This document shows positions 1 to 64,000 of a DNA stretch of 64,000 nt, one piece after another. The stretch is from positions 62,001-126,000 of the forward strand of contig NZ_JADWMY010000013.1 in the NCBI RefSeq assembly GCF_015767275.1, read 5' to 3'. The translations under genes were made by a program, and so were the position numbers. The notes beneath the pieces were generated by a model. The model saw only the letters and a program-made list of their open reading frames with translations. It was not told the DNA's origin and made no database searches. How positions within the stretch are numbered: the stretch's first letter is position 1; each line of letters opens with the position of its first letter. This stretch comes from Herbaspirillum sp. AP02. GTDB lineage: Bacteria; Pseudomonadota; Gammaproteobacteria; Burkholderiales; Burkholderiaceae_D.

Positions 1-1010
1 TGCGCAGCGGCTCACCACACCAGACCGAACTGGCGGCCTGCCTGGTGCCGCAGGCCCAGGCCCGCTACGACGTGCCGGCCGCCATCGGCGACTACACCGA
101 CTTCTATACCTCGATCCACCACGCCACCTCGGTGGGCAAGCTCTTCCGTCCGGATAACCCGCTGCTGCCCAACTACAAGTGGGTACCGATCGGCTACCAC
201 GGTCGTGCTTCGTCGATTGCCGTCTCGGGCCAGCAATTCCGCCGCCCGGTCGGCCAGACCAAGGCGCCGGATGCCGAAACGCCTAGCTTCGGACCCTGCA
301 AGCGGCTGGATTACGAATTGGAAATGGGCATCTTCATCGGCGGTGGCAATGCCCTGGGCGAACCGGTACCGATGAGCCAGGCCGAAGACAAGGTATTCGG
401 CCTGTGCCTCCTCAATGACTGGTCGGCACGCGACGTGCAGGCCTGGGAATACCAGCCGCTCGGCCCCTTCCTGTCCAAGAGCTTCGCCTCCACCATCTCG
501 CCCTGGATCGTCACGCTGGAAGCGCTGGCCCCGTATCGTTGCGCCTGGACCCGTCCGGCCGACGATCCGCAGCCGCTGCCCTACCTGGATGCCCCCACCC
601 TGCGCGAGAGCGGCGCCTTCGATCTGCAGCTGGAAGTGCTGATCCAGACCGCCGCCATGCGTGAGGCCGGCACCGCCCCGCAGCGCCTGTCGCTGTCCAA
701 CTATCGGGATGCCTACTGGACCGTGGCACAACTGGTAGCGCACCACACGGTCAACGGCTGCAACCTGCGTCCCGGTGATTTCCTGGGTACCGGCACCTTG
801 TCCGGTGCGCAAGCTGACGAAGCCGGCTCGCTGCTGGAACTGAGCGCCGGCGGCAAGGCGCCCATTAACTTGGCCAACGGCGAGCGACGGGTGTTCCTGG
901 AAGATGGCGACACCATCATCCTGCGTGCCGCCGCCCGTCGTGACGGCTTGCCCATGATCGGTTTCGGCGAAGCCGCCGGCACCGTGCTACCGGCACGCAG
1001 CCTGGCCTGA
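1..1010 (+). CDS. fahA: Fumarylacetoacetase (5'-truncated by window edge)
   Basis: The reading frame is open from base 3, so the N-terminal part of the gene lies outside the window. The enzyme hydrolyses fumarylacetoacetate to fumarate and acetoacetate, the last step of tyrosine/homogentisate breakdown. Family residues are visible: the D-Y-x-D-F-Y segment and following H-A-T from about nt 90, the E-L-E metal-ligand pair at about nt 315-323, and N-D-W-S-A-R-D from about nt 414 with the downstream Q and K of the active site. About 335 codons remain of a family usually near 420-430 residues. maiA follows 42 bp downstream, which fits a homogentisate operon; hmgA would be expected upstream. Confidence 0.95.
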   Translation, partial: RSGSPHQTELAACLVPQAQARYDVPAAIGDYTDFYTSIHHATSVGKLFRPDNPLLPNYKWVPIGYHGRASSIAVSGQQFRRPVGQTKAPDAETPSFGPCKRLDYELEMGIFIGGGNALGEPVPMSQAEDKVFGLCLLNDWSARDVQAWEYQPLGPFLSKSFASTISPWIVTLEALAPYRCAWTRPADDPQPLPYLDAPTLRESGAFDLQLEVLIQTAAMREAGTAPQRLSLSNYRDAYWTVAQLVAHHTVNGCNLRPGDFLGTGTLSGAQADEAGSLLELSAGGKAPINLANGERRVFLEDGDTIILRAAARRDGLPMIGFGEAAGTVLPARSLA

Positions 1011-1052
1011 TGCGCCTGATTTCCAATGAAGGATGAGGATGAAAGGATGAGG

Positions 1053-1700
1053 ATGACTACGCTATACAGCTATTTCCGCAGCTCGGCCTCCTACCGCGTT
1101 CGCATCGCCCTCAATCTCAAGGGCGTGGCCTACGAGACAGCGGCGGTACACCTGCTCAACCAGGGCGGGGAGCAGTTGCTGCCGGCCTTCACGCAATTGA
1201 ACCCGCATGCGCTGGTGCCGGTGCTGGCCGACCAGGGGCAACTGCTGAGGCAGTCCATGGCGATGCTGGAATACCTGGACGAGCGCTACCCCACGCCCTC
1301 CCTGCTGCCCGGCGACGCCTTCGCGCGCGCCCGCATCCGCGAACTGTCGCTGGCCATCGCCTGTGAAATCCATCCCCTGAACAACCTGCGCGTGCTGCGT
1401 TATCTCAAGCACCAGCTCAACGTCGACGAAACCCAGAAGACGGCCTGGATCCATCACTGGATCAAGCTCGGCTTTGCCGCACTGGAGCAGCAACTGGCCG
1501 CCGACGCCACGCGCGGCCACTTCTGCGTGGGCGATGCGCCGACCATGGCCGATTGCTTCCTGGTGCCGCAGATGTTCAATGCGCGTCGCTTCGAGGTTGA
1601 CATGGCACCCTATCCGACGCTATGCGCCATCGAGGCCGCCTGTAATGTCCTGCCGGCCTTCGAACAGGCCCATCCGGCACGCCAGCCGGACGCCGCCTGA
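1053..1700 (+). CDS. maiA: Maleylacetoacetate isomerase (zeta-class GST)
   Basis: This 215-residue GST-fold protein is predicted to isomerise maleylacetoacetate to fumarylacetoacetate, the substrate of the preceding gene. The N-terminal Y-F-R-S-S-A-S-Y-R-V-R-I-A-L block is the zeta-class glutathione site; Ala stands where many eukaryotic members have the catalytic-site Cys. I chose the ATG at 1053 because AAAGGA (1042-1047) lies 5 bases before it and the protein then starts M-T-T-L-Y-S-Y-F like its family. In-frame ATGs at 1026 and 1047 are less likely. It ends 12 bp from the convergent MaoC gene, and no terminator is visible between them. Confidence 0.93.
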   Translation: MTTLYSYFRSSASYRVRIALNLKGVAYETAAVHLLNQGGEQLLPAFTQLNPHALVPVLADQGQLLRQSMAMLEYLDERYPTPSLLPGDAFARARIRELSLAIACEIHPLNNLRVLRYLKHQLNVDETQKTAWIHHWIKLGFAALEQQLAADATRGHFCVGDAPTMADCFLVPQMFNARRFEVDMAPYPTLCAIEAACNVLPAFEQAHPARQPDAA

Positions 1701-1712
1701 ACTGGGCCAGGC

Positions 1713-2162
1713 TTAGCTGCGGCGCGGCACCAGCAGGTTGCCGGTCATGATCAGCACGGCTTCGTCGTGCTGGTTGTAGGTGGTCACGCGATGGTTGAGG
1801 AAGCCCTGCAGCGGCCGTGATTGGGAGGTCTTGATACCCAGCACTTCGGCCTCCAGGCGCAGCACGTCGCCGGGGCGGGTGGGACGCGGCCAGCGGAATT
1901 CGTCGAAGCCGGCGCCGATGATGCCGCCCTGGATGTGGAGGGTATCGACCAGCAAGCGCATGGTCAGCGCGGCGGTATGCCAGCCGCTGGCCGCCAGTCC
2001 ACGGAAGAAGGTCTGCTGGGCGGCAGCGTCATCCAGGTGGAAGGGCTGGGGATCGAACTGGGTGGCGAAGTGCTTGATGGCCTCGGCATCCACGGTCAAC
2101 GTGGCGGGTGAACGGAAAACCTGGCCGGGCTGGAAATCTTCCAAATACTTGGGCGTATCCAC
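1713..2162 (-). CDS. MaoC-like hotdog-fold dehydratase
   Basis: A 149-residue single-hotdog protein of the MaoC/enoyl-CoA hydratase-2 type. The core F-D-P-Q-P-F-H-L-D followed by A-S-G-W-H-T-A-A-L is typical; the D and H of the first block correspond to the usual catalytic pair. Such proteins hydrate or dehydrate acyl-CoA thioesters, but the substrate cannot be read here. The start is GTG (2162) preceded by AGGAGA in the mRNA. It stands alone between convergent maiA and the fliD terminator, so there is no operon context. Confidence 0.85.
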   Translation of the reverse strand: MDTPKYLEDFQPGQVFRSPATLTVDAEAIKHFATQFDPQPFHLDDAAAQQTFFRGLAASGWHTAALTMRLLVDTLHIQGGIIGAGFDEFRWPRPTRPGDVLRLEAEVLGIKTSQSRPLQGFLNHRVTTYNQHDEAVLIMTGNLLVPRRS

Positions 2163-2242
2163 GATGTCTCCTGATCGTTGTTATCGCTGTCATGTCCCGG
2201 TCTTCAGGAGACCGGAAAGGCCCCCAGTATAACGACTTCAGC

Positions 2243-2289
2243 AAACACCAAAGGCCGCAGCGGAGGGTACGCTGCGGCCTTTGGTGTTT
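2243..2289 (-). terminator. Perfect 20-bp stem hairpin downstream of fliD
   Basis: The arms 2243-2262 and 2270-2289 are exact reverse complements with a 7-base loop (GAGGGTA). The stem starts with AAACACC and ends GGTGTTT, giving a short T-run on either strand. It lies 30 bp after the fliD stop and 80 bp before the MaoC start, so it most likely ends fliD transcription and insulates the MaoC gene. Confidence 0.85.
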
Positions 2290-2319
2290 TCGCTGGCGAT
2301 CAGCCGTCCGCGTGCGGGC

Positions 2320-4347
2320 TCAGGATGACTTCGACAGCTTGGTCAACTGCTGGGTCAGATAGCTCTGCCTTGCCTGCATCGTCGCCAGCGTGACGTTGAG
2401 ACGGTTGAACTGGTTGGTGTAGTTGTCCTTCAGGTCCTGCAGGCGCGAACTGGCCGCCGTCTGCTGGTCGGTGACGATCTTCAGGCTGGCCTGCAGGCCC
2501 TTGGTCTTGGTGGCCAGCGTGCCGCTGTCTTTCAGGATGCCATCCATCACCGTCTGCAGCTTGGTGACTACGCCACCGGTGGCGGTGAAGAGCTTGCTGA
2601 TGCGCTCGAAGTCCTTGTTGGCCGCGGTGGTCAGCTTGGTCGAATCCAGCGCCAGCGTGCCATCCTTCTGGAAGGAAATGCCGACCTGCGACAGGTTCAT
2701 CCCGCCACCTTCGCCCAGCGCCCCCAGCATGGTGCTGCGGATCTGCGCCATGATGTTCAGTACCGACGATTCCGACGCCAGTGGCGAGCCGGTATTGGCC
2801 TCTCCCTTGGTGGTGGACGGAGTCTGCTTGGTCAGATTGGCCACCGCCTTGGCCAGCGTGTTGTAGGCATTGACGAAGGTGTTGGCCGAGGTGGTCAGGC
2901 CGCTGGTGTCATTGGCAATGGCCAGCGTGAAATTGTCGGTGGCATTGGTGACCTTGCTCAGATTGAGCGTTACGCCCGAGATCACGTTGGTGACCTTGTT
3001 GCTGGTACTGGTCACGACCACGCCGTCGATGGTCATCCGCGCATCCTGCGCCTTGGCCAACTGGCCCATGCTACTGCCGGTGAGGCCGGCGTAGTCGTTG
3101 CTGCCGGTCAGCTTGACCGCGTCGCTGCCGGTCGGGGTGAGCACCAGCTGCTCCTTGCCGCCGCTGGTGCTGATGCTGGCTGTCACGCCGGTGTTGGCAT
3201 CGTTGATGGCCTTCATCACGTCGTTCAGACGGATGTCGCCGCTGGCGTCCAGATCGGTCGGCGTGATGTTGAAGGACTTGTTGCCCACCTGCAGCGCCAG
3301 CGCGCCAGTGGTGAAGGTCTGGCCGGCCGTCACGCCCGGGGTGGTGACGGTGCCGCTGGGATCGAAGGCGAACGGCGCGAACGAGCCGGTGCCGCTGACC
3401 CGCAACGTGTTGGCCGCGCCGCTGTCCTTGGCAGTCAGCACCAGGTGGTCATTGGTGCCATCGCTGACGATGGAGGCGCTTACCCCCGCCTCGCTGGCAT
3501 TGATGGCATCGCGCACGCCGGCCAGGGTGTTGGTCTTGGGCTGGATCAGCACGGTCGAGCCGTTGCCGGTCTTGATGGCCAGCACGCCATTGTCGAAGGT
3601 GCTGCCCGGAGCGATGCCGGCCGAGCTGACCTTGACCGCCTGCGCCAGCTGGTTCACTGCCAGGCTGTACGAGCCCGACGCCGCCTTGGCCGCGTCGCGC
3701 GGGGCCTGCACCTGGGTCACGCTGCCCGGCGTGCTGGAGGCCGGATCGTAGTTCAGTCCCGAGAGGGTGTTGTTGGCGGTGATCTTGATGGTATTGGCGG
3801 TGCCGCCGGTATTGGATTCCAGCACCAGATGGTCGCCGCTGCCGTCGGTGGTGATCGACGCCGTGACCCCGGCCTTGGAGGCATTGATCGCATCGCGCAC
3901 CCCGGCCAGGGTGGCATTGGCCTTGAGCGTGATGAAGGTAGGTTGGTTGCTGCCCACCTTGATGGCGACCGAATCGCCGGCATTGAAAGTGGTGCCGGTG
4001 GCGTAGCCGCCCGACTTCAGCTTCTGTGCCAGTACCTTGGTCGATTCATCGGTATTGGTTTCGGCGGTGAGCGGATCGGTGGTCAGGCCCGTGCCGGTGC
4101 CGGCATTGGTCAGGGTGGTCTTCTGGGCGCTGAAGGTGGCCGAGGTCATGCCCTTGAGGGCGCTTTGGTAGCTCGAGAGCGCGTTCTTCAGCGTCCCGTA
4201 GGCCGAAATGAGCGTGTTGAAGCCGGTTTCCTTGTTTTTCAGCGGTGTGAGACGCGACTTGCTTTCGACCGAAATGAGCTGGTTGACCAAGGTCGCCACA
4301 TCGAGCGGACCGGCCGATGTGGAGATGGACCCCGTTGAAGTTGCCAT
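2320..4347 (-). CDS. fliD: Flagellar filament cap protein FliD (HAP2) with repeated flagellin-IN modules
   Basis: This 675-residue protein caps the growing filament and helps flagellin fold at the tip. The N-terminal D-V-A-T-L-V-N-Q-L-I-S-V-E segment and the C-terminal helical region are FliD-like. Three flagellin-IN-type segments are seen at about residues 146-189, 274-317 and 376-410, the first two sharing L-A-G-V-R-D-A-I-N-A-S. It is longer than the roughly 470-residue enteric proteins because of these modules. The start at 4347 gives M-A-T-S-T-G; an upstream ATG at 4419 would add residues lying between the gene and its putative promoter. No other flagellar gene is adjacent, so this is an isolated copy. 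Confidence 0.92.
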   Translation of the reverse strand: MATSTGSISTSAGPLDVATLVNQLISVESKSRLTPLKNKETGFNTLISAYGTLKNALSSYQSALKGMTSATFSAQKTTLTNAGTGTGLTTDPLTAETNTDESTKVLAQKLKSGGYATGTTFNAGDSVAIKVGSNQPTFITLKANATLAGVRDAINASKAGVTASITTDGSGDHLVLESNTGGTANTIKITANNTLSGLNYDPASSTPGSVTQVQAPRDAAKAASGSYSLAVNQLAQAVKVSSAGIAPGSTFDNGVLAIKTGNGSTVLIQPKTNTLAGVRDAINASEAGVSASIVSDGTNDHLVLTAKDSGAANTLRVSGTGSFAPFAFDPSGTVTTPGVTAGQTFTTGALALQVGNKSFNITPTDLDASGDIRLNDVMKAINDANTGVTASISTSGGKEQLVLTPTGSDAVKLTGSNDYAGLTGSSMGQLAKAQDARMTIDGVVVTSTSNKVTNVISGVTLNLSKVTNATDNFTLAIANDTSGLTTSANTFVNAYNTLAKAVANLTKQTPSTTKGEANTGSPLASESSVLNIMAQIRSTMLGALGEGGGMNLSQVGISFQKDGTLALDSTKLTTAANKDFERISKLFTATGGVVTKLQTVMDGILKDSGTLATKTKGLQASLKIVTDQQTAASSRLQDLKDNYTNQFNRLNVTLATMQARQSYLTQQLTKLSKSS

Positions 4348-4391
4348 TGTTGACCCCTGAACAATATTGAGCTTTTCTTGTAATTTGGAAA

Positions 4392-4460
4392 ACTGACAAG
4401 TCGTCAGTCTGTGCCACATTAACGGCTGATCTTTACAAAAGTAAAGGTCAGTTTGCTGAC
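4392..4460. repeat. Three small inverted repeats upstream of fliD
   Basis: ACTGAC-N5-GTCAGT (4392-4408), CTTTAC-N4-GTAAAG (4431-4446) and GTCAG-N4-CTGAC (4447-4460) occur within 70 bp. The GTCAG/CTGAC word recurs in the first and third. They overlap or flank the candidate fliD promoter and may be regulator sites or mRNA leader structure. Confidence 0.5.
4419..4445 (-). promoter_or_regulatory. Candidate FliA (sigma-28) promoter for fliD
   Basis: Read on the minus strand, GCCGTTAA (4426-4419) matches 7 of 8 bases of the sigma-28 -10 element GCCGATAA. TTTACTTT (4445-4438) sits 11 bases upstream and matches 5 of 8 of the -35 element TAAAGTTT. The start codon is about 70 bases downstream. A class III flagellar gene is the expected kind of target, but the -35 match is weak. 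Confidence 0.45.
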
Positions 4461-4623
4461 AAAAGCTCGAATTTGTTTGGGATTTTTATGGAGATTTGAT
4501 GGAGATGTCCCTCCCGGCGGGCGCAGGAGTGCACCGCCGCAGAAGTGGACGTGGGCAGGAGGGTGCAGGCAAGGCGGAGCAGGCCGCCACTAGGGGAACT
4601 TGGCGGCACTGCCGCCATACGGA

Positions 4624-5115
4624 TCAGGTCTGGATGAACTTTTCCAGCGGGTAGTGATGCTTGATGAAGGGCGACTTGATGACGATGTAGCTGAAATACT
4701 TCTCGATGCGCAGATTCTGCTCCAGCAGCGACTCGATCACGCTCTGGTAATGCACCACGCTGCGGGTCATGAACTTGAGCAGGTAGTCGTAACCGCCGCT
4801 GACCAGGTGGCATTCGATGATTTCATCCACATTGCGGAGATAGGACTCGAACTTGGCGAAGTCTTCGCGGCGATGGTCTGACAGCGTCACTTCGGTGAAC
4901 ACGATCTGCACATCGGCCAGCTTCTCCAGGCGGATGTAGGCACCGTAACCGCTGATGTAGCCGGCTTTTTCCAGACGCTTGACGCGGATCAGGCAGGGAC
5001 TGGGGGACAGGCCGACGGCATCGGCCAGGATCACATTGGTAATGCGGCTATTTTCCTGCAGGTGACACAAAATCCTCAGATCGATCCGGTCCAGTTTCAA
5101 CGCGCCGTTAGTCAT
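4624..5115 (-). CDS. Lrp/AsnC family transcriptional regulator
   Basis: A 163-residue protein with an N-terminal winged helix-turn-helix (about residues 7-55, L-D-R-I-D-L-R-I-L through S-P-S-P-C-L-I-R-V-K-R-L-E) and a C-terminal ligand-sensing RAM domain (about 68-145). Lrp-type proteins sense amino acids and usually control neighbouring amino-acid genes. It is on the same strand as, and just downstream of, the class III aminotransferase at 5252-6628, which is the natural candidate target. The start is ATG 5115, preceded by AAGAAG in the mRNA. Confidence 0.9.
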   Translation of the reverse strand: MTNGALKLDRIDLRILCHLQENSRITNVILADAVGLSPSPCLIRVKRLEKAGYISGYGAYIRLEKLADVQIVFTEVTLSDHRREDFAKFESYLRNVDEIIECHLVSGGYDYLLKFMTRSVVHYQSVIESLLEQNLRIEKYFSYIVIKSPFIKHHYPLEKFIQT

Positions 5116-5251
5116 CTTCTTGCCTCGGGTTATTCAACTCAACCGGCCGGCCGTCCCTGGTCAGGAAAGGCAGGCTGGATGTCAGGGCATTTTAACCCCT
5201 CCGGTCCCAGTTTTTGGCATGTGACCGGAGGCTCTGCTCGCGTTGGCCGGC

Positions 5252-6628
5252 TTATTTGACGGCCTGCCGGACCTCGGGCTGGGCCAGCACTTCATCGAGG
5301 ATGGCCTTGAGGCGCTGGAACATCAGTTCGAAATCGGCCGGTGTATAGCACAGCGCCGGCGCAAAACCGAGGATGTTGTCGCCGAAGGCGCGGAACACCA
5401 GCCCCTGTTGATAGGCCACCTTGAAGATGCGCTCATGCAGCTTCAGTTCGGGGGCGAAGCGCGCCTTGGTGTGCTTGTCGGCCACCAGTTCCAGCGCGCC
5501 CAGCAGGCCGCGGCTGCGGGCGTCTCCTACCAGCGGATGATCCAGCAGGGCGCGCAGGCCACCGGTGAAATGGGGCTCGACGCGTCGACCGTTTTCCAGC
5601 AGGCCACCTTCCTCGTACAGGCGCAGCACCTCCAGCGCCACTGCGGCACTGACCGGATGGGCTGAATAGGTCTGGCCGTGGCCGACTACGGTGCTCATGG
5701 GCGCGCCATCGGCGATGCCCTGGTAGACCCGGTCCGACATCATCACCGCACCCATCGGCGCATACCCGGCGGTCAGGCCCTTGGCCATGGTCATCAGGTC
5801 CGGCTGCACGTCTTCGTCCAGGCAGGCGAACATGGGGCCGGTGCGACCGAAGCCGGTGATCACCTCATCCACCACGAACAGGATGTCCAGCTCGTTGCAG
5901 GCCAGTTGCATGGCCTTGAGCCAGCCCTTGGGTGGCACCACCACGCCGCCCGAACCCTGGATCGGTTCGCAGAAGAAGGCCGCCACCTGCTCCGCACCCA
6001 GTTCGGCCACCTTGCTGCGCAGCGCCTGTACCGAGGCGGCGATGATGGCCGCATCGTCGGTCAGTTCACTGCGGTAGGGATAGGGCGAGGGCAGGTAGTG
6101 CTGGGTCGGCAGCGGCAGGTCGAAGTTGAAGTGGAAGTTGGACAGCGCCGTCAGCCCCGCACCCACCGACGATGAACCATGGTAGCCACGCTGCAGCGAG
6201 ATGAAATGCTTCTTGGCCGGCTTGCCGATGGAGTTGTGGTAGTGCGTGATGTAGCGGATGGCCGCATCCACCGCGTCCGATCCGCCCAGGGTGAAGTAGA
6301 CATGCCTGAGCGAGGCCGGGCTGATGTCCACCAGCTTCTTGGCCAGCAGGATGGCCGGCTCCGAGGCGAAGTGGAAGTAGCCCGTGGCATAGGGCAGGCG
6401 CTGCATCTGTTCGGTGGCGGCGCGGATCACGCTCTCCTGGCCGTAGCCGGTGTTGACGCACCACAGGCCCGAGAAGGCATCCAGCAGTTCCTTGTCCTGA
6501 TGATCGGTCAGGTAGGCGCCACGGCCGGACTTGAGGATGATGGGACCCAGCTCTTCGTGCTCGCGCAGGCTGGTCACGGGATGGATCAGGTGGCTGCGGT
6601 CGAGGGCAGCCAGGGTAGATGTTTGCAT
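5252..6628 (-). CDS. Class III PLP-dependent aminotransferase (omega-amine type)
   Basis: A 458-residue fold-type I aminotransferase. The PLP-binding lysine is in T-M-A-K-G-L-T-A-G-Y-A-P; the cofactor-ring aspartate is in V-V-D-E-V-I-T-G-F-G-R-T-G. Relatives use putrescine, beta-alanine, GABA or taurine as amino donor and pyruvate or 2-oxoglutarate as acceptor. The semialdehyde dehydrogenase and PuuB-like oxidase downstream in the same direction support an amine/polyamine role, but the exact substrate is inferred. The start ATG 6628 has no Shine-Dalgarno; the mRNA just before it reads CCUCCUU. A TTG at 6685 is an alternative start. Confidence 0.88.
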   Translation of the reverse strand: MQTSTLAALDRSHLIHPVTSLREHEELGPIILKSGRGAYLTDHQDKELLDAFSGLWCVNTGYGQESVIRAATEQMQRLPYATGYFHFASEPAILLAKKLVDISPASLRHVYFTLGGSDAVDAAIRYITHYHNSIGKPAKKHFISLQRGYHGSSSVGAGLTALSNFHFNFDLPLPTQHYLPSPYPYRSELTDDAAIIAASVQALRSKVAELGAEQVAAFFCEPIQGSGGVVVPPKGWLKAMQLACNELDILFVVDEVITGFGRTGPMFACLDEDVQPDLMTMAKGLTAGYAPMGAVMMSDRVYQGIADGAPMSTVVGHGQTYSAHPVSAAVALEVLRLYEEGGLLENGRRVEPHFTGGLRALLDHPLVGDARSRGLLGALELVADKHTKARFAPELKLHERIFKVAYQQGLVFRAFGDNILGFAPALCYTPADFELMFQRLKAILDEVLAQPEVRQAVK

Positions 6629-6819
6629 GAAGGAGGACTCGCTGACGATGGCGTTGAACAAGGTCGTGCCAGGCGGGCGACACAACCGGGATGCGTTCTA
6701 TGCTATGCCTGCCCGGTCGCAGCGGATGCGCAAGATGCGGGGTCGAAAAAGCATCTTCATGGGTTTTGCGGGCGGCTTTGGCATTTTCTGCGGCAGGCCC
6801 CGTCACATCGGCTGCGGAC

Positions 6820-7722
6820 TCAGCCCAGCGCCTGGTTGACGATGGAGAACAACTGCATGCCGGCATCGCGCACCGGGGGCGTGCCCTTGCACATGCGGGT
6901 GACATGGTCGACATTGGTCAGGCCCAGCGTGTCCAGCCAGGCCGGCAGGCCACTCGATTCGAACACGTCGATGCGGATGAAGGAGTCCGAATAGGTATTG
7001 ATCCAGTGCGCGATGAGGCCCTTGGCGCGTTCTGCATCGGGCGCCACCACCGGCCCGATCACGCGGCCATGGCCGAAGCGGCGCACCAGCGCAAAGCCCA
7101 GCATTTCGCCATCGCGGTCCAGCGCCACGCCTTCGGACATGTCCAGCAGGGCCAGCAGCAGCTTGCTGCGATCCATGCCGGTGGCCCGCGCATCCAGCGC
7201 CAGCAGTCGTTGCACATCGTTCTTGCCCATCGGCCGCACGCGCTCGCCGGGCGGCAGCGAGACCAGTACCGGTTGCGCCGAGGCGCCCTGGAACTGGTGC
7301 AGCACATCCTGCTGTACGAAACCCAGTTGCCGGTACAGCGGCATACCGGCGGCGGTGGCGTTGACCGCCAGGCTGCGGCCATTGACCTGGCTGGCGGCGT
7401 GCTGCATCAGCCGCCGCCCCAGGCCACGCCGCTGCAGCTCGGCCTGCACCAGCAGCATGCCGATGACCGCGTGCTGCTCGCCGTAGCAGGTGCACACTAC
7501 CGAGCCCACCACCGGCAGCGCGGCGCCGGCGTCCGTGTGTTCCAGCAGATAGCCCTGGCCCATCTGCAGCAGGAATTTCCAGTCCTCCAGCCGATGCGGC
7601 CACTTGAAACGCAGCGACAGCCGGTGGCAGTTGCCCAGGTCATCGGCGGCGATGGCGCGCAGGCGCAGGTCGGGCAAGGCTTCCTGGCCGGTGCTCGGGG
7701 CGGGGGTGGTCAGCGCTGGCAT
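6820..7722 (-). CDS. Two-domain GNAT N-acetyltransferase (copy 1)
   Basis: A 300-residue protein with an N-terminal GNAT fold; Q-R-R-G-L-G-R-R-L-M is the acetyl-CoA pyrophosphate loop. A second acyltransferase-like half contains G-R-V-I-G-P, and the protein ends V-N-Q-A-L-G. The same architecture, including a W-P-H-R-L-x-D-W motif near the N terminus and the N-Q-A-L-G tail, is found in the gene at 11743-12630. The start ATG 7722 is preceded by AGGAG. It lies between the aminotransferase and gabD genes, so acetylation of an amine intermediate is plausible. The substrate is unknown. Confidence 0.85.
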   Translation of the reverse strand: MPALTTPAPSTGQEALPDLRLRAIAADDLGNCHRLSLRFKWPHRLEDWKFLLQMGQGYLLEHTDAGAALPVVGSVVCTCYGEQHAVIGMLLVQAELQRRGLGRRLMQHAASQVNGRSLAVNATAAGMPLYRQLGFVQQDVLHQFQGASAQPVLVSLPPGERVRPMGKNDVQRLLALDARATGMDRSKLLLALLDMSEGVALDRDGEMLGFALVRRFGHGRVIGPVVAPDAERAKGLIAHWINTYSDSFIRIDVFESSGLPAWLDTLGLTNVDHVTRMCKGTPPVRDAGMQLFSIVNQALG

Positions 7723-7795
7723 GGCGGCTCCTGGTCGGTTCGGTGAAGGTAACGTACTACAGAGATTTCAAGGCTGCGATCTCAAGGCTGCAATT

Positions 7796-9277
7796 TCACA
7801 GCTGGCCCTGGCACACGTACTTGGTGTGCAGGTAATCATCCAGCCCGTGCACCGAGCCTTCGCGGCCATAACCGGATTCCTTGACACCGCCGAAGGGAGC
7901 CGCCTCGGCTGCCAGCGCGCCCTCGTTGACGCCGACGATGCCACTCTCCAGCGCGTCGGTGACACGGTGGATGCGCCGTACATCGGTCGAATAGAAATAC
8001 GCGGCCAGCCCGAAGGGTGTGCCATTGGCCGCCGCGATTACTTCTTCCTCGGTGGCAAAGCGCGTCACCGGTGCTACCGGGCCGAAGGTCTCTTCGCAGC
8101 TGCATTGCATGGCATCGGTCACATTGGCCAGCACGGTGGGCGCATAGTAGTTGTCGCTCTCGTAGCCGGGCCCCTGCAGGCGCTGGCCGCCGGTGATCAC
8201 GTGGGCGCCACGGGCGATGGCGTCGCGCACGTGCTGGTCGATCTTGGCGATGGCGCGGGCATTGATCATGGGACCGATCTGCGAAGCCGGATCGCTGGCC
8301 GGGCCGACCTTCAGCGCCGCCACCCGCGCCCCCAGCCTGGCCACGAAGGCTTCATAGACCTTCTCTTGCACGTAGATGCGGTTGGGGCTCACGCAGGTCT
8401 GGCCACCATTGCGGAACTTGGCCGCCATCACGCCGTCGATGGCCGCGTCCAGGTCGGCATCGTCGAAGACGATGAAGGGCGCATTGCCCCCCAGTTCCAG
8501 CGACAGCTTCTTGAGGGTATCGGCCGAATGACGCGCCAGGTGTTTGCCCACGGCGGTGGAGCCGGTAAAGCTGATCTTGCGCACCCGGCTATCGGCCAGC
8601 CATACATCCACGACCTCCGGCGTACGCTCGCGCGAGGCCGTGACGATGTTGATCACCCCGGCCGGCACGCCCGCTTCCTGCGCCAGGCGCACCAGCGCCA
8701 GCGAAGTCAGCGGCGTATCCTCGGCCGGCTTGCACACCACGGTACAACCAGCCGCCAGCGCAGGTGCGATCTTGCGGGCGATCATCGCGGCCGGGAAATT
8801 CCAGGGCGTGATGGTGGCGACCACGCCCACCGGTTCCTTCAGCGCCAGCATGCGGCGTCCGGTGACCGGGGCCGGGATGATGTCGCCATTGGCGCGGGTG
8901 GCTTCCTCACCGAACCATTCGACATAGCTGGCGGCATAGGCCACTTCACCCCGGCCCTCGGCCAGCGGCTTGCCCTGCTCGCGCGAGATCAGGCGACCCA
9001 GGTCTTCCTGGTGCGCCAGCAGCAAGTCGTTCCAGCGCTTGAGGATGGCGGCGCGCTGCTTGGCCGGCGTGGCCCGCCAGGCCGGGAATGCGGCAGCAGC
9101 GGCATCCACCGCAGCACGGGCATCGGCGGCATTGCCGTCGGGGACGCTGGCAAATACCTTGCCGGTAGCCGGATCGCTGACCTCCAGCTTGCCACCGTCG
9201 GCGGCCGCGCGCCATTGCGCGCCGATCAGGTGGGCGCCGGGCAGCAGGTCCTGGCGTTGCAGTTCGAGTGTAGTCAT
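7796..9277 (-). CDS. gabD: NAD(P)-dependent succinate-semialdehyde dehydrogenase
   Basis: A 493-residue aldehyde dehydrogenase. The general base Glu is in L-E-L-G-G-N-A-P and the catalytic Cys in N-G-G-Q-T-C-V-S-P-N-R; P-W-N-F-P is the nucleotide-binding segment. The N terminus M-T-T-L-E-L-Q-R-Q-D-L-L resembles GabD proteins, which is why I prefer ATG 9277 over the in-frame ATG at 9286. GabD oxidises succinate semialdehyde, the product of GABA transamination, to succinate. That fits the neighbouring aminotransferase and FAD amine oxidase. Confidence 0.9.
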   Translation of the reverse strand: MTTLELQRQDLLPGAHLIGAQWRAAADGGKLEVSDPATGKVFASVPDGNAADARAAVDAAAAAFPAWRATPAKQRAAILKRWNDLLLAHQEDLGRLISREQGKPLAEGRGEVAYAASYVEWFGEEATRANGDIIPAPVTGRRMLALKEPVGVVATITPWNFPAAMIARKIAPALAAGCTVVCKPAEDTPLTSLALVRLAQEAGVPAGVINIVTASRERTPEVVDVWLADSRVRKISFTGSTAVGKHLARHSADTLKKLSLELGGNAPFIVFDDADLDAAIDGVMAAKFRNGGQTCVSPNRIYVQEKVYEAFVARLGARVAALKVGPASDPASQIGPMINARAIAKIDQHVRDAIARGAHVITGGQRLQGPGYESDNYYAPTVLANVTDAMQCSCEETFGPVAPVTRFATEEEVIAAANGTPFGLAAYFYSTDVRRIHRVTDALESGIVGVNEGALAAEAAPFGGVKESGYGREGSVHGLDDYLHTKYVCQGQL

Positions 9278-9318
9278 GGCGAGCATTCAGTAAAAGTGAA
9301 GACGATTTGAAAGAGCAT

Positions 9319-10611
9319 TCAGGCCAGCTTATCCTTGAGCCGGTAGTACATGCCCACCACCGGCAGGAACCAGGGCGGCCCGAAATGACCGGGGATGGCC
9401 GGCCACTCGCGGTCACGCCAGGGATTGGCCAGCGCATCGCCGGCCATCACCTGCGCCATGCACTGCCCCATGTGGACCGACATCTGCGTGCCGTGGCCGC
9501 TGTAGCCCATGGAATAGAACAGGCCATCGCGCTCGCCCGCCTGCGGCAGGCGGTCGCGGGTCATGTCGACCAGTCCGCCCCAGCAGTAGTCCAGGCGCAC
9601 CGGCCCCAGTTGCGGGAAGGTCTGCTGCAGGCCCTGGCGCAGGATCTCGCCGCTGGCGGCATCGGACTGCGGGCTGGAAATGGCGAAGCGCGCCCGCCCG
9701 CCGAAGACCAGCCGGGTATCGGGCGTCATGCGGAAATAATGGTGGATATTGGCCACCGTGGTGTAGGTGCGCTGTTGGCTCAGCAGGGTGGCCGCGCGTT
9801 CGGCCCCCAGCGGCTCGGTCACCACGATGAAACTGCCCACCGGCACGATGCGCCGGCGCAGCCAGCCGAAGCTGCGATAGGCGCCGTGACGGCTGGCGCC
9901 GGTGGCCAGCAGGACCTGCCGCGCCAGCACGCTGCCACGGGGGGTGTGGACCCGATGCCCGTAGCTGTCGCCGATACGTTCCAGCCGTCGTACCTCGGTG
10001 CCGGTGTGGATGGCCGCGCCATGGCGTTCGGCCGCCAGCGCCAGGCCGTGGGCGAAGCGGCCCATGTGCATCTGGGCGCTGCGCTTGTAGAGCATGCCGC
10101 CGTGGAAGCGCTCGCTCTGCACCTCGGCACGTACGCGGGCGGCGTCCAGGATCTCGATGTCGCGGTCCACGCCATCGGCGTAGAGGCGCTCGGCACTGCG
10201 TTGCAGGGCATCCATCTGTTGCGGCCGGGTGGCCATCTTGAGCTTGCCGTGACGCAGGAAGTCGCAGGCGATGCCTTCTTCCTGCACCAGTCGCGCCACG
10301 GTATCGACGGCATCGTCATAGGCGTGGTACCAGGCACGGGCGCGTTCGACGCCGACCTTGGCTGCGACCTCCGCATAATCCATCGCCAGACCGTTGTTGA
10401 CGTGACCGCCATTGCGTCCCGAGGCTTCGGCCGCCACGTGCGGGCCGGCTTCCAGCACGAGCACCGAGGCCCCGCGCCTGGCCAGCGCCAGCGCCGCCGA
10501 CAGGCCGGTAAAACCGCCGCCGACGATGGCTACGTCAACCTGCGCAGGCAGGTCTCGCGAGGGGGAGATATACAGCGGGGCAGAATCGGTCCAGTAGGAT
10601 TCCAGCTTCAT
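9319..10611 (-). CDS. FAD-dependent oxidoreductase, DAO family (PuuB-like amine oxidase)
   Basis: A 430-residue flavoprotein with an N-terminal Rossmann motif V-A-I-V-G-G-G-F-T-G-L-S-A-A-L at about residues 28-42. The G-R-N-G-G-H block and the C-terminal Y-S-G-H-G-T-Q-M segment are typical of gamma-glutamylputrescine oxidase-like members. Such enzymes oxidise amines or N-substituted amino acids to an aldehyde or imine plus H2O2. Its placement 41 bp upstream of gabD on the same strand supports an amine-to-acid route. The start ATG 10611 gives M-K-L-E-S-Y-W; the frame extends further upstream without a better start. Confidence 0.85.
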   Translation of the reverse strand: MKLESYWTDSAPLYISPSRDLPAQVDVAIVGGGFTGLSAALALARRGASVLVLEAGPHVAAEASGRNGGHVNNGLAMDYAEVAAKVGVERARAWYHAYDDAVDTVARLVQEEGIACDFLRHGKLKMATRPQQMDALQRSAERLYADGVDRDIEILDAARVRAEVQSERFHGGMLYKRSAQMHMGRFAHGLALAAERHGAAIHTGTEVRRLERIGDSYGHRVHTPRGSVLARQVLLATGASRHGAYRSFGWLRRRIVPVGSFIVVTEPLGAERAATLLSQQRTYTTVANIHHYFRMTPDTRLVFGGRARFAISSPQSDAASGEILRQGLQQTFPQLGPVRLDYCWGGLVDMTRDRLPQAGERDGLFYSMGYSGHGTQMSVHMGQCMAQVMAGDALANPWRDREWPAIPGHFGPPWFLPVVGMYYRLKDKLA

Positions 10612-10796
10612 GGTGGGGATGCCAGGCAGGTGAATGGGAGCAGGGCGGCTGGTCTGCTGACGCAGCACGCCATGTCATCAAGGATAGGGGGCAGAGGCAA
10701 GCGATGTGGCGCGAACTGCAGCACGCTGGCGGCATGGCATGCCGTTCTGGCGTGGGCAATCGGCATTTTGTTTGCCATGCGGCATCGCCTCCCGAC

Positions 10797-11723
10797 TCAG
10801 TAACCGCGCTGGCGGTCGATCAGCCCCAGCAGCGGCAGGCCGGCGCGATGGCGGCGCAGGTTCTCCAGCACTGCTTCCACGGCGCCATCGGGCTGGGTCA
10901 TGCTGGCGATGTGGGGGGTGAGCACGATGTCGGGATGCGACCAGAACGGGTGGCCCGGCGGCAAGGGTTCGACCTCGCACACATCCAGTACCGCCGCACC
11001 GAGCTGGCCATCAGCCAGGGCGGCCAGCAGGTCGTCCTCGACCAGGTGGCCGCCACGGCCGACATTGACCAGCGCAGCCCCGCGCGGCAGTTGCTCAAAC
11101 AGCGCACGACACAGGAGGCCGCGCGTATCGTCGGTCAGCGGCACCAGGCACACCAGCACATCGGTGCGCGCCAGGAAATCCCTCAGGCCCCCGCTGCCGC
11201 TGTAGCACTCGATGCCCTCCAGCTGGTGGGCCGAACGGCTCCAGCCGGCGCAGGGAAAACCTAGACCATGCAACTGCTGCAGCACCGCCTGGCCCAGCAT
11301 GCCCAGGCCCAGTACCCCGACCCGGCAGGCCGTGGCCGGCCGCACCCGATGCGCCCGCCACACCTGTTCACGCTGCTGGCGGGCATAGAGGCGGCTGTCG
11401 CGATGCAGGCCCAGCACCGCATGGGTCACGTATTGCACCATGCCGGCGGCGATGCCGGGTTCGGTCATGCGCACCACCGGCAGGTCTGGCGGCAGGGTGG
11501 ACATGTCGAACTGGTCGATGCCGGCACCGACCGAAAACAGGATTTCCAGGTGGGGGAAGCGCTGTGCGATATCGTCCGGCGGCGTCCAGGCGGCCAGGTA
11601 GCGCACGCTGGCGTCATCGCCCTGGTGCGGCCAGATCTGGAAGGGCTGCTCCGGCGCCTTTTGCGCAAACAGCTCGGCCCATTCGGCGCCCCGCACGGGG
11701 TCGGCTTTGTAGAGAAAGGTCAT
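10797..11723 (-). CDS. D-isomer-specific 2-hydroxyacid dehydrogenase (GhrA-like glyoxylate/hydroxypyruvate reductase)
   Basis: A 308-residue protein with a central NAD(P) motif G-V-L-G-L-G-M-L-G (about residues 136-144). The family catalytic Arg is in N-V-G-R-G-G-H-L, the Glu in E-V-E-P-L-P and the His in T-P-H-I-A-S. GhrA-type enzymes reduce glyoxylate or hydroxypyruvate to the 2-hydroxyacid. It lies in the same-strand amine block, 186 bp upstream of the PuuB-like gene, and may remove a 2-oxoacid by-product; this role is inferred. Confidence 0.85.
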   Translation of the reverse strand: MTFLYKADPVRGAEWAELFAQKAPEQPFQIWPHQGDDASVRYLAAWTPPDDIAQRFPHLEILFSVGAGIDQFDMSTLPPDLPVVRMTEPGIAAGMVQYVTHAVLGLHRDSRLYARQQREQVWRAHRVRPATACRVGVLGLGMLGQAVLQQLHGLGFPCAGWSRSAHQLEGIECYSGSGGLRDFLARTDVLVCLVPLTDDTRGLLCRALFEQLPRGAALVNVGRGGHLVEDDLLAALADGQLGAAVLDVCEVEPLPPGHPFWSHPDIVLTPHIASMTQPDGAVEAVLENLRRHRAGLPLLGLIDRQRGY

Positions 11724-11742
11724 GGTGAGTCGCGCCGGCCGT

Positions 11743-12630
11743 TCAGCCCAGCGCCTGGTTGATCATGGAATAGGTGCGCCAGGTCGGATCGGCCGTGGGC
11801 GGCGTGCCTCGGCACATGCTGACCACGTCGTCCACGCAGGTCAGGCCGATCTCCTGCAGCCAGGGTTTGAGGCCGCTGCGGCCGGGTACATCGATGCGCA
11901 GGTAGGCGCCGGGGTAGGCGTTGACCCAATAGGCGATCAGCGCCTTGGCGTCTTCCACGTCGCTGGCGATGATCGGCCCGATCACGCGGCCGCGGCCGAA
12001 TTCGCGCTGGAAGGCCACCCCCGCCACCTGTCCCTGCCGTTCCAGCACGACCACCTCGGCCAGTTTCAACAAGGCCTGCAGCAGGGCGCTACGGTCGACG
12101 CCGCTGGCCTGGCGATCCAGTGCCAGCAGGGCCGGCACTTCCTCCGGGTGCAGCGGGCGAATGCGGGTGCCTGGCGGCAACGTGGCGGGCGCGCTGGCGG
12201 TGGTGCTCTGGTGCTGGCTCAGGGTATCGGTGACCACGAAACCCAGTTTTTCATACAGCGGGCGACCGGCTTCGGTGGCATTGAGGATCACATTGCGGGA
12301 GCCGGCATCGGCCAGCAGGCGCTGCATCATGGCGCGCCCCAGGCCGCGCCCCTGCAGGGCATCGGCGATGATCACCAGACCCAGCGACGCATAGTCATCG
12401 TCCAGCCGGCACAGCATGCCGCTGCCGGCCACATTGAGGGTGCCATCAGGCTGTTCCTGTTCGACCACCCAGCTGCTGCTGACCTGATGGTGGAACTGCC
12501 AATCCGCCAGGCGGTGCGGCCAGTGCAGATGAAGGCTCATGGCATGGCAGGCGGGCAGATCCGTGGCGCGCATGGGGCGCAGCGTGGTGCGGTCGGCCTG
12601 CGTGGTGTCGAGCGTGCTTTCAGTGTGCAT
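11743..12630 (-). CDS. Two-domain GNAT N-acetyltransferase (copy 2)
   Basis: A 295-residue paralogue of the gene at 6820-7722. Shared features are W-P-H-R-L-x-D-W near residue 40, the acetyl-CoA loop (here Q-G-R-G-L-G-R-A-M-M), P-L-Y-x-x-L-G-F-V, G-R-V-I-G-P and the C-terminal N-Q-A-L-G. I chose ATG 12630 because AAGGA lies 9 bases upstream; the frame continues to an earlier start at 12717. It appears to be first in the minus-strand series running to the Lrp gene. The acetyl acceptor is unknown. Confidence 0.85.
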   Translation of the reverse strand: MHTESTLDTTQADRTTLRPMRATDLPACHAMSLHLHWPHRLADWQFHHQVSSSWVVEQEQPDGTLNVAGSGMLCRLDDDYASLGLVIIADALQGRGLGRAMMQRLLADAGSRNVILNATEAGRPLYEKLGFVVTDTLSQHQSTTASAPATLPPGTRIRPLHPEEVPALLALDRQASGVDRSALLQALLKLAEVVVLERQGQVAGVAFQREFGRGRVIGPIIASDVEDAKALIAYWVNAYPGAYLRIDVPGRSGLKPWLQEIGLTCVDDVVSMCRGTPPTADPTWRTYSMINQALG

Positions 12631-13197
12631 GAAGCTTGTCCTTATCAATACGTGTCGATCCATGTGATCGCGTTCTGTATGAGCGCTGCCTGGGGACCTG
12701 CCGGGCAGTCGGCACACCTCAGCGATGATGCGCCATCGGCGGCGTGCGGCGGAGGGTTTCCGTGCCGCGAATTCGCAATCTTATGGCGATCTGCCCCCCT
12801 ATCTCGGCACAAAATTGGGCGGCATCGGCATTAGCATGGTGCTGCCCCGCATGCCTCACTGGTAAATGATTTACGCATGTGTGGTGCAAGCGATTGCCCA
12901 GGCAGTGGTCATCTGCGCCAACACCCTGCCTGCATCCGGATCGCCAGCCTGCCGACGGAAACCGCACCAGCTTGGTGAAAATGCCCCAAAGCAGCGCGCC
13001 CGGCTCGCATTGCTGCACTGCTCGGCAAGCTATGCTGATTGGGCCGTCGAAAACACATATTTCTGTTTCGCGGCCCCGTCAAAAAGGAATAAACCGCAAG
13101 TGTCGCCATGTTGTAATCCTTCTCATGCATTGAACCTCAGGCAAGAGAATTCGCCGCATCCCTTTGCAGGATCATTTTTTTGACAGGACGATTTTCC
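12631..13197. other. 567-bp divergent intergenic region between GNAT copy 2 and the HAD gene
   Basis: No convincing gene is present. It holds an odd-centred palindrome GTAAAT-G-ATTTAC (12862-12874), a possible regulator site. It also holds an imperfect long hairpin, GGGCCG...CGGCCC (13041-13076), whose inner arms CGAAAACA and TGTTTCG also pair. The last 120 bases before the HAD gene are AT-richer than the surroundings and probably include its promoter. Confidence 0.5.
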
Positions 13198-13866
13198 ATG
13201 AGCACTTTCAAGCCCAAATTCATCACCTTCGACTGCTATGGCACGCTGACCCGTTTCCAGATGTCGGAAACCGCACAGAAGATCTACGCCGACCGTGTAT
13301 CGGCCGAGGACATGCCTTTCTTCCTGCGCCAGTTCGCCGCCTATCGCCTCGATGAAGTGCTGGATCAGTGGAAGCCCTACGAACAGGTCTGCAAGAACGC
13401 CATCACCCGTACCTGCGCGCGCTGGGGCATCAAGACCACCGACGAGGAAACCGGTGCCTTCTACAAGGCCGTGCCAACCTGGGGCCCGCACGCCGACGTG
13501 CCGGCCGGCCTGTCCAAGGTGGCCAAGGAATTCCCGCTGGTGATCTTCTCCAACGCCGACGACAGCCAGATCATGCATAACGTCGAGCAACTGGGCGCAC
13601 CCTTCCACAAGGTCTTCACCGCCCAGCAGGCGCAAGCCTACAAGCCGCGCCTGCGCGCCTTCGAATACATGCTCGACAAGCTCAACTGCAATCCGGAAGA
13701 CGTGCTGCACGTCTCCTCCAGCCTGCGTTACGACCTCATGCCGGCGTCCGACATGGGGATCAAGAACAAGGTCTTCGTCAATCGTGGTCATGAGCCCTCG
13801 ACGCCGCACTACGGCTATACCGAGATCAAGGACATTTCCGGCCTGCCGGGCGTGCTCGGGCTGTAA
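13198..13866 (+). CDS. HAD-superfamily hydrolase, 2-haloacid dehalogenase type II-like
   Basis: A 222-residue HAD protein. The nucleophile Asp is D12 in I-T-F-D-C-Y-G-T-L-T. Motif II is I-F-S-N-A-D-D, motif III lysine is in A-Y-K-P-R, and S-S-S-L-R-Y-D carries the acidic motif IV. The overall pattern is that of L-2-haloacid dehalogenase homologues, many of which act on other 2-substituted acids or phosphoesters. ATG 13198 gives M-S-T-F-K-P-K. It precedes the ABC binding-protein gene by 216 bp and may belong to the same catabolic unit; real dehalogenation is not shown. Confidence 0.85.
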   Translation: MSTFKPKFITFDCYGTLTRFQMSETAQKIYADRVSAEDMPFFLRQFAAYRLDEVLDQWKPYEQVCKNAITRTCARWGIKTTDEETGAFYKAVPTWGPHADVPAGLSKVAKEFPLVIFSNADDSQIMHNVEQLGAPFHKVFTAQQAQAYKPRLRAFEYMLDKLNCNPEDVLHVSSSLRYDLMPASDMGIKNKVFVNRGHEPSTPHYGYTEIKDISGLPGVLGL

Positions 13867-13945
13867 GCCGGGCCGGAGCAGGAAGGGAGCCGCCCACGCG
13901 CAGCACGTGCGCAGGCGCTCCCGGCAACAGCAGTGTTCCGGTCGC

Positions 13946-13969
13946 CGCCAGCCTGGCATCAGGCTGGCG
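13946..13969. repeat. 10-bp perfect stem-loop between the HAD and ABC binding-protein genes
   Basis: CGCCAGCCTG (13946-13955) pairs exactly with CAGGCTGGCG (13960-13969) around a GCAT loop. There is no T-run, so it is more likely an mRNA processing or stabilising hairpin, or a partial terminator, than a strong intrinsic terminator. Confidence 0.55.
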
Positions 13970-14082
13970 ATCCATGCGACCGGCCCCATCAGGTGGCATG
14001 CCCTGTGCGGAGGGATCTGCAACAGCAGACGCCAGGGCAGGCCGGTGGTCTTCGTGGTTGAACTTTTATCGTGAGGCTTTTC

Positions 14083-15714
14083 ATGAGCAAGCAGGAAAAC
14101 GGACGACTCCCCGCAGAGGGCTCCATCATCACCGACCCATCGCTGGAACACGCGCAGGGCGGCTTCACCCGCCGCGACATGATGCGCACCCTGCTGGCCG
14201 GCAGTCTCATGACGGTGGGCGGCACGGGCCTGCTGACGGCCAGCGGCAGCGCAATGGCCCAGGCGGCACAGACCGGCAAGCGCGGTGGCAAGATGCGCAT
14301 CGCCACCCAGACCAGCTCCACCGCCGATACCCTGGACCCGGCCAAGACCGCGCACTCCACCGACTACACCCGGGTGCACATGTTCTACAACGGCCTGACC
14401 AAGCTGGACGGCAAGCTGGGGCCGCAGATGGTGCTGGCCGAAGAGATGCTCACCAACGATGCCATCACCTGGACCGTCAAGCTGAAGAAGGGCGTGATCT
14501 TCCACGACGGCAAGCCCTTCACCCCGGCCGACGTGGTCTTCTCGCTCATGCGCCACAAGGACCCGGCGACCGCCTCCAAGGTCAAGGTGCTGGCCGACCA
14601 GATCGAATCGGTCAAGGCCAGCGGCCCCAATGAAGTGCAGATCAAGCTCACCAGCGCCAATGCCGACCTGCCGGTGATCCTGGCGACGGCACAGTTCCTG
14701 ATCGTGCGCGACGGCACCACCAACTTCAGCAGCGCCAACGGCACCGGTGCCTTCAAGCTCAAGGAATTCACCCCCGGCGTGCGCACCATCGGCGTACGCA
14801 ACGAAAACTATTGGAAGAGCGGCCTGCCCTACCTGGACGAGGTCGAACTGTTCGGCATCCCCGACGAGGCAGCGCGCGTGAATGCGCTGCTCTCCGGTGA
14901 CGTGCACTGGATCAACGACGTCAATGCCCGTTCCACCGGCCGCGTCAAGGGCACCGCCGGCTATACCGTCATGGAAACCAAGTCGGGCCAGTACACCGAC
15001 CTGGTGATCCGCCAGGACGTGGCCCCCGGCAACAGCATGGATTTCACCCTGGGCATGAAGTACCTGCTGGATCGCGAGCAGATCAAGATGGCCGCCTTCC
15101 GTGGCTATGCCGTCACCGCCAACGACCAGCCGATCGACCCCACCAACCGCTTCTACTTCGCCGGCCTGCCGCAGCGCGCCTTCGATCCCGACAAGGCCAA
15201 GTTCCACCTGGAGAAGGCCGGCGTCATGGGCAGCACCATTCCCATCGTGGCCTCGGTGGCCGCCACCGGCTCGGTGGACATGGCCGTGCTGATGCAGCAG
15301 AGCGCCGCCAAGATCGGCTTGAAGCTCGATGTCAAGCGGGTCCCGGCCGATGGCTACTGGTCCAACCAGTGGATGAAGGTGCCGGTCGGTTTCGGCAACA
15401 TCAATCCGCGCCCCAGCGCCGACATCCTGCTGACCCAGTTCTTCAAGTCCGATGCCCAGTGGAATGAATCCGGCTGGAAGAACGCCCAGTTCGACCAGCT
15501 GGTGGTGGCCGCGCGCGGCGAGACCGACTTCACCAAGCGCAAGGCCATGTACGCCGATCTGCAGACCATGATCCACGAGAAGTGCGGCATCGGTATCCCG
15601 GTCTTCATCATCAACCTGGAAGGCATGAGCACCAAGGTCAAGGGCATCGATCCGGTGCCGCTGGGTGCCTTCATGAACTACACCTGTGCCGAGTACGTCT
15701 GGCTGGATGCGTGA
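14083..15714 (+). CDS. Peptide/nickel-type ABC transporter substrate-binding protein (SBP_bac_5), Tat-like signal
   Basis: A 543-residue periplasmic binding protein of the DppA/OppA/NikA family. The N terminus carries F-T-R-R-D-M-M-R-T-L-L-A-G and a hydrophobic stretch ending A-M-A-Q-A, which looks like a Tat export signal. The body begins G-G-K-M-R-I-A-T-Q, followed by T-L-D-P-A-K and V-F-S-L-M-R. I chose ATG 14083 because GAGG lies 6 bases upstream; the GTG at 14071 is in frame but lacks support. It leads the operon of two permeases and a fused ATPase. The ligand is unknown, with a small peptide or amino-acid conjugate plausible. Confidence 0.9.
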   Translation: MSKQENGRLPAEGSIITDPSLEHAQGGFTRRDMMRTLLAGSLMTVGGTGLLTASGSAMAQAAQTGKRGGKMRIATQTSSTADTLDPAKTAHSTDYTRVHMFYNGLTKLDGKLGPQMVLAEEMLTNDAITWTVKLKKGVIFHDGKPFTPADVVFSLMRHKDPATASKVKVLADQIESVKASGPNEVQIKLTSANADLPVILATAQFLIVRDGTTNFSSANGTGAFKLKEFTPGVRTIGVRNENYWKSGLPYLDEVELFGIPDEAARVNALLSGDVHWINDVNARSTGRVKGTAGYTVMETKSGQYTDLVIRQDVAPGNSMDFTLGMKYLLDREQIKMAAFRGYAVTANDQPIDPTNRFYFAGLPQRAFDPDKAKFHLEKAGVMGSTIPIVASVAATGSVDMAVLMQQSAAKIGLKLDVKRVPADGYWSNQWMKVPVGFGNINPRPSADILLTQFFKSDAQWNESGWKNAQFDQLVVAARGETDFTKRKAMYADLQTMIHEKCGIGIPVFIINLEGMSTKVKGIDPVPLGAFMNYTCAEYVWLDA

Positions 15715-15815
15715 GAACGGGAAAGTCTCGCGCCTGAAGCAATGATGGCAGTGCAAGTCACACGGGACCGGTGGGCACAGCCGGCCGGTCCCGGCACTGG
15801 TTACCGAGGATAGCT

Positions 15816-16772
15816 ATGAATGGAATGGTCCTGCGTCTGATCGTGCGCCGCCTGCTGCAGGCGGTGCTGACGCTGTTGCTGGTGTCGGCCGGCGTGTTCT
15901 TCATCACCAACCTGTTGCCGGGCGATGCCGCCCAGACCGCGCTGGGCCAGGCCGCCACGCCCGAGACGGTGGCCGCGCTGCGCCTGCAGTACGGCCTGGA
16001 CCTGCCGGCCCCGCTGCGTTATGCACAGTGGCTGAGCAACCTGGTCTCGGGCAATCCGGGCATGTCGCTGGTCAACAATGTGCCGGTGGCGCAGATGATC
16101 GCCGGTCGCCTGCCGGCCTCGCTGATGCTGGCCGCCGTGACCGCCCTGGTGTCGGTGCCGCTGGCGCTGTTCCTGGGCATCTTCTCGGCCATGTACCGGG
16201 GCTCCTTCTTCGACCGCGCCGTCAACGTCAGCGCGGTCTCGATGGTCTCGGTACCGGAATTCCTGGTCGCCACCGTGGCCGTGATGATCTTCGCCGTCAA
16301 GCTGCGCTGGCTGTCGGCGCTGTCGCATGCAAGCGAGGCCGCCACCCTGGGCGCCTTCGTCAAGGCCTATGCCATGCCGGTGCTGACCCTGTGCTGCGTG
16401 ATCGTGGCCCAGATGACGCGCATGACCCGCGCCGCCGTGATCGACCAGCTGCGTTCTTCCTATGCCGAGATGGCCTTGTTGAAAGGCGTCAAGCGTACCC
16501 GTATCGTGCTGCGCCACGCGCTGCCCAACGCCATCGGCCCGATCGCCAATGCGGTCGCGCTGAGCCTGTCCTACCTGCTGGGCGGGGTCATCATCGTCGA
16601 AAGCATCTTCAACTATCCCGGCATCGCCACCCTCATGATCGATGCCGTGACCACCCGCGACATGCCGCTGGTGCAGGCCTGCTCGATGATCTTCTGTGCC
16701 GGCTACCTGCTGCTGGTGCTGGCGGCCGATGTGCTGGCCATTGTTTCCAATCCAAGGTTGAAGACCCGATGA
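15816..16772 (+). CDS. ABC transporter permease, DppB/OppB family
   Basis: A 318-residue inner-membrane protein with several hydrophobic segments beginning R-L-I-V-R-R-L-L-Q-A-V-L-T-L. The F-F-I-T-N-L-L-P-G-D-A-A segment after TM1 is characteristic of DppB-type permeases. The EAA loop lies near E-M-A-L-L-K-G-V-K-R-T-R-I-V-L-R-H-A. ATG 15816 is preceded by CGAGGA (15805-15810). The stop overlaps the start of the next permease by 4 bases (ATGA), implying translational coupling. Confidence 0.9.
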   Translation: MNGMVLRLIVRRLLQAVLTLLLVSAGVFFITNLLPGDAAQTALGQAATPETVAALRLQYGLDLPAPLRYAQWLSNLVSGNPGMSLVNNVPVAQMIAGRLPASLMLAAVTALVSVPLALFLGIFSAMYRGSFFDRAVNVSAVSMVSVPEFLVATVAVMIFAVKLRWLSALSHASEAATLGAFVKAYAMPVLTLCCVIVAQMTRMTRAAVIDQLRSSYAEMALLKGVKRTRIVLRHALPNAIGPIANAVALSLSYLLGGVIIVESIFNYPGIATLMIDAVTTRDMPLVQACSMIFCAGYLLLVLAADVLAIVSNPRLKTR

Positions 16773-17650
16773 AAGCCCTCCACGAATCCTCCGGCCCGGA
16801 AGCTGCTGCCTCCGGTCCCGCCGCGCCCCCCTCCGTGAAGCGCGTGCGGCGCCACTCGACCATGGCCTGGATCGGCATGGCCATCGTCGGCTTCTGGGTG
16901 CTCATGGCCATCCTCGGCCCCAGCATCTCGCCCTATGACGCCACGGCCATCGTCGATACCGACGTGTTTTCCGGCATGAGCCACAAGTTCCTGCTGGGCA
17001 GCGACTACCTGGGCCGTGACATGCTGAGCCGCATCCTCTTCGGCACCCGCGCCACCATCGGCCTGGCGCTGGCCGCTACCGTACTGGCCAGCGCCACCGG
17101 TACGGCCGTGGCATTGTTTGCGGCCTTCTCCGGTGGCTGGCGCGATGCCGTCATCAGCCGCGCCCTGGATGCCCTGATCTCGATTCCCAGCAAGATGTTC
17201 GCGCTGATGATGGTGGCCACCTTCGGTTCCTCCATGCTGCTGCTGGTGGCCACCGCCGCCATCACCTACATGCCCGGCGCCTACCGCATCGCCCGTTCGC
17301 TGGCGGTCAACGTGCAGGCCATGGAATACGTGCAGGCTGCGCGTGCCCGCGGCGAGGGCGTGTGGTACATCATGACCGCGGAAATGCTGCCCAACATGAT
17401 CCGCCCGGTGCTGGCCGACTTCGGTCTGCGCTTCGTCTACGTGGTGCTGCTGCTGTCGGGCCTGAGCTTCCTGTCGCTGGGCGTGCAGCCGCCGGACGCC
17501 GACTGGGGCTCGCTGGTGCGGGAAAACATTTCCGGCCTGGGCGAGGCTGCCCTGGCGGTGATCATGCCGGCGTTGGCCATTGCCTCGCTCACCATCGGCG
17601 TGAACCTGCTGATCGACAACCTGCGCGGCAAGCGCGCTGCCAAGGAGTAA
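16769..17650 (+). CDS. ABC transporter permease, DppC/OppC family
   Basis: A 293-residue permease and partner of the preceding gene. The L-L-G-S-D-Y-L-G-R-D-M-L-S-R motif after the first membrane segment is diagnostic of the DppC family. The EAA loop is at E-Y-V-Q-A-A-R-A-R-G-E-G. Its ATG overlaps the dppB-like stop codon. The ATPase gene follows after 4 bases. Confidence 0.9.
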   Translation: MKALHESSGPEAAASGPAAPPSVKRVRRHSTMAWIGMAIVGFWVLMAILGPSISPYDATAIVDTDVFSGMSHKFLLGSDYLGRDMLSRILFGTRATIGLALAATVLASATGTAVALFAAFSGGWRDAVISRALDALISIPSKMFALMMVATFGSSMLLLVATAAITYMPGAYRIARSLAVNVQAMEYVQAARARGEGVWYIMTAEMLPNMIRPVLADFGLRFVYVVLLLSGLSFLSLGVQPPDADWGSLVRENISGLGEAALAVIMPALAIASLTIGVNLLIDNLRGKRAAKE

Positions 17651-17654
17651 GCCT

Positions 17655-19577
17655 GTGAAGCAGTTCGATACTTTCCTCGGCAAGAAGGGTAGCACGCCCG
17701 CCTCCCCGACCGGCCAGACCCTGGTCGAGGTGCAGGGACTGCGGGTCACGGTCCGCAAGGACGATGGTTCTTCGGTGGAGATCGTCAAGAACGTCGATTT
17801 CACCGTGGCGCGTGGCGAAGTGCTGGCGCTGATCGGTGAGTCCGGTTCCGGCAAGACCACCATCGCCCTGTCGCTGCTGGGCTATGCCCGCAGCGGTTGC
17901 CACATCGCCGGCGGCCGGATCCGCATCGGCCAGCGCCAGATCGACCAGATGGATGAAAAGGCGCTGCTGGCCATGCGCGGCCACCATGTGGCCTATATCG
18001 CCCAGAGTGCGGCGGCGGCCTTCAACCCGGCGCGTACCTTGATGGATCAGGTCATCGAGAGTGCCCTGCAACATGGCGTGATGGACAAGGCCAGCGCCCG
18101 CCGCAAGGCGGTCGAGCTGTTCCGCGCGCTGGCCCTGCCGCAACCCGAAAGTATCGGTGACCGTTATCCGCACCAGGTCTCGGGCGGCCAGCTGCAGCGG
18201 GTGATGGCGGCCATGGCCCTGATCACCGATCCGGAACTGGTGATCCTGGACGAACCCACTACGGCCCTGGACGTGACCACCCAGATCGAGGTGCTGCGCG
18301 CCTTCAAGAAGGTGGTCAAGGAACTTGGCACCACCGCCGTCTATGTCTCGCACGACCTGGCCGTGGTGGCGCAGATGGCCGACCGCATCATCGTGCTGCG
18401 CGATGGCGCCGTACGCGAAATGGGCAACACCGGACAGGTGCTGCATGAACCCGCCGACAGCTATACCCAGAGCCTGATCGCGGCCGTCTCGCCGGCCACG
18501 CGGGTGGCGCAGCTACGTGATGCGACCCCGTCCAGCCTGGCGGCCGACGCCAGGGCACCGCTCTTGCGCATCAGCGGCCTGGTCGCCGGCTACGGTGCCC
18601 CGGACCGCCTGGGTCTGCCCGGCGTGCGCATCTTGGACGACATCAACCTCACCATCCAGCGCGGCAGCACGGTGGGCATCATCGGCGAATCCGGCTCCGG
18701 CAAGACCACTCTGGCACGCGCCGTGGCCGGCATGATCGCGCCGGCGCGCGGCAGCATCCAGCTCGATGGCCAGAACCTCTCGCCGAGCCTGGAGGGCCGC
18801 ACCCGCGAACAGTTCCGACGGGTGCAGATCGTGTTCCAGAACGCCGATACCGCGCTCAACCCGGCCCATAGCATCGGCCGCATCCTGAACCGGCCGCTGG
18901 CCTTCTACCACGGCCTCAAGGGCGATGCCATGCGGCGTCGTACGGCCGAACTGCTGGACCTGGTCAAGCTGCCCTCCAGCGTGATGGACCGCCTGCCGGC
19001 CGAACTCTCCGGCGGCCAGAAGCAGCGCGTGAACCTGGCCCGTGCCCTGGCTGCCAAGCCCGACCTGATCCTGTGCGACGAGGTGACCTCGGCCCTGGAT
19101 ACGGTGGTGGCTGCCGCCATCCTGGAACTGCTGGCCGAGCTGCGGCGCGAGCTGCAGGTGTCCTACATGTTCATCAGCCACGACATCAGCACGGTGCGTG
19201 CCATCTGCGACGACATCGTGGTGCTCTATGCCGGTCGCATGGTCGCCAACCGCCCGCGCGAGGCGATGATGGCGCCGCCTTACCACCCGTATTCGCACCT
19301 CTTGCTATCGTCGGTCCCGGCCATGCAGCAGGGATGGCTGGAACAGGTGGCCGGGGCCGGCCAGCACAAGCTGCCGCCCATCGGTGCGGCCGATCCGTCG
19401 CCTGAGATCTGTGCCTTCCTGCCACGCTGTTCGTTGCGGGTGGACGGTGTCTGCAATGTGGTGCCGCCGCGTCGCCGCAACATGGAACACGGCGGCGAGA
19501 TCCTGTGCCATCGCTCCGACGCCGACCTGCAGCAGGCGCAGGCGCCGTTGCTGCCGGTGGAAGGCGTGACGGTCTGA
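17655..19577 (+). CDS. Fused dipeptide ABC transporter ATPase (DppD-DppF type)
   Basis: A 640-residue protein with two complete ATPase domains. The first has Walker [10 protein letters not shown] (61-69), signature S-G-G-Q-L-Q-R and Walker B L-V-I-L-D-E-P-T. The second has Walker A near residue 344, signature S-G-G-Q-K-Q-R and Walker B L-I-L-C-D-E-V-T. The C terminus has the oligopeptide-transporter tail F-L-P-R-C-S-L-R. It starts at GTG 17655, 8 bases after AAGGAG. One polypeptide replaces the usual separate DppD and DppF subunits. Confidence 0.92.
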
Positions 19578-19636
19578 TCCCCGCACCGGTATTCGAATTC
19601 AAGGCCAAGTCGATTGGCCAACCCATAGGAGAAGAA

Positions 19637-20377
19637 ATGTCTGCAGCGTTGGTGTTGTACCGTGCCTCTGGCGCCCCCCTGCCCACGTCGTTCCGCCCGG
19701 CCGCGCTGGGCCCGGCCGATCCCTTTGCCGCCGTGCGCGAAATCGCCTGGCAGGGCAACGGCGGCATGAGCGCTGGACGGCTGCGCCTGGATGGCGCGTT
19801 GGCAATCGATATCGCCCGTTTCCCGCACCAGGAAACCCTGGTGGTGGTGCAGGGCGAACTGCATATCGAGACCGAGGGCGCCGCGCCGCTGGTGCTGAAA
19901 CCCGACAGCGGTGTGGTCCTCACCACCGGTGCCGCGCTACGCGTATCGGCCCCGGTGCCGACGCTGGTGGTGTTCTGCGCCGCCGATTGCCCGCAGCCGG
20001 TGCAGCCGGGCGTGTTCCCGCTGGTGGCCGAGGCCGACTTCAAGCCCTCGGCCAATTCCCTGCCCAGGGAAATCCTGCTGGGGCCGGTCCCGCAATGCCG
20101 CAGCGACAACGTGGTCGATGAGACCTCCATCCACGCCAAGATCGGCACCTGGGATTCCACGCCTTACCACCGTATCGTGCGCGCCCATCCGGTCAATGAA
20201 TTCATGCACATCCTCGATGGCGGGGTGCGCTTCGCCGAGCCCGATGGCAGCGTGGTGGCGGTGGAGCGGGGTGATGCCGTATTCGTGCCGCAGGGCGCCT
20301 CCATCGGCTGGGAGAGCAGCGAACGCGTGGCCAAGTTCTATGTGGTCCAGACCGTGCCGGCCGGGGAGGGAAAGTAA
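19637..20377 (+). CDS. Bicupin protein (cupin_3/EutQ-like)
   Basis: A 246-residue protein with two cupin halves. The N-terminal half contains F-P-H-Q-E-T-L-V-V-V-Q-G-E-L-H-I. The C-terminal half contains G-T-W-D-S-T-P-Y-H-R, then E-F-M-H-I-L-D-G and G-D-A-V-F-V-P-Q-G. Related bicupins pair with FAD oxidoreductases in amine or D-amino-acid loci; the reaction is unknown. ATG 19637 has AGGAGAAG upstream. Only one base separates its stop from the next start, so the two are co-expressed. Confidence 0.82.
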   Translation: MSAALVLYRASGAPLPTSFRPAALGPADPFAAVREIAWQGNGGMSAGRLRLDGALAIDIARFPHQETLVVVQGELHIETEGAAPLVLKPDSGVVLTTGAALRVSAPVPTLVVFCAADCPQPVQPGVFPLVAEADFKPSANSLPREILLGPVPQCRSDNVVDETSIHAKIGTWDSTPYHRIVRAHPVNEFMHILDGGVRFAEPDGSVVAVERGDAVFVPQGASIGWESSERVAKFYVVQTVPAGEGK

Positions 20378-20378
20378 G

Positions 20379-21704
20379 ATGTCGCCTCCGCTCGTCCAAG
20401 TCCAGAGTCCGACCATACCACCTGCCGCGGCCGACGTGGTCATCATCGGTGGCGGCATCATCGGCATCTTCACCGCCTACTACCTGGCCAAGCGCGGCAT
20501 CTCGGTGGCGGTGGTCGAAAAGGGCCGCATCGGCGGCGAGCAGTCCAGCCGCAACTGGGGCTGGTGCCGTCAGCAGAACCGCGATGCCCGCGAGCTGCCC
20601 ATGGCGACCAAGAGCATCGACCTGTGGGAGCAGTTCTCCGCTGAGAGCGGCGAGGATACCGGTTTCACCCGCTGCGGCCTGCTCTATCTCTCCAACGATG
20701 ACGAGGAAATCAATCGCTGGGCCACCTGGGGCAAGTTCGCCCAGACCGCCGGCGTGACCACCTATATGCTCGACAGCAAACAGGCCGCCGAACGCGGTCA
20801 CGCGACCGGGCGCCCCTGGAAGGGCGGGGTGTTCTCGCCCACCGACGGCACCGCCGACCCGGTCAAGGCGGCACCTGCCGTGGCGCGCGCGGTGATGAAG
20901 CTGGGCGGCCACGTGATCCAGCAATGCGCGGCACGCGGTATCGAAACCGAAGGTGGACGCGTCTCTGGCGTGATCACCGAAGCCGGCGTCATCAAGACCC
21001 GCACCGCCATCCTGGCCGGCGGCGCCTGGGCCTCATCGTTCTGCCACCAGTTGGGCATCCGCTTCCCTCAGGCTTCGGTGCGGCAATCGATCATGAGCGT
21101 GGCGCCGATGGAGCAAGCCTTGCCGGGTGCGCTCTACACCTCGGGTGTGGCGGTCACGCGGCGCAGCGACGGCTCCTATGCACTGGCCATCAGCGGTCGT
21201 GCGCGGGTTGATCCGACCCTGCAGTTCCTGCGCTTCTCGCCGCAGTTCCTGCCGATGTTCGCCAAGCGCTGGCGCAACCTGTCACCGGGTGGCCTGCAGG
21301 CCTGGCGCAGCGGCCACGAGAGCCTGTCGCGCTGGCGCCTGGATGCCCCCACGCCGATGGAACGCATGCGCATCCTGGATGCACCGGCCGATCCGGTGTC
21401 CATCCGTGCCACCCATCGTCGCGCTATCGAACTGCTGCCCGAATTGGCGCAGGCACGCGTCACCCATACCTGGGCCGGCTATGTGGACAGCACCCCCGAC
21501 GGCGTGCCGGGCATCGGCGAATTGCCGCAGACCCCGGGGTTGATCCTGGCGGCCGGCTTCTCCGGCCACGGCTTCGGCATCGGACCGGGCGCCGGGCATC
21601 TGATCGCCGACCTGGCCAGTGGCGTTACGCCCATCGTCGATCCGCGCCCCTATCACCCGAGTCGCTTCAACGATTCGTCCTGGGGCAAGGTGGCGGACTT
21701 CTGA
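20379..21704 (+). CDS. FAD-dependent oxidoreductase, DAO/DadA-like
   Basis: A 441-residue flavoprotein with an N-terminal dinucleotide motif V-V-I-I-G-G-G-I-I-G-I-F-T-A-Y-Y-L-A (about residues 20-37). It also has the S-R-N-W-G-W-C-R-Q-Q segment and a C-terminal A-A-G-F-S-G-H-G-F-G-I-G-P-G FAD-contact region. This pattern fits oxidases or dehydrogenases of D-amino acids, N-methyl amino acids or secondary amines. It follows the bicupin by one base and ends the ABC transporter series, so it probably acts on the imported compound. The substrate is not determined. Confidence 0.85.
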   Translation: MSPPLVQVQSPTIPPAAADVVIIGGGIIGIFTAYYLAKRGISVAVVEKGRIGGEQSSRNWGWCRQQNRDARELPMATKSIDLWEQFSAESGEDTGFTRCGLLYLSNDDEEINRWATWGKFAQTAGVTTYMLDSKQAAERGHATGRPWKGGVFSPTDGTADPVKAAPAVARAVMKLGGHVIQQCAARGIETEGGRVSGVITEAGVIKTRTAILAGGAWASSFCHQLGIRFPQASVRQSIMSVAPMEQALPGALYTSGVAVTRRSDGSYALAISGRARVDPTLQFLRFSPQFLPMFAKRWRNLSPGGLQAWRSGHESLSRWRLDAPTPMERMRILDAPADPVSIRATHRRAIELLPELAQARVTHTWAGYVDSTPDGVPGIGELPQTPGLILAAGFSGHGFGIGPGAGHLIADLASGVTPIVDPRPYHPSRFNDSSWGKVADF

Positions 21705-21727
21705 GGCGGCCCCTGATCGGGGCCTTG

Positions 21728-22672
21728 TCAGCGACGCCAGGGAACCGGGTCGAAGGCGCGCCGGGCCGCTTCCAGAAAGACCCGCTGGCGCGTGGTCAGG
21801 CCCTGGCGGCCGGGCAGCAGCGCCATGACGGGGGCCGGCTCCAGTTGCCAGCCGGGCAGCACGCGGCGAAGGCGGCCCTCGGCCACCAGATGGGCACAAT
21901 CCCATTCGGAACGCGCCACGAAGCCTTCGCCGTCGAGCGCCCAGTCGCGGGTGACGGTGCCGTCGTTGGACGAGAGCATGCCCTTGAGCTTGACCGTCAA
22001 GGCCTTGCCGATACGGCCTCCGGCACGGTCCACGGGAGTGAATCGCAGGCGGCTGACGTCGTCGTCGTTCTCGCGCAGGCAGACATAGGGGTACTCGGCC
22101 AGTTCGGACGGATGTTTCAGGCGCTGCATGCGTCGTGCCAGCGTCGGTGCCGCGCACAGCAGGCGTTCGTTGGGCGCCAGGAAATGGCCGACCCACGAAG
22201 AGTCCTTGACGCGCCCGATGGAGATCACGGCATCGGCACCGGTGGCAGCGGAGAGGGGGCTCTCGGCCAGCAGCAGCGAAATCGCCAGCTGCGGGTGGCT
22301 GCGCTGCAGATCGCGCACCAGCGGCGCCACATAGCGGCGCCCGAAGCCGAACGGGGCCACCACCCGCAGCGATCCGCTGATCTGGGTCTCGCCGATGGAC
22401 CCACCGCGGTCGGCCTCGCGCGAGACGCTGGCGGTGAGTGATTCGATACGCTCCAGGATGTCCATGGACGCCTGCACCAGGCGCTGTCCTTCGTCGGTCA
22501 GGGCGATGCCCCGCGCAGCGCGGTGCGCCACGCGTACGCCGATGCGGTCCTCGATGCGCTGCAGGCGCACCGTGACGGCAGGCGGCGTCAGGTCCAGCAG
22601 GCGGGCGGCGGCGGCCAGCGAAGAAGACGCGCCCAGGGCGCGCAGCAGTTGCATGTCATCGAGTTGCAGCAT
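21728..22672 (-). CDS. LysR family transcriptional regulator (LysR-1)
   Basis: A 314-residue protein with an N-terminal winged HTH (residues about 3-60, L-A-A-A-A-R-L-L-D-L-T-P-P-A-V-T-V-R-L) and a C-terminal effector-binding domain. It is divergent from the RidA-ALDH-M20 genes. A 29-bp site 10 bp upstream of its start recurs upstream of the D-threonine-aldolase-like gene, suggesting what it controls. It ends convergently 23 bp from the FAD oxidoreductase. Confidence 0.9.
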   Translation of the reverse strand: MLQLDDMQLLRALGASSSLAAAARLLDLTPPAVTVRLQRIEDRIGVRVAHRAARGIALTDEGQRLVQASMDILERIESLTASVSREADRGGSIGETQISGSLRVVAPFGFGRRYVAPLVRDLQRSHPQLAISLLLAESPLSAATGADAVISIGRVKDSSWVGHFLAPNERLLCAAPTLARRMQRLKHPSELAEYPYVCLRENDDDVSRLRFTPVDRAGGRIGKALTVKLKGMLSSNDGTVTRDWALDGEGFVARSEWDCAHLVAEGRLRRVLPGWQLEPAPVMALLPGRQGLTTRQRVFLEAARRAFDPVPWRR

Positions 22673-22681
22673 TAAAGACCT

Positions 22682-22710
22682 CTTAATGGTGAATTGAACG
22701 GATATTAAAC
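22682..22710. promoter_or_regulatory. Candidate LysR-1 binding site, copy A
   Basis: CTTAATG at the left end and ATTAAAC at the right end frame 15 bases; the inner TTAAT/ATTAA (22683-22687, 22704-22708) form an inverted repeat. A second 29-base copy at 27211-27239 matches 20 of 29 positions, including all 14 end bases. It sits between LysR-1 (22672) and RidA (22824), where a divergent LysR operator is expected. Confidence 0.6.
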
Positions 22711-22823
22711 ATGGATGATCGCCATCTGGCTACAGTCCATCCAGGGAAACTGCGTTTGCGTGGCCGTTCGGCTTTCCGGTTTCTTTTCTGTTTTCTGACT
22801 TTTCACTTCGATCAATGGACTTC

Positions 22824-23228
22824 ATGAATCACGACACCGATCCCCACCGCTATCCGGTCACCCTCAATCCGGTCGGCCTGGCCACGCCCGGCGGCCATTA
22901 CAGTCATGTCGCCAGCGGCAACGGCATGCTGTTCATCTCAGGCCAACTGCCCATCGATGCCAGCGGCCGCAAGCTCAGCGAGGCGTCCTTCGAGGTCCAG
23001 GCACGGCAGACGCTGGCCAATGTCGAGGCCGCCCTCATCGGTGCCGGCAGCGAGATCGGCAAGCTCCTGCAGGTGCGCATCTACCTCACCGACGTGGCGC
23101 ACTGGCCCCTGTTCAACCAGATCTATGCGGCCTGGGCCGGCGCTGCCCGTCCGGCGCGCGCGGTCGTACCGGTACCGGCCCTGCATTTCGGTCTGCAGAT
23201 CGAGGTCGAGGCGACCGCGCTGTTGTGA
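22824..23228 (+). CDS. RidA/YjgF family protein
   Basis: A 134-residue trimeric-fold RidA homologue. RidA proteins hydrolyse reactive enamine/imine intermediates released by PLP- or FAD-dependent amino-acid enzymes. The family Arg is in V-Q-V/L-R-I-Y-L-T-D and P-A-R-A-V-V-P-V-P-A-L, with the terminal glutamate in I-E-V-E-A-T-A-L-L. Its presence next to a DadA-like oxidase and a D-threonine-aldolase-like enzyme suggests that imines arise in this pathway. ATG 22824 is preferred over ATG 22815, though neither has a strong ribosome site. Confidence 0.88.
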   Translation: MNHDTDPHRYPVTLNPVGLATPGGHYSHVASGNGMLFISGQLPIDASGRKLSEASFEVQARQTLANVEAALIGAGSEIGKLLQVRIYLTDVAHWPLFNQIYAAWAGAARPARAVVPVPALHFGLQIEVEATALL

Positions 23229-23275
23229 ACACGCGGCTGCGGTGAACACGTCGCTGCAGTGAACACGTCGCTGCG
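23225..23275 (+). repeat. Three tandem 17-bp repeats after the RidA stop
   Basis: GTGAACACGYSGCTGCR is repeated three times head to tail at 23225-23241, 23242-23258 and 23259-23275. Units 2 and 3 differ only at the last base, and unit 1 has two changes from unit 3. The first unit overlaps the RidA stop codon (TGA 23226-23228), and the array ends 36 bp before the ALDH start. Confidence 0.9.
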
Positions 23276-23311
23276 CGACCAGGACCCACTCCAACCCAAG
23301 GACATCCCGAC

Positions 23312-24787
23312 ATGACCCTCCACGCTTCTGCCTCACTTCCGCTGGACCACCTGGGCCGCACCGCCCGGCTGGCGCATTTCTACATCGATGGCGCATGGGT
23401 CCGCCCGCAGGGCAGCGAACGCGCCAGCGTCATCGCCCCGGCCACCGAAGCGGCGGTCGGCGAGATCGCGCTGGGCAATGCCGCCGATGTGGACCATGCG
23501 GTGCAGGCCGCACGACGGGCCTTCCCGGCCTGGGCCGCGACTTCACCGGCCGAGCGCGCCGCCTTGCTGGGCCGCATGCATGCCTTGCTGCTGGAGCGCA
23601 GCGAACTGTTCGCCCAGGCGCTGACGCTGGAAATGGGCGCGCCCATCAGCTACGCCCGCAACGCCCACGTGCCGCTGGCGGCCGAGCACCTGCGCGTAGC
23701 CCGCGACAACCTGGCCGACTATCCCTTCCTCCGCCCTCGCGGCACCACCGCCATCGTGCGCGAGCCCATCGGCGTGTGCGCCCTGATCACGCCCTGGAAC
23801 TGGCCGATCTACCAGATCACGGCCAAGGTCGGCCCGGCCCTGGCGGCCGGCTGCACGGTGGTGCTCAAGCCCAGCGAACTGTCGCCGCTGTCGGCGCTGC
23901 TGTTCGCCGAGATCGTGCATGAGGCCGGGGTCCCGGCCGGGGTCTTCAACCTGGTCAATGGCAGCGGCGCCGAGGTTGGCGCGGCCCTGTCCGTGCATCC
24001 CCAGGTGGACATGATTTCCATCACCGGCTCCACCCGTGCCGGCGTGCTGGTGGCGCAGGCGGCGGCGACCACCGTCAAGCGCGTGGCCCAGGAGCTGGGC
24101 GGCAAATCGCCCAACCTGGTGCTACCGGATGCCGACCTGGAACGCGCCATCCCGCCCGGGGTAGCGGCGGCCTTGCGCAACATGGGCCAGTCCTGCAGCG
24201 CGCCGACGCGGCTGATCGTGCCCCGCGCGGCGCTGGATCGCGTGCATGCCCTGGCGCTGGCGGCACTGGCGCAGATGCAGGTGGGCGATCCGTGGCAGGA
24301 GGCCACCACCCATGGCCCGCTGGCCAATCGCGCCCAGTTCCTGCGCGTGCAGCAGATGATCGAGGCCGGCCTGCAGGATGGCGCCCGGCTGCTGGCCGGC
24401 GGTCCCGGTCGCCCGCAGGGGTTGGAGCAGGGCTACTATGCGCGGCCCACGATCTTCTCGGACGTGCATACCGACATGGTGATCGCGCAGGAGGAAATCT
24501 TCGGCCCGGTCCTGGCCATCCTGCCCTACGACAGCGTGGAAGAAGCCATCGCCATCGCCAACGACAGCGTCTATGGCCTGGGTGCCCATGTGCAGGGGAC
24601 CGACAAGGACCAGGTGCGCGCCGTGGCGGCCCGCATCCAGTCCGGCCAGGTCCACCTGAACTACCCGGCCTGGGACCCGCAGGCGCCCTTCGGCGGCTAC
24701 AAGCAGTCCGGCAACGGCCGCGAGTACGGCGTCGAGGGCATGGAAGAGTACATGGAAGTGAAATCGATCCTGGGCTATTACGCCTGA
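23312..24787 (+). CDS. NAD-dependent aldehyde dehydrogenase
   Basis: A 491-residue ALDH-superfamily enzyme. T-P-W-N-W-P is the cofactor-binding segment, the general-base Glu is in Q-E-L-G-G-K-S-P and the nucleophile Cys in N-M-G-Q-S-C-S-A-P. It is predicted to oxidise an aldehyde, probably the product of the pathway's oxidative deamination or aldolase step. It follows RidA by 83 bp, across the 17-bp repeats, and precedes the M20 amidohydrolase by 31 bp. Confidence 0.9.
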   Translation: MTLHASASLPLDHLGRTARLAHFYIDGAWVRPQGSERASVIAPATEAAVGEIALGNAADVDHAVQAARRAFPAWAATSPAERAALLGRMHALLLERSELFAQALTLEMGAPISYARNAHVPLAAEHLRVARDNLADYPFLRPRGTTAIVREPIGVCALITPWNWPIYQITAKVGPALAAGCTVVLKPSELSPLSALLFAEIVHEAGVPAGVFNLVNGSGAEVGAALSVHPQVDMISITGSTRAGVLVAQAAATTVKRVAQELGGKSPNLVLPDADLERAIPPGVAAALRNMGQSCSAPTRLIVPRAALDRVHALALAALAQMQVGDPWQEATTHGPLANRAQFLRVQQMIEAGLQDGARLLAGGPGRPQGLEQGYYARPTIFSDVHTDMVIAQEEIFGPVLAILPYDSVEEAIAIANDSVYGLGAHVQGTDKDQVRAVAARIQSGQVHLNYPAWDPQAPFGGYKQSGNGREYGVEGMEEYMEVKSILGYYA

Positions 24788-24818
24788 TTGCCTGCCGAAC
24801 CGGAGACAGACCCGCATC

Positions 24819-26030
24819 ATGGAACACACCCCCCATCAGCACGACAGCCTGCACCCGCATCTGGCCCACTGGGCCAGCCTGCGCCGCGACCTGCATGCGC
24901 ATCCCGAACTGCGTTTCGAGGAACACCGCACCGCCGACGTGGTGGTGCGGGAACTGGCGTCACTGGGCTATGCCGTCACCCGTGGCCTGGGTGGCACCGG
25001 CGTGGTGGCCAGCCTGCCGGGCAGCGACCCGCAGCGCGGCATCGTACTGCGCGCCGACCTCGACGCCCTGCCCATCACCGAGGCCAATGACTTCGCCCAT
25101 GCCTCCTGCACGCACGGCATCATGCATGCCTGCGGCCATGACGGCCATACCGTGATGCTACTGGGCGCGGCCCGGGTGCTCAAGCAGATGCCGACCCTGG
25201 CGGGCAGCGTGCACTTCGTGTTCCAGCCGGGCGAGGAGGGTGGGGCGGGAGCGCGCAAGATGATCGAGGATGGCCTCTTCGAACAGTTCCCGACCGAGGC
25301 CGTGTTCGGCATGCACAACTGGCCGAGCCTGCCGGCCGGGCAGTTCGGCTTGCGCACCGGTCCCATCATGGCGGCCGGTTCGCGCCTGAAGATCACCATC
25401 ACCGGCAAGGGGGCACACGCGGCCCAGCCGCATCTGGGGCTGGACCCGATTCCGCTGGCCTGTTCCATGGTCTTGCAGTGCCAGACCATCGCCGCCCGTC
25501 ACAAGGACCCGGTCGATCCGGCCGTGATCTCGGTGTGCATGTTCCATGCGGGTGATACCGACAACGTGATCCCCGACCGGGCCGAGTTGCGCGGCACCAT
25601 CCGCACGCTCTCATCGACCCTGCAGCAGAAGTTGCAGGAAGACATCCGTCGCATGTGCGAAGCGCTGGCGGGAGCCTATGGCGCGCAGGTCGAGGTGGAA
25701 TTCTTCCAGTACTACCCGGCCACCATCAATACACCGGCCGAGACCGACTTCTGCGAACAGGTGATCCGCACCACCTTCGGCGATGCGCGCATCCGCACCG
25801 GTATCCCGGCCAACATGACCTCGGAGGATTTCGGTTTCATGCTGGAAGAGCGGCCCGGGACCTATGTCCTGATCGGCAATGCGCCGCAGGACCGCAGCTC
25901 CCATTCGCTGCACCACCCGCACTACGACTTCAACGATGACATCATCGAAGAGGGCGTGCGCTACTGGGTGGCGCTGGCGCAGTCCTATTTCGGCAGCGGC
26001 CTGAACGGCGCGGCGCCTACCAGCCGTTGA
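24819..26030 (+). CDS. M20 family amidohydrolase (hippurate hydrolase-like)
   Basis: A 403-residue metal-dependent amidohydrolase. The metal-binding H-A-C-G-H-D-G-H-T lies at residues 103-111, and the E-E-G-G-A-G-A segment supplies the catalytic Glu pair. The central M20 dimerisation domain begins near G-K-G-A-H-A-A-Q-P-H. Members cleave N-acyl bonds of amino acids such as hippurate and N-acetyl amino acids. In this cluster it could release an amino acid from an imported conjugate. Its 3' end overlaps the convergent downstream gene by 14 bp. Confidence 0.9.
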   Translation: MEHTPHQHDSLHPHLAHWASLRRDLHAHPELRFEEHRTADVVVRELASLGYAVTRGLGGTGVVASLPGSDPQRGIVLRADLDALPITEANDFAHASCTHGIMHACGHDGHTVMLLGAARVLKQMPTLAGSVHFVFQPGEEGGAGARKMIEDGLFEQFPTEAVFGMHNWPSLPAGQFGLRTGPIMAAGSRLKITITGKGAHAAQPHLGLDPIPLACSMVLQCQTIAARHKDPVDPAVISVCMFHAGDTDNVIPDRAELRGTIRTLSSTLQQKLQEDIRRMCEALAGAYGAQVEVEFFQYYPATINTPAETDFCEQVIRTTFGDARIRTGIPANMTSEDFGFMLEERPGTYVLIGNAPQDRSSHSLHHPHYDFNDDIIEEGVRYWVALAQSYFGSGLNGAAPTSR

Positions 26031-27147
26031 AGCGCGGCCAGGTCGCCACGCTGCCGTCGGCGGCGATGGCCTGATAGTGCGGGTACTGCGCACCAGTGGC
26101 GCAGGCGTGGTTGGGCAGGATGCGCAGGCGGGTGCCGATGGGCAGGTGTTGTGCGATCTGCTCATCCGGGCTGCCCTGGCGCGAGAGGATGCCGTGCTCC
26201 TGGTTGGCGCCGCTCATCAGGTAGCCTTGCAGCACCTGGCCATCCTCGGTGCAGACCTGGCCATAGCCGAAATCCTGGCGGCGCCCTTGGGTACCCCGGT
26301 CGCGGCTCATGGCCATCCATCCGGCATCGACGATGGCCCAGCCTTTCTCGGGCTGGTGGCCGATCACGGTGGTCAGCACGCTCAGCGCGATGTCATCCAG
26401 CGTATTGACGCCCACGTTGTACATCACCAGATCGAACATGGCATAGACCCCGGCCCGCACCTCGGTGACGCCACGCAACTGTTCGGCGCGCAGGGCGGTC
26501 GGGGTGGAGCCGATGCTGACCACCTCGCACGGCAGGCCGGCGGTGCGCAGGCGTTCGGCGGCGCGCACGCAGCCGGCGCGTTCCTGTTCGGCCACGGCGA
26601 TGAGAGCGGCATCATTGTCATGGTCGTAGCTGGAGCCGGCGTGGGCCAATACCCCGCCCAGGCGCATGCCGCCTGCGTGCAGTATCGATCCCACGGCCAG
26701 CAGGACGGCATCGTCCGGGGCGATGCCGGAGCGATGGCCATCGACGTCGATTTCGATCCAGACTTCAAACGACGCATCGTGCGCCCGGCCGAAGGCCACG
26801 ATGGCCTCGGCACAGGCTACGCTGTCGGCCACGATCTTGAGATCGCAGCCCTGGCGACGCAGGGCCCACGCCTGGTCCAGCTTGGTGGGCGCCATGCCTA
26901 CCGCATAGACGATGTCGCCGATGCCGGCGGCAAAGAACTGTTCGGCTTCCTTCAGGGTGGAGACGGTGATGCCGCTTGCCCCGGCCTGCAATTGCGCCTG
27001 CACGACCTGCTGGCACTTGGTGGTCTTGACGTGCGGGCGGAAGCGCACGCCCAGCGCATCCATGCGCTGCTGCATGCGGGCGATGTTGCGCTCCATGCGG
27101 GGGATGTCGATCAAGGCGGCGGGCGTGGGCAGGGATGCCAGGCTCAT
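26017..27147 (-). CDS. D-threonine aldolase / D-serine dehydratase-like PLP enzyme (fold type III)
   Basis: A 376-residue alanine-racemase-fold protein. The PLP lysine is K41 in R-P-H-V-K-T-T-K. The C-terminal P-N-H-A-C-A-T carries the His-x-Cys metal site of D-threonine aldolase, D-serine dehydratase and D-3-hydroxyaspartate aldolase. It would split or dehydrate a D-3-hydroxy amino acid; cleavage of D-threonine would give glycine and acetaldehyde, a possible substrate for the ALDH at 23312. The start at 27147 gives M-S-L-A-S-L-P-T-P. A 29-bp site shared with LysR-1 lies 64 bp upstream. Confidence 0.85.
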   Translation of the reverse strand: MSLASLPTPAALIDIPRMERNIARMQQRMDALGVRFRPHVKTTKCQQVVQAQLQAGASGITVSTLKEAEQFFAAGIGDIVYAVGMAPTKLDQAWALRRQGCDLKIVADSVACAEAIVAFGRAHDASFEVWIEIDVDGHRSGIAPDDAVLLAVGSILHAGGMRLGGVLAHAGSSYDHDNDAALIAVAEQERAGCVRAAERLRTAGLPCEVVSIGSTPTALRAEQLRGVTEVRAGVYAMFDLVMYNVGVNTLDDIALSVLTTVIGHQPEKGWAIVDAGWMAMSRDRGTQGRRQDFGYGQVCTEDGQVLQGYLMSGANQEHGILSRQGSPDEQIAQHLPIGTRLRILPNHACATGAQYPHYQAIAADGSVATWPRFNGW

Positions 27148-27210
27148 GGGGAACTCCTGAAGATTGCACGTGAAGGAGTGCTGACTATAGGAGATGCACC
27201 CGAGTCTGTG

Positions 27211-27239
27211 CTTAATGCTCATTGAATCCGGCATTAAAC
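27211..27239. promoter_or_regulatory. Candidate LysR-1 binding site, copy B
   Basis: This is the second copy of the site at 22682-22710, with CTTAATG and ATTAAAC ends at the same spacing. Here the dyad is longer: TTAATGC (27212-27218) and GCATTAA (27231-27237) are perfect inverted repeats 12 bases apart. A further TTAATGAG half-site follows at 27245. It lies upstream of the D-threonine-aldolase-like gene. Confidence 0.6.
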
Positions 27240-27297
27240 GGTCGTTAATGAGCCTGTGTGTGTCTCCGGAAGACCCGCTGGCTGGGGAGACCCCGGT

Positions 27298-28194
27298 TCA
27301 GGTCTGCTCGAACTGCCGTATCGTCTCCAGCACGTTGGCCGTCGCCTTGTCCAGGCCGGGCAGGGCACGATGCGCCACGCCGATATGGCGCTTGAGCACC
27401 GGGGAGAGGGGCACGATGCGGATATCCTTGTGGCGCTCCAGTTCAGCGGCCAGGGGCTGTTCCAGCGGCAGGACGGCAGCGCCGTAGCCGGCCGAGACCA
27501 GGCTCTTCATGGCCTCGTTGTAGTTGAGTTCGATACGGGCGCGTGGGTTTTCCCCGGCCTCGGCAAACCAGGCCATGGTCAGGCGATACATCTGCGTGGT
27601 CGCGTCGTTGAAGATCATCGGCTTGTCCACCAGCCAGCCCGGCTTGATGGCAGCCGGTGATTTCCACGTGGCCGGCAGGAAGGCCATCATGCGGTCGCTG
27701 CGCCAGTGCGTGATCAGGATGTCCTTGGAAGACTGGATGGGAGTGGCCACCAGGCCGATGTCGAGCGTGCCTTCCTGCAGGCGCGCCATGGTCTCGTTCG
27801 AGCCCAGGATGTTGACCTCCACATCGATGCCGGGAAAGCTGCTTTCCAGCTTGCGCAATACGCGCGGCAGCAGGTTGACCACCACTCCCGTCGACGTCCC
27901 CAGCCGTACCCGGCCGACCTTGCCTTCCACGTGTTTTCTGGCCACCTCCAGCAGATCGTCGGCGTCGCGCAACAGGCGCCTGGCCCGTTCGATCACCAGT
28001 GCGCCCAGCGCGGTAGCCTGCACGCGGCGACTGCCGCGCATGAGCAGGGCACCGCCCAGGCGCGCTTCCAGATCGCTGACATGCAGGCTGATGGTGGGCT
28101 GGGCCAGGTGCAGCGCATTGGCGGCGGCCGAAAAGGTCCCCAGGTCGACGATGGTGACCAGTGTGCGCAACTGGTCCAGGCTGAGTTCTCGCAT
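27298..28194 (-). CDS. LysR family transcriptional regulator (LysR-2)
   Basis: A 298-residue LysR protein with an N-terminal HTH (L-D-Q-L-R-T-L-V-T-I-V-D through A-Q-P-T-I-S-L-H-V-S-D-L-E) and a LysR substrate-binding domain. Its start codon overlaps an ATCAGG-N3-CCTGAT palindrome, suggesting autoregulation. It is divergent from the small DUF1127-like gene. Whether it serves the catabolic cluster or that small gene is not clear from sequence. Confidence 0.9.
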   Translation of the reverse strand: MRELSLDQLRTLVTIVDLGTFSAAANALHLAQPTISLHVSDLEARLGGALLMRGSRRVQATALGALVIERARRLLRDADDLLEVARKHVEGKVGRVRLGTSTGVVVNLLPRVLRKLESSFPGIDVEVNILGSNETMARLQEGTLDIGLVATPIQSSKDILITHWRSDRMMAFLPATWKSPAAIKPGWLVDKPMIFNDATTQMYRLTMAWFAEAGENPRARIELNYNEAMKSLVSAGYGAAVLPLEQPLAAELERHKDIRIVPLSPVLKRHIGVAHRALPGLDKATANVLETIRQFEQT

Positions 28195-28275
28195 CAGGTT
28201 TCCTGATAATAGATGTCATCAAACTCAATTTTACCAATAGCCTGGATTGCCTGATGATGAGTGCATTCAATCAGG
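28193..28275. promoter_or_regulatory. Paired ATCAGG/CCTGAT elements between LysR-2 and the DUF1127-like gene
   Basis: ATCAGG-TTT-CCTGAT (28193-28207) is a perfect palindrome overlapping the LysR-2 start. A second pair in inverse order, CCTGAT (28250-28255) and ATCAGG (28270-28275), lies just before the DUF1127-like start at 28285. Four copies of one 6-base word in 83 bp suggest binding sites shared by the divergent promoters. Confidence 0.5.
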
Positions 28276-28284
28276 GAGAAATCC

Positions 28285-28485
28285 ATGTGGCATATCGTCA
28301 GCCAGGTCCTTGCCCGCATGCTCGGGGACTACAGCAGATCACGCGGCGCCGCAGTCGTTGAGATCCGGGGCATGGATGCCCGCGAACTCAATGACCTGGG
28401 CATCGGTGCCAGTGAAGTCGATTACGTGCTCAGGGATGGCCGCCAGGAGGCTGGCTCCCGTCTGCTCCCCGTCCATCTGCCGTAG
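28285..28485 (+). CDS. Small DUF1127-like (YjiS-type) protein
   Basis: A 66-residue basic protein containing D-A-R-E-L-N-D-L-G-I-G-A-S-E-V-D-Y-V-L, which matches the short DUF1127 core (R-x-L-x-D-I/L-G-I/L-x-R-x-x-I). DUF1127 proteins are small and some bind RNA or act in phosphate or stress responses; the role here is unknown. ATG 28285 is preceded by AGGGAGAA. It ends 11 bp before the convergent chemoreceptor gene. Confidence 0.7.
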   Translation: MWHIVSQVLARMLGDYSRSRGAAVVEIRGMDARELNDLGIGASEVDYVLRDGRQEAGSRLLPVHLP

Positions 28486-28496
28486 GGATGAGGGCC

Positions 28497-30044
28497 CTAG
28501 TCCAGCTTGAACTTGCCCACCACCGCAGCGAGGTTGCCGGCCTGGCCCTTGAGTGAATCGGCGGCGGCTGCCGCCTGTTCCACCAGGGCGGCGTTCTGCT
28601 GGGTGGTCTCGTCCATCTGCGTGATGGCCAGGTTCACTTCGTTGATGCCGCCGCTCTGCTCCTGGGTGGCGGCGCTGATCTCGGCCACCACGTCGGTCAC
28701 GCGCCGCACGCTGGCGACCACCTCGTTCATGGTGCTGCCGGCGCGTTCCACCAGGGCGCTGCCGGCGCTGACCTTCTGCACCGAATCGTCGATCAGTTCC
28801 TTGATCTCCTTGGCCGCACCGGCCGAACGCTGGGCCAGCGAGCGCACCTCCGAGGCCACCACCGCGAAGCCGCGGCCCTGTTCGCCGGCACGGGCCGCTT
28901 CCACCGCTGCGTTCAGGGCCAGGATGTTGGTCTGGAAGGCGATGCCGTCGATCACGCTGATGATGTCGGCAATGCGGCGCGAGCTTTCGGTGATGCCTTC
29001 CATGGTCTGCACCACCTGGCCCACCACCTCGCCGCCCTGGCTGGCGATGTCCGAGGCAGTGGCTGCCAGCTGGTTGGCCTGGCGGGCGTTGTCGGCGTTC
29101 TGGGTCACGGTGGAGGTGAGCTGCTCCATGGCCGAGGCGGTCTCTTCCAGCGAACCGGCCTGCTGCTCGGTGCGGTTGGACAGGTCCAGGTTGCCCCGGG
29201 CGATTTCGTTGGAGGCGGTGGCGATGGTGTCGGTGCCCTGGCGCACCTCGTTGACGATGTCGCGCAGGCTTTCGTTCATGGCGCGCAGGGCTTCCATGAG
29301 GCGGCCGGTTTCATCGCGCCCGGCCGGGCGGATGCGCAGAGTCAGGTCGCCGCGGGCGACGCGCTGGGCGATTTCTACCGCCTCCTTGAGCGGGCGCGCC
29401 ACATTGGCGGCCACCACGAAGGCCAGCAGCGAACCGATCGCCACGGTCGCCAGCAACAGCCCGCCGATCCAGCGCTGGGCGCCACGGAACACGCCCGAGG
29501 CTTCTTCATCGGCCTGTGCGCTGCCGCTGGCATTGATCTTCACGATGGCCCCCAGATTGCCCACCATGGCGCCATACAGCCGGGCCGATTCACCCTTGAA
29601 GAGGACGCGGGTCTCGTCGTATTGCTGGTTGGCCGCCATCTCGGCCAGTTGCTCATCGACCTTGATGTAGGCGGCCAGATTCTTGCCGAACTGGGCGTAC
29701 TGCTCCTTTTCCTGCGGCTCGGACATGCGTTGTTCGAAGACGGCGCGTTGCTTGGCCAGGGCATCCAGGCGCGTCTTGATGGCCTGGTTGGCGGCGGCGC
29801 GCTCCTGCGGGGTGACGGCGGTGACCAGTTCCAGTTCGGTCAGGCGCAGCGGGGGCAGCGAACCCTGCAGCTCGCGCGCGGCATCCATGGTCGGCATCCA
29901 CTTGGTGACGATCTCGCCGGAAGCATTGTTGACCTGCTTGAGCTCCTTGATGGCGAACAGGCCCTGCAGCAGGGTCAGTGCGATCACCACGGCAAAGGAC
30001 AGGGCCAGCTTCCTGGCGATGTTGAGGTTGTAGAACCAGATCAT
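28497..30044 (-). CDS. Methyl-accepting chemotaxis protein (4HB-type sensor, HAMP, MA domain)
   Basis: A 515-residue inner-membrane chemoreceptor. TM1 is at about residues 10-30, followed by a periplasmic helical region of about 150 residues, TM2 near 190-212, HAMP and the long signalling coiled coil. The highly conserved hairpin tip contains [21 protein letters not shown] and [16 protein letters not shown] 30044 is preceded by GAGGAAG. No C-terminal receptor-tethering pentapeptide is visible (the end is F-K-L-D). The ligand is unknown. Confidence 0.93.
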
Positions 30045-30422
30045 GTCTTCCTCGCGTTCGATTGCTGTCGTTGTTGGTATCGGACCCAGGCGATGCGATC
30101 GAAGCGGAGCCGCCCGCTTGGCGTACGGGCGAAGAGAGCGGCGGCCGGCCCTGGCGGGCGGTCGCGGCGAGCAATGAAGTGCTGGTGATGTCATGCTGTC
30201 ATGCCGTCACGAAGCGTCGGCTTCCTGCCCATCCTGTCTCTCTTCTTGCCGCCGGCCTCCCTGTGCCGCCGGCGCTTGCTGGTTCGATGGTCGCATGGCT
30301 GAATCGCCAACGATAGTAATCAGCAGCAAGCATTCCATCTAATGAAATTATTCTCCCCGGCAATGCATTAATTGATATCGCTCTTTCCGGGATGCTTAAA
30401 CCGGAAACACGATCAAGAACGA
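30045..30422. other. 378-bp gap between the chemoreceptor and glucarate-dehydratase-like genes
   Basis: No coding region is evident. The chemoreceptor promoter must lie in the left part, but I could not find a clear sigma-28 or sigma-70 signature. Near the right edge TTTCCGG (30384-30390) and CCGGAAA (30401-30407) form a 7-bp stem with a 10-base loop, a weak candidate for terminating the minus-strand sugar-acid operon. Bases 30310-30410 are distinctly AT-rich. Confidence 0.4.
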
Positions 30423-31697
30423 TCAGAAGCGCGGCTTGACCGTCTTCCAGTCCGGCTTGTACTTGCGCATCTGGCCCACGTCATCGCGCTGGCGGATGCC
30501 GCATTCCAGATAGAGTTCGTGCAGCTTGCGCAGCTGGTCGTGATCCAGTTCCACGCCCAGGCCCGGGGCATCGGTGATCTGCACGCAGCCATTGCGGATG
30601 GGCAGCTTGCCGCCCTTGATGACTTCCTCGTCGGCTTCCTGCCAGGGGTAGTGGGTGTCGCAGGCATAGGAGAGGTTTTCCACCGCCGCCGCCACATGCG
30701 ACATGGCCATCAGGCTGATGCCCAGGTGCGAGTTGGAGTGCATCGACACGCCCAGGCCGAACACGTCGCACATCTTGGCCAGGTGTTGGGTGTCACGCAG
30801 GCCACCCCAGTAGTGGTGGTCGGCCAGCACGATCTGTACGCTGTCCAGGGCCACGCTGCGGCGCAGCTCGTCGAAGTCGGTGACCACCATGTTGGTGGCC
30901 AGCGGCAGGCCGGTGCGGCGGTGCAGCTCCGACATGCCTTCCAGGCCCGGGGTCGGGTCTTCGTAGTATTGCAGGTCGTCGCCCAGCAGTTCGGCCATGC
31001 GGATGGCGGTCTCCAGCGACCAGTTGCCATTAGGGTCGATGCGCAGCGGCGCAGTGGGGAAGGCCTTCTTGAGCGCCTTGATGCAGGCTACCTCATGCTC
31101 AGGCGCCAATGCGCCGGCCTTGAGCTTGATGCTCTCGAAACCGTTTTCCTCGATCATCTTGCGCGCCTGCGCCACGATCTGTTCTTCGCTCAGGGCCTCG
31201 CCCCAGGCGTCGGGCGCATAGGGGCTGTCGATGTGCTGGGCGTACTTGAAGAAGAGATAGGCGCTGAAGGGGATCTGCTTGCGGATCGCACCGCCCAGCA
31301 ATTCCACCAGCGGCACGTTGAGGTAGCGCGCCTGCGCATCCAGGCAAGCCACTTCGAAGGCGGAATAGGCGTTGGAGACGGCCTTGCTGGCATGCGAGCC
31401 CGGCGCCAGTTCGGCGCCACCATTGCTGGCCGGGGCCATGGAGGCCACCACGCGGCGCACGATGGCGCGCAGGCCGTTGAGGTTGAACGGGTCCAGGCCG
31501 ATCAACTGGCCCTTGACCAGGTCCAGGATCTTCAATGCCGGAGCATCGCCATAACTTTCGCCCAGGCCGATGTGGCCGTTGTCGGTCTCGATCTCGATGA
31601 TGGAGCGCAGGGCATAGGGTTCGTGGATGCCGCTGGCATTGAGCAGGGGACCATCCTTGAAGGCGATGGGGGTGACGGTGACGCGGACGATTTTCAT
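30423..31697 (-). CDS. Glucarate dehydratase-like enolase-superfamily enzyme
   Basis: A 424-residue enolase-superfamily dehydratase for an acid sugar. Catalytic features are K-x-K in S-I-K-L-K-A-G, metal ligands in R-I-D-P-N-G-N, Y-E-D-P and T-N-M-V-V-T-D, and the His in M-H-S-N-S-H-L. It shares this layout with GudD at 57995-59389 but is shorter and divergent in the N-terminal capping domain, so its substrate may differ (glucarate, galactarate or another aldarate). It lies directly downstream of an MFS gene on the same strand, with a divergent GntR-type regulator beyond. Confidence 0.85.
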   Translation of the reverse strand: MKIVRVTVTPIAFKDGPLLNASGIHEPYALRSIIEIETDNGHIGLGESYGDAPALKILDLVKGQLIGLDPFNLNGLRAIVRRVVASMAPASNGGAELAPGSHASKAVSNAYSAFEVACLDAQARYLNVPLVELLGGAIRKQIPFSAYLFFKYAQHIDSPYAPDAWGEALSEEQIVAQARKMIEENGFESIKLKAGALAPEHEVACIKALKKAFPTAPLRIDPNGNWSLETAIRMAELLGDDLQYYEDPTPGLEGMSELHRRTGLPLATNMVVTDFDELRRSVALDSVQIVLADHHYWGGLRDTQHLAKMCDVFGLGVSMHSNSHLGISLMAMSHVAAAVENLSYACDTHYPWQEADEEVIKGGKLPIRNGCVQITDAPGLGVELDHDQLRKLHELYLECGIRQRDDVGQMRKYKPDWKTVKPRF

Positions 31698-31766
31698 GGT
31701 GGACTCTCTACGGGCAGGGCGAGGATGAAAGCGGGGTTATCGGTGACTTGGAGAGGGACGGGCTGA

Positions 31767-33095
31767 TCAGGCCTTGCTGCCGGAACGGGCCAGGAAGACC
31801 ACGCCGGCCGCCGCCAGCGAGGTGATCGCCAGGCCCAGCAGGCCACCCTCGATGGAGCCGGTGCGCTGCTCCAGGAAACCGAAGGCGGTCGGGGCCACGA
31901 AGCCGCCGAGGTTGCCGATGGAATTGATCAGCGCGATCACGCCGGCAGCGATGCGGGCATCCAGGTAGCCCTGCGGCAGCGGCCAGAACAGCGAGGAGGC
32001 CGCCTTGAAGCCGACCGCGGCAAAGCAGATCGAGACGAAGGCGAAGCTGGCATTGCCGAAGGTGGAGACGAACATGCCGATGGCGGCAATCACCAGGGCC
32101 GTGGCGGCCCAGGCTTGCTGATGCCGGAAACGCGCAGCCAGGGCGGCGAAGGCGTACATCGCCACGATCGAGATCAGCCAGGGGATGGAGTTGAACAGGC
32201 CCACCTGGAAGTCGCTGAAGTGACCCATCTTGCGGATGATGCTGGGTAGCCAGAAGGTGGCGCCGTAGATGGTCAGCGAGATCGAAAAGTAGATGAAGCA
32301 GAAGATCAGGATCTGCGGGTCGCGCAGCAATTGCAGCACCGAGACGTGGCCGGGTTTGCTCTTCATGCGCTCGGCCTGTTCGGCGACGATGGCGCCGGTG
32401 ACGGCATCGCGTTCCTGCACGCTGAGCCATTTGGCATCGGCCGGCATCGAGTCCAGCCAGAACCAGACGAAGCCGCACAGCAATACCGAGGCCATGCCTT
32501 CGATGATGAACATCCATTGCCAGCCATGCAGTCCGCCGCCATCCAGTTGCAGCAGACCGCCCGAGATCGGGCCGGAGAGGATGGAGGCCAGCGCCGAGCC
32601 GGACAGGAAGATCGCCATGGCGCGCCCGCGCTCGCTGGCTGGCAGCCACTGGGTGAAGTAGTAGATCACGCCGGGGAAGAAACCGGCCTCGGCCGCGCCC
32701 AGCAGGAAGCGCAGCAGATAGAAGGTCGATTCGTTATGGACGAAGGCCATGGCGGTGGCCGCCAGGCCCCAGGTGGCCATGATGCGGGTGAGCCAGGCCT
32801 TGGCGCCGAAGCGCTGCAGCAGGAGGTTCGAGGGCACCTCGAAGATGGCGTAGCCGACGAAGAACAGGCCAGCCCCCAGCCCAAAGGCGGCGGTGCTGAT
32901 GCCCACGTCGGTGGCCAGGTGGCTGCGTACGAAGCCGATGTTGACCCGGTCGATGTAGTTGACGATGAACATGATCACGAACAGCGGCAGCACGCGCTGC
33001 TTGATCTTGGCCACGGCCTGGGCCAGCACGGCCGCAGATTCGGCTGATGCGGCCGGTTGCTTCAGTGATTCCACACGGGTCTCCTCGGTTGTCAT
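31767..33095 (-). CDS. MFS transporter, anion:cation symporter family (GudP-like)
   Basis: A 12-TM transporter of about 442 residues. The N-Y-I-D-R-V-N-I-G-F-V-R-S-H-L segment in TM1 and F-P-G-V-I-Y-Y-F-T-Q-W-L-P are typical of sugar-acid/phthalate-type ACS permeases. It is closely similar along its length to the transporter at 59503-60864. The start is uncertain: ATG 33095 gives an N terminus like the paralogue, while in-frame ATGs at 33125 and 33149 also exist without clear ribosome sites. It is predicted to import the substrate of the adjacent dehydratase. Confidence 0.88.
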   Translation of the reverse strand: MTTEETRVESLKQPAASAESAAVLAQAVAKIKQRVLPLFVIMFIVNYIDRVNIGFVRSHLATDVGISTAAFGLGAGLFFVGYAIFEVPSNLLLQRFGAKAWLTRIMATWGLAATAMAFVHNESTFYLLRFLLGAAEAGFFPGVIYYFTQWLPASERGRAMAIFLSGSALASILSGPISGGLLQLDGGGLHGWQWMFIIEGMASVLLCGFVWFWLDSMPADAKWLSVQERDAVTGAIVAEQAERMKSKPGHVSVLQLLRDPQILIFCFIYFSISLTIYGATFWLPSIIRKMGHFSDFQVGLFNSIPWLISIVAMYAFAALAARFRHQQAWAATALVIAAIGMFVSTFGNASFAFVSICFAAVGFKAASSLFWPLPQGYLDARIAAGVIALINSIGNLGGFVAPTAFGFLEQRTGSIEGGLLGLAITSLAAAGVVFLARSGSKA

Positions 33096-33171
33096 GGGGC
33101 ATGCCGCCTGGCTTCTGCTGGCCATGGTCGTGACGGAATCGTCCTGCATGCGTCGGTGGAATGCATTAAAA

Positions 33172-33187
33172 CACTAATATATTAGTG
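33172..33187. promoter_or_regulatory. Perfect 16-bp palindrome CACTAATATATTAGTG, candidate GntR/FCD operator
   Basis: The sequence is its own reverse complement and lies between the divergent MFS gene and the GntR/FCD regulator (start 33293), in an AT-rich patch that should hold the MFS promoter. Size and position fit an operator for the FCD-family dimer encoded next to it. Confidence 0.65.
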
Positions 33188-33292
33188 CGTCAATGACGCC
33201 GACGCGGTTTATCATGCAGGCTCTTGAAGGCAACGTCGGCGAAATTGCCAGATCGTCGCATCGATGCCTTCGCTGTTTTCCAGGATTTCCGC

Positions 33293-34003
33293 ATGAGCAC
33301 TACGACCGCCGACCCGATTGTCATCACGCCTCCGCCGCTGGACCGTTCGCGCCAGTCGGCGCCGCAGGTCTTCGAGCACCTGCGCGAACTGATCATCGCC
33401 ATGCGCTTGGCGCCGGGGACGGTGCTGCAGCGTGCCGAGCTGGCCGAGCAGTTCGGCCTGAGCCAGACGCCGATCCGCGATGCCCTGATCAAGCTGGGGG
33501 AGGAAGGGCTGGTGGATATCTTTCCCCAGCACGCCACGGTGGTCAGCGCCGTCAATGTGACGCTGGCGCGGCAGGCGCATTTCCTGCGCCGTTCCATCGA
33601 GCTGGAGATCGTCCACACGCTGGCGCAACGGCCCGATGCGGCGCTGGTGACGCGCCTGCGCGACAGCATCGAGGTGCAGCGCGTGCTGGCCGAGCGCGAG
33701 AACTATACCGACTTCGTGCTGGCCGACCAGGGCTTCCATCGCCTGATGTACGAGGCCGCACAGGTACCGGAGCTATGGACCATGGTGCGTCGGCAGAGTG
33801 GCAACCTGGATCGCCTGCGCAATCTGCATGTGCCCATCCCCGGCAAGACTCAGCGGGTGGTGCGCGACCACATCGCCATCGTGGATGCCATCGCGGCCGG
33901 TGATCCCCAGGTGGCGCAGGCGGCGTTGCGCGAGCATCTCTCGGGTACGTTGGCGCAGCTCGACGAGATCCGCCAGCGCTTTCCGCATCATCTGAAGGAC
34001 TGA
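33293..34003 (+). CDS. GntR family regulator with FCD effector domain
   Basis: A 236-residue protein with an N-terminal winged HTH (about residues 20-85; V-F-E-H-L-R-E-L-I through L-S-Q-T-P-I-R-D-A-L-I-K-L) and an all-helical FCD domain (about 95-225) that usually binds an organic acid through a metal. ATG 33293 has AGGA 7 bases upstream. It is divergent from the MFS/dehydratase pair and probably represses it in the absence of the sugar acid. Confidence 0.9.
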   Translation: MSTTTADPIVITPPPLDRSRQSAPQVFEHLRELIIAMRLAPGTVLQRAELAEQFGLSQTPIRDALIKLGEEGLVDIFPQHATVVSAVNVTLARQAHFLRRSIELEIVHTLAQRPDAALVTRLRDSIEVQRVLAERENYTDFVLADQGFHRLMYEAAQVPELWTMVRRQSGNLDRLRNLHVPIPGKTQRVVRDHIAIVDAIAAGDPQVAQAALREHLSGTLAQLDEIRQRFPHHLKD

Positions 34004-34051
34004 CACGTGCGCCGGGCCCGGGAGCCCATGTCAGTGTCCAGCGCCAGATGA

Positions 34052-34089
34052 AACAACGCCCCGCTATCGGACGATAGCGGGGCGTTGTT
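34052..34089. terminator. 18-bp perfect stem, bidirectional terminator
   Basis: AACAACGCCCCGCTATCG (34052-34069) and its exact complement (34072-34089) are separated by two bases. It lies between the convergent GntR gene (ends 34003) and maeB (ends 34107). Both flanks carry AACAA/TTGTT, giving a short T-rich tail on either strand. Confidence 0.88.
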
Positions 34090-34106
34090 CATGGAGCAGC
34101 CGTTCT

Positions 34107-36383
34107 TCAGGCCTTGGACTTGCCGTCCTGTGCCTTGGCCGCCGCCAGCGCGGTCATGTTGATGACGCGACGCACCGTGCTCGACGGGGTCAGCACATGC
34201 ACCGGTGCGGCCGCGCCCAGCAGGATGGGGCCGATGGTGGTGCCCTGGCCGCTGCTGGTCTTCAACACGTTGAAGAGGATGTTGGCGGCATCCAGGTTGG
34301 GGCAGACCAGCACGTTGGCCGCACCGGTGAGACCGCTGTCGGCCAGGCCGACGTTGTTGCGGATCTTTTCCGACAGGGCGGCGTCGCCGTGCAGTTCACC
34401 GGCCGATTCCACTTCCGGGGCCAGCTTCCTGAAGGCTTCATGCGCCTGCGCCATCTTGCGGGCCGACGGGCGCGAGGAGCTGCCATGGTTGGAGTGCGAC
34501 AGGAAGGCTACCTTGGGCGGCACGCCGAAACGCGCCACTTCTTCGGCGGCGGCCTTGGCGATGCGCGCCAGTTGCTCGGCGTCCGGGGTGTCGTTGACGT
34601 AGGTATCGGTGATGAAGAGGGTCTGGTCGGGCAGCAGCACGGCGTTCAATGCTGCGAATTCCTGGGCGCCGTCCTTCAGACCGATGACCTTTTCCACATG
34701 CGCCAGGTGGCCGTCGTAGTTGCCGTCCAGGCCGCACAGCATGGCATCGGCGTCACCGGCCTTGACCATCAGCGCGGCCAGCAGGCTGCCGCTGGCGCGC
34801 ACGTCGGCTTCGCTGCCGCCCTGGTATTGCGCGGCGTAGGCGGCCACGCGGGCATCGCTGGCGGGGTGGATGACTTGCACGTTCTGGCCGATCTTCAGGC
34901 GCAGGCCAGCCTTCTTGATACCGGCTTCGATGGCGTCCGGGCGGCCGACCAGGATGGGTGCGGCCAGGCCTTCGTCGGCCACGAACTGCACCGCGCGCAG
35001 GACGCGCTCGTCTTCACCGTCGGCATAGACCACGCGCTGCGCGGCCACCTTGGCGGTGTTGAAGACCGGCTGCATGAACATGCCGGTCTGGTAGATGAAG
35101 CGGGTCAGCTCTTCGCGGTAGGCGGCGTAGTCCTTGATGGGACGGGTCGCCACGCCGGACTCGGCGGCAGCCTTGGCCACGGCCGGGGCGATCTTCAGGA
35201 TCAGGCGCGAATCGAACGGGGTCGGGATCAGGTAGTCGGCACCGAACACCAGTTCCTTGCCGGGATAGGCGGCGCTGACTTCGGCGCTGGTCTCGGCCTT
35301 GGCCAGGTCGGCGATCTCGCGCACGCAGGCCAGCTTCATGGCTTCGGTGATCTTGGTGGCGCCGCAGTCCAGCGCGCCACGGAAGATGTAGGGGAAGCAC
35401 AGCACGTTGTTGACCTGGTTCGGATAGTCCGAACGGCCGGTGGCGATGATGCAGTCCGGGCGCACCGACTTGGCCAGTTCGGGGCGGATTTCCGGTTCCG
35501 GGTTGGCCAGGGCCAGGATGATGGGCTTGTCGGCCATGGTCTTGACCATCTCGGCGCTCAGCACGCCCGGGGCCGAGCAGCCCAGGAAGACGTCGGCGCC
35601 ATTGACCACGTCGGCCAGGGTGCGCGCCTCGGTCTTGATGGCGTAGCGTTGCTTGGAAGCGTCCAGGCCACCGGGGCGACCTTCATAGATGACGCCCTTG
35701 CTATCGACCATGAAGACGTTCTCGCGCTTCACACCCAGGCCGATCATCACTTCCACGCAGGCAATCGCAGCCGCGCCAGCGCCGGAGACGGCGATCTTGA
35801 CCGCGCCGATATCCTTGCCGACCAGTTCCAGGCCGTTCAGCAGGGCCGCCGAGGAGATGATGGCGGTGCCGTGCTGGTCATCGTGGAAGACCGGGATGTT
35901 CATGCGCGCCGACAGCTTCTGCTCGATGTAGAAGCACTCGGGGGCCTTGATGTCTTCCAGGTTGATGCCGCCCAGGGTCGGCTCCAGCGAGGCAATGATC
36001 TCGACCAGCTTGTCCGGGTCGGTCTCGGCCAGTTCGATGTCGAACACGTCCACGCCGGCAAACTTCTTGAACAGGCAACCCTTGCCTTCCATCACCGGCT
36101 TGGACGCCAGCGGACCGATGTTGCCCAGGCCCAGCACGGCGGTGCCGTTGGAGACCACGGCCACCAGGTTGCCGCGCGAGGTGTAGTCGAAGGCCTTCAG
36201 CGGATCGGCTTCGATATCCAGGCAGGGATAGGCCACGCCCGGCGAATAGGCCAGCGACAGGTCGCGCTGGTTGGACAGCGGCTTGGTGGGGCGGACTTCG
36301 ATCTTGCCGCGCGACGGGGTGCGATGGTATTCGCGGGCGGCGTCACGCAGGAGTTGCTCGGCGGCAGAAATTTGTTGGGTCAT
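34107..36383 (-). CDS. maeB: NADP-dependent malic enzyme, MaeB type
   Basis: A 758-residue two-domain enzyme. Residues about 1-430 form the malic enzyme, with the [12 protein letters not shown] start and the NADP motif [11 protein letters not shown]. Residues about 430-750 resemble phosphotransacetylase and are thought to regulate activity. It decarboxylates malate to pyruvate, making NADPH. The start ATG 36383 gives [12 protein letters not shown]. It is a single gene bounded by a strong terminator. Confidence 0.96.
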
Positions 36384-36831
36384 GATCTTGATGAGGGATT
36401 AACGGTCTTGAGGAAGCGAGGGCCGGATGCAGGCGGCTCGCGTTCGCTGTTCTGGTTTCCTGGTCTGAATGCGGCGGGCCGATCGCGCAGGGTGCTGCGT
36501 TCTCGTCGGCTCGGATAATGGGTGCGGGAACCGGTGACCGGCTCCACGCGCCTGCCTCCGCCCGCTCCGGGCTTGTGGCCGCCGGAACGGGTGCGGGGAG
36601 GGGGATATTACCTAAAATTTCAACATTCGGGTTTTTTGTGCGTATGTCTGCTTTGAGCGAAGTCTTGTCGGCTGTCTGTTACAAGCTGTTTCCATCTCGT
36701 TGATTGTCGACACATCTCTTCGAGATGAAGGCGCGCATAATCCATTTGTCGGCGATCCCGTTCGTCCATGGGTTGAATGTGGGTCGCTGTGTCTACATTT
36801 GTCGTCATTACCGTAACGGCAGGAGCCCGCC
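36384..36831. other. 448-bp divergent intergenic region between maeB and the DUF2076 gene
   Basis: I see no convincing gene. It should contain the promoters for both divergent genes. Small dyads are TGTCGACA (36705-36712) and CATCTC-N3-GAGATG (36713-36727). A T-rich run near 36630-36640 and an AT-rich patch at 36605-36630 are the likeliest promoter area for maeB. AGGAG precedes the DUF2076 start. Confidence 0.4.
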
Positions 36832-37599
36832 ATGATGAATCCGCAAGAAACCCAAGCCCTTCAGGATTTTCTCCAACAATTGACCCAGGTACGGGGCATC
36901 ACCAAGGATGCCCAGGCCGATGCGATGATCGCCCAGGCGGTCGCGCAGCAGCCGGATGCGGCCTATCTGCTGGTGCAGCGGGCGCTGCTGATGGAGCAGG
37001 CGCTCAACGCCAGCAAGGCCCAGGTCAGCGCGTTGCAGGCCCAGGTACAGGCGCTGCAGGCCGGTGGCGCCCGTGAACCCGGTTTTCTGGATGGCAATGC
37101 CTGGGGCCATGCACCGTCTGGCGCACGTCCGCAGGCGGTGCCGGCGTCGACTTATCCACCAGCTTATGCAGCGGCGCCCGCACCGGCACCGGCCTATGCG
37201 TCACCTGCGCCAGCGCCGGCCTATCAGGCCGCACCGGCGCCGTCTTCAGGCTTCTTCGGGGGCGGCATGGGCAGCGTGCTGGGCAGTGTCGCCGCCACGG
37301 CAGCCGGCGTGGCCGGCGGTGCTTTCCTGTACCAGGGCATCGAGCACATGTTCAATGGCAATGGCGGTGCCGGCCTGGCGCGCCAGAATGGCCTGAGCGC
37401 TCCTGTGGAAAACATCGAGAACACCACGGTCAACAATTACTACGGCAGCGATGGCGAGCGCAAATCAGACCTGGCCAGCAATGCCAGCGGTAGTGGCAGC
37501 AGTAATGACAGCAGTGACTTCGGCTCCAGCAGCGATCTGGCAGACCTGAGCAACTTCGATCTGGATGACAGCGGCGGTTACGACGATTCGCTGGTATGA
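36832..37599 (+). CDS. DUF2076 family protein
   Basis: A 255-residue protein. The N-terminal about 85 residues are helical (Q-E-T-Q-A-L-Q-D-F-L-Q-Q-L-T to A-L-Q-A-Q-V-Q-A-L-Q) and match DUF2076 in style. They are followed by an Ala/Pro/Tyr-rich linker (about 95-140), a Gly-rich hydrophobic segment (about 143-170) and an acidic, Ser-rich tail ending S-G-G-Y-D-D-S-L-V. There is no signal peptide. Function is unknown; the hydrophobic Gly-rich part may associate with membrane. Confidence 0.8.
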   Translation: MMNPQETQALQDFLQQLTQVRGITKDAQADAMIAQAVAQQPDAAYLLVQRALLMEQALNASKAQVSALQAQVQALQAGGAREPGFLDGNAWGHAPSGARPQAVPASTYPPAYAAAPAPAPAYASPAPAPAYQAAPAPSSGFFGGGMGSVLGSVAATAAGVAGGAFLYQGIEHMFNGNGGAGLARQNGLSAPVENIENTTVNNYYGSDGERKSDLASNASGSGSSNDSSDFGSSSDLADLSNFDLDDSGGYDDSLV

Positions 37600-37662
37600 G
37601 CGCATGAGGTCATGCGCATTTGGCGTGATCGCCAGATTGCCAGATTGACTGATGGAAGAAGA

Positions 37663-37688
37663 AAAGCCAGCTCCGCGGAGCTGGCTTT
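37663..37688. terminator. Bidirectional terminator between DUF2076 and M24 genes
   Basis: A perfect palindrome: AAAGCCAGCTC pairs with GAGCTGGCTTT around CGCG. The plus strand continues CTTGTTTTC, and the minus strand continues into CTTTTCTTC. It serves the two convergent genes ending at 37599 and 37715. Confidence 0.87.
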
Positions 37689-37714
37689 CTTGTTTTCGCT
37701 CAGGCTGTCATGGC

Positions 37715-38413
37715 TCAAAGAGGATAGTGCTCATCTTCCAGCAGCATGTCTTCGAAGAAGGCGCCGAAACGATGCTGCGGATCGCGCAGGTGGATTTCCA
37801 GGATCCAGCGCATGGTCGCCGGCGCCTGCTCGAACTCGGCCAGTGCACCGGTGTGGATGGCGGCATGCGGGAAATCGGACACGCGGTGGCCCGGCAGGTC
37901 GAAATTGAGTTCCCAGCCCATGGCGCGTGCCGTCTTGTCGGCGAAGTCATAGAGCTGGCGCCCGCTCAGTTGCTGCCGGTCCCAGGCCTGGCGTGCCTGG
38001 TGGAAGAGTTCCTCGGCATCGCGGGCGCAGCGTGCATAGTCGGCATGTTGTCCGACCGTGAAGGTCTTGCCGCCATCGCCTTCCCAGGCATCCACCCGGG
38101 GGGCGATGTCGAGGAAGAAGAGATCGTTCTCCCCCAGCACCACGCCGGGCTCGGAGGCCAGTTTCATGGGCTTGATGGTATTGCGCCCGAAACGCACGCG
38201 GGTGGGGTGCCAGCTCAGGGCCAGGCCCATGCCGGCCATCTCCTGCTTGGCCATGGCCACCGCGTCTTCTTCCACCATGCCCGGCATGACGCGCTCGGCG
38301 ATGCGGGCGATGGCTTCGCGGGTCTTGCGCCGCGCCAGCAGCATGCCGTCCACGGAAAAGGCGGGGCCGACGCGTTCGGCCGGCAGGGAAACGGAGGGGG
38401 TAGGGGATGACAT
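37715..38413 (-). CDS. M24 family metallopeptidase-like protein (pita-bread fold)
   Basis: A 232-residue protein with M24-type metal ligands: two Asp in F-F-L-D-I-A-P-R-V-D-A-W-E-G-D-G-G-K-T-F, the His in D-L-P-G-H-R-V, one Glu in I-L-E-I-H-L-R-D and a final Glu in F-F-E-D-M-L-L. It consists of the catalytic fold only, shorter than full Xaa-Pro aminopeptidases. Homologues include aminopeptidases and creatinase-type enzymes, so the substrate is open. It is divergent from the GlxA-type regulator. Confidence 0.8.
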   Translation of the reverse strand: MSSPTPSVSLPAERVGPAFSVDGMLLARRKTREAIARIAERVMPGMVEEDAVAMAKQEMAGMGLALSWHPTRVRFGRNTIKPMKLASEPGVVLGENDLFFLDIAPRVDAWEGDGGKTFTVGQHADYARCARDAEELFHQARQAWDRQQLSGRQLYDFADKTARAMGWELNFDLPGHRVSDFPHAAIHTGALAEFEQAPATMRWILEIHLRDPQHRFGAFFEDMLLEDEHYPL

Positions 38414-38521
38414 GCAGAGCTCCTGGTGGTCATGCCGGCGGTGCGGCGGGAGCGAGGATTATCGCGGCGCCACCGCAAGCAGGGATGCGCATTCGGCCTG
38501 GGCTTTCGGCCAGTCTGAAGG

Positions 38522-38555
38522 TGAATCCGGCCAGCACCGGCGCTGGCCGGATTCA
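38522..38555. repeat. 14-bp perfect stem palindrome in a divergent intergenic region
   Basis: TGAATCCGGCCAGC (38522-38535) pairs exactly with 38542-38555 around the 6-base loop ACCGGC. There is no T-run, and it lies between divergently transcribed genes, so a terminator role is not expected. It could be an operator, a repetitive extragenic palindrome or leader structure of the GlxA-type gene. Confidence 0.6.
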
Positions 38556-38684
38556 GCTGTCGTCTGGCCGAAGCGCAATGGCACTGCCGCAGCGGCCAGC
38601 CCATGCGCGTGCCACAATTGCGCTCTGCCGACGGCATGCGGTCAGGCCTGCATGCCGTTTTCCGACCCCTGGTGCGATCCCCCC

Positions 38685-39653
38685 ATGAAGACAGTGACAG
38701 TCGTGATTTTCGATGGCGTGCAATCGCTGGATGTGTCCGGCCCGCTGGACGTGTTCTCCGAGGCCAACCGGTTTTTGCTGCCGGGTGACCGCTATCGCCT
38801 GCAGACCGTCAGCGTGGATGGCACGGCAGTGACTTGTTCCAACGGCCTGGGCTTGAACGCCAGCCTTACCTGGCGCGACGCCGACGACGAGGATGAGCTC
38901 TTGCTGGTGGCCGGTGGCCCGACGCTGGTGGAGCGTCGCTTCGATCCCGCCATCCAGGCGTGGTTGCGCCAGGCCTGCGCCCGTGCCGGCAAGTTCGGCT
39001 CGATTTGCAATGGCGCGTTCATGCTGGGGCGGGCCGGGCTGCTGGATCACCGCACCGTCACCACCCACTGGAATGATGCCGCCGCGTTGGCCACGCTGTG
39101 TCCGCTGGCGCGGGTCGAGGCCGATCGCATCTATGTCCAGGACGAGGGCCTGTACACCTCGGCCGGCGTCACCGCCGGCATCGATCTGGCGCTCTACCTG
39201 CTGCGTCAGGATCATGGCGCCGAGTTGGCCCTGAACGTGGCCAAGCGGCTGGTGGTGGTGATGCAGCGCAGCGGCGGCCAGTCGCAGTTCAGTCCCTATC
39301 TCGATCACCTGGCCCCCCCCGATTCCCCCATCGCCGAGGTACAGCGCCATGTGCTGGCCAATCTCAGGCAGCCGCTGTCGGTGGCCGAACTGGCGGCCGT
39401 GGCGCGCATGAGTCTGCGCAGTTTCTCCCGCAGTTTTTCACGCGAGGCGGGCATGGCGCCGGCCGAGTTCGTGCAGCGCGCCCGCATCGATGCCGCACGC
39501 GCTCAACTGGAGCACGGCACCGCGCCGATCAAGGCGATTGCCTACGCCTGTGGCTTCGGCGATGCCGGTCGCATGCGCAATGCCTTCGTGCGGGTGCTGG
39601 GGGTGAGTCCGCAGCGTTATCGGGAGTCCTTTGGCCAGGACCTGGGCACCTGA
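38685..39653 (+). CDS. GlxA family transcriptional regulator (DJ-1/PfpI plus AraC HTH)
   Basis: A 322-residue protein. The N-terminal about 190 residues form a DJ-1/PfpI-like domain; the nucleophile-elbow position reads G-S-I-C-N-G-A-F and so retains Cys. The C-terminal about 100 residues hold two AraC-type HTHs (L-S-V-A-E-L-A-A-V-A-R-M-S-L-R-S-F-S-R and P-I-K-A-I-A-Y-A-C-G-F-G-D-A-G-R-M). ATG 38685 gives M-K-T-V-T-V-V-I-F-D-G-V. Targets are unknown; the divergent M24 gene is a candidate. Confidence 0.9.
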   Translation: MKTVTVVIFDGVQSLDVSGPLDVFSEANRFLLPGDRYRLQTVSVDGTAVTCSNGLGLNASLTWRDADDEDELLLVAGGPTLVERRFDPAIQAWLRQACARAGKFGSICNGAFMLGRAGLLDHRTVTTHWNDAAALATLCPLARVEADRIYVQDEGLYTSAGVTAGIDLALYLLRQDHGAELALNVAKRLVVVMQRSGGQSQFSPYLDHLAPPDSPIAEVQRHVLANLRQPLSVAELAAVARMSLRSFSRSFSREAGMAPAEFVQRARIDAARAQLEHGTAPIKAIAYACGFGDAGRMRNAFVRVLGVSPQRYRESFGQDLGT

Positions 39654-39715
39654 TACGGCCGGGCTCAAGTCTGCGGTGTGGCGCGGGAGGTACAACGCAA
39701 ACCGGGAATCGGTAA

Positions 39716-39737
39716 AAATATGATGAACATCATATTT
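39716..39737. promoter_or_regulatory. TetR-1 operator, copy 1 (AAATATGATG-AA-CATCATATTT)
   Basis: A perfect 10-2-10 inverted repeat 17 bp before the TetR-1 start. The same core, with two changes near the centre, recurs at 40393-40414 before the SDR gene, so it is probably the autoregulatory operator of TetR-1. Confidence 0.8.
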
Positions 39738-39753
39738 GTGCTATTGTGCTCCC

Positions 39754-40335
39754 ATGAATTCCACCGCACCCAGCAAGAAGGAGCAGTCCCACCAGCGCAT
39801 CGTGGCCGCCGCCGCGCGGGCGATGCGTCGCAGCGGCTTCAAGGGCGTCAGCGTGGCCGAGGTCATGAAAGAGGCCGGGCTGACCCATGGTGGCTTCTAC
39901 GCCCACTTTGCCTCGCGGGATGCCTTGCTGGCCGAGGCGGTCAGCCATGCCAGCCGCGACAGTGCGACGCTGATCATGAACCACGTCGGTAAGCAGGCGG
40001 GCGCCGGCGGCGAGTGCTTCCGGGCCTACGTGAACGCCTATCTGTCCGACTCCCAGATCGAGGCCTGCGAAAACGGTTGCCCGGTGGCGGCGCTGTGCAG
40101 CGAGATGCGCGGCCAGACGCCGGAGGTGATGGCGTCCTCGCGCGAGGCCATCCACAGCCTGCAGCAACTGGTGCGCGAGGTCTTGCCAGCCCATCATGGC
40201 GAGCAGGCGAGCTGGATGGTGGCCGCGACCCTCAGCGGCGCGCTGCAGATGGCACGCGTGATGGGCAACACCCCGCAGGGACGCGCCTTGCTGGCATCCA
40301 CCCGGGCCGAATTGCTGGCACGCTACGCAGACTGA
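39754..40335 (+). CDS. TetR/AcrR family regulator (TetR-1)
   Basis: A 193-residue repressor. The HTH is in the first about 55 residues (I-V-A-A-A-A-R-A-M-R-R-S-G-F-K-G-V-S-V-A-E-V through G-L-T-H-G-G-F-Y-A-H-F). ATG 39754 gives M-N-S-T-A-P-S-K-K-E-Q; an upstream in-frame ATG at 39736 overlaps the operator. It is followed by an intrinsic terminator and then by a second operator in front of the SDR gene at 40514, the likely target. Confidence 0.92.
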   Translation: MNSTAPSKKEQSHQRIVAAAARAMRRSGFKGVSVAEVMKEAGLTHGGFYAHFASRDALLAEAVSHASRDSATLIMNHVGKQAGAGGECFRAYVNAYLSDSQIEACENGCPVAALCSEMRGQTPEVMASSREAIHSLQQLVREVLPAHHGEQASWMVAATLSGALQMARVMGNTPQGRALLASTRAELLARYAD

Positions 40336-40350
40336 ACAGGAAACTTGAGC

Positions 40351-40386
40351 CAGGGCGCCCGGGATCGGGTGGCGCCCTGTTTTTTT
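40351..40386 (+). terminator. Intrinsic terminator of TetR-1
   Basis: CAGGGCGCC (40351-40359) and GGCGCCCTG (40371-40379) form a perfect 9-bp stem followed by seven T (40380-40386). It separates the TetR-1 transcript from the SDR promoter that starts just beyond. Confidence 0.93.
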
Positions 40387-40392
40387 ACCCAT

Positions 40393-40414
40393 GAATATGA
40401 TGATTATCATATTT
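40393..40414. promoter_or_regulatory. TetR-1 operator, copy 2, upstream of the SDR gene
   Basis: The core ATATGATGATTATCATAT differs from copy 1 at two central positions; AATATGAT (40394-40401) and ATCATATT (40406-40413) are inverted repeats. It lies between the TetR-1 terminator and the SDR gene, 100 bp before its start. Confidence 0.75.
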
Positions 40415-40513
40415 TTGTTTGACCCGATCACAAGACGCTTGATTGCCAACCCGGATCGAGGCCGGACAGACCGGCTTCACTGACCCCACAGAACTCCATT
40501 GAAAGGAAAGATC

Positions 40514-41218
40514 ATGAAACTCGAAAACGCTGTCGTCCTGGTGACCGGTGCCAACCGCGGCCTGGGCCTGGAATTCGCCAAGCAAGTACTGGAGCGCGGC
40601 GCCCGTCGCGTCTATGCCGGTGCGCGTGATATCACCTCGGTCAAGCTGGCCGGCGTGGAGCCGATCGAGCTCGACGTGACCAGGCCCGAGCAGGTCAAGG
40701 CCGCCGCGGAACGCATCGGCGACCTGAGCGTGCTGATCAACAACGCCGGCATCGCCCGCGTAGGCGGCCTGCTGCACGCCGGTGCGCAGGAACAACTGCA
40801 GGATCACCTCAACACCAACCTGTTCGGCATGCTCAACCTGAGCCAGGCCTTCGCCCCCGTGCTGGCGCGCCAGGGTGGCGGCGCGCTGGTCAACGTGCTG
40901 TCGGTGATCAGCATGGTCAATTCGCCGATGCTGGCGGCCTACGGGGTTTCCAAGGCAGCGGCCTGGTCGCTGACCAATGGCCTGCGCCAGGAACTGCGTG
41001 AGCAGGGGACGCAGGTCATGGGCGTCCACGCCGGTTTCATCGATACCGACCTGACCCGCGGTTTTGACGCCCCCAAGTCGCGCCCGGAAGATGTGGTGCG
41101 CCAGACCCTGGATGCACTGGAAGCCGGTGCGCTGGAGGTCTTCGTCGATGAGGTCAGCCGCCAGGTGCATCAGGCCCTGTCGTCCTCGGTTTACCTGCAG
41201 GACGCGCTGGCCCGCTGA
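40514..41218 (+). CDS. Short-chain dehydrogenase/reductase (TetR-1 linked)
   Basis: A 234-residue classical SDR. The cofactor motif is T-G-A-N-R-G-L-G (near residue 11), with N-N-A-G in the core and catalytic Y-G-V-S-K in the second half. ATG 40514 is preceded by AAAGGAAAG, so the ATG at 40499 is unlikely. The substrate is unknown. TetR-1 operator copy 2 upstream suggests that it detoxifies or converts the compound sensed by TetR-1. Confidence 0.9.
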   Translation: MKLENAVVLVTGANRGLGLEFAKQVLERGARRVYAGARDITSVKLAGVEPIELDVTRPEQVKAAAERIGDLSVLINNAGIARVGGLLHAGAQEQLQDHLNTNLFGMLNLSQAFAPVLARQGGGALVNVLSVISMVNSPMLAAYGVSKAAAWSLTNGLRQELREQGTQVMGVHAGFIDTDLTRGFDAPKSRPEDVVRQTLDALEAGALEVFVDEVSRQVHQALSSSVYLQDALAR

Positions 41219-41236
41219 GTTGCGGCGTCATGACTC

Positions 41237-41257
41237 GGCCCGCCCACGCGGCGGGCC
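41237..41257 (+). terminator. Possible weak terminator after the SDR gene
   Basis: GGCCCGCC (41237-41244) pairs with GGCGGGCC (41250-41257) around a 5-base loop, 18 bp after the SDR stop. There is no T-run, so termination efficiency is doubtful. Confidence 0.4.
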
Positions 41258-41325
41258 CGCCTGGAGGCGGAACTTTTGGCGTACAATGATCATCTATTTT
41301 CGAAGTTGATCGACAGGAGCGCGCC

Positions 41326-41943
41326 ATGCGCAAATCCAACGCCGAAACCGCCGAAACCAGGAAGCGCATCCTCGCCATCGCCTCCGGGCTGTTTCTCAAG
41401 AATGGCATCGCCGCCACCGCCATTTCCGACGTCATGTCCGCTGCCGGGCTGACGCAGGGCGGCTTCTATCGTCACTTCACCTCCAAGGAACACCTCGTTG
41501 CCGACGCCAACGCGGTGGCCTTCGACTTCATCGTTGCCAACCTCGACGAGGTCACGCGCGGCATGTCACCCCGCGAGGCGGTGCAGCAGATCGTCTTCTA
41601 CTACCTGCGCCAGCACATGGGCCAGGACCCCCGCATGCTTTGTCCGCTGGCCAATCTGTCCACCGAACTGGGTCACGCCGACCAGCAGGTCAAGGAAGTG
41701 GTCACGGCCGGCTATTCGCGCTTCGTCAAGCTGTTCGCCGCCCACCTGATGCGGCTGGACTACCAGGACTACATCGGCCTGGCCGAATCCATCGTCTCGG
41801 TCATCGTCGGCGCGGTCTCGCTGGCCCGCATGGCCGATGACCAGGCCCTGGTCGATACCATCGTCAGCAACGCCGAAAACACTGTCAAGCTGCTCATGCA
41901 GAGCGCTCCCACCCAGACCGATCTGGTCACCGCCCGCCCATAA
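41326..41943 (+). CDS. TetR/AcrR family regulator (TetR-2)
   Basis: A 205-residue regulator. The HTH region (T-R-K-R-I-L-A-I-A-S-G-L-F through M-S-A-A-G-L-T-Q-G-G-F-Y-R-H-F) is nearly the same as in TetR-3 at 47858-48454, so the two may recognise related DNA. A GATCA-N14-TGATC repeat (41288-41311) lies just upstream and could be its operator. ATG 41326 is preceded by ACAGGAG. It converges on the RND outer-membrane gene across a terminator; its target is not evident. Confidence 0.9.
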   Translation: MRKSNAETAETRKRILAIASGLFLKNGIAATAISDVMSAAGLTQGGFYRHFTSKEHLVADANAVAFDFIVANLDEVTRGMSPREAVQQIVFYYLRQHMGQDPRMLCPLANLSTELGHADQQVKEVVTAGYSRFVKLFAAHLMRLDYQDYIGLAESIVSVIVGAVSLARMADDQALVDTIVSNAENTVKLLMQSAPTQTDLVTARP

Positions 41944-41947
41944 AAAA

Positions 41948-41975
41948 ATCCCGCCAGGATTGCTCCTGTCGGGAT
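41948..41975. terminator. Bidirectional terminator between TetR-2 and the RND outer-membrane gene
   Basis: A 12-base stem with one mismatch: ATCCCGCCAGGA (41948-41959) against TCCTGTCGGGAT (41964-41975) with a TTGC loop. Seven A precede it (41942-41948), supplying the T-run for the minus-strand RND operon. It also ends the plus-strand TetR-2 transcript. Confidence 0.88.
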
Positions 41976-42022
41976 AAAGTCGCCGCCCCTTGGCGGACAG
42001 CGACGCTCCACGGGGATGGTGC

Positions 42023-43510
42023 TCAGTCCTTGCGGGCCAGCCGCCTGTCGGTGGTGGCGGCGCTGCCACTGCGCTGTTCCTGCCAGCCTCCGCCCAGCGA
42101 CTTGTACAGCGCGATGCGGTTCTGCACTTCGGCCAGGCCGGTACGGATGGTCTGCTGCTGGCTGGCGAACCAGGCACGTTGCGCATCGAGGTAGTCGAGG
42201 TAGCTGGCTTCGCCGCTGTCATAGCGCAGCCTGGCCAGGTCATGGCGCTGCTGTTCAGCACGCTCCTGGGCCTGCACCGCACGCAGCTCGGCGCCCAGCG
42301 TTGCCTGTCCGGCCAGGGCGTCGGCCACTTCGCGGAAGGCCACCTGGATCGTCTTTTCGTACTGGGCCACGGCGATATCGCGGTCGGCCTGGGCCACGCC
42401 GAGATTGGCGCGATTACGGCCACCATCAAAGATCGGCAGGGTGATCGAAGGCAGGAAGCTCCAGGCCCGGCCGCCGGATTCGAACAGGCCATTCAAGGCA
42501 TCACTGGCCGAACCGAAGCTGCCGGTCAGGCTGATGCGCGGGAAGAAGGCCGCCCGGGCCGCGCCGATGTTGGCATTGGCGGCACGCAGCAGGGCTTCCT
42601 GCTGGGCGATGTCGGGGCGCCCCGTGAGCAGGTCCGAAGGCAGACCGGCGGGCAACTCGGCGATGACGCTGCCGTTCCAGTCGGTGTCGGCGGCCGGCAG
42701 CAGGCTAGCCGGGATCGGCTGGCCGATCAGCAGGGCCAGTGCATTCTGGTCCAGGGCGCGCTGGCGTTGGGCTTGCAACAAGGCGATGCGGGCGGCTTCC
42801 AGCAGCGAATCGGACTGGCGCAGGTCGTAGTCGGAGCTGGCGCCCATCTCGCGCAGGCTGACCTGGCGCTGGTGCGAGGCCGTGCGGCTGTCCAGCGTCT
42901 GGCGCGCCAGCGCCAGCAGGCGTTCGTCGGCCACCAAGGCTTCATAGGTGTAGGCCACCTGCGCCACCACGCTGATCTGCGTGGTCTTGCGGGCTTGCTC
43001 GGTGGCGCTGAAGCGTTCCAGTGCCGCGCCGCTCAGGTTGCGCACCCGGCCGAACAGATCCAGCTCGAAGGCGGTTACGCCCAGGCCCACGCTGTAGGCG
43101 GTGGTCAGGCCCCCCTTGCCGGCCGGAGCCACCGTATTCGGGGTTTCCTGGCGGGCGCCGGAGACGCCCAGGTTCAGCGTCGGCAGGCGGTCGGCCGACT
43201 GCACCTGGTAGAGGGAGCGCGCCCGCTCGATGTTCAGGGCGGCCACGCGCAGGTCGCGATTGTGATCCAGGGCCAGGCTGATGAGCTGGCGCAGCGATGG
43301 ATCGCGGAAGAACTGCTGCCAGGGCAGGCTGGCCGCCGACGGCGCCTCGCTGCCGCCGGCGTTGGCATTGGCGTTGGCGCTAGCGGCCAGATCGGCCGGC
43401 CACTGGGTCTGCACCGGCAGGGCCGGGCGTTCATAGGTGGGGGCCAGCGAGCAACCGGCCAGCAGGGTCGCCAGCAGAGACGCGGCGCCCAGGTGTTTGA
43501 TGACGTTCAT
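42023..43510 (-). CDS. RND efflux outer-membrane factor lipoprotein (OprM/NodT family)
   Basis: A 495-residue TolC-like channel. The signal ends L-L-A-G-C with lipidated C20. Two internally similar outer-membrane efflux halves follow, including G-R-P-D-I-A-Q-Q-E in the middle. Its ATG overlaps the stop of the RND pump gene by 4 bases (43507-43510), so it is translationally coupled as the last gene of the operon. An N-A-N-A-N-A-G-G stretch follows the lipid anchor. Confidence 0.93.
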   Translation of the reverse strand: MNVIKHLGAASLLATLLAGCSLAPTYERPALPVQTQWPADLAASANANANAGGSEAPSAASLPWQQFFRDPSLRQLISLALDHNRDLRVAALNIERARSLYQVQSADRLPTLNLGVSGARQETPNTVAPAGKGGLTTAYSVGLGVTAFELDLFGRVRNLSGAALERFSATEQARKTTQISVVAQVAYTYEALVADERLLALARQTLDSRTASHQRQVSLREMGASSDYDLRQSDSLLEAARIALLQAQRQRALDQNALALLIGQPIPASLLPAADTDWNGSVIAELPAGLPSDLLTGRPDIAQQEALLRAANANIGAARAAFFPRISLTGSFGSASDALNGLFESGGRAWSFLPSITLPIFDGGRNRANLGVAQADRDIAVAQYEKTIQVAFREVADALAGQATLGAELRAVQAQERAEQQRHDLARLRYDSGEASYLDYLDAQRAWFASQQQTIRTGLAEVQNRIALYKSLGGGWQEQRSGSAATTDRRLARKD

Positions 43511-46500
43511 GCGAACTCCTTGGAATCGGAATGCTTGACCAGAGGGGCGTTGGCCGAGGGCTTGCGCACCTTGAACCACAGCGAATACAGCGCCGGCAGG
43601 AACAGCAGGGTCAGCAGGGTACCCACGCCGACACCGCCGATGAGCACATAGGCCAGCGGGCCCCAGAAGCTGGAGTGGGTCAGCGGGATGAAGGCCAGCA
43701 TCGCCGCCACTGCGGTCAGGATCACCGGGCGCGCACGGCGCACCGTCGATTCGATCACCGCCTCGTAGGCCGACAGGCCGGCGTCGAGGTCATGGCGGAT
43801 CTGGTCCACCAGGATCAGCGTGTTGCGCATCAGGATGCCGGCCAGGCCGATGAGGCCCAGGATGGCGTTGAAGCCGAACGCCTGATGGAACACCAGCAGC
43901 GTGGGCACGGCACCCACCAGGCCCAGCGGGGCGGTGGCAAACACCATCCACATGGTGGCGAAGGAGCGTACCTGCAGCATGATGACGGTCAACATCAGCA
44001 CGATCATCAGCGGGAACAGCTTGGCCAGTGCCTTGTCGGCCTTGGCGCTCTCTTCCACCGAGCCGCCGGTGTCGATGTGGTAGCCGGGCGGCAGGCTGGC
44101 CTTGAGCTGCTCCAGCTTGGGCAGGATGGCGTGGGTCACATCGGGCGGCTGGGTGCCGTCGCGGATGTCGCCTTGCACGGCGATGTAGGTCTCGCGGTCA
44201 TAGCGCTTGAGGACCGCATCTTCCATCCGCGTTTCCAGGCGTGCCACCTGGGCCAGCGGGACGCTGGCACCGGTGTCGGTGGTCAGCACCAGATTGCGCA
44301 GGTCGGCCAGGTTGTTGCGCTCGGCATGGGGACTGCGGATGAGCACGTCGACGGTGCGCAGGCCTTCCCTGACCTGGGTGGCGGGGATGCCGTTGAGCAT
44401 GGCCTGCAACTGGTTGGCGGCGTCGCGCGGGGACAGGCCCAGCTGGCGCAGACGTTCCTGGTCCAGGCTCAGGTGCACGGTGGGCGTGCGGTTGCCCCAG
44501 TCCATGTGCACATCACGCATGTCGGGATTCTGGATCATCACCACGCGCACCTGCTCGGCGATGTCACGCACCTTGTCCAGGTCCGGACCGGCCACGCGGA
44601 ACAGCACCGGGAAGGGCACCGGCGGGCCGAACACGAACTGGCTCACCCGCACCCGTGCCTGCGGGAAGCGGCCTTCGGCGATCATCTTGCGGATCTTTTC
44701 CTTGAGCACGTCGCGCTCGGCAGGACCGGCGGTGAGCACGATCATCTGCGCAAAGGCCGGGTTGGGCAGCTCGGGATTGACCGAGAGGAAGAAGCGCGGC
44801 GTGCCCTGGCCGATATAGCTGGAGACGATCTCGGCTTCCGGTTCCTGACGCAGATTGGCTTCGATCTGCTTGACCACGGCGTCGGTGGCGGCAAAGGCGC
44901 TGCCTGGCGGGAGGTTGATTTCCAGCGTCAGTTCAGGACGTTCGGAGTTGGGGAAGAACTGCTTCTGCACCGATCCCATGCCCACGCCGGCCAGCAGGAA
45001 CAGGCCCACGGTCACGGCGGCGGTCAGCCATTTGTGATCCACGCACCAGCGCACCAGATTGCGCAGGCGCACGTAGTTGGGCGTGCTGTAGATCTCGTCA
45101 TGGCCACCGGCCTTGACGGCGATGTTGGGCAACATCTTCACGCCCATGTAGGGAATGAACAGCACCGCCACCACCCACGACGTGATGAGCGCGAAGGCCA
45201 CCACCCAGAAGATGTTGCCGGCGTATTCGCCCGCCGTGGAGCGGGCGAAGCCCACCGGCAGGAAGCCGATGATGGTCAGGAGCGTCCCCGAGAGCATGGG
45301 GGCGGCCGTGGCGGTCCAGGCATAGGTGGCCGCCGCCACGCGGTCCAGGCCTTCTTCCATCTTCACCACGATCATCTCGATGGCGATGATGGCATCGTCC
45401 ACCAGCAGGCCCAGCGAGAGGATCAGCGCGCCCAGCGTGATGCGGTCGAACACCCGCCCGGTCATGAGCATGATGACGAACACCGCGCCCAGCGTCAGCG
45501 GCACGGCGGCCGCGACCACCACACCGACGCGCCAGCCCAGGGTCGCCAGGCTCACCGCGATCACCACCGCCAGGGCCATGAAGAACTTGACCATGAATTC
45601 ATTGATGGCGGCCTTGATGGCCTTGGACTGGTCGGCGATCTGCTCCAGGGCGATGCCGGTGGGCAGTTCATCCTGCATCTTGTGCTGGAAGCTGCCGAGG
45701 TCTTCGCCCAGTTGCAGGCCGTTGTAGCCTTTTTTCATGATCACCCCCAGCACCAGCGCGGACTCGCCTTGGGTGCGGATGACGAAGCTGGCCGGGTCTT
45801 CATAGCCGCGGCGGACCTCGGCGATGTCGCCCAGCTTGACGGTCCGATCGGCACCCACGATGGGGATGGCCTTGACCGACTCGACGCTGTCGATGGCGCC
45901 ATCCAGGCGCAACTGCACGCGCGGGCCGGCGGTCTCGACGAAGCCGGCCGAGGTCACGTTGTTCTGCTTGCCCAGTGCATCGATGATGGCCTGGGCCTTG
46001 ATGCCCAGCGTGGCCAGGCGTTGATAGGAGATGTCGACGAAGATGCGTTGCTGCTGCTCGCCCAGGATATTGACCTTCTGCACACCCGGCACATGCAGCA
46101 GGCGCTGGCGCAGGTCTTCGGCCTGCAGGACCAGCTGGCGATGCGGCAGTTTCCTGGCTTCCAGCGAGAAGAGCGAGAAATAGACGTCCGAGTATTCGTC
46201 ATTGATGAAGGGGCCGTAGACCCCATGCGGCAGGTTGGCGGCTTCGTCACCGAGCTTCTTGCGCACCTGGTAGAACTGTTCCTCCACGGTCTTGGCGTCG
46301 GTGTCGTCCTTGAGGTAGAGCTTCATGGTCACCAGCCCGGGGCGGGCAGCGGTTTCCACGCGGTCATAGGCTTCCAGTTCCTGTAGGCGCTTTTCCAGGC
46401 GGTCGCCTACCTGTTGCTGCATTTCCTGGGCGGTGGCGCCGGGCCAGGAGGCGGCGATGGTCATGACCTTCACCACGAAGCTGGGATCTTCGGCGCGGCC

Positions 46501-46605
46501 CAGGCGGAAGAAGGCGAAGATGCCGGCCACGCTGATGGTGATGATCAAAAACAGCGTGATGGCGCGCTGGCGCACGCCGAAGGCGGAGAGGTTGAAGCCG
46601 CTCAT
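43507..46605 (-). CDS. RND efflux pump inner-membrane transporter (AcrB/MexB superfamily)
   Basis: A 1032-residue 12-TM proton antiporter. It begins F-G-V-R-Q-R-A-I-T-L-F-L. The proton-relay Asp pair is in L-G-L-L-V-D-D-A-I-I-A-I-E of TM4. Two large periplasmic loops are present. The sequence is closer to the efflux RND group with short N termini (A-E-D-P-S-F-V-V-K) than to AcrB itself. It overlaps both flanking genes by about 4 bp, forming a tight adaptor-pump-channel operon. Substrates are unknown. Confidence 0.95.
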   Translation of the reverse strand: MSGFNLSAFGVRQRAITLFLIITISVAGIFAFFRLGRAEDPSFVVKVMTIAASWPGATAQEMQQQVGDRLEKRLQELEAYDRVETAARPGLVTMKLYLKDDTDAKTVEEQFYQVRKKLGDEAANLPHGVYGPFINDEYSDVYFSLFSLEARKLPHRQLVLQAEDLRQRLLHVPGVQKVNILGEQQQRIFVDISYQRLATLGIKAQAIIDALGKQNNVTSAGFVETAGPRVQLRLDGAIDSVESVKAIPIVGADRTVKLGDIAEVRRGYEDPASFVIRTQGESALVLGVIMKKGYNGLQLGEDLGSFQHKMQDELPTGIALEQIADQSKAIKAAINEFMVKFFMALAVVIAVSLATLGWRVGVVVAAAVPLTLGAVFVIMLMTGRVFDRITLGALILSLGLLVDDAIIAIEMIVVKMEEGLDRVAAATYAWTATAAPMLSGTLLTIIGFLPVGFARSTAGEYAGNIFWVVAFALITSWVVAVLFIPYMGVKMLPNIAVKAGGHDEIYSTPNYVRLRNLVRWCVDHKWLTAAVTVGLFLLAGVGMGSVQKQFFPNSERPELTLEINLPPGSAFAATDAVVKQIEANLRQEPEAEIVSSYIGQGTPRFFLSVNPELPNPAFAQMIVLTAGPAERDVLKEKIRKMIAEGRFPQARVRVSQFVFGPPVPFPVLFRVAGPDLDKVRDIAEQVRVVMIQNPDMRDVHMDWGNRTPTVHLSLDQERLRQLGLSPRDAANQLQAMLNGIPATQVREGLRTVDVLIRSPHAERNNLADLRNLVLTTDTGASVPLAQVARLETRMEDAVLKRYDRETYIAVQGDIRDGTQPPDVTHAILPKLEQLKASLPPGYHIDTGGSVEESAKADKALAKLFPLMIVLMLTVIMLQVRSFATMWMVFATAPLGLVGAVPTLLVFHQAFGFNAILGLIGLAGILMRNTLILVDQIRHDLDAGLSAYEAVIESTVRRARPVILTAVAAMLAFIPLTHSSFWGPLAYVLIGGVGVGTLLTLLFLPALYSLWFKVRKPSANAPLVKHSDSKEFA

Positions 46606-47699
46606 GATCCGCTCCCCATGCGGGTTTCCGCCAGCAGGGACACCTTCTGGCCGGCCTTGAGCAGGTGTCCGCCCATGGCGACCACGCGCTGGCCGGTGAC
46701 CAGACCGTCGGAGATGCGGGCCTGTTCGGCACCCAGCTGTTCCACCTTCACTGCTTGCAGGCTGACGGTATTGGTCTTGGCATCGATGACCCACACACCG
46801 CTGCCCTTGCCCTGATCGACCAGGGCGCTGATGGGCAGGCTGACGCCCGTGGCGGCCGGGGTGGCGACATGGATGGTAACGGTGGCGCCCAGTGCGGCGT
46901 GGGCGGCGCTGCCGCCCAGGGCGTAGCGCGCCAGGTAGGTGCGGGTCTGCGGGTCGGCCACGGCAGCCAGTTCGCGCAGGGTGGCCGGGGCCTGCTTGTC
47001 CGGATCGCTGAACAGCGAGGCGGTGGCACTGCGCCTTGCCATGCCCAGTTCCTGCTCGGGCAGATAGACCAGGGCTTCGCGGGCGCCATCGCGGGCCAGG
47101 GTCACCACGTTCTGGCCAGCGGCCACCACCTGGCCGACATCGCTGGGCACGGCCAGTACCACGCCATCCATGTCGGCTTTCAGGACGGCGTAGTCACGTT
47201 GATGTTCGGTCTCGCGGGCCTTGGCGGCTTCGGCGCGGGTCTGGGCTACGGCGGCGTCAGCCTCTGCCTTGGCCAGTTCATAGGCCTGGTTGGAGGTGGC
47301 GCCATGTTCCAGCAGCTTGCGCAGCCGCGCTTCCTCGGCCACCGCCTGCACCTGGCGCGCCTGGGCGGCTTCCACGGCGGCACGGGCGGCGGCCAGGGCC
47401 AGTTCATAGTCCTCGGCATCAATGCGCATCAGGGCCTGGCCACGGCGCACGGTCTGGCCCGGGTCCACCAGGCGTTCCACGATCTTGCCGGCGACACGGA
47501 ATCCCAGCTTGCTCTCGGTGCGTGCATGCACCACGCCGGTAAAGCTGACCCGCTCGGTGGTGGCCGGCTGCACGGTGGTCCAGGCCACCTTGGCGACGCT
47601 CTCGGCAGGAGGGGGCGGATGACCGCAGGCGGCCAGGGACAGCAGGAGCGTAGCGCTGAGGAGGGTGCGCCGCGGCAAACGGGAGAGCAGGGTTTTCAT
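46602..47699 (-). CDS. RND efflux periplasmic adaptor lipoprotein (MFP family)
   Basis: A 365-residue adaptor with signal L-S-L-A-A-C (lipidated C25). The lipoyl-like halves are around F-R-V-A-G-K-I-V-E-R-L-V-D-P-G-Q-T-V and G-V-V-L-A-V-P-S-D-V-G-Q-V-V, joined by an Ala-rich helical hairpin (about residues 95-170). It is the first gene of the RND operon. A 46-bp dyad element centred 75 bp upstream of the start probably controls it. Confidence 0.93.
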   Translation of the reverse strand: MKTLLSRLPRRTLLSATLLLSLAACGHPPPPAESVAKVAWTTVQPATTERVSFTGVVHARTESKLGFRVAGKIVERLVDPGQTVRRGQALMRIDAEDYELALAAARAAVEAAQARQVQAVAEEARLRKLLEHGATSNQAYELAKAEADAAVAQTRAEAAKARETEHQRDYAVLKADMDGVVLAVPSDVGQVVAAGQNVVTLARDGAREALVYLPEQELGMARRSATASLFSDPDKQAPATLRELAAVADPQTRTYLARYALGGSAAHAALGATVTIHVATPAATGVSLPISALVDQGKGSGVWVIDAKTNTVSLQAVKVEQLGAEQARISDGLVTGQRVVAMGGHLLKAGQKVSLLAETRMGSGS

Positions 47700-47750
47700 G
47701 AAGGCCTCGGAAGAAAAAGGGGAGAGCGGGACTGGCGCCGGCCAGAAATA

Positions 47751-47796
47751 TTAGAGTACATATAACCACTAAATATAGATTATCAATGAACTCTAA
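47751..47796. promoter_or_regulatory. 46-bp dyad element, copy 1 (RND operon promoter)
   Basis: The pattern is TTAGAGTAC-N9-CTA-N4-TAG-N9-GAACTCTAA, symmetric about its centre. On the minus strand TTGATA and TATATG are spaced 16 bases inside the element, so a promoter for the RND operon may lie within it. A second copy with the same spacing lies at 48491-48536. The probable ligand is TetR-3. Confidence 0.7.
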
Positions 47797-47857
47797 ATTG
47801 TTCAAGGTTTTTCTTCCGGGCGGGGTCCGGATACCACAATGATGCTGCCCGGAAAGC

Positions 47858-48454
47858 TCAGCCCGCCACCGCGACCGGCGGCAGCATGGCGTGCAGGGTC
47901 TTGCGGCAATTGGCGAGGATGGCCTGCTGGCTGTCGTCGTTGATCGCCACCCGCGCCAGCATCACCGCCCCCACCATGGTGGTGACCACGGCGTCGGCCA
48001 GGCGGGCAGGATCGGGCGCACCGGCCCGGGTCGCCAGCATCTGGAAGAACTGCACCAGCCGTTGATGGCCGGCCATGGCGGCACCCCGCACCAGGCGGTC
48101 GGCGCGGCGCAGTTCGCTGCCCAGGTTGGGCAGGGGACACATGCCGCCGCATTCCGCCCCATCGAGCTGGCTCAGGTACATGTCCACGGCGGTGGCCAGT
48201 GCCTGGCGTGGCGGCAGGCCGGCCAGCGCCTGGCTGAAAAAATCGAACATGCGGTCGTTGGCGGCCAGGTTGGCTTCGGCGATGAGCTGCTCCTTGGACC
48301 GGAAATGCCGGTAGAAGCCGCCCTGGGTCAGGCCGGCCGCGCTCATGATGCTGGCGATGCCGGTCTCGGCCAGGCCGTCGGCGAGGAACATGCGGGTGGC
48401 CGTGGACAGGATGCGCTTGCGCGTATCCAGTGTTTCCTGTTTGGACTTCTTCAT
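47858..48454 (-). CDS. TetR/AcrR family regulator (TetR-3) of the RND locus
   Basis: A 198-residue regulator. The HTH is T-R-K-R-I-L-S-T-A-T-R-M-F through M-S-A-A-G-L-T-Q-G-G-F-Y-R-H-F; the C-terminal half is ligand-binding and contains E-C-G-G-M-C-P-L-P-N-L-G. It lies upstream of the RND operon on the same strand and is divergent from an SDR gene. Copies of a 46-bp dyad lie at both ends of this gene, implying control of itself, the efflux operon and perhaps the SDR. The start M-K-K-S-K-Q-E-T is preceded by AAAGGAGG in the mRNA. Confidence 0.92.
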   Translation of the reverse strand: MKKSKQETLDTRKRILSTATRMFLADGLAETGIASIMSAAGLTQGGFYRHFRSKEQLIAEANLAANDRMFDFFSQALAGLPPRQALATAVDMYLSQLDGAECGGMCPLPNLGSELRRADRLVRGAAMAGHQRLVQFFQMLATRAGAPDPARLADAVVTTMVGAVMLARVAINDDSQQAILANCRKTLHAMLPPVAVAG

Positions 48455-48490
48455 GGCTTGGACCTCCTTTTACAAATCTGCTTGCGCGAT

Positions 48491-48536
48491 TTAGAGTTCT
48501 AATATAATCTATTTTTAGATGTTTACCGAACGCTAA
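48491..48536. promoter_or_regulatory. 46-bp dyad element, copy 2 (TetR-3/SDR divergent region)
   Basis: TTAGAGTTC (48491-48499) and GAACGCTAA (48528-48536) are 28 bases apart, exactly as in copy 1, with CTA-N4-TAG at the centre. Both copies continue with ATTGTT after the right arm. A TATAAT hexamer (48503-48508) inside could be the -10 of the plus-strand SDR promoter. The element is 37 bp upstream of TetR-3. Confidence 0.7.
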
Positions 48537-48659
48537 ATTGTTTCGATTTCTTTCAAGGGAAACGGGCGCGGCGCGCGGCGGGTGGTGCAGCGGCTCACCA
48601 CCCGGTACGGAGAAAGTCTTTCCCATTGACCCGAATCAACCCATACGAGGAGTAGCAAC

Positions 48660-49469
48660 ATGTCCCCCATCAAGGTAGTGGTAGTGACCGGCGTGTCGTC
48701 CGGTATTGGTCGCGCAACGGCGCAACGCTTTGCCGAACGCGGCCACAAGGTGTACGGCACCGTACGCAAGCTGGAGGGGGCCGCCGGCATCACCGGCGTG
48801 ACCCTGCTCGAGATGGACGTGCGCGACGCCGCCTCCATTGAGGCGGCCATGCAGCAGGTGGTACAGCGCGAGCAGGCCATCGACATCCTGGTCAACAACG
48901 CCGGCATGTCGCTGGTGGGGGCGGTGGAAGAGACCTCGGCGGCCGAGGCGCAGGCCCTGTTCGAGGTCAACGTACTGGGCCTGCTGCGTACCAGCCAGGC
49001 AGTGCTGCCACAGATGCGCAAGCAGGGCGCCGGGCGCATCGTCAACCTGAGTTCGGTACTGGGTTTCCTGCCGGCGCCCTACATGGGCTTGTATGCCGCC
49101 TCCAAGCACGCCGTGGAAGGACTGTCGGAAAGCATGGACCATGAGACCCGCCAGTTCGGCGTGCGCGTGCTGCTGATCGAACCGGCCTATACCCGCACCA
49201 GCCTGGATCTGAACGCGCCCAAGGTGCATACCCGCATCCCCGCCTACGACGCCCAGCGGCAGGCCGCGGGGGCGGCGGTGGCGCACCACGTCAACCATGC
49301 ACCCCTGCCCGAGACGGTGGCCCAGACCATCGTGGCGGCCGCCCTCGACCCGAAGTGGCGCATGCGCCACACGCCCAAGGGACAGGCCTCGCTGCTGAGC
49401 AAGCTGCGCCGCTTCATGCCGGCCGGCCCGGTGGATGCGGCCCTCCGCAAGGACCTCAACCTGAAATGA
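48660..49469 (+). CDS. Short-chain dehydrogenase/reductase (RND-locus linked)
   Basis: A 269-residue classical SDR with cofactor motif T-G-V-S-S-G-I-G (about residues 10-17), N-N-A-G, and catalytic Y-A-A-S-K. It has a C-terminal extension compared with the SDR at 40514. It is divergent from TetR-3 with dyad copy 2 between them, so it may convert a compound that the RND pump exports. AGGAG precedes ATG 48660. Confidence 0.9.
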   Translation: MSPIKVVVVTGVSSGIGRATAQRFAERGHKVYGTVRKLEGAAGITGVTLLEMDVRDAASIEAAMQQVVQREQAIDILVNNAGMSLVGAVEETSAAEAQALFEVNVLGLLRTSQAVLPQMRKQGAGRIVNLSSVLGFLPAPYMGLYAASKHAVEGLSESMDHETRQFGVRVLLIEPAYTRTSLDLNAPKVHTRIPAYDAQRQAAGAAVAHHVNHAPLPETVAQTIVAAALDPKWRMRHTPKGQASLLSKLRRFMPAGPVDAALRKDLNLK

Positions 49470-49593
49470 AATGGGCCGACGGATTGGCGATCAGGGGGTA
49501 TGCACCGAACAGGTGGCGTGATCCTGGGCGGCATTTCCGTCGGACATCCCAGGTGCAGCCAGGCGCTTGACTTGGTGCCGCATCGTCCATATG

Positions 49594-49619
49594 ATGCGCA
49601 TACATCGATGCATATGCAT
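49594..49619. promoter_or_regulatory. Two short palindromes upstream of the MarR gene
   Basis: ATGCGCAT (49594-49601) and the perfect 12-bp palindrome ATGCATATGCAT (49608-49619) lie 70-95 bp before the MarR start. They share the ATGC...AT words and could be operator sites for the MarR dimer. Confidence 0.45.
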
Positions 49620-49687
49620 AGTTGTTGCGATCAGACGGCCGGCCATCCCGGTTGTCGGGTCTGTATCTACTGACGACCGGGATGCCC

Positions 49688-50125
49688 ATGAGCAAGGATA
49701 TTTGTACCTGCGCGCCCCTGCGCCGCCTCACGCGCAGGATCACCATCATCTATGACCACCATCTGCAGGACAGCGAACTGAGCATTACCCAGTATTCGCT
49801 GATCAGCTGCATCGGCCGCAAGGGCCCGATCGCCAACATCACGCTGGCGCAGGACATGGGCATGGACCGCAGCACCCTCAGTCGCGCCCTCAAGCCGCTG
49901 ATGGCGGCCGGCTGGGTCGAGACCGTGGACCTGCCGGAGGAAGCCTTGCTGGACAAGCGCTCCTTCGCGCTGCAACTGAGCCGCGCCGGCCAGGCCAAGC
50001 TGGACGAGGCGCGCCCCCGCTGGCGGCGCGCCCAGGACGAGATCGACCGCCGGCTCGGTCCCAAGCTGGCGCGTGAATTCAACGACCTCATCGAAGACGC
50101 CTATGCACGCCTGCAGGAGGCCTGA
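49688..50125 (+). CDS. MarR family transcriptional regulator
   Basis: A 145-residue winged-helix protein. The reading head is in I-A-N-I-T-L-A-Q-D-M-G-M-D-R-S-T-L-S-R-A-L and the wing follows at V-E-T-V-D-L-P-E-E. The N terminus M-S-K-D-I-C-T-C-A-P-L has two Cys that might form a redox or metal switch. ATG 49688 is preferred over ATG 49682. The MFS gene begins 84 bp downstream in the same direction and is the probable target. Confidence 0.88.
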   Translation: MSKDICTCAPLRRLTRRITIIYDHHLQDSELSITQYSLISCIGRKGPIANITLAQDMGMDRSTLSRALKPLMAAGWVETVDLPEEALLDKRSFALQLSRAGQAKLDEARPRWRRAQDEIDRRLGPKLAREFNDLIEDAYARLQEA

Positions 50126-50209
50126 TCGCGTTCGTCTTCGTTTTTGCTTTTGCTTCATCCCTCACCATAACTCCAATCTCTTACGCGTCTCTTCCTCCAC
50201 AGGACCGCA

Positions 50210-51502
50210 ATGAACAAGCTCACACAATCGCTCGCCAACGCCGTCACGCCACGCTTTCACTACGCCTGGGTAGTGGTGGGCGTGATCTTCCTGGTCCTGC
50301 TGTGCTCGGCCGGCATCCGCGCCACGCCCTCGGTGATGATCCTGCCGCTGGAGCAGGAGTTCGGCTGGAACCGTTCCACCATCTCGGTGGTGATCTCGGT
50401 CAACATCGCACTCTACGGCCTGATTGGTCCGTTCTCGGCTGCGGCCATGCAGCGCTTCGGCATCCGCCGGGTGGTGCTGGCAGCCCTGGTACTGCTGGCC
50501 ACCGGCACGGCACTGTCGACCCTGATGCACATGCCCTGGCACATGCTGCTGTCCTGGGGCCTGCTGGTGGGCGCCGGTACCGGCGTGGCCGCCAATACCC
50601 TGGGCGCCACCATCGTCAGCCGCTGGTTCGAGACCCGGCGCGGGCTGGCCATGGGTCTGCTGACCGCCAGTGCGGCGACCGGACAGATGGTGTTCCTGCC
50701 GCTGATGGCATCGATGGTCGGCAGCTATGGCTGGCGCTCGGTGGCCTTCCTGGTATCGGCGGTGGCGGTGCTGGCCATCCCCCTGGTGTGGCTGTTGCTG
50801 CCGGAAAGCCCGGCGGCCATCGGCCAGAAGATGGTCGGCCAGGTCGAGGACATCAAGGACGAGGGCCTGTCCCGTCGCAATCCGTTGGCCATCGCCCTGG
50901 ATGCCTTGCGTACCTCGGTACGCATGCCGGACTTCTGGCTGCTGTTCATGAGCTTCTTCGTCTGCGGCCTGTCCACCAATGGCTATATCGGTACGCAGTT
51001 CATCGCCATGTGCAATGACTACGGCATCAACGAAGTCAGCGGCGCCTCCATCCTGGCCGCCATGGGCATGCTGGATCTGGTCGGCACCACGCTCTCGGGC
51101 TGGCTGTCGGACCGCTACAATCCACGCGTGCTGCTGTTCTGGTACTACGGGCTGCGTGGCCTGGCGCTGATCTTCCTGCCCTATGCCTTCGGCCTGCAGT
51201 ATTACGGCCTGACCATCTTCGCCATCTTCTATGGCCTGGACTGGATCGCCACCGTGCCGCCCACCGTGCGCCTGGCCAATGACGTCTTCGGTCGCCTGGC
51301 TGCACCCATCGTCTTCGGCTGGATCGTCGCCGGCCACCAACTGGGTGCCGCTACCGCCACCACGGTCGCCGGCTATATGCGGGCCACGCTGGGCAACTAC
51401 ACCCTGTCGTCCATCATGATGGGTGTGGCCTGCCTGATCGGTGCGGTGCTGGTACTGCGCATCAAGGGCAAGCAGGGCCAGCCGACGCCAGTGCCGGCCT
51501 GA
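50210..51502 (+). CDS. MFS transporter (monocarboxylate/OFA-like)
   Basis: A 430-residue protein with 12 predicted membrane segments. The N-terminal H-Y-A-W-V-V-V-G-V-I-F-L-V-L and E-F-G-W-N-R-S-T-I-S regions resemble oxalate/monocarboxylate-type MFS proteins, and S-D-R-Y-N-P-R is the loop motif of the second half. The substrate is not known. It follows a MarR gene and is ended by a terminator at 51525-51560. Confidence 0.88.
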   Translation: MNKLTQSLANAVTPRFHYAWVVVGVIFLVLLCSAGIRATPSVMILPLEQEFGWNRSTISVVISVNIALYGLIGPFSAAAMQRFGIRRVVLAALVLLATGTALSTLMHMPWHMLLSWGLLVGAGTGVAANTLGATIVSRWFETRRGLAMGLLTASAATGQMVFLPLMASMVGSYGWRSVAFLVSAVAVLAIPLVWLLLPESPAAIGQKMVGQVEDIKDEGLSRRNPLAIALDALRTSVRMPDFWLLFMSFFVCGLSTNGYIGTQFIAMCNDYGINEVSGASILAAMGMLDLVGTTLSGWLSDRYNPRVLLFWYYGLRGLALIFLPYAFGLQYYGLTIFAIFYGLDWIATVPPTVRLANDVFGRLAAPIVFGWIVAGHQLGAATATTVAGYMRATLGNYTLSSIMMGVACLIGAVLVLRIKGKQGQPTPVPA

Positions 51503-51524
51503 TTCGCTCCCCGGGTTTGTGCGG

Positions 51525-51560
51525 AAAGTCATTCTTCTTCTTGAGGGATGACTTTTCTTG
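51525..51560 (+). terminator. Intrinsic terminator after the MFS gene
   Basis: AAAGTCATTC (51525-51534) pairs with GGATGACTTT (51546-51555), with one G-T wobble, followed by TTCTTGCTTC. It is 22 bp after the stop codon. Confidence 0.75.
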
Positions 51561-51691
51561 CTTCTTAGGTATTTGTGGCAATCGTGCAAGGGCATACTGG
51601 CGTGCGAGAATGCCGCACGCCCGCGGCGCCGGCCTGAGCGGGCGTGCCGATCTCCGGCAACGCTTGCGCTGGTCCAATCACCTGCCCGATG

Positions 51692-53071
51692 ATGAACAAG
51701 AACCGCAACCTCACCCTGCCAAGGATGTTGACCGCGCTGGCGGCCACGCTCGGTCTGAACCTGCCGGCCCACGCCGGTCCGGCCTCCCTGCCATCGATAG
51801 CGGACAAGACACCGCTGCGCATGCCGGCCCAAGCGCAGGCCCGGCCGGCCTTCCTGGCCCGCGCGCTGCGCCATTTCGAGCAGGGCCCGCAGGTCATCGG
51901 CGAGCTGCAGCAGGGGGTGTTCTGCTCGCGCAAGAACGACATCGTCTGGAACCCCAAAAGCGCCGATGTGCTGTTGCCGACCAGCGCCCTGTCTGCGCGC
52001 TTTCGCCAGGAGCTGCAGGCTCAGGGTTACCCGGTGCCGGCGGCGCGGCCGGAAATCCTGTTTCCCGAGCGGCCCGAAGACATCGCGCAAGCCGATCCCA
52101 ACCGGGCCGGCGAAGCCAATCTGCAGGTCGGCGTGGTGGTCACCCAGTTGCAGACCAATCTCTGCATGAAGAGTGGCAACGCCTGGACCGGCGAGGCCTA
52201 CGTCAGGCTTGACTGGCAACTGTTCGCGCCGGAGCAGCGCAAGGTGATCTATCGCGGCAGCAGCGAAGGGGTGTTCCACTCCGGCAGCACCGGCTTTGAG
52301 GGCGCATCGCCCCAGATTCCGGTGGAAGCCTTCGCCGTGGCGGTACGCAATCTGCTGGCCGACCCTGCCTTCGCGCTGGCGGTGCAGACGCCCTACGAGC
52401 GCGCTGCCGCGGCATTGCCGCCCCCCAGGGCCGAGCGCCAGCCACCGGGCGCGGTGGTGGAGATCGACAACCGCGCGCCCGATCGCCCGGGCAGCGAGAT
52501 GTCCAAGGTCATCGGCGAATTGCGCACGGCGGTGGTCACGGTCTTCAGCGAGCGCAGCTCGGGTACCGGTTTCTATATCGGCAGTTCCGGCTGGCTGCTG
52601 ACCAACCATCACGTCATCGGCGATGCGCGGCTGGTGCGTGTGCGGCTGCCCGCCGGACGCGAGTTGATGGCCGAGGTGGTGCGGGTCGACGTGGCGCGGG
52701 ATGTGGCCCTGCTCAAGACCGCGCCGCCCGGGGTGCGCCCGCTACCGCTGCGCCTGAGCGAGCCGGGCATCGGCGAGGATGTCTATGCCCTCGGCTCGCC
52801 CCTGGGCGATGCCTTCAATACCACGCTGACACGGGGCATCCTGAGCGGCGTGCGCACGGTGCGGGATCTGGATTTTCTCCAGAGTGACGTGGCCATCCTG
52901 CCCGGCAGCAGCGGCGGTCCACTGCTGGACAAGTCAGGACAGGTGATCGGCATCACCGTGGCCGGCCTGGGTGCCAAGGGGCTGGCGGGCATGAACTTCT
53001 TCATCCCCGTGGGTAGTGCGCTGCAGCGGCTCAACCTGCAGTTGCAGCAACGCGAGGCGGGCAAGCCCTAG
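51692..53071 (+). CDS. Secreted trypsin-like serine protease with an unrecognised N-terminal domain
   Basis: A 459-residue protein (460 if ATG 51689 is used). A signal peptide ends at A-H-A (about residue 28). The C-terminal protease domain has the triad H307 (L-T-N-H-H-V), D337 (A-R-D-V-A-L-L-K) and S407 (G-S-S-G-G-P), as in HtrA-type proteases. There is no PDZ domain. Residues about 45-240 form a separate region that I do not recognise; it holds the only two Cys seen there (C78, C158), possibly a disulfide. A proline-rich linker near 243-265 joins the parts. Predicted to be periplasmic. Confidence 0.85.
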   Translation: MNKNRNLTLPRMLTALAATLGLNLPAHAGPASLPSIADKTPLRMPAQAQARPAFLARALRHFEQGPQVIGELQQGVFCSRKNDIVWNPKSADVLLPTSALSARFRQELQAQGYPVPAARPEILFPERPEDIAQADPNRAGEANLQVGVVVTQLQTNLCMKSGNAWTGEAYVRLDWQLFAPEQRKVIYRGSSEGVFHSGSTGFEGASPQIPVEAFAVAVRNLLADPAFALAVQTPYERAAAALPPPRAERQPPGAVVEIDNRAPDRPGSEMSKVIGELRTAVVTVFSERSSGTGFYIGSSGWLLTNHHVIGDARLVRVRLPAGRELMAEVVRVDVARDVALLKTAPPGVRPLPLRLSEPGIGEDVYALGSPLGDAFNTTLTRGILSGVRTVRDLDFLQSDVAILPGSSGGPLLDKSGQVIGITVAGLGAKGLAGMNFFIPVGSALQRLNLQLQQREAGKP

Positions 53072-53111
53072 CGAATTCGTCCGGGGCCTGCGGCAATGAT
53101 ATTCGTCACCG

Positions 53112-53912
53112 CTAGGGCGATGCCTCCTGCATGAATTCGCGCGGTGCCTTGCCGAACTGCTCCTTGAAGGCGGCAATGAATGCGGAGCTGGTGCTGTAGC
53201 CCACCTCCAATGCGACCTTCGTCACGCTGTGGCCGCCGGCCATCAATTCCAGTCCCCGGCACAGCCGCAGGCGCTGGCGCCATTGGCGAAAGCTCATGCT
53301 GGTTTCACGTTCAAAGAGGCGCGCCAGGGTTTTCCCGGAGACATGGATACGCCCGGCCCAGGCGTCGATGTCGCGGTCGTCGGCGGGATCTCGCATCAGG
53401 GCTTCGCACACTACCTTGAGCCGGGCATCGTCGGGCAGAGGCAGATACATGTCGGTCTCCTGCAGATCCACCAACTCATCCACCAGAGTGGCGAGCAAGC
53501 GGCCGGCGCGGCCCTGTTCGTCATACTCGGACGGCAATCTGGCCGCAGCGAGGATCAGTTCACGCGCCAGCGCCGTGACTTCAACCACCCGCGACCGATC
53601 ATCAGTCCCGTTCTGCACCGCCGCGGTCGCGAGATAGAGGCTGCGAAAGCTCACCTCGTTCTGCGCACTGACCTGGTGCCGCATCCCCGCCGGAATCCAC
53701 ACCGCAAACCGGGATGGTACGGTAAAGCTGCCGCTGGGCAGGGTGACCCGCAAGGTGCCGTTGGTGGCATAGAGAAACTGCACCCAATCATGCTGGTGCT
53801 CGGCGAAATGCGCACCCGCCGCCATGGCCTGGGCGCGCACGTAGATCGGGCGTGGTAATTGCATCAGCGTCGGCGGCGCCAGCAGCAAATGATCCAGTCT
53901 TTTGTTCGACAT
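53112..53912 (-). CDS. AraC family transcriptional regulator (cupin sensor)
   Basis: A 266-residue protein. The N-terminal cupin-like sensor includes H-Q-H-D-W-V-Q-F-L-Y-A and V-W-I-P-A-G-M-R-H-Q. The two C-terminal HTHs are at I-D-A-W-A-G-R-I-H-V-S-G-K-T-L-A-R-L and V-T-K-V-A-L-E-V-G-Y-S-T-S-S-A-F. It is divergent from the small cupin and MFS genes at 54001-55596, the likely targets. Confidence 0.9.
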   Translation of the reverse strand: MSNKRLDHLLLAPPTLMQLPRPIYVRAQAMAAGAHFAEHQHDWVQFLYATNGTLRVTLPSGSFTVPSRFAVWIPAGMRHQVSAQNEVSFRSLYLATAAVQNGTDDRSRVVEVTALARELILAAARLPSEYDEQGRAGRLLATLVDELVDLQETDMYLPLPDDARLKVVCEALMRDPADDRDIDAWAGRIHVSGKTLARLFERETSMSFRQWRQRLRLCRGLELMAGGHSVTKVALEVGYSTSSAFIAAFKEQFGKAPREFMQEASP

Positions 53913-54000
53913 TTAATGTCCTTTATTCGCTGTTCGGACAGACCATAGCACGGCTATGCTTCACGTCAGCAAGGCATTTTTCAATTTGAGAGGGCATGAC

Positions 54001-54330
54001 ATGCAAATGGCCGATATTTCCTTCGGCATTACCGAATGGGACAGCGTCGAAAAGACCGAACACAAAGGGGAGCAGGGCGTCGCCTGGTGGCGCACGCGCC
54101 ATTTCGGCACCATCCGGGTGCGGATGGTGGAGTACAGCCCGGGCTATCTGGCCGACCATTGGTGTCGCAAGGGGCACATCCTGCTGTGCCTGTCCGGTGA
54201 GCTGGAAAGCCAGCTGGAGGATGGGCGAAGCTTCCGGCTCACGCCCGGCATCAGCTATCAGGTGGCCGACAACGCCGAGGCACATCGCTCCTACACGGCC
54301 TCGGGGGCGACCCTGTTCATCGTGGACTAA
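54001..54330 (+). CDS. Small cupin-fold protein (DHCW-motif type)
   Basis: A 109-residue single-domain cupin. The A-D-H-W-C-R-K-G-H-I-L-L-C-L-S-G-E-L core and the H-R-S-Y-T end are characteristic of small DHCW-type cupins; here the order reads D-H-W-C. Function is unknown. GAGAGGG precedes ATG 54001. The MFS gene starts 39 bp after its stop, so the two probably form an operon divergent from the AraC gene. Confidence 0.75.
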   Translation: MQMADISFGITEWDSVEKTEHKGEQGVAWWRTRHFGTIRVRMVEYSPGYLADHWCRKGHILLCLSGELESQLEDGRSFRLTPGISYQVADNAEAHRSYTASGATLFIVD

Positions 54331-54369
54331 ACCCGTCGCGCAACCCGCCTACAAGGAGCCAGTGGGCCC

Positions 54370-55596
54370 ATGAGCAACCAGCAAGCGTTCGCCGGATCAC
54401 GGCAGGCAACAAGTTCCTTCGGCTTGTTCTGCCTGGCCAGTTATCTCCTGTCGATGTCCTATGGCACGACGTTCCTGTTGTCGCTCCTGATCGGTGCCAG
54501 AGGAGGCAGCGAAGCCGATACGGGCAGCGTGCTCTCCATTGCCATGGTGAGCACTTTCGCTGCGGTCGTTCTGTCCGGTCATGTGTCGGACGCGATGGGG
54601 ACGACCTGCGCCATCGCCTGCTCCGGCGCTCTGCTGGGACTGGCATGCGTAGGTTTTACGCTGATGCCTGCGACGTGGCTGGGGTTCGGCGCCTGTGCAC
54701 TCATCCTCGGCCTGGGATGGGGGACCTTTTATACCCTGGGCCCGATCAACGTGGCGATGATGGTGCCGCCGGCGCACCGGGCCAGGCACTTCGCGGTGCT
54801 TTCCGGCTGCATGATGGCGGGCATCGGCAGCGGCCCGCTCATCGGCCGCGTGGTGACCGCCTCCGGCCTTGCGCTGCCACTGGCATTCGACATTGCCGCG
54901 ATCGCCAGCCTGCTGGGCGCAGCGCTGTTCTGGTGGCTCACGCCGGGACTGGCGCTGCGCAGCGAAGGCATCGAGGGACGTGCAGGCGGTGTCCCAGGGC
55001 ATCGCCTGAGCTGGGCCGCCTGTGTCAGCGTAGGTCGCTCCAGGGCCGTTTTCCCCATCATCATGGTCGGCTTGAGTGCCTGCATCTTCGGCGGCTTGTC
55101 CAGTTTCCAGACCTCCTATGCGCAGTTGAAACAGCTGGACTACGCCCTGTTCTTCATCGGATTCATGTGTGCGGCCATTGCCTGCCGCCTGTTCATCGCG
55201 CGCCTGGTCGTCAAGCGCGATGCTTATCTCGCGTCCTGTGTTCTCAGTGCGGTGATGGTGGTGTCGGTGCTGATGCTGATGTTCTTCGTCGTCACACCGC
55301 TCGGCTATCTGATCGCCGCGCTCACCCTGGGGACCGGATATGGCCTGACCTACTCGGTCATCAATGGTCTGGTGGTGCAGGAGTCGCCACCGGGCGTGAC
55401 GTCCCAAGCCCTGCTGCTGTTCAGTCTTGCGTATTTCGTGGGCGTGTTCGGCTTCCCATGGATCGCGGGCAAGCTGATTGTCCATTGGGGGGTGACGGCG
55501 TTTCTCGCTGTCGTGTTGGGTATTGCGCTCGCCAACTGGCTCATTACTGTATTGCGGCTTCGATGGCGTGCTCTGCAGAATTCCACACAGCTTTGA
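54370..55596 (+). CDS. MFS transporter
   Basis: A 408-residue protein with about 12 membrane segments and the S-G-H-V-S-D-A-M-G-T loop between TM2 and TM3. It resembles drug- or sugar-efflux-type MFS proteins more than the ACS members elsewhere in the window. The substrate is unknown. It is in an apparent operon with the small cupin gene and converges on dkgB. Confidence 0.85.
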   Translation: MSNQQAFAGSRQATSSFGLFCLASYLLSMSYGTTFLLSLLIGARGGSEADTGSVLSIAMVSTFAAVVLSGHVSDAMGTTCAIACSGALLGLACVGFTLMPATWLGFGACALILGLGWGTFYTLGPINVAMMVPPAHRARHFAVLSGCMMAGIGSGPLIGRVVTASGLALPLAFDIAAIASLLGAALFWWLTPGLALRSEGIEGRAGGVPGHRLSWAACVSVGRSRAVFPIIMVGLSACIFGGLSSFQTSYAQLKQLDYALFFIGFMCAAIACRLFIARLVVKRDAYLASCVLSAVMVVSVLMLMFFVVTPLGYLIAALTLGTGYGLTYSVINGLVVQESPPGVTSQALLLFSLAYFVGVFGFPWIAGKLIVHWGVTAFLAVVLGIALANWLITVLRLRWRALQNSTQL

Positions 55597-55629
55597 TTCG
55601 GTGCTTGCACGCCATCTATTCGGGATGGC

Positions 55630-56439
55630 TCAGTCCCAGTTCGGTGCAAAGTCCGGATTGGCCAGGCGCTCGCCGCGATCCAGTGCTGCGATGGCACTCA
55701 TCTCGGCGTCTGACAAGGTGATCTTGCCCGCTGCCAGGTTGCTGGCCAGGTTCTCGCGTCGGGTGGACGAGGGGATCACCGCGAAGCCCTGTTGCAGCGA
55801 CCAGGCCAGCGCCACCTGCGCGGCCGATACACCGTGCCTGGCGGCGATCTCCAGCAGCGTCGCATCCTGCATCACCCGGCCGTAGGCCAGCGGCATGTAG
55901 GCGGTCAGGTGGATGCCCTGGGTGCAGGCGTACTCGACCAGTTTGCGGTTCTGCAGGAAGGGATGGATCTCGACCTGGTTGGTGGCGATCTGGTCGGCAC
56001 CGACGGCGGCAATGGCTTGCTCCATGTGGGCGATGGTGAAATTGGAGATGCCGATCAGGCGCGTCAGGCCTTGTGCCTTGGCCTCGGCCAGCGCCTGCAG
56101 GTAGTCGGCCACCGGCAGCGCGTCCAGCGGCGAGGGCCAGTGGATCAGCGTCAGGTCGACCTGTTCCAGGCGCAGCTTCTGCAGGCTTTCCTTGAGGCTG
56201 GGGATGAGCTTGTCGCGCGACAGATTTTCGGTCCAGATCTTGGTGGTGACGAACAGCGCATCACGGGCCACGCCGCTCTCGGCCAGCGCCTGGCCGACGT
56301 CGGCTTCGTTGCCGTAGATCTGCGCGGTATCGATATGGCGATAGCCCAGCTCCAGGCCGGTGCGTACCGAGTCGATGACCTGCTGGTCCTTGAGACGGAA
56401 AGTGCCCAGGCCCAGGGCGGGGAGGGGTGTGGTCTGCAT
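55630..56439 (-). CDS. dkgB: Aldo/keto reductase, 2,5-diketo-D-gluconate reductase B type
   Basis: A 269-residue AKR. The catalytic tetrad is visible: Asp in [11 protein letters not shown] together with the Tyr, Lys in V-T-T-K-I-W, and His in L-I-H-W-P-S. The length and L-G-L-G-T-F-R start fit DkgB, which reduces 2,5-diketogluconate or methylglyoxal with NADPH. ATG 56439 has AAAGGA 6 bases upstream. It is divergent from the LacI regulator of the sugar-acid module. Confidence 0.85.
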
Positions 56440-56554
56440 GGGTTTTCCTTTGCGGTGAGTCGCCTGGCCGGGGTTGGCGGGCCAGGCAGGTGGAACGGAT
56501 GGAAAGCAGTATCGGTCAATTCTTTCCTTGCAAAAACCGCCGCGCCCACAAAAC

Positions 56555-56577
56555 ATTATTGATCCAGGATCAATAAT
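56555..56577. promoter_or_regulatory. Perfect 10-3-10 palindrome between dkgB and the LacI gene
   Basis: ATTATTGATC (56555-56564) and GATCAATAAT (56568-56577) flank CAG. There is no T-run, and the flanking genes diverge, so it is more likely an operator than a terminator. It lies 116 bp upstream of dkgB and 34 bp left of the LacI-type operator at 56611, and differs from it in sequence. Confidence 0.55.
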
Positions 56578-56610
56578 TGGGCGCCGGGAGCGGCGTCGAA
56601 CTTGTCGTTT

Positions 56611-56624
56611 TGGTAACGCTACCA
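56611..56624. promoter_or_regulatory. LacI-type operator O1 (TGGTAACGCTACCA)
   Basis: The form is TGGTA-n-CG-n-TACCA, a dyad with a central CpG as recognised by LacI-family proteins. It lies 21 bp before the LacI start, implying autoregulation. Two more copies lie before gudD. Confidence 0.8.
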
Positions 56625-56644
56625 GCCGATGCTAAAATGCGGCC

Positions 56645-57766
56645 ATGCCACAACACAGCCCCATCCCTGACGACACTCCCGACGATCCCTCCACCGACGC
56701 CCGTAGCGGCCGTGGCGACGATGGCATCGGCCCACGCCGTCGCGGTCCCCGCAAGAGCGCGGGTGGCATCACGCTGCGCGACGTGGCGCAGTTGGCCGGG
56801 GTGGCGCCGATCACGGCGTCACGGGCCTTGAACACACCCTCGGCGGTTTCGCCCAAGGTCTTGCAGAAAGTGCGCGAGGCGGTGGAAAAGACCGGCTACG
56901 TCCCCAACCTGTTGGCCGGCGGGCTGGCCTCCAACAAGAGCCGGCTGGTGGCGGTGGTGGTGCCGACCGTGATCGGGCCGGTGTTCCAGGAAATCGTCCA
57001 TACCCTCACCGAAACCCTGGCCGCAGCCGGCTACCAGGTCATGCTCGGCCAGAGCGGCTACGAGAATTCGCGCGAGGATGCGCTGCTGGAAGCCATCATC
57101 GGCCGTCGTCCCGATGGCGTGGTGCTGACCGGCATCATGCGCTCGGCGGAGGCCAGGAAGCGGCTGCTGGCCAGTGGTATCCCGGTGGTGGAGACCTGGG
57201 ATCTGACGCCCACACCGATCGACATGCTGGTCGGTTTTTCGCACGAGGCCATCGGCCGCGAAGTGGCGCGCTACCTGCACCAGCGCGGTCGCAAGAAGGT
57301 CGCGGTGGTGGGCGGGCGCGACGAGCGCAGCCAGCGCCGCATGCAGTCCTTCGCGCAGGAAGCGGTGGCGCTGGGCATGAACGACGGGCAGGGGGCGGCA
57401 GCCCTGCCGATGTACCACGTCATCGCCCCGACCACCCTGGGGCAGGGACGGCGGGGTCTGGCCGATCTGTTGCAGCAACAGCCCGACACCGATGCCATCT
57501 TCTGCAGTTCCGACCTGCTGGCGCTGGGCGTGATGATCGAGGCCCAGAGCCGTGGCATCGCCATTCCCGGGCAACTGGCGGTGGTCGGCTTCGGCGACCT
57601 GGAATTCTCGCGAGACCTGCAACCCCGCCTGACCACCGTGCGCATCGACGGCACCGGCATCGGTCAACGCGCGGCGCGCTTCATCATCGACCGGGCGGCC
57701 GGCATCGAGGTGGCCGAGCGCATTATCGATGTCGGCTTTTCCATCATCCAGCGTGAAAGCGCCTGA
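56645..57766 (+). CDS. LacI family transcriptional regulator of the gud module
   Basis: A 373-residue protein. The LacI HTH (I-T-L-R-D-V-A-Q-L-A-G-V-A-P-I-T-A-S-R-A-L-N) begins only near residue 39, after an unusual polar N-terminal extension (Q-H-S-P-I-P-D-D-T-P-D-D). The rest is a periplasmic-binding-protein-like effector domain resembling GntR-type gluconate regulators. Operators O1 (its own promoter) and O2/O3 (before gudD) match LacI-family sites. The effector is probably an aldarate or a breakdown product. Confidence 0.92.
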   Translation: MPQHSPIPDDTPDDPSTDARSGRGDDGIGPRRRGPRKSAGGITLRDVAQLAGVAPITASRALNTPSAVSPKVLQKVREAVEKTGYVPNLLAGGLASNKSRLVAVVVPTVIGPVFQEIVHTLTETLAAAGYQVMLGQSGYENSREDALLEAIIGRRPDGVVLTGIMRSAEARKRLLASGIPVVETWDLTPTPIDMLVGFSHEAIGREVARYLHQRGRKKVAVVGGRDERSQRRMQSFAQEAVALGMNDGQGAAALPMYHVIAPTTLGQGRRGLADLLQQQPDTDAIFCSSDLLALGVMIEAQSRGIAIPGQLAVVGFGDLEFSRDLQPRLTTVRIDGTGIGQRAARFIIDRAAGIEVAERIIDVGFSIIQRESA

Positions 57767-57869
57767 CGCGGCGATTCCGCCCTCCCTGCCTTTCCTACCT
57801 TTACTGCCCTATCCGTTTCGATGCTGCCAGGCAAGTTGATCTGGCACTTCACATCCCCCTGTTGACAGG

Positions 57870-57919
57870 CTGATTTGGTACCGCTACCATGCATTCATTC
57901 TGATTTGGTACCGCTACCA
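57870..57919. promoter_or_regulatory. Tandem LacI-type operators O2 and O3 before gudD
   Basis: CTGATTTGGTACCGCTACCA occurs twice, at 57870-57889 and 57900-57919. Each contains TGGTA-C-CG-C-TACCA. The 30-bp centre spacing is about three helical turns, so two dimers would bind the same face of the DNA. They lie 75-125 bp before the gudD start. Confidence 0.85.
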
Positions 57920-57994
57920 AATTATTGCCGGATCCGCTGCCAGGTCATTCCCGGTGGGTGCCGGGTTTTCTTCATTGAAAGAGAAAGTGCTGCC

Positions 57995-59389
57995 ATGACT
58001 TCCCTTGCCACTCCTGCCTCCTCCCCGTCCTCATCCTTGTCCTCGCCTTCTGCTGGCTTGACCAAGGGCGCGCCCCGCGTGACCGAGCTGCGCGTCATTC
58101 CGGTGGCCGGTCACGACAGCATGCTGTTGAACCTGTCGGGGGCCCACGGTCCGTATTTCACGCGCAATCTGGTGATCCTCACCGACAGTGCCGGCCATAC
58201 CGGGGTGGGCGAGGTTCCAGGCGGGGAGGGCATCCGCCAGACGCTGGAGGATGCGCGCTCGCTGGTGGTGGGCCAGTCCATCGGCAATGTCCAGGGCATC
58301 CTGAACCGGGCACGCACGGCGTTCGCCGACCGCGATGTCGGTGGACGTGGCCTGCAGACCTTCGACCTGCGCATCGCCATCCACGCCGTTACCGCGTTGG
58401 AGGCGGCCCTGCTGGACCTGCTGGGCAAGTTCCTGGAAGTGCCGGTGGCGGCGCTGCTGGGCGAGGGGCAGCAGCGCGATGCAGTGGAAATGCTGGGTTA
58501 CCTGTTCTACGTGGGCGACCGCAAGCAGACCGACCTGCCGTATCACGCCGAAGCGGAGCAGGCCGACGACTGGCTGCGCCTGCGCCATGAAGCCGCGCTC
58601 ACGCCCGAGGCGGTGGTCCGCCTGGCCGAGGCGGCCTATGCGCGGTATGGCTTCAACGACTTCAAGCTCAAGGGCGGTGTCATGCGTGGCGAGGAAGAGA
58701 TCGCCGCCGTCACGGCGCTGGCCGAACGCTTCCCCAAGGCCCGTATCACCCTTGATCCGAACGGCGGCTGGCTGCTCAAGGATGCCATCCGCCTGTGCCG
58801 CGACCAACATGACGTGCTGGCCTATGCGGAAGATCCGTGCGGCGCCGAGGAAGGCTATTCCGGACGTGAGGTGATGGCCGAGTTCCGCCGTGCCACCGGC
58901 CTGCAGACTGCCACCAACATGGTGGCCACCGACTGGCGCCAGATGGGCCATGCGATTTCACTGCAGTCGGTGGACATCCCGCTGGCCGACCCGCATTTCT
59001 GGACCATGCAGGGTTCGGTACGGGTGGCGCAGATGTGCCATGAGTGGGGCCTGACCTGGGGTTCACATTCCAACAACCACTTCGATGTCTCGCTGGCGAT
59101 GTTCACCCATGTGGCCGCAGCCGCGCCGGGCAAGATCACCGCCATCGATACCCACTGGATCTGGCAGGACGGCCAGCGCCTGACCCGCGAACCGCTGCAG
59201 ATCGTGGGCGGCAAGGTGCAGGTGCCGGCCAAGCCCGGCCTGGGCGTGGAACTGGACATGGAACAGGTGGAAGCGGCCCACCAGACCTATCGCAACATGG
59301 GACTGGGTGCGCGGGATGATGCGGTGGCCATGCAGTACCTGATCCCGGGCTGGAAGTTCGATCCCAAGAAACCTTGCCTGGTGCGTTGA
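57995..59389 (+). CDS. gudD: D-glucarate dehydratase
   Basis: A 464-residue enolase-superfamily enzyme converting D-glucarate to 5-keto-4-deoxyglucarate. It closely follows enteric Gud[20 protein letters not shown] and G-S-H-S-N-N-H-F. Catalytic parts are K-x-K in F-K-L-K-G-G, metal ligands in T-L-D-P-N-G-G, Y-A-E-D-P and T-N-M-V-A-T-D, and the His in S-H-S-N-N-H. An extra Ser/Pro/Ala-rich N terminus of about 25 residues precedes the family start. gudP follows, and operators O2/O3 lie upstream. Confidence 0.92.
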
Positions 59390-59502
59390 GCACGGGGCTG
59401 CACATCTGCTAGCGAGGCCGTGACAAGAGCGCGATGAACGCGCCGCCGGCCCGAATTTTCTTTCATCCATCGGTAGTACGGGCTCAACAGAGGAGACAAC
59501 CC

Positions 59503-60864
59503 GTGAATCCTTCCCCATCCGCATCATCAGGCGCAGCAAACCAGGCCCTCACCAGCGCGGTGAGCAAGATCAAGTGGCGCATCCTGCCGCTGTTCGTGGC
59601 CATGTTCATCATCAACTACATCGACCGCGTCAACATCGGTTTCGTGCGCAGTCACCTCTCTACCGACCTGGGCATCGGGGCGGCCGCCTTCGGCCTCGGG
59701 GCGGGGCTGTTCTTCGTCGGATATGCGATCTTCGAGGTGCCGTCCAACATGCTGCTGCAACGCTTTGGCGCGCGCGCGTGGCTGACCCGCATCATGTTCA
59801 CCTGGGGCCTGGTGGCGGCCTGCATGGCCTTCGTGCATAACGAAACCAGTTTCTATTTCATGCGTTTCCTGCTGGGCGTGACCGAGGCGGGCTTCTTCCC
59901 CGGCGTGATCTATTACTTCACGCAATGGTTGCCCAATCATGAACGCGGACGAGCCATGGCGGTGTTTCTGTCGGGCTCGGCGATTGCTTCCATCCTGTCC
60001 GGCCCGATTACCGGGGCGCTGCTGTTGATCGAAGGGGCTGGACTGCACGGCTGGCAATGGATGTTCCTGATCGAAGGCGGTGCCTCGATGGTGTTCTGCG
60101 TGGTGGTCTGGAAGGTGCTGGATTCCACTCCGGGCGATGCCAAGTGGCTCTCCCCGGAACAGCGCGAGGCGCTGACCGCGGTGATTGCCGCCGAACAGGA
60201 GCTGCGCGCTGCCAACCGGCCGGCGCACGTGTCGGCCCTGAGCCTGCTGCGCGACCCGCAGATCGTGCTGTTCTGCCTGATCTACTTCGCCATCCAGCTG
60301 ACCATCTATGGTGCGACCTTCTGGCTGCCGACCATCATCAAGAAGATGGGGCATTTCAATGACTTCCAGGTCGGCCTGTTCAACACCATCCCGTGGATCA
60401 TCGCCATTGCCGCCATGTACATGTTCGCGGTGCTGGCGGCGCGCTTCAAGCGGCAGCAGTTCTGGGTCGCCACCGCGCTGGTGATCTCGGCGGCGGGCAT
60501 GGCGGTGTCGGCATCGTCCGGGCCGGTGATCGGCTTTGTCGCGGTGTGCTTCGCCGGCATCGGCTTCAAGGCGGCTTCCTCGCTGTTCTGGCCGATTCCG
60601 CAGGCCTACCTGGATGCACGCATTGCGGCAGCGGTGCTGGCGCTGGTCAATTCGCTGGGCAACCTGGGCGGCTTCTTCGCGCCGGCCACCTTCGGTTATC
60701 TGGAGCAGAAGACCGGGTCCATCCAGGGTGGCCTGTATGCCCTGTCCGGTGCCTCGCTGCTGGCAGCGGTACTGGTGTTCCTGGCCCGGACCCGACCGGC
60801 GCCGCAGGATGGCGGCGGCACCGCCAGTGGCCAGACCGAGACCGTCATCAAGCACGCAGCCTGA
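59503..60864 (+). CDS. gudP: Glucarate MFS transporter
   Basis: A 453-residue, 12-TM ACS-family symporter with N-Y-I-D-R-V-N-I-G-F-V-R-S-H-L in TM1. I chose GTG 59503 because AGAGGAGA (59490-59496) lies just upstream; the frame opens earlier at 59434 without a ribosome site. It shares long stretches with the transporter at 31767-33095. It follows gudD in an operon ended by the terminator at 60907-60951. Confidence 0.9.
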   Translation: MNPSPSASSGAANQALTSAVSKIKWRILPLFVAMFIINYIDRVNIGFVRSHLSTDLGIGAAAFGLGAGLFFVGYAIFEVPSNMLLQRFGARAWLTRIMFTWGLVAACMAFVHNETSFYFMRFLLGVTEAGFFPGVIYYFTQWLPNHERGRAMAVFLSGSAIASILSGPITGALLLIEGAGLHGWQWMFLIEGGASMVFCVVVWKVLDSTPGDAKWLSPEQREALTAVIAAEQELRAANRPAHVSALSLLRDPQIVLFCLIYFAIQLTIYGATFWLPTIIKKMGHFNDFQVGLFNTIPWIIAIAAMYMFAVLAARFKRQQFWVATALVISAAGMAVSASSGPVIGFVAVCFAGIGFKAASSLFWPIPQAYLDARIAAAVLALVNSLGNLGGFFAPATFGYLEQKTGSIQGGLYALSGASLLAAVLVFLARTRPAPQDGGGTASGQTETVIKHAA

Positions 60865-60906
60865 GGCTGTCCGGCAGTATCGATTTCTCCGAGGTCTTCC
60901 TCGTTC

Positions 60907-60951
60907 GCGCCCTGCGCGCCCGTGTGATTGCGGGTGGGCAGGGCGCTTTTT
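60907..60951 (+). terminator. Intrinsic terminator of the gudD-gudP operon
   Basis: GCGCCCTGC (60907-60915) pairs with GCAGGGCGC (60938-60946), followed by TTTTT (60947-60951). The loop contains a further CCCG/CGGG pairing. It is 43 bp after the gudP stop. Confidence 0.9.
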
Positions 60952-61071
60952 ATCGCCCGGCCTTTTGCGAGCGGGGCGGGGCCGCCTTGCCTATAATGTC
61001 AGCCTGCAATCCGCCGTCACGGCGGGACAGTCGCCGCTTCTCATGCGGCAAGACATCAAGGCGGCCTGGCC

Positions 61072-61995
61072 ATGGAAACCCTCTACCACCTCATCGAGCA
61101 ATACGGTCTGATCCTCGTTTTCGTCAACGTGCTGGTGGAGCAGCTGGGGGCGCCGGTGCCGGCCTATCCGACCCTGATCATCACGGGGGCCTTGTCGGCT
61201 ACCGGTCGCTACTCGCCGCTGCTGTTGCTCGCCCTGGCGGTCTGTGCGGCGTTGATGGCCGATTACGTCTGGTATCTCGCCGGCCGTCGCTACGGGCGCC
61301 AGATCATGTCGCGCCTCTGCCGCATTTCGCTGTCGCCGGATTCCTGTGTGCGCCAGACCGAATCGATCTACCTGCGCTGGGGCGTGCGCTCCTTGTTGCT
61401 GGCCAAGTTCATTCCCGGCTTCGCTTCGATTGCCAGCGCACTCTCCGGCACCATGGGGACGCGCCGCATCAGCTTCCTCCTGTGGGATGCGGCCGGCAGT
61501 GCGTTGTGGGCGGGGTTGGGGATTTTCCTGGGTTCGCTGTTCAGCTCGGCCGTGGATGACCTGTTGAACGTGCTGGCCCAGTTGGGCCATTACGGCATGC
61601 TGATGATCACCGTGGCGCTGGCGGCATTCGTGGCCAACAAGTGGTGGCAGCGCCGGCGCTTCCGCAAGTCGCTGGAGATGGCGCGCATCACCGTGGATGA
61701 ACTCAACACCATGCTCGAACAGGGCAATGCACCCACCATCATCGATGTGCGCTCGCCGCTGTTGCAGCAGGATGGCCGCATCCCGGGGGCGGTGACCATC
61801 TCCAACCAGGAAATCCAGACCTTCGTCTTCGATGGTCCGGTGGAGGGGGAGGTGGTGGTCTATTGCGCCTGTCCCAACGAGGCGTCGGCGGCTGTGGTGG
61901 CGCGCCAGCTGATGCGACGCGGCTACACCCGGGTGCGGCCGCTGACCGGCGGCATCGATGCCTGGCGCGCAGCCGGTTATGCGATCGACGTCTGA
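61072..61995 (+). CDS. VTT/DedA-family membrane protein fused to a rhodanese domain
   Basis: A 307-residue protein. Residues about 1-195 are a DedA/VTT-type membrane domain with E-Q-L-G-A-P-V-P-A-Y-P and A-K-F-I-P-G-F-A-S; the usual Arg of F-x-R-x-x-P is Lys here. Residues about 205-305 are a rhodanese domain with V-D-V-R-S-P and the active-site Cys in V-Y-C-A-C-P-N-E. It may link lipid or ion movement to sulfur or redox chemistry; the role is unknown. Its 3' end overlaps the convergent OsmC gene by 19 bp. Confidence 0.88.
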   Translation: METLYHLIEQYGLILVFVNVLVEQLGAPVPAYPTLIITGALSATGRYSPLLLLALAVCAALMADYVWYLAGRRYGRQIMSRLCRISLSPDSCVRQTESIYLRWGVRSLLLAKFIPGFASIASALSGTMGTRRISFLLWDAAGSALWAGLGIFLGSLFSSAVDDLLNVLAQLGHYGMLMITVALAAFVANKWWQRRRFRKSLEMARITVDELNTMLEQGNAPTIIDVRSPLLQQDGRIPGAVTISNQEIQTFVFDGPVEGEVVVYCACPNEASAAVVARQLMRRGYTRVRPLTGGIDAWRAAGYAIDV

Positions 61996-62363
61996 ATTGC
62001 CGTACCCTGGCGGATGGTCTTGGTGACCGGGGTCTTTTCGCAGATTTCCGCCAGGCGGGTCAGTTGCTCCTGGCTCAGCGCATTGCCGAAACTGATCTTG
62101 CGGGTGATGGTTTCCAGGCCGCTGTCGTCGCGGCCGAAGTGGGCGTCTACCGCGATGCTGCCCAGGTCCCAGCCCTTGCGGTCGGCGTACATGCGCAAGG
62201 TCAGCGAGGTGCAGGATGCCAGCGCGGCCAGCAGCAGTTCATAGGGCGCGGGACCGGTGTCCTTGCCGCCATTGCTTTCCGGTTCATCCGACTTGAGCTG
62301 GTGGATGCGCGCCTTGATGTCCTGGGCGTAGCCGGCGGCATTATGCAGGGTGACGTGGGCCAT
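61977..62363 (-). CDS. OsmC family peroxiredoxin-like protein
   Basis: A 128-residue OsmC/Ohr-fold protein. The paired Cys are in L-A-S-C-T-S-L-T-L and A-E-I-C-E-K-T-P-V, matching the thiol peroxidase active site; the catalytic Arg is likely in the first strands or L-R-M-Y-A-D-R. It would reduce organic hydroperoxides. It overlaps the end of the convergent VTT-rhodanese gene, and the IclR gene lies upstream on the same strand. Confidence 0.9.
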   Translation of the reverse strand: MAHVTLHNAAGYAQDIKARIHQLKSDEPESNGGKDTGPAPYELLLAALASCTSLTLRMYADRKGWDLGSIAVDAHFGRDDSGLETITRKISFGNALSQEQLTRLAEICEKTPVTKTIRQGTAIQTSIA

Positions 62364-62456
62364 GGGGTCTCCGATCGGTAGTCTGTGTAGCGGTAAGGGG
62401 GAGCGGCGATTGTGACACAGGCGCGGTGGACGTTCTTGTACTTTCCTGCTGTGGCC

Positions 62457-63248
62457 TCACACCAGCGTGCGCACCGAATTGGAGATCGAGCGTGCGCACT
62501 CCAATACCAGCGGCCCCAGCTTGCGTTCGGCATCCTCGGCCGTCCAGCGGCTGGTCGGCGCCACCACGTGCACGGAAGCCACTGGCCGGCGCTCGCTGTT
62601 GAAGATGGGCGCGGCCACCGTCATGTCGCCCAGGAACAGTTCTTCCCGGTTGCTGGCAAAGCCGCGTTCGCGGGCCATCCTGACCATGTCCATGATCTCT
62701 TCCACCCCGGTGCGTGTATGCGGCGTGTGCACGGCGCGCTCGCTGGAGAGCAGCAGCGCCTGCGCTTCGCCCTCGTCCAGCCCGCTCAGGTAGGCGCGCC
62801 CGGAGGCGGTGCAATACATGGGGATGCGGCTGCCGATGGGCATGTGGATGGGAATGAACTTGCTGGCCACGAAGCGGGCCACGTAGACCATCTCGCGCTC
62901 GTAGGGCTCGGTGAGGTTGACGGTCTCGCCGGTCATGTTGGCCAGTTCCGAGAGGAAGGGATTGGCCACGTCCACCAGGATGTCGGCCGCCAGGTAGTTG
63001 TAGCCCACCTCTAACACCTTGGGCGTGAGCTGGTAGCGGCGGGTCCTGGGATGCTTGCAGATGTAGCCCAGTGTTTCCAGCGTATGCACCATGCGTTGCG
63101 CCGAGCTCTTGGAAATGGCCGTGGCGCTGGCCACGTCGCCCAGGGTCATGGTGCGGCGCTGGGCATTGAAGGCGCGCAGCACGGCCAGGCCTTTTTCCAG
63201 TGATTGATTGAACAGCAGGTCGGTGGGGCTTGCTTCGGTCTCGCTCAT
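62457..63248 (-). CDS. IclR family transcriptional regulator
   Basis: A 263-residue protein with an N-terminal winged HTH (G-L-A-V-L-R-A-F-N to I-S-K-S-S-A-Q-R-M-V-H-T-L-E-T-L-G-Y) and a C-terminal GAF-like IclR effector domain. ATG 63248 is preceded by GAGGAG, so the upstream start at 63320, which would cover the palindrome, is unlikely. It is divergent from an ABC binding-protein gene, and a 10-5-10 palindrome between them is its likely operator. Confidence 0.92.
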   Translation of the reverse strand: MSETEASPTDLLFNQSLEKGLAVLRAFNAQRRTMTLGDVASATAISKSSAQRMVHTLETLGYICKHPRTRRYQLTPKVLEVGYNYLAADILVDVANPFLSELANMTGETVNLTEPYEREMVYVARFVASKFIPIHMPIGSRIPMYCTASGRAYLSGLDEGEAQALLLSSERAVHTPHTRTGVEEIMDMVRMARERGFASNREELFLGDMTVAAPIFNSERRPVASVHVVAPTSRWTAEDAERKLGPLVLECARSISNSVRTLV

Positions 63249-63297
63249 GCCTACTCCTCGCAGATAGGAATGACAGAATTCTACGGGAATTCGCTTC

Positions 63298-63322
63298 TTA
63301 TGTATCGAATATCGATACATAA
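63298..63322. promoter_or_regulatory. Perfect 10-5-10 palindrome, candidate IclR operator
   Basis: TTATGTATCG (63298-63307) and CGATACATAA (63313-63322) flank AATAT. It is 50 bp upstream of the IclR start and ends 8 bp before the -35 box of a plus-strand promoter, so IclR bound here could both repress itself and control the ABC gene. Confidence 0.75.
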
Positions 63323-63329
63323 ATATCTA

Positions 63330-63357
63330 TTGACGATTCGAGTAAACCAAATATACT
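63330..63357 (+). promoter_or_regulatory. Near-consensus sigma-70 promoter for the ABC binding-protein gene
   Basis: TTGACG (63330-63335) and TATACT (63352-63357) are separated by 16 bases, each matching 5 of 6 consensus positions. Transcription would begin near 63364, giving a leader of about 260 bases before ATG 63624. Confidence 0.65.
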
Positions 63358-63623
63358 TAATCGAAGGCCGTATATTGATATTCATGCATCTTTGTTTGTC
63401 GTCTGCCGTTCTTCCCGCCTCAGCCCTTCCAGCCGCTTCAGTGGTTTAAGTCGCATCGCGCCATACCGGGTAGTCCGATGCAGGCCGGGCCGGGGAGGAA
63501 GACCGGAAACCGCGTCCCCGCCCGGGGGCGCTGCAGTCCACACCGCCGTCGGCACCTGCCGGCGTGCGGACTTCCAGCCGTTCGTTCCGATCCGTCGTGA
63601 TCTTGTGCCAAAGGGGGAGTCGT

Positions 63624-64000
63624 ATGAAGTCGTTCAATCTGCCATCCAGTCGCCTGTTGCATCGTCTGCTGTCGCCACTGCTCGGGGCTGCGGTCCTGAT
63701 GTCGGTGCTGGCCGCCGCGCCTGCCATGGCCCAGTCCAGCTACAACGTGGGCGCCACCTCCACCGGGGTGCCTTTCACCTTCCTCGATATCAAGACCAAC
63801 AAGCTGCAGGGCATGATGGTCGATACCGTCACGGCGGTGGGCAGCAAGGCCGGCTTTTCGGTGAACATCCAGCAGACGCCGTTCTCCGCGCTGATCCCCT
63901 CGCTGACCGGCAACAAGATCGACATCATCGCCGCGGCCATGTTGAAGACCGAGGCCCGCGCCCAGATCGTGGACTTCAGTGATCCGGTCTATTCCTATGG
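63624..64000 (+). CDS. Amino-acid-type ABC transporter substrate-binding protein (3' end beyond window)
   Basis: The first 125 codons of a family 3 periplasmic binding protein. A signal peptide runs to A-M-A-Q (about residue 37). The mature part reads S-Y-N-V-G-A-T-S-T-G-V-P-F-T-F-L-D and later N-K-I-D-I-I-A-A-A-M-L-K-T-E-A-R, then D-F-S-D-P-V-Y-S-Y, the standard SBP_bac_3 pattern. AAGGGGGAG precedes ATG 63624. Transport partners should lie to the right. Control by the divergent IclR protein is likely. Confidence 0.9.
   Translation, partial: MKSFNLPSSRLLHRLLSPLLGAAVLMSVLAAAPAMAQSSYNVGATSTGVPFTFLDIKTNKLQGMMVDTVTAVGSKAGFSVNIQQTPFSALIPSLTGNKIDIIAAAMLKTEARAQIVDFSDPVYSY

Follow-up and report, generated by a model that had tools for sequence, protein, structure and literature searches.

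The window analyzed here, a 64,000-nt stretch of the 5.33 Mb genome of Herbaspirillum sp. AP02, carries an RND efflux pump operon in the gene order TetR-2 (+), OEP/RND/MFP (-), element 1, TetR-3 (-), element 2, SDR (+) (Table 1). TetR-3 is a canonical TetR-family protein, with a TetR_N helix-turn-helix domain that scores 48.5 bits against a Pfam cut-off of 24 and the all-helical fold of TetR repressors. Herbaspirillum frisingense GSF30 (L042) has a protein with 99% identity to TetR-3, and the nearest DNA-bound solved structure to the TetR-3 model is the PA2196-DNA complex (4l62), at 21% identity. TetR-2 and TetR-3 are paralogs with a common LTQGGFYRHF stretch in alignment. Elsewhere in the window, we noted by eye two copies of a AATATGATG-NNN-ATCATATTT-like palindrome, one at 39717-39737 upstream of TetR-1, which runs from about 39757, and one at 40394-40414 upstream of another SDR gene (40499); these probably are TetR-1 operators. 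An A/T-rich stretch with CATCGATGCATATGCATAG at 49588-49625, also noted by eye between the SDR gene and a MarR-like gene (49691-50125), possibly is a MarR-type site.

Table 1. Genes, candidate operators and putative promoter elements at the locus (window coordinates).
Feature	Position	Strand	Sequence or remark
Single, weaker 22-mer	41276..41297		TTGGCGTACAATGATCATCTAT; upstream of TetR-2; relatives in L051 and L055
TetR-2	41326..41943	+	TetR-3 paralog, 3' end of pump operon
OEP, outer-membrane factor (NodT type)	42023..43579	-	
RND permease (ACR_tran)	43507..46617	-	coordinates of the stretch searched
MFP, RND periplasmic adaptor	46602..47699	-	
Element 1	47751..47796		TTAGAGTACATATAACCACTAAATATAGATTATCAATGAACTCTAA; tandem 22-bp candidate operators upstream of MFP gene
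Element 1, first 22-mer	47751..47772		TTAGAGTACATATAACCACTAA; inner half-site weaker
Element 1, second 22-mer	47775..47796		ATAGATTATCAATGAACTCTAA
Pump promoter, possible -10	47777..47784	-	GATAAT (15-bp spacer) or TAATCT (17-bp spacer)
Pump promoter, -35-like TTGAAC	47800..47805	-	9 bp outside element 1; consensus position, putative function
TetR-3, TetR-family regulator, 198 aa	47858..48454	-	
SDR-directed promoter-like pair	48482..48508	+	TTGCGC-N15-TATAAT; pump-promoter register, putative function
Element 2	48491..48536		TTAGAGTTCTAATATAATCTATTTTTAGATGTTTACCGAACGCTAA; tandem 22-bp candidate operators between tetR-3 and SDR gene
Element 2, first 22-mer	48491..48512		TTAGAGTTCTAATATAATCTAT
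tetR-3-directed promoter-like pair	48501..48530	-	TTCGGT-N18-TATATT; within element 2, putative function
Element 2, second 22-mer	48515..48536		TTAGATGTTTACCGAACGCTAA
SDR oxidoreductase, divergent from tetR-3	48660..49469	+	

The two 46-bp elements are identical at 30 of 46 positions and lie at the place expected for a TetR-3 operator near its own gene. An earlier note had described them as dyads flanking TetR-3, with outer arms 28 bases apart and an inner CTA-N4-TAG, all symmetric about one center, and every one of these features is present in both copies. The pattern TTAG-N4-C-N28-G-N4-CTAA has two matches in the window and none in each of 100 dinucleotide shuffles. The genome scan for the same spacing that the note had proposed, with TTAGAGTNC-N26..30-GAACNCTAA, returned only these two places in all 5.33 Mb, with none in the reversed control. 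Two similar copies 740 bp apart and with dyad symmetry might suggest a mobile or repeated (MITE-like) element or an RNA hairpin, but we regard this as most improbable: the genome holds no third copy, as a dispersed repeat would, the same architecture with diverged spacers stands before unlike genes in several genera, and the arms hold one consensus with no covariation.

To compare the elements across species, TetR-3 relatives were sought in one genome per species, giving 39 loci, and the unit was scored from convergent half-sites TTAGAkT. Since the loci were found through TetR relatives, many of them close kin, locus counts are not independent. Pairs of convergent half-sites peaked at total lengths of 22 bp (n = 74) and 46 bp (n = 25), with a further five at 48 bp. 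Reversing the sequences left 6 pairs at 22 bp, 2 at 46 bp and fewer than 2 at 48 bp; there, pairs of all lengths together were more numerous (191 versus 165 forward) but spread over every length. The unit is a 22-bp palindrome, TTAGAkT-N8-AmTCTAA, and the 46-mer is two such units with a 2-bp gap, an arrangement seen in 25 pairs of 22-mers, 23 of them distinct in sequence, whose starts lie 24 bp apart, and never in the reversed control. In the 23 distinct 46-mers, all four half-sites follow the one consensus, the inner about as conserved as the outer, and the fourth base is G in 23/23 for each. Because inner and outer half-sites share this consensus at similar conservation, CTA-N4-TAG is the junction of two candidate operators.

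This comparison overturned the parse in the earlier note, in which one 46-bp nested dyad would offer its outer arms to one dimer or factor and its inner arms to another. The common center of symmetry in both copies, which had favored nesting, is a property of any two tandem palindromes, whereas an identical seven-base consensus in inner and outer half-sites speaks against separate binders. Outer arms without both inner half-sites are rare (n = 3, versus 22 with both), and two of those three keep a full 22-mer on one side. Lone units also occur, with 28 22-mers lacking a partner within 60 bp (some partners being merely below threshold), and steps of 26 and 28 bp shift the arms yet leave the 22-mers whole. 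With the relatives compared, we rejected nesting, which now seems highly unlikely. The suggestion that the element is longer than one operator fared better, as the comparison shows that several dimers could find space on one element.

Steps other than 24 bp were fewer. Five 22-mer pairs have a 26-bp step, in Tateyamaria, Roseobacter and Bradyrhizobium, two have a 23-bp step, steps of 28, 29, 31, 36 and 38 bp occur once each and every larger one in one or two pairs. In the reversed control there were three pairs in all, with steps of 30 and 55 bp. The 26-bp-step pairs accompany alphaproteobacterial tetR relatives (L067, L068, L070, L071 and L072). A lack of conserved spacing in relatives had been set as a possible refutation of the original proposal, but the 24-bp step is kept: as expected of tandem operators, two whole palindromes stand at a constant short step that is conserved in relatives. 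In seven of eight Cupriavidus loci (L057, L059, L060, L061, L064, L065 and L069), a single complete 22-mer is preceded at 11 bp by TTGAC-like letters and followed by AAGATGGTTAGCGACCAC, either exactly or altered at one or two bases; the eighth, L062, carries a pair of sites with a step of 23 bp. The Cupriavidus AAGATGGTTAGCGACCAC or close form sits where the second operator would be expected.

We also scanned sets of genomes. The exact core pattern gave 18 matches in 9 distinct genomes, none farther than 6 kb from a TetR-3-like gene (at least 44% identity), with no match reversed; the 10 genomes scanned, of 11 chosen for such loci, count as 9 because all coordinates of G304 equal those of G205. 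In the family scan the bare core pattern was not above its reverse (5 of 294 genomes forward versus 6 reversed), and one of the five forward genomes reflects an unrelated simple repeat. In an order-wide scan of 399 genomes, for which few close relatives were drawn, the module came up in a single genome, that of the window, at two places, with none reversed. Single 22-mers with two mismatches were fewer forward than reversed in the window's genome (74 versus 187), and, among the matches listed, a genome-wide regulon built from single 22-mers (at most two mismatches) fell below the reversed control and was uninformative.

The genes served by the pairs were examined from the pump side as well. 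Of 294 family genomes, 8 contain MFP relatives (E of 1e-90 or better), searched without regard to TetR. The pair lies upstream in all four MFP orthologs, at 71-100% identity, three belonging to the same genus as the window, with the window's own among them, and the fourth from G205, which is the Massilia terrae L050 sequence; no pair was found in the fetched loci of the four MFP paralogs at 55-56% identity. In two loci of 55% pump paralogs, L101 and L103, GTGCATATGCAC palindromes lie directly upstream of the MFP gene in place of the 22-mer pair, and for that reason these pumps may answer to another regulator. Pairs also precede the adaptors of RND pumps only about 21% identical to that of the window (L045 and L047), and in L040 they precede an alpha/beta hydrolase gene and a carbonic-anhydrase-like gene. 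The 24-bp step recurs before non-orthologous genes in Oxalobacteraceae. The divergent gene next to the tetR pair is an SDR in L041, L042, L046 and L053 and a different gene in L038 and L039, and in L100 the SDR gene is itself preceded, at 11 bp, by a pair. In the window, element 2 ends 124 bp from the SDR start, a longer distance than at the other loci seen. Co-control of the pump, tetR-3 and the SDR, as proposed originally, would fit the positions of the elements in this comparison.

For the flanking sequence, we listed 26 composites by hand, leaving aside the two L042 composites (near-identical to the window), the two L050 composites (same DNA as L100), the G004 and G023 copies, the L052 pair with its 23-bp step and the pairs at other steps, and counting the L045 relation once. 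In 25 of the 26, TTG lies exactly 9 bp beyond one end, preceded by C on 24 of 26 such sides, and all remaining offsets between 3 and 37 are shared by fewer than four composites. In the exception, L044, the flank facing away from tetR has no ORF of at least 60 aa that starts in its first 290 bp. Wherever a gene was identified, be it MFP, SDR or another (L144 lying outside this scope), the TTG side faces it, and one L040 composite has TTG on both sides. Given the near-constant TTG, the composite resembles a promoter/operator module. The ATTGTT that the earlier note saw continuing both copies is indeed present, but lies outside the element proper: it falls on the -35-like side of copy 1 and the opposite side of copy 2, and the bases at this place differ in other genera, so we dropped it as a component.

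Promoters were argued from position and consensus, and a consensus sigma-70 scan returned one promoter-like site, none of those argued here. In seven tetR composites, the best joint -35/-10 match falls at positions 7 and 31, a result equaled by 0 of 300 spacer shuffles, and on the opposite strand a -10-like TATAAT occupies positions 29-34 (0 of 500 shuffles). Inside MFP composites alone, a joint -35/-10 was not significant, with 75 of 300 shuffles reaching the same score. From these positions, transcription of tetR-3 appears to start within element 2, in the direction opposite to the SDR gene. Bidirectional bacterial promoters have been reported, and the overlapping opposed -10s of element 2 would fit such an arrangement. 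The step might be promoter spacing only, with 22-mers placed at -35 and -10 and dimers that make no contact, since the -35/-10 candidates of the tetR composites are 24 bp apart and at the same place in each 22-mer. However, pump-type promoters have the 24-bp step though their -35-like TTG is outside the element. As pump and tetR promoters differ in register at an equal step, the step probably is set by the protein, and we disfavor promoter spacing alone as an unlikely explanation.

The regulator that fills the sites could also be, mainly or jointly with TetR-3, the paralog TetR-2, which shares LTQGGFYRHF with it and has a related single site of its own. Two genomes, G205 and G305, have the pump and the pair but regulators only at 46-47% identity, of the TetR-2 clade. 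On the other hand, the pair stands at the promoter of tetR-3 itself and none at tetR-2, and the TetR-2 site is single and starts TTGG, as the one site of TetR-2-type genes mostly does, so that the two regulators may differ in site preference. We consider a main or joint role for TetR-2 possible, though less likely than not. By inference, TetR-2 could be the "second factor" that the earlier note had imagined beside TetR-3.

Known TetR-family systems offer parallels to the tandem operators. According to excerpts of PMC9210681, the Staphylococcus aureus QacR operator IR1 is bound by a pair of homodimers and, like the 22-mer, has TAGA at -10 to -7 from the dyad center, but it is one 28-bp operator with TAGACC, whereas here TAGAkT occurs in 22 bp, twice in tandem. 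The 20-bp DarR operator of mycobacteria and Rhodococcus, TAGATACTCCGGAGTATCTA, has TAGA at an equal offset and binds two interacting dimers (excerpts of PMC10636190), and the 22-bp CprB site of Streptomyces binds a dimer of dimers (excerpts of PMC4150764); both are single sites with core bases unlike those here. Because the TAGA offset agrees with QacR IR1 and the DarR operator, each bound by two dimers as is the CprB 22-bp site, an element could hold two dimers or four, and by this analogy two to four are possible. As proposed here, more than one dimer site covers the promoter region at tetO1/tetO2, 11 bp apart, and at the 55-bp EthR operator, whose direct and inverted repeats bind an octamer (excerpts of PMC9210681). 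Unlike those operators, the palindromes here are 22 bp long with 2 bp between them, repeated at several promoters. In titles and abstract openings, with subscription papers mostly outside the scope, we found no study of the locus or of the tandem site. Multi-dimer TetR-family operators are already known; the fixed tandem module is a further variation on them.

The 22-bp unit, the 24-bp step that is conserved in Oxalobacteraceae, the TTG at 9 bp and the linkage to TetR and pump genes are read directly from the DNA. From them we predict, as the likely reading, that tandem 22-bp TetR-family operators lie over promoters and repress the pump, tetR-3 and the SDR. Element 1 would overlap the promoter of the MFP-RND-OEP operon and element 2 two opposed promoters, for the SDR gene (+) and tetR-3 (-). 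Dimers of TetR-3, perhaps of TetR-2 too, would fill both 22-mers of each element, cover the promoters and block RNA polymerase, keeping all three units off until a ligand frees the dimers and expression comes on. We infer which protein binds, that it represses, what ligand it answers to, where transcription starts and how many dimers a 22-mer takes. A bolder extension, which we hold to be possible but doubtful, is that the TTG-9 bp-22-mer-2 bp-22-mer array holds up to four TetR dimers, that the two paralogous repressors flanking the pump operon both read it and, through two different ligands or through mixed arrays, tune expression of the pump, the repressor and the SDR, and that the 24-bp step arises from neighboring dimers touching one another at about a quarter turn of the helix.

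The tandem operators would amount to a basically ordinary, well-preserved on/off switch that serves the pump together with its repressor and a neighboring enzyme, not a new type of regulation. They also provide a compact, testable case of tandem-operator use by TetR-family repressors, in which the 24-bp step is kept across genera and across dissimilar promoters, and the single-site and 26-bp-step relatives are natural variants. The arrangement predicts which genes would respond together with the pump, and it raises the possibility that one operator may be under the shared control of two neighboring paralogs.
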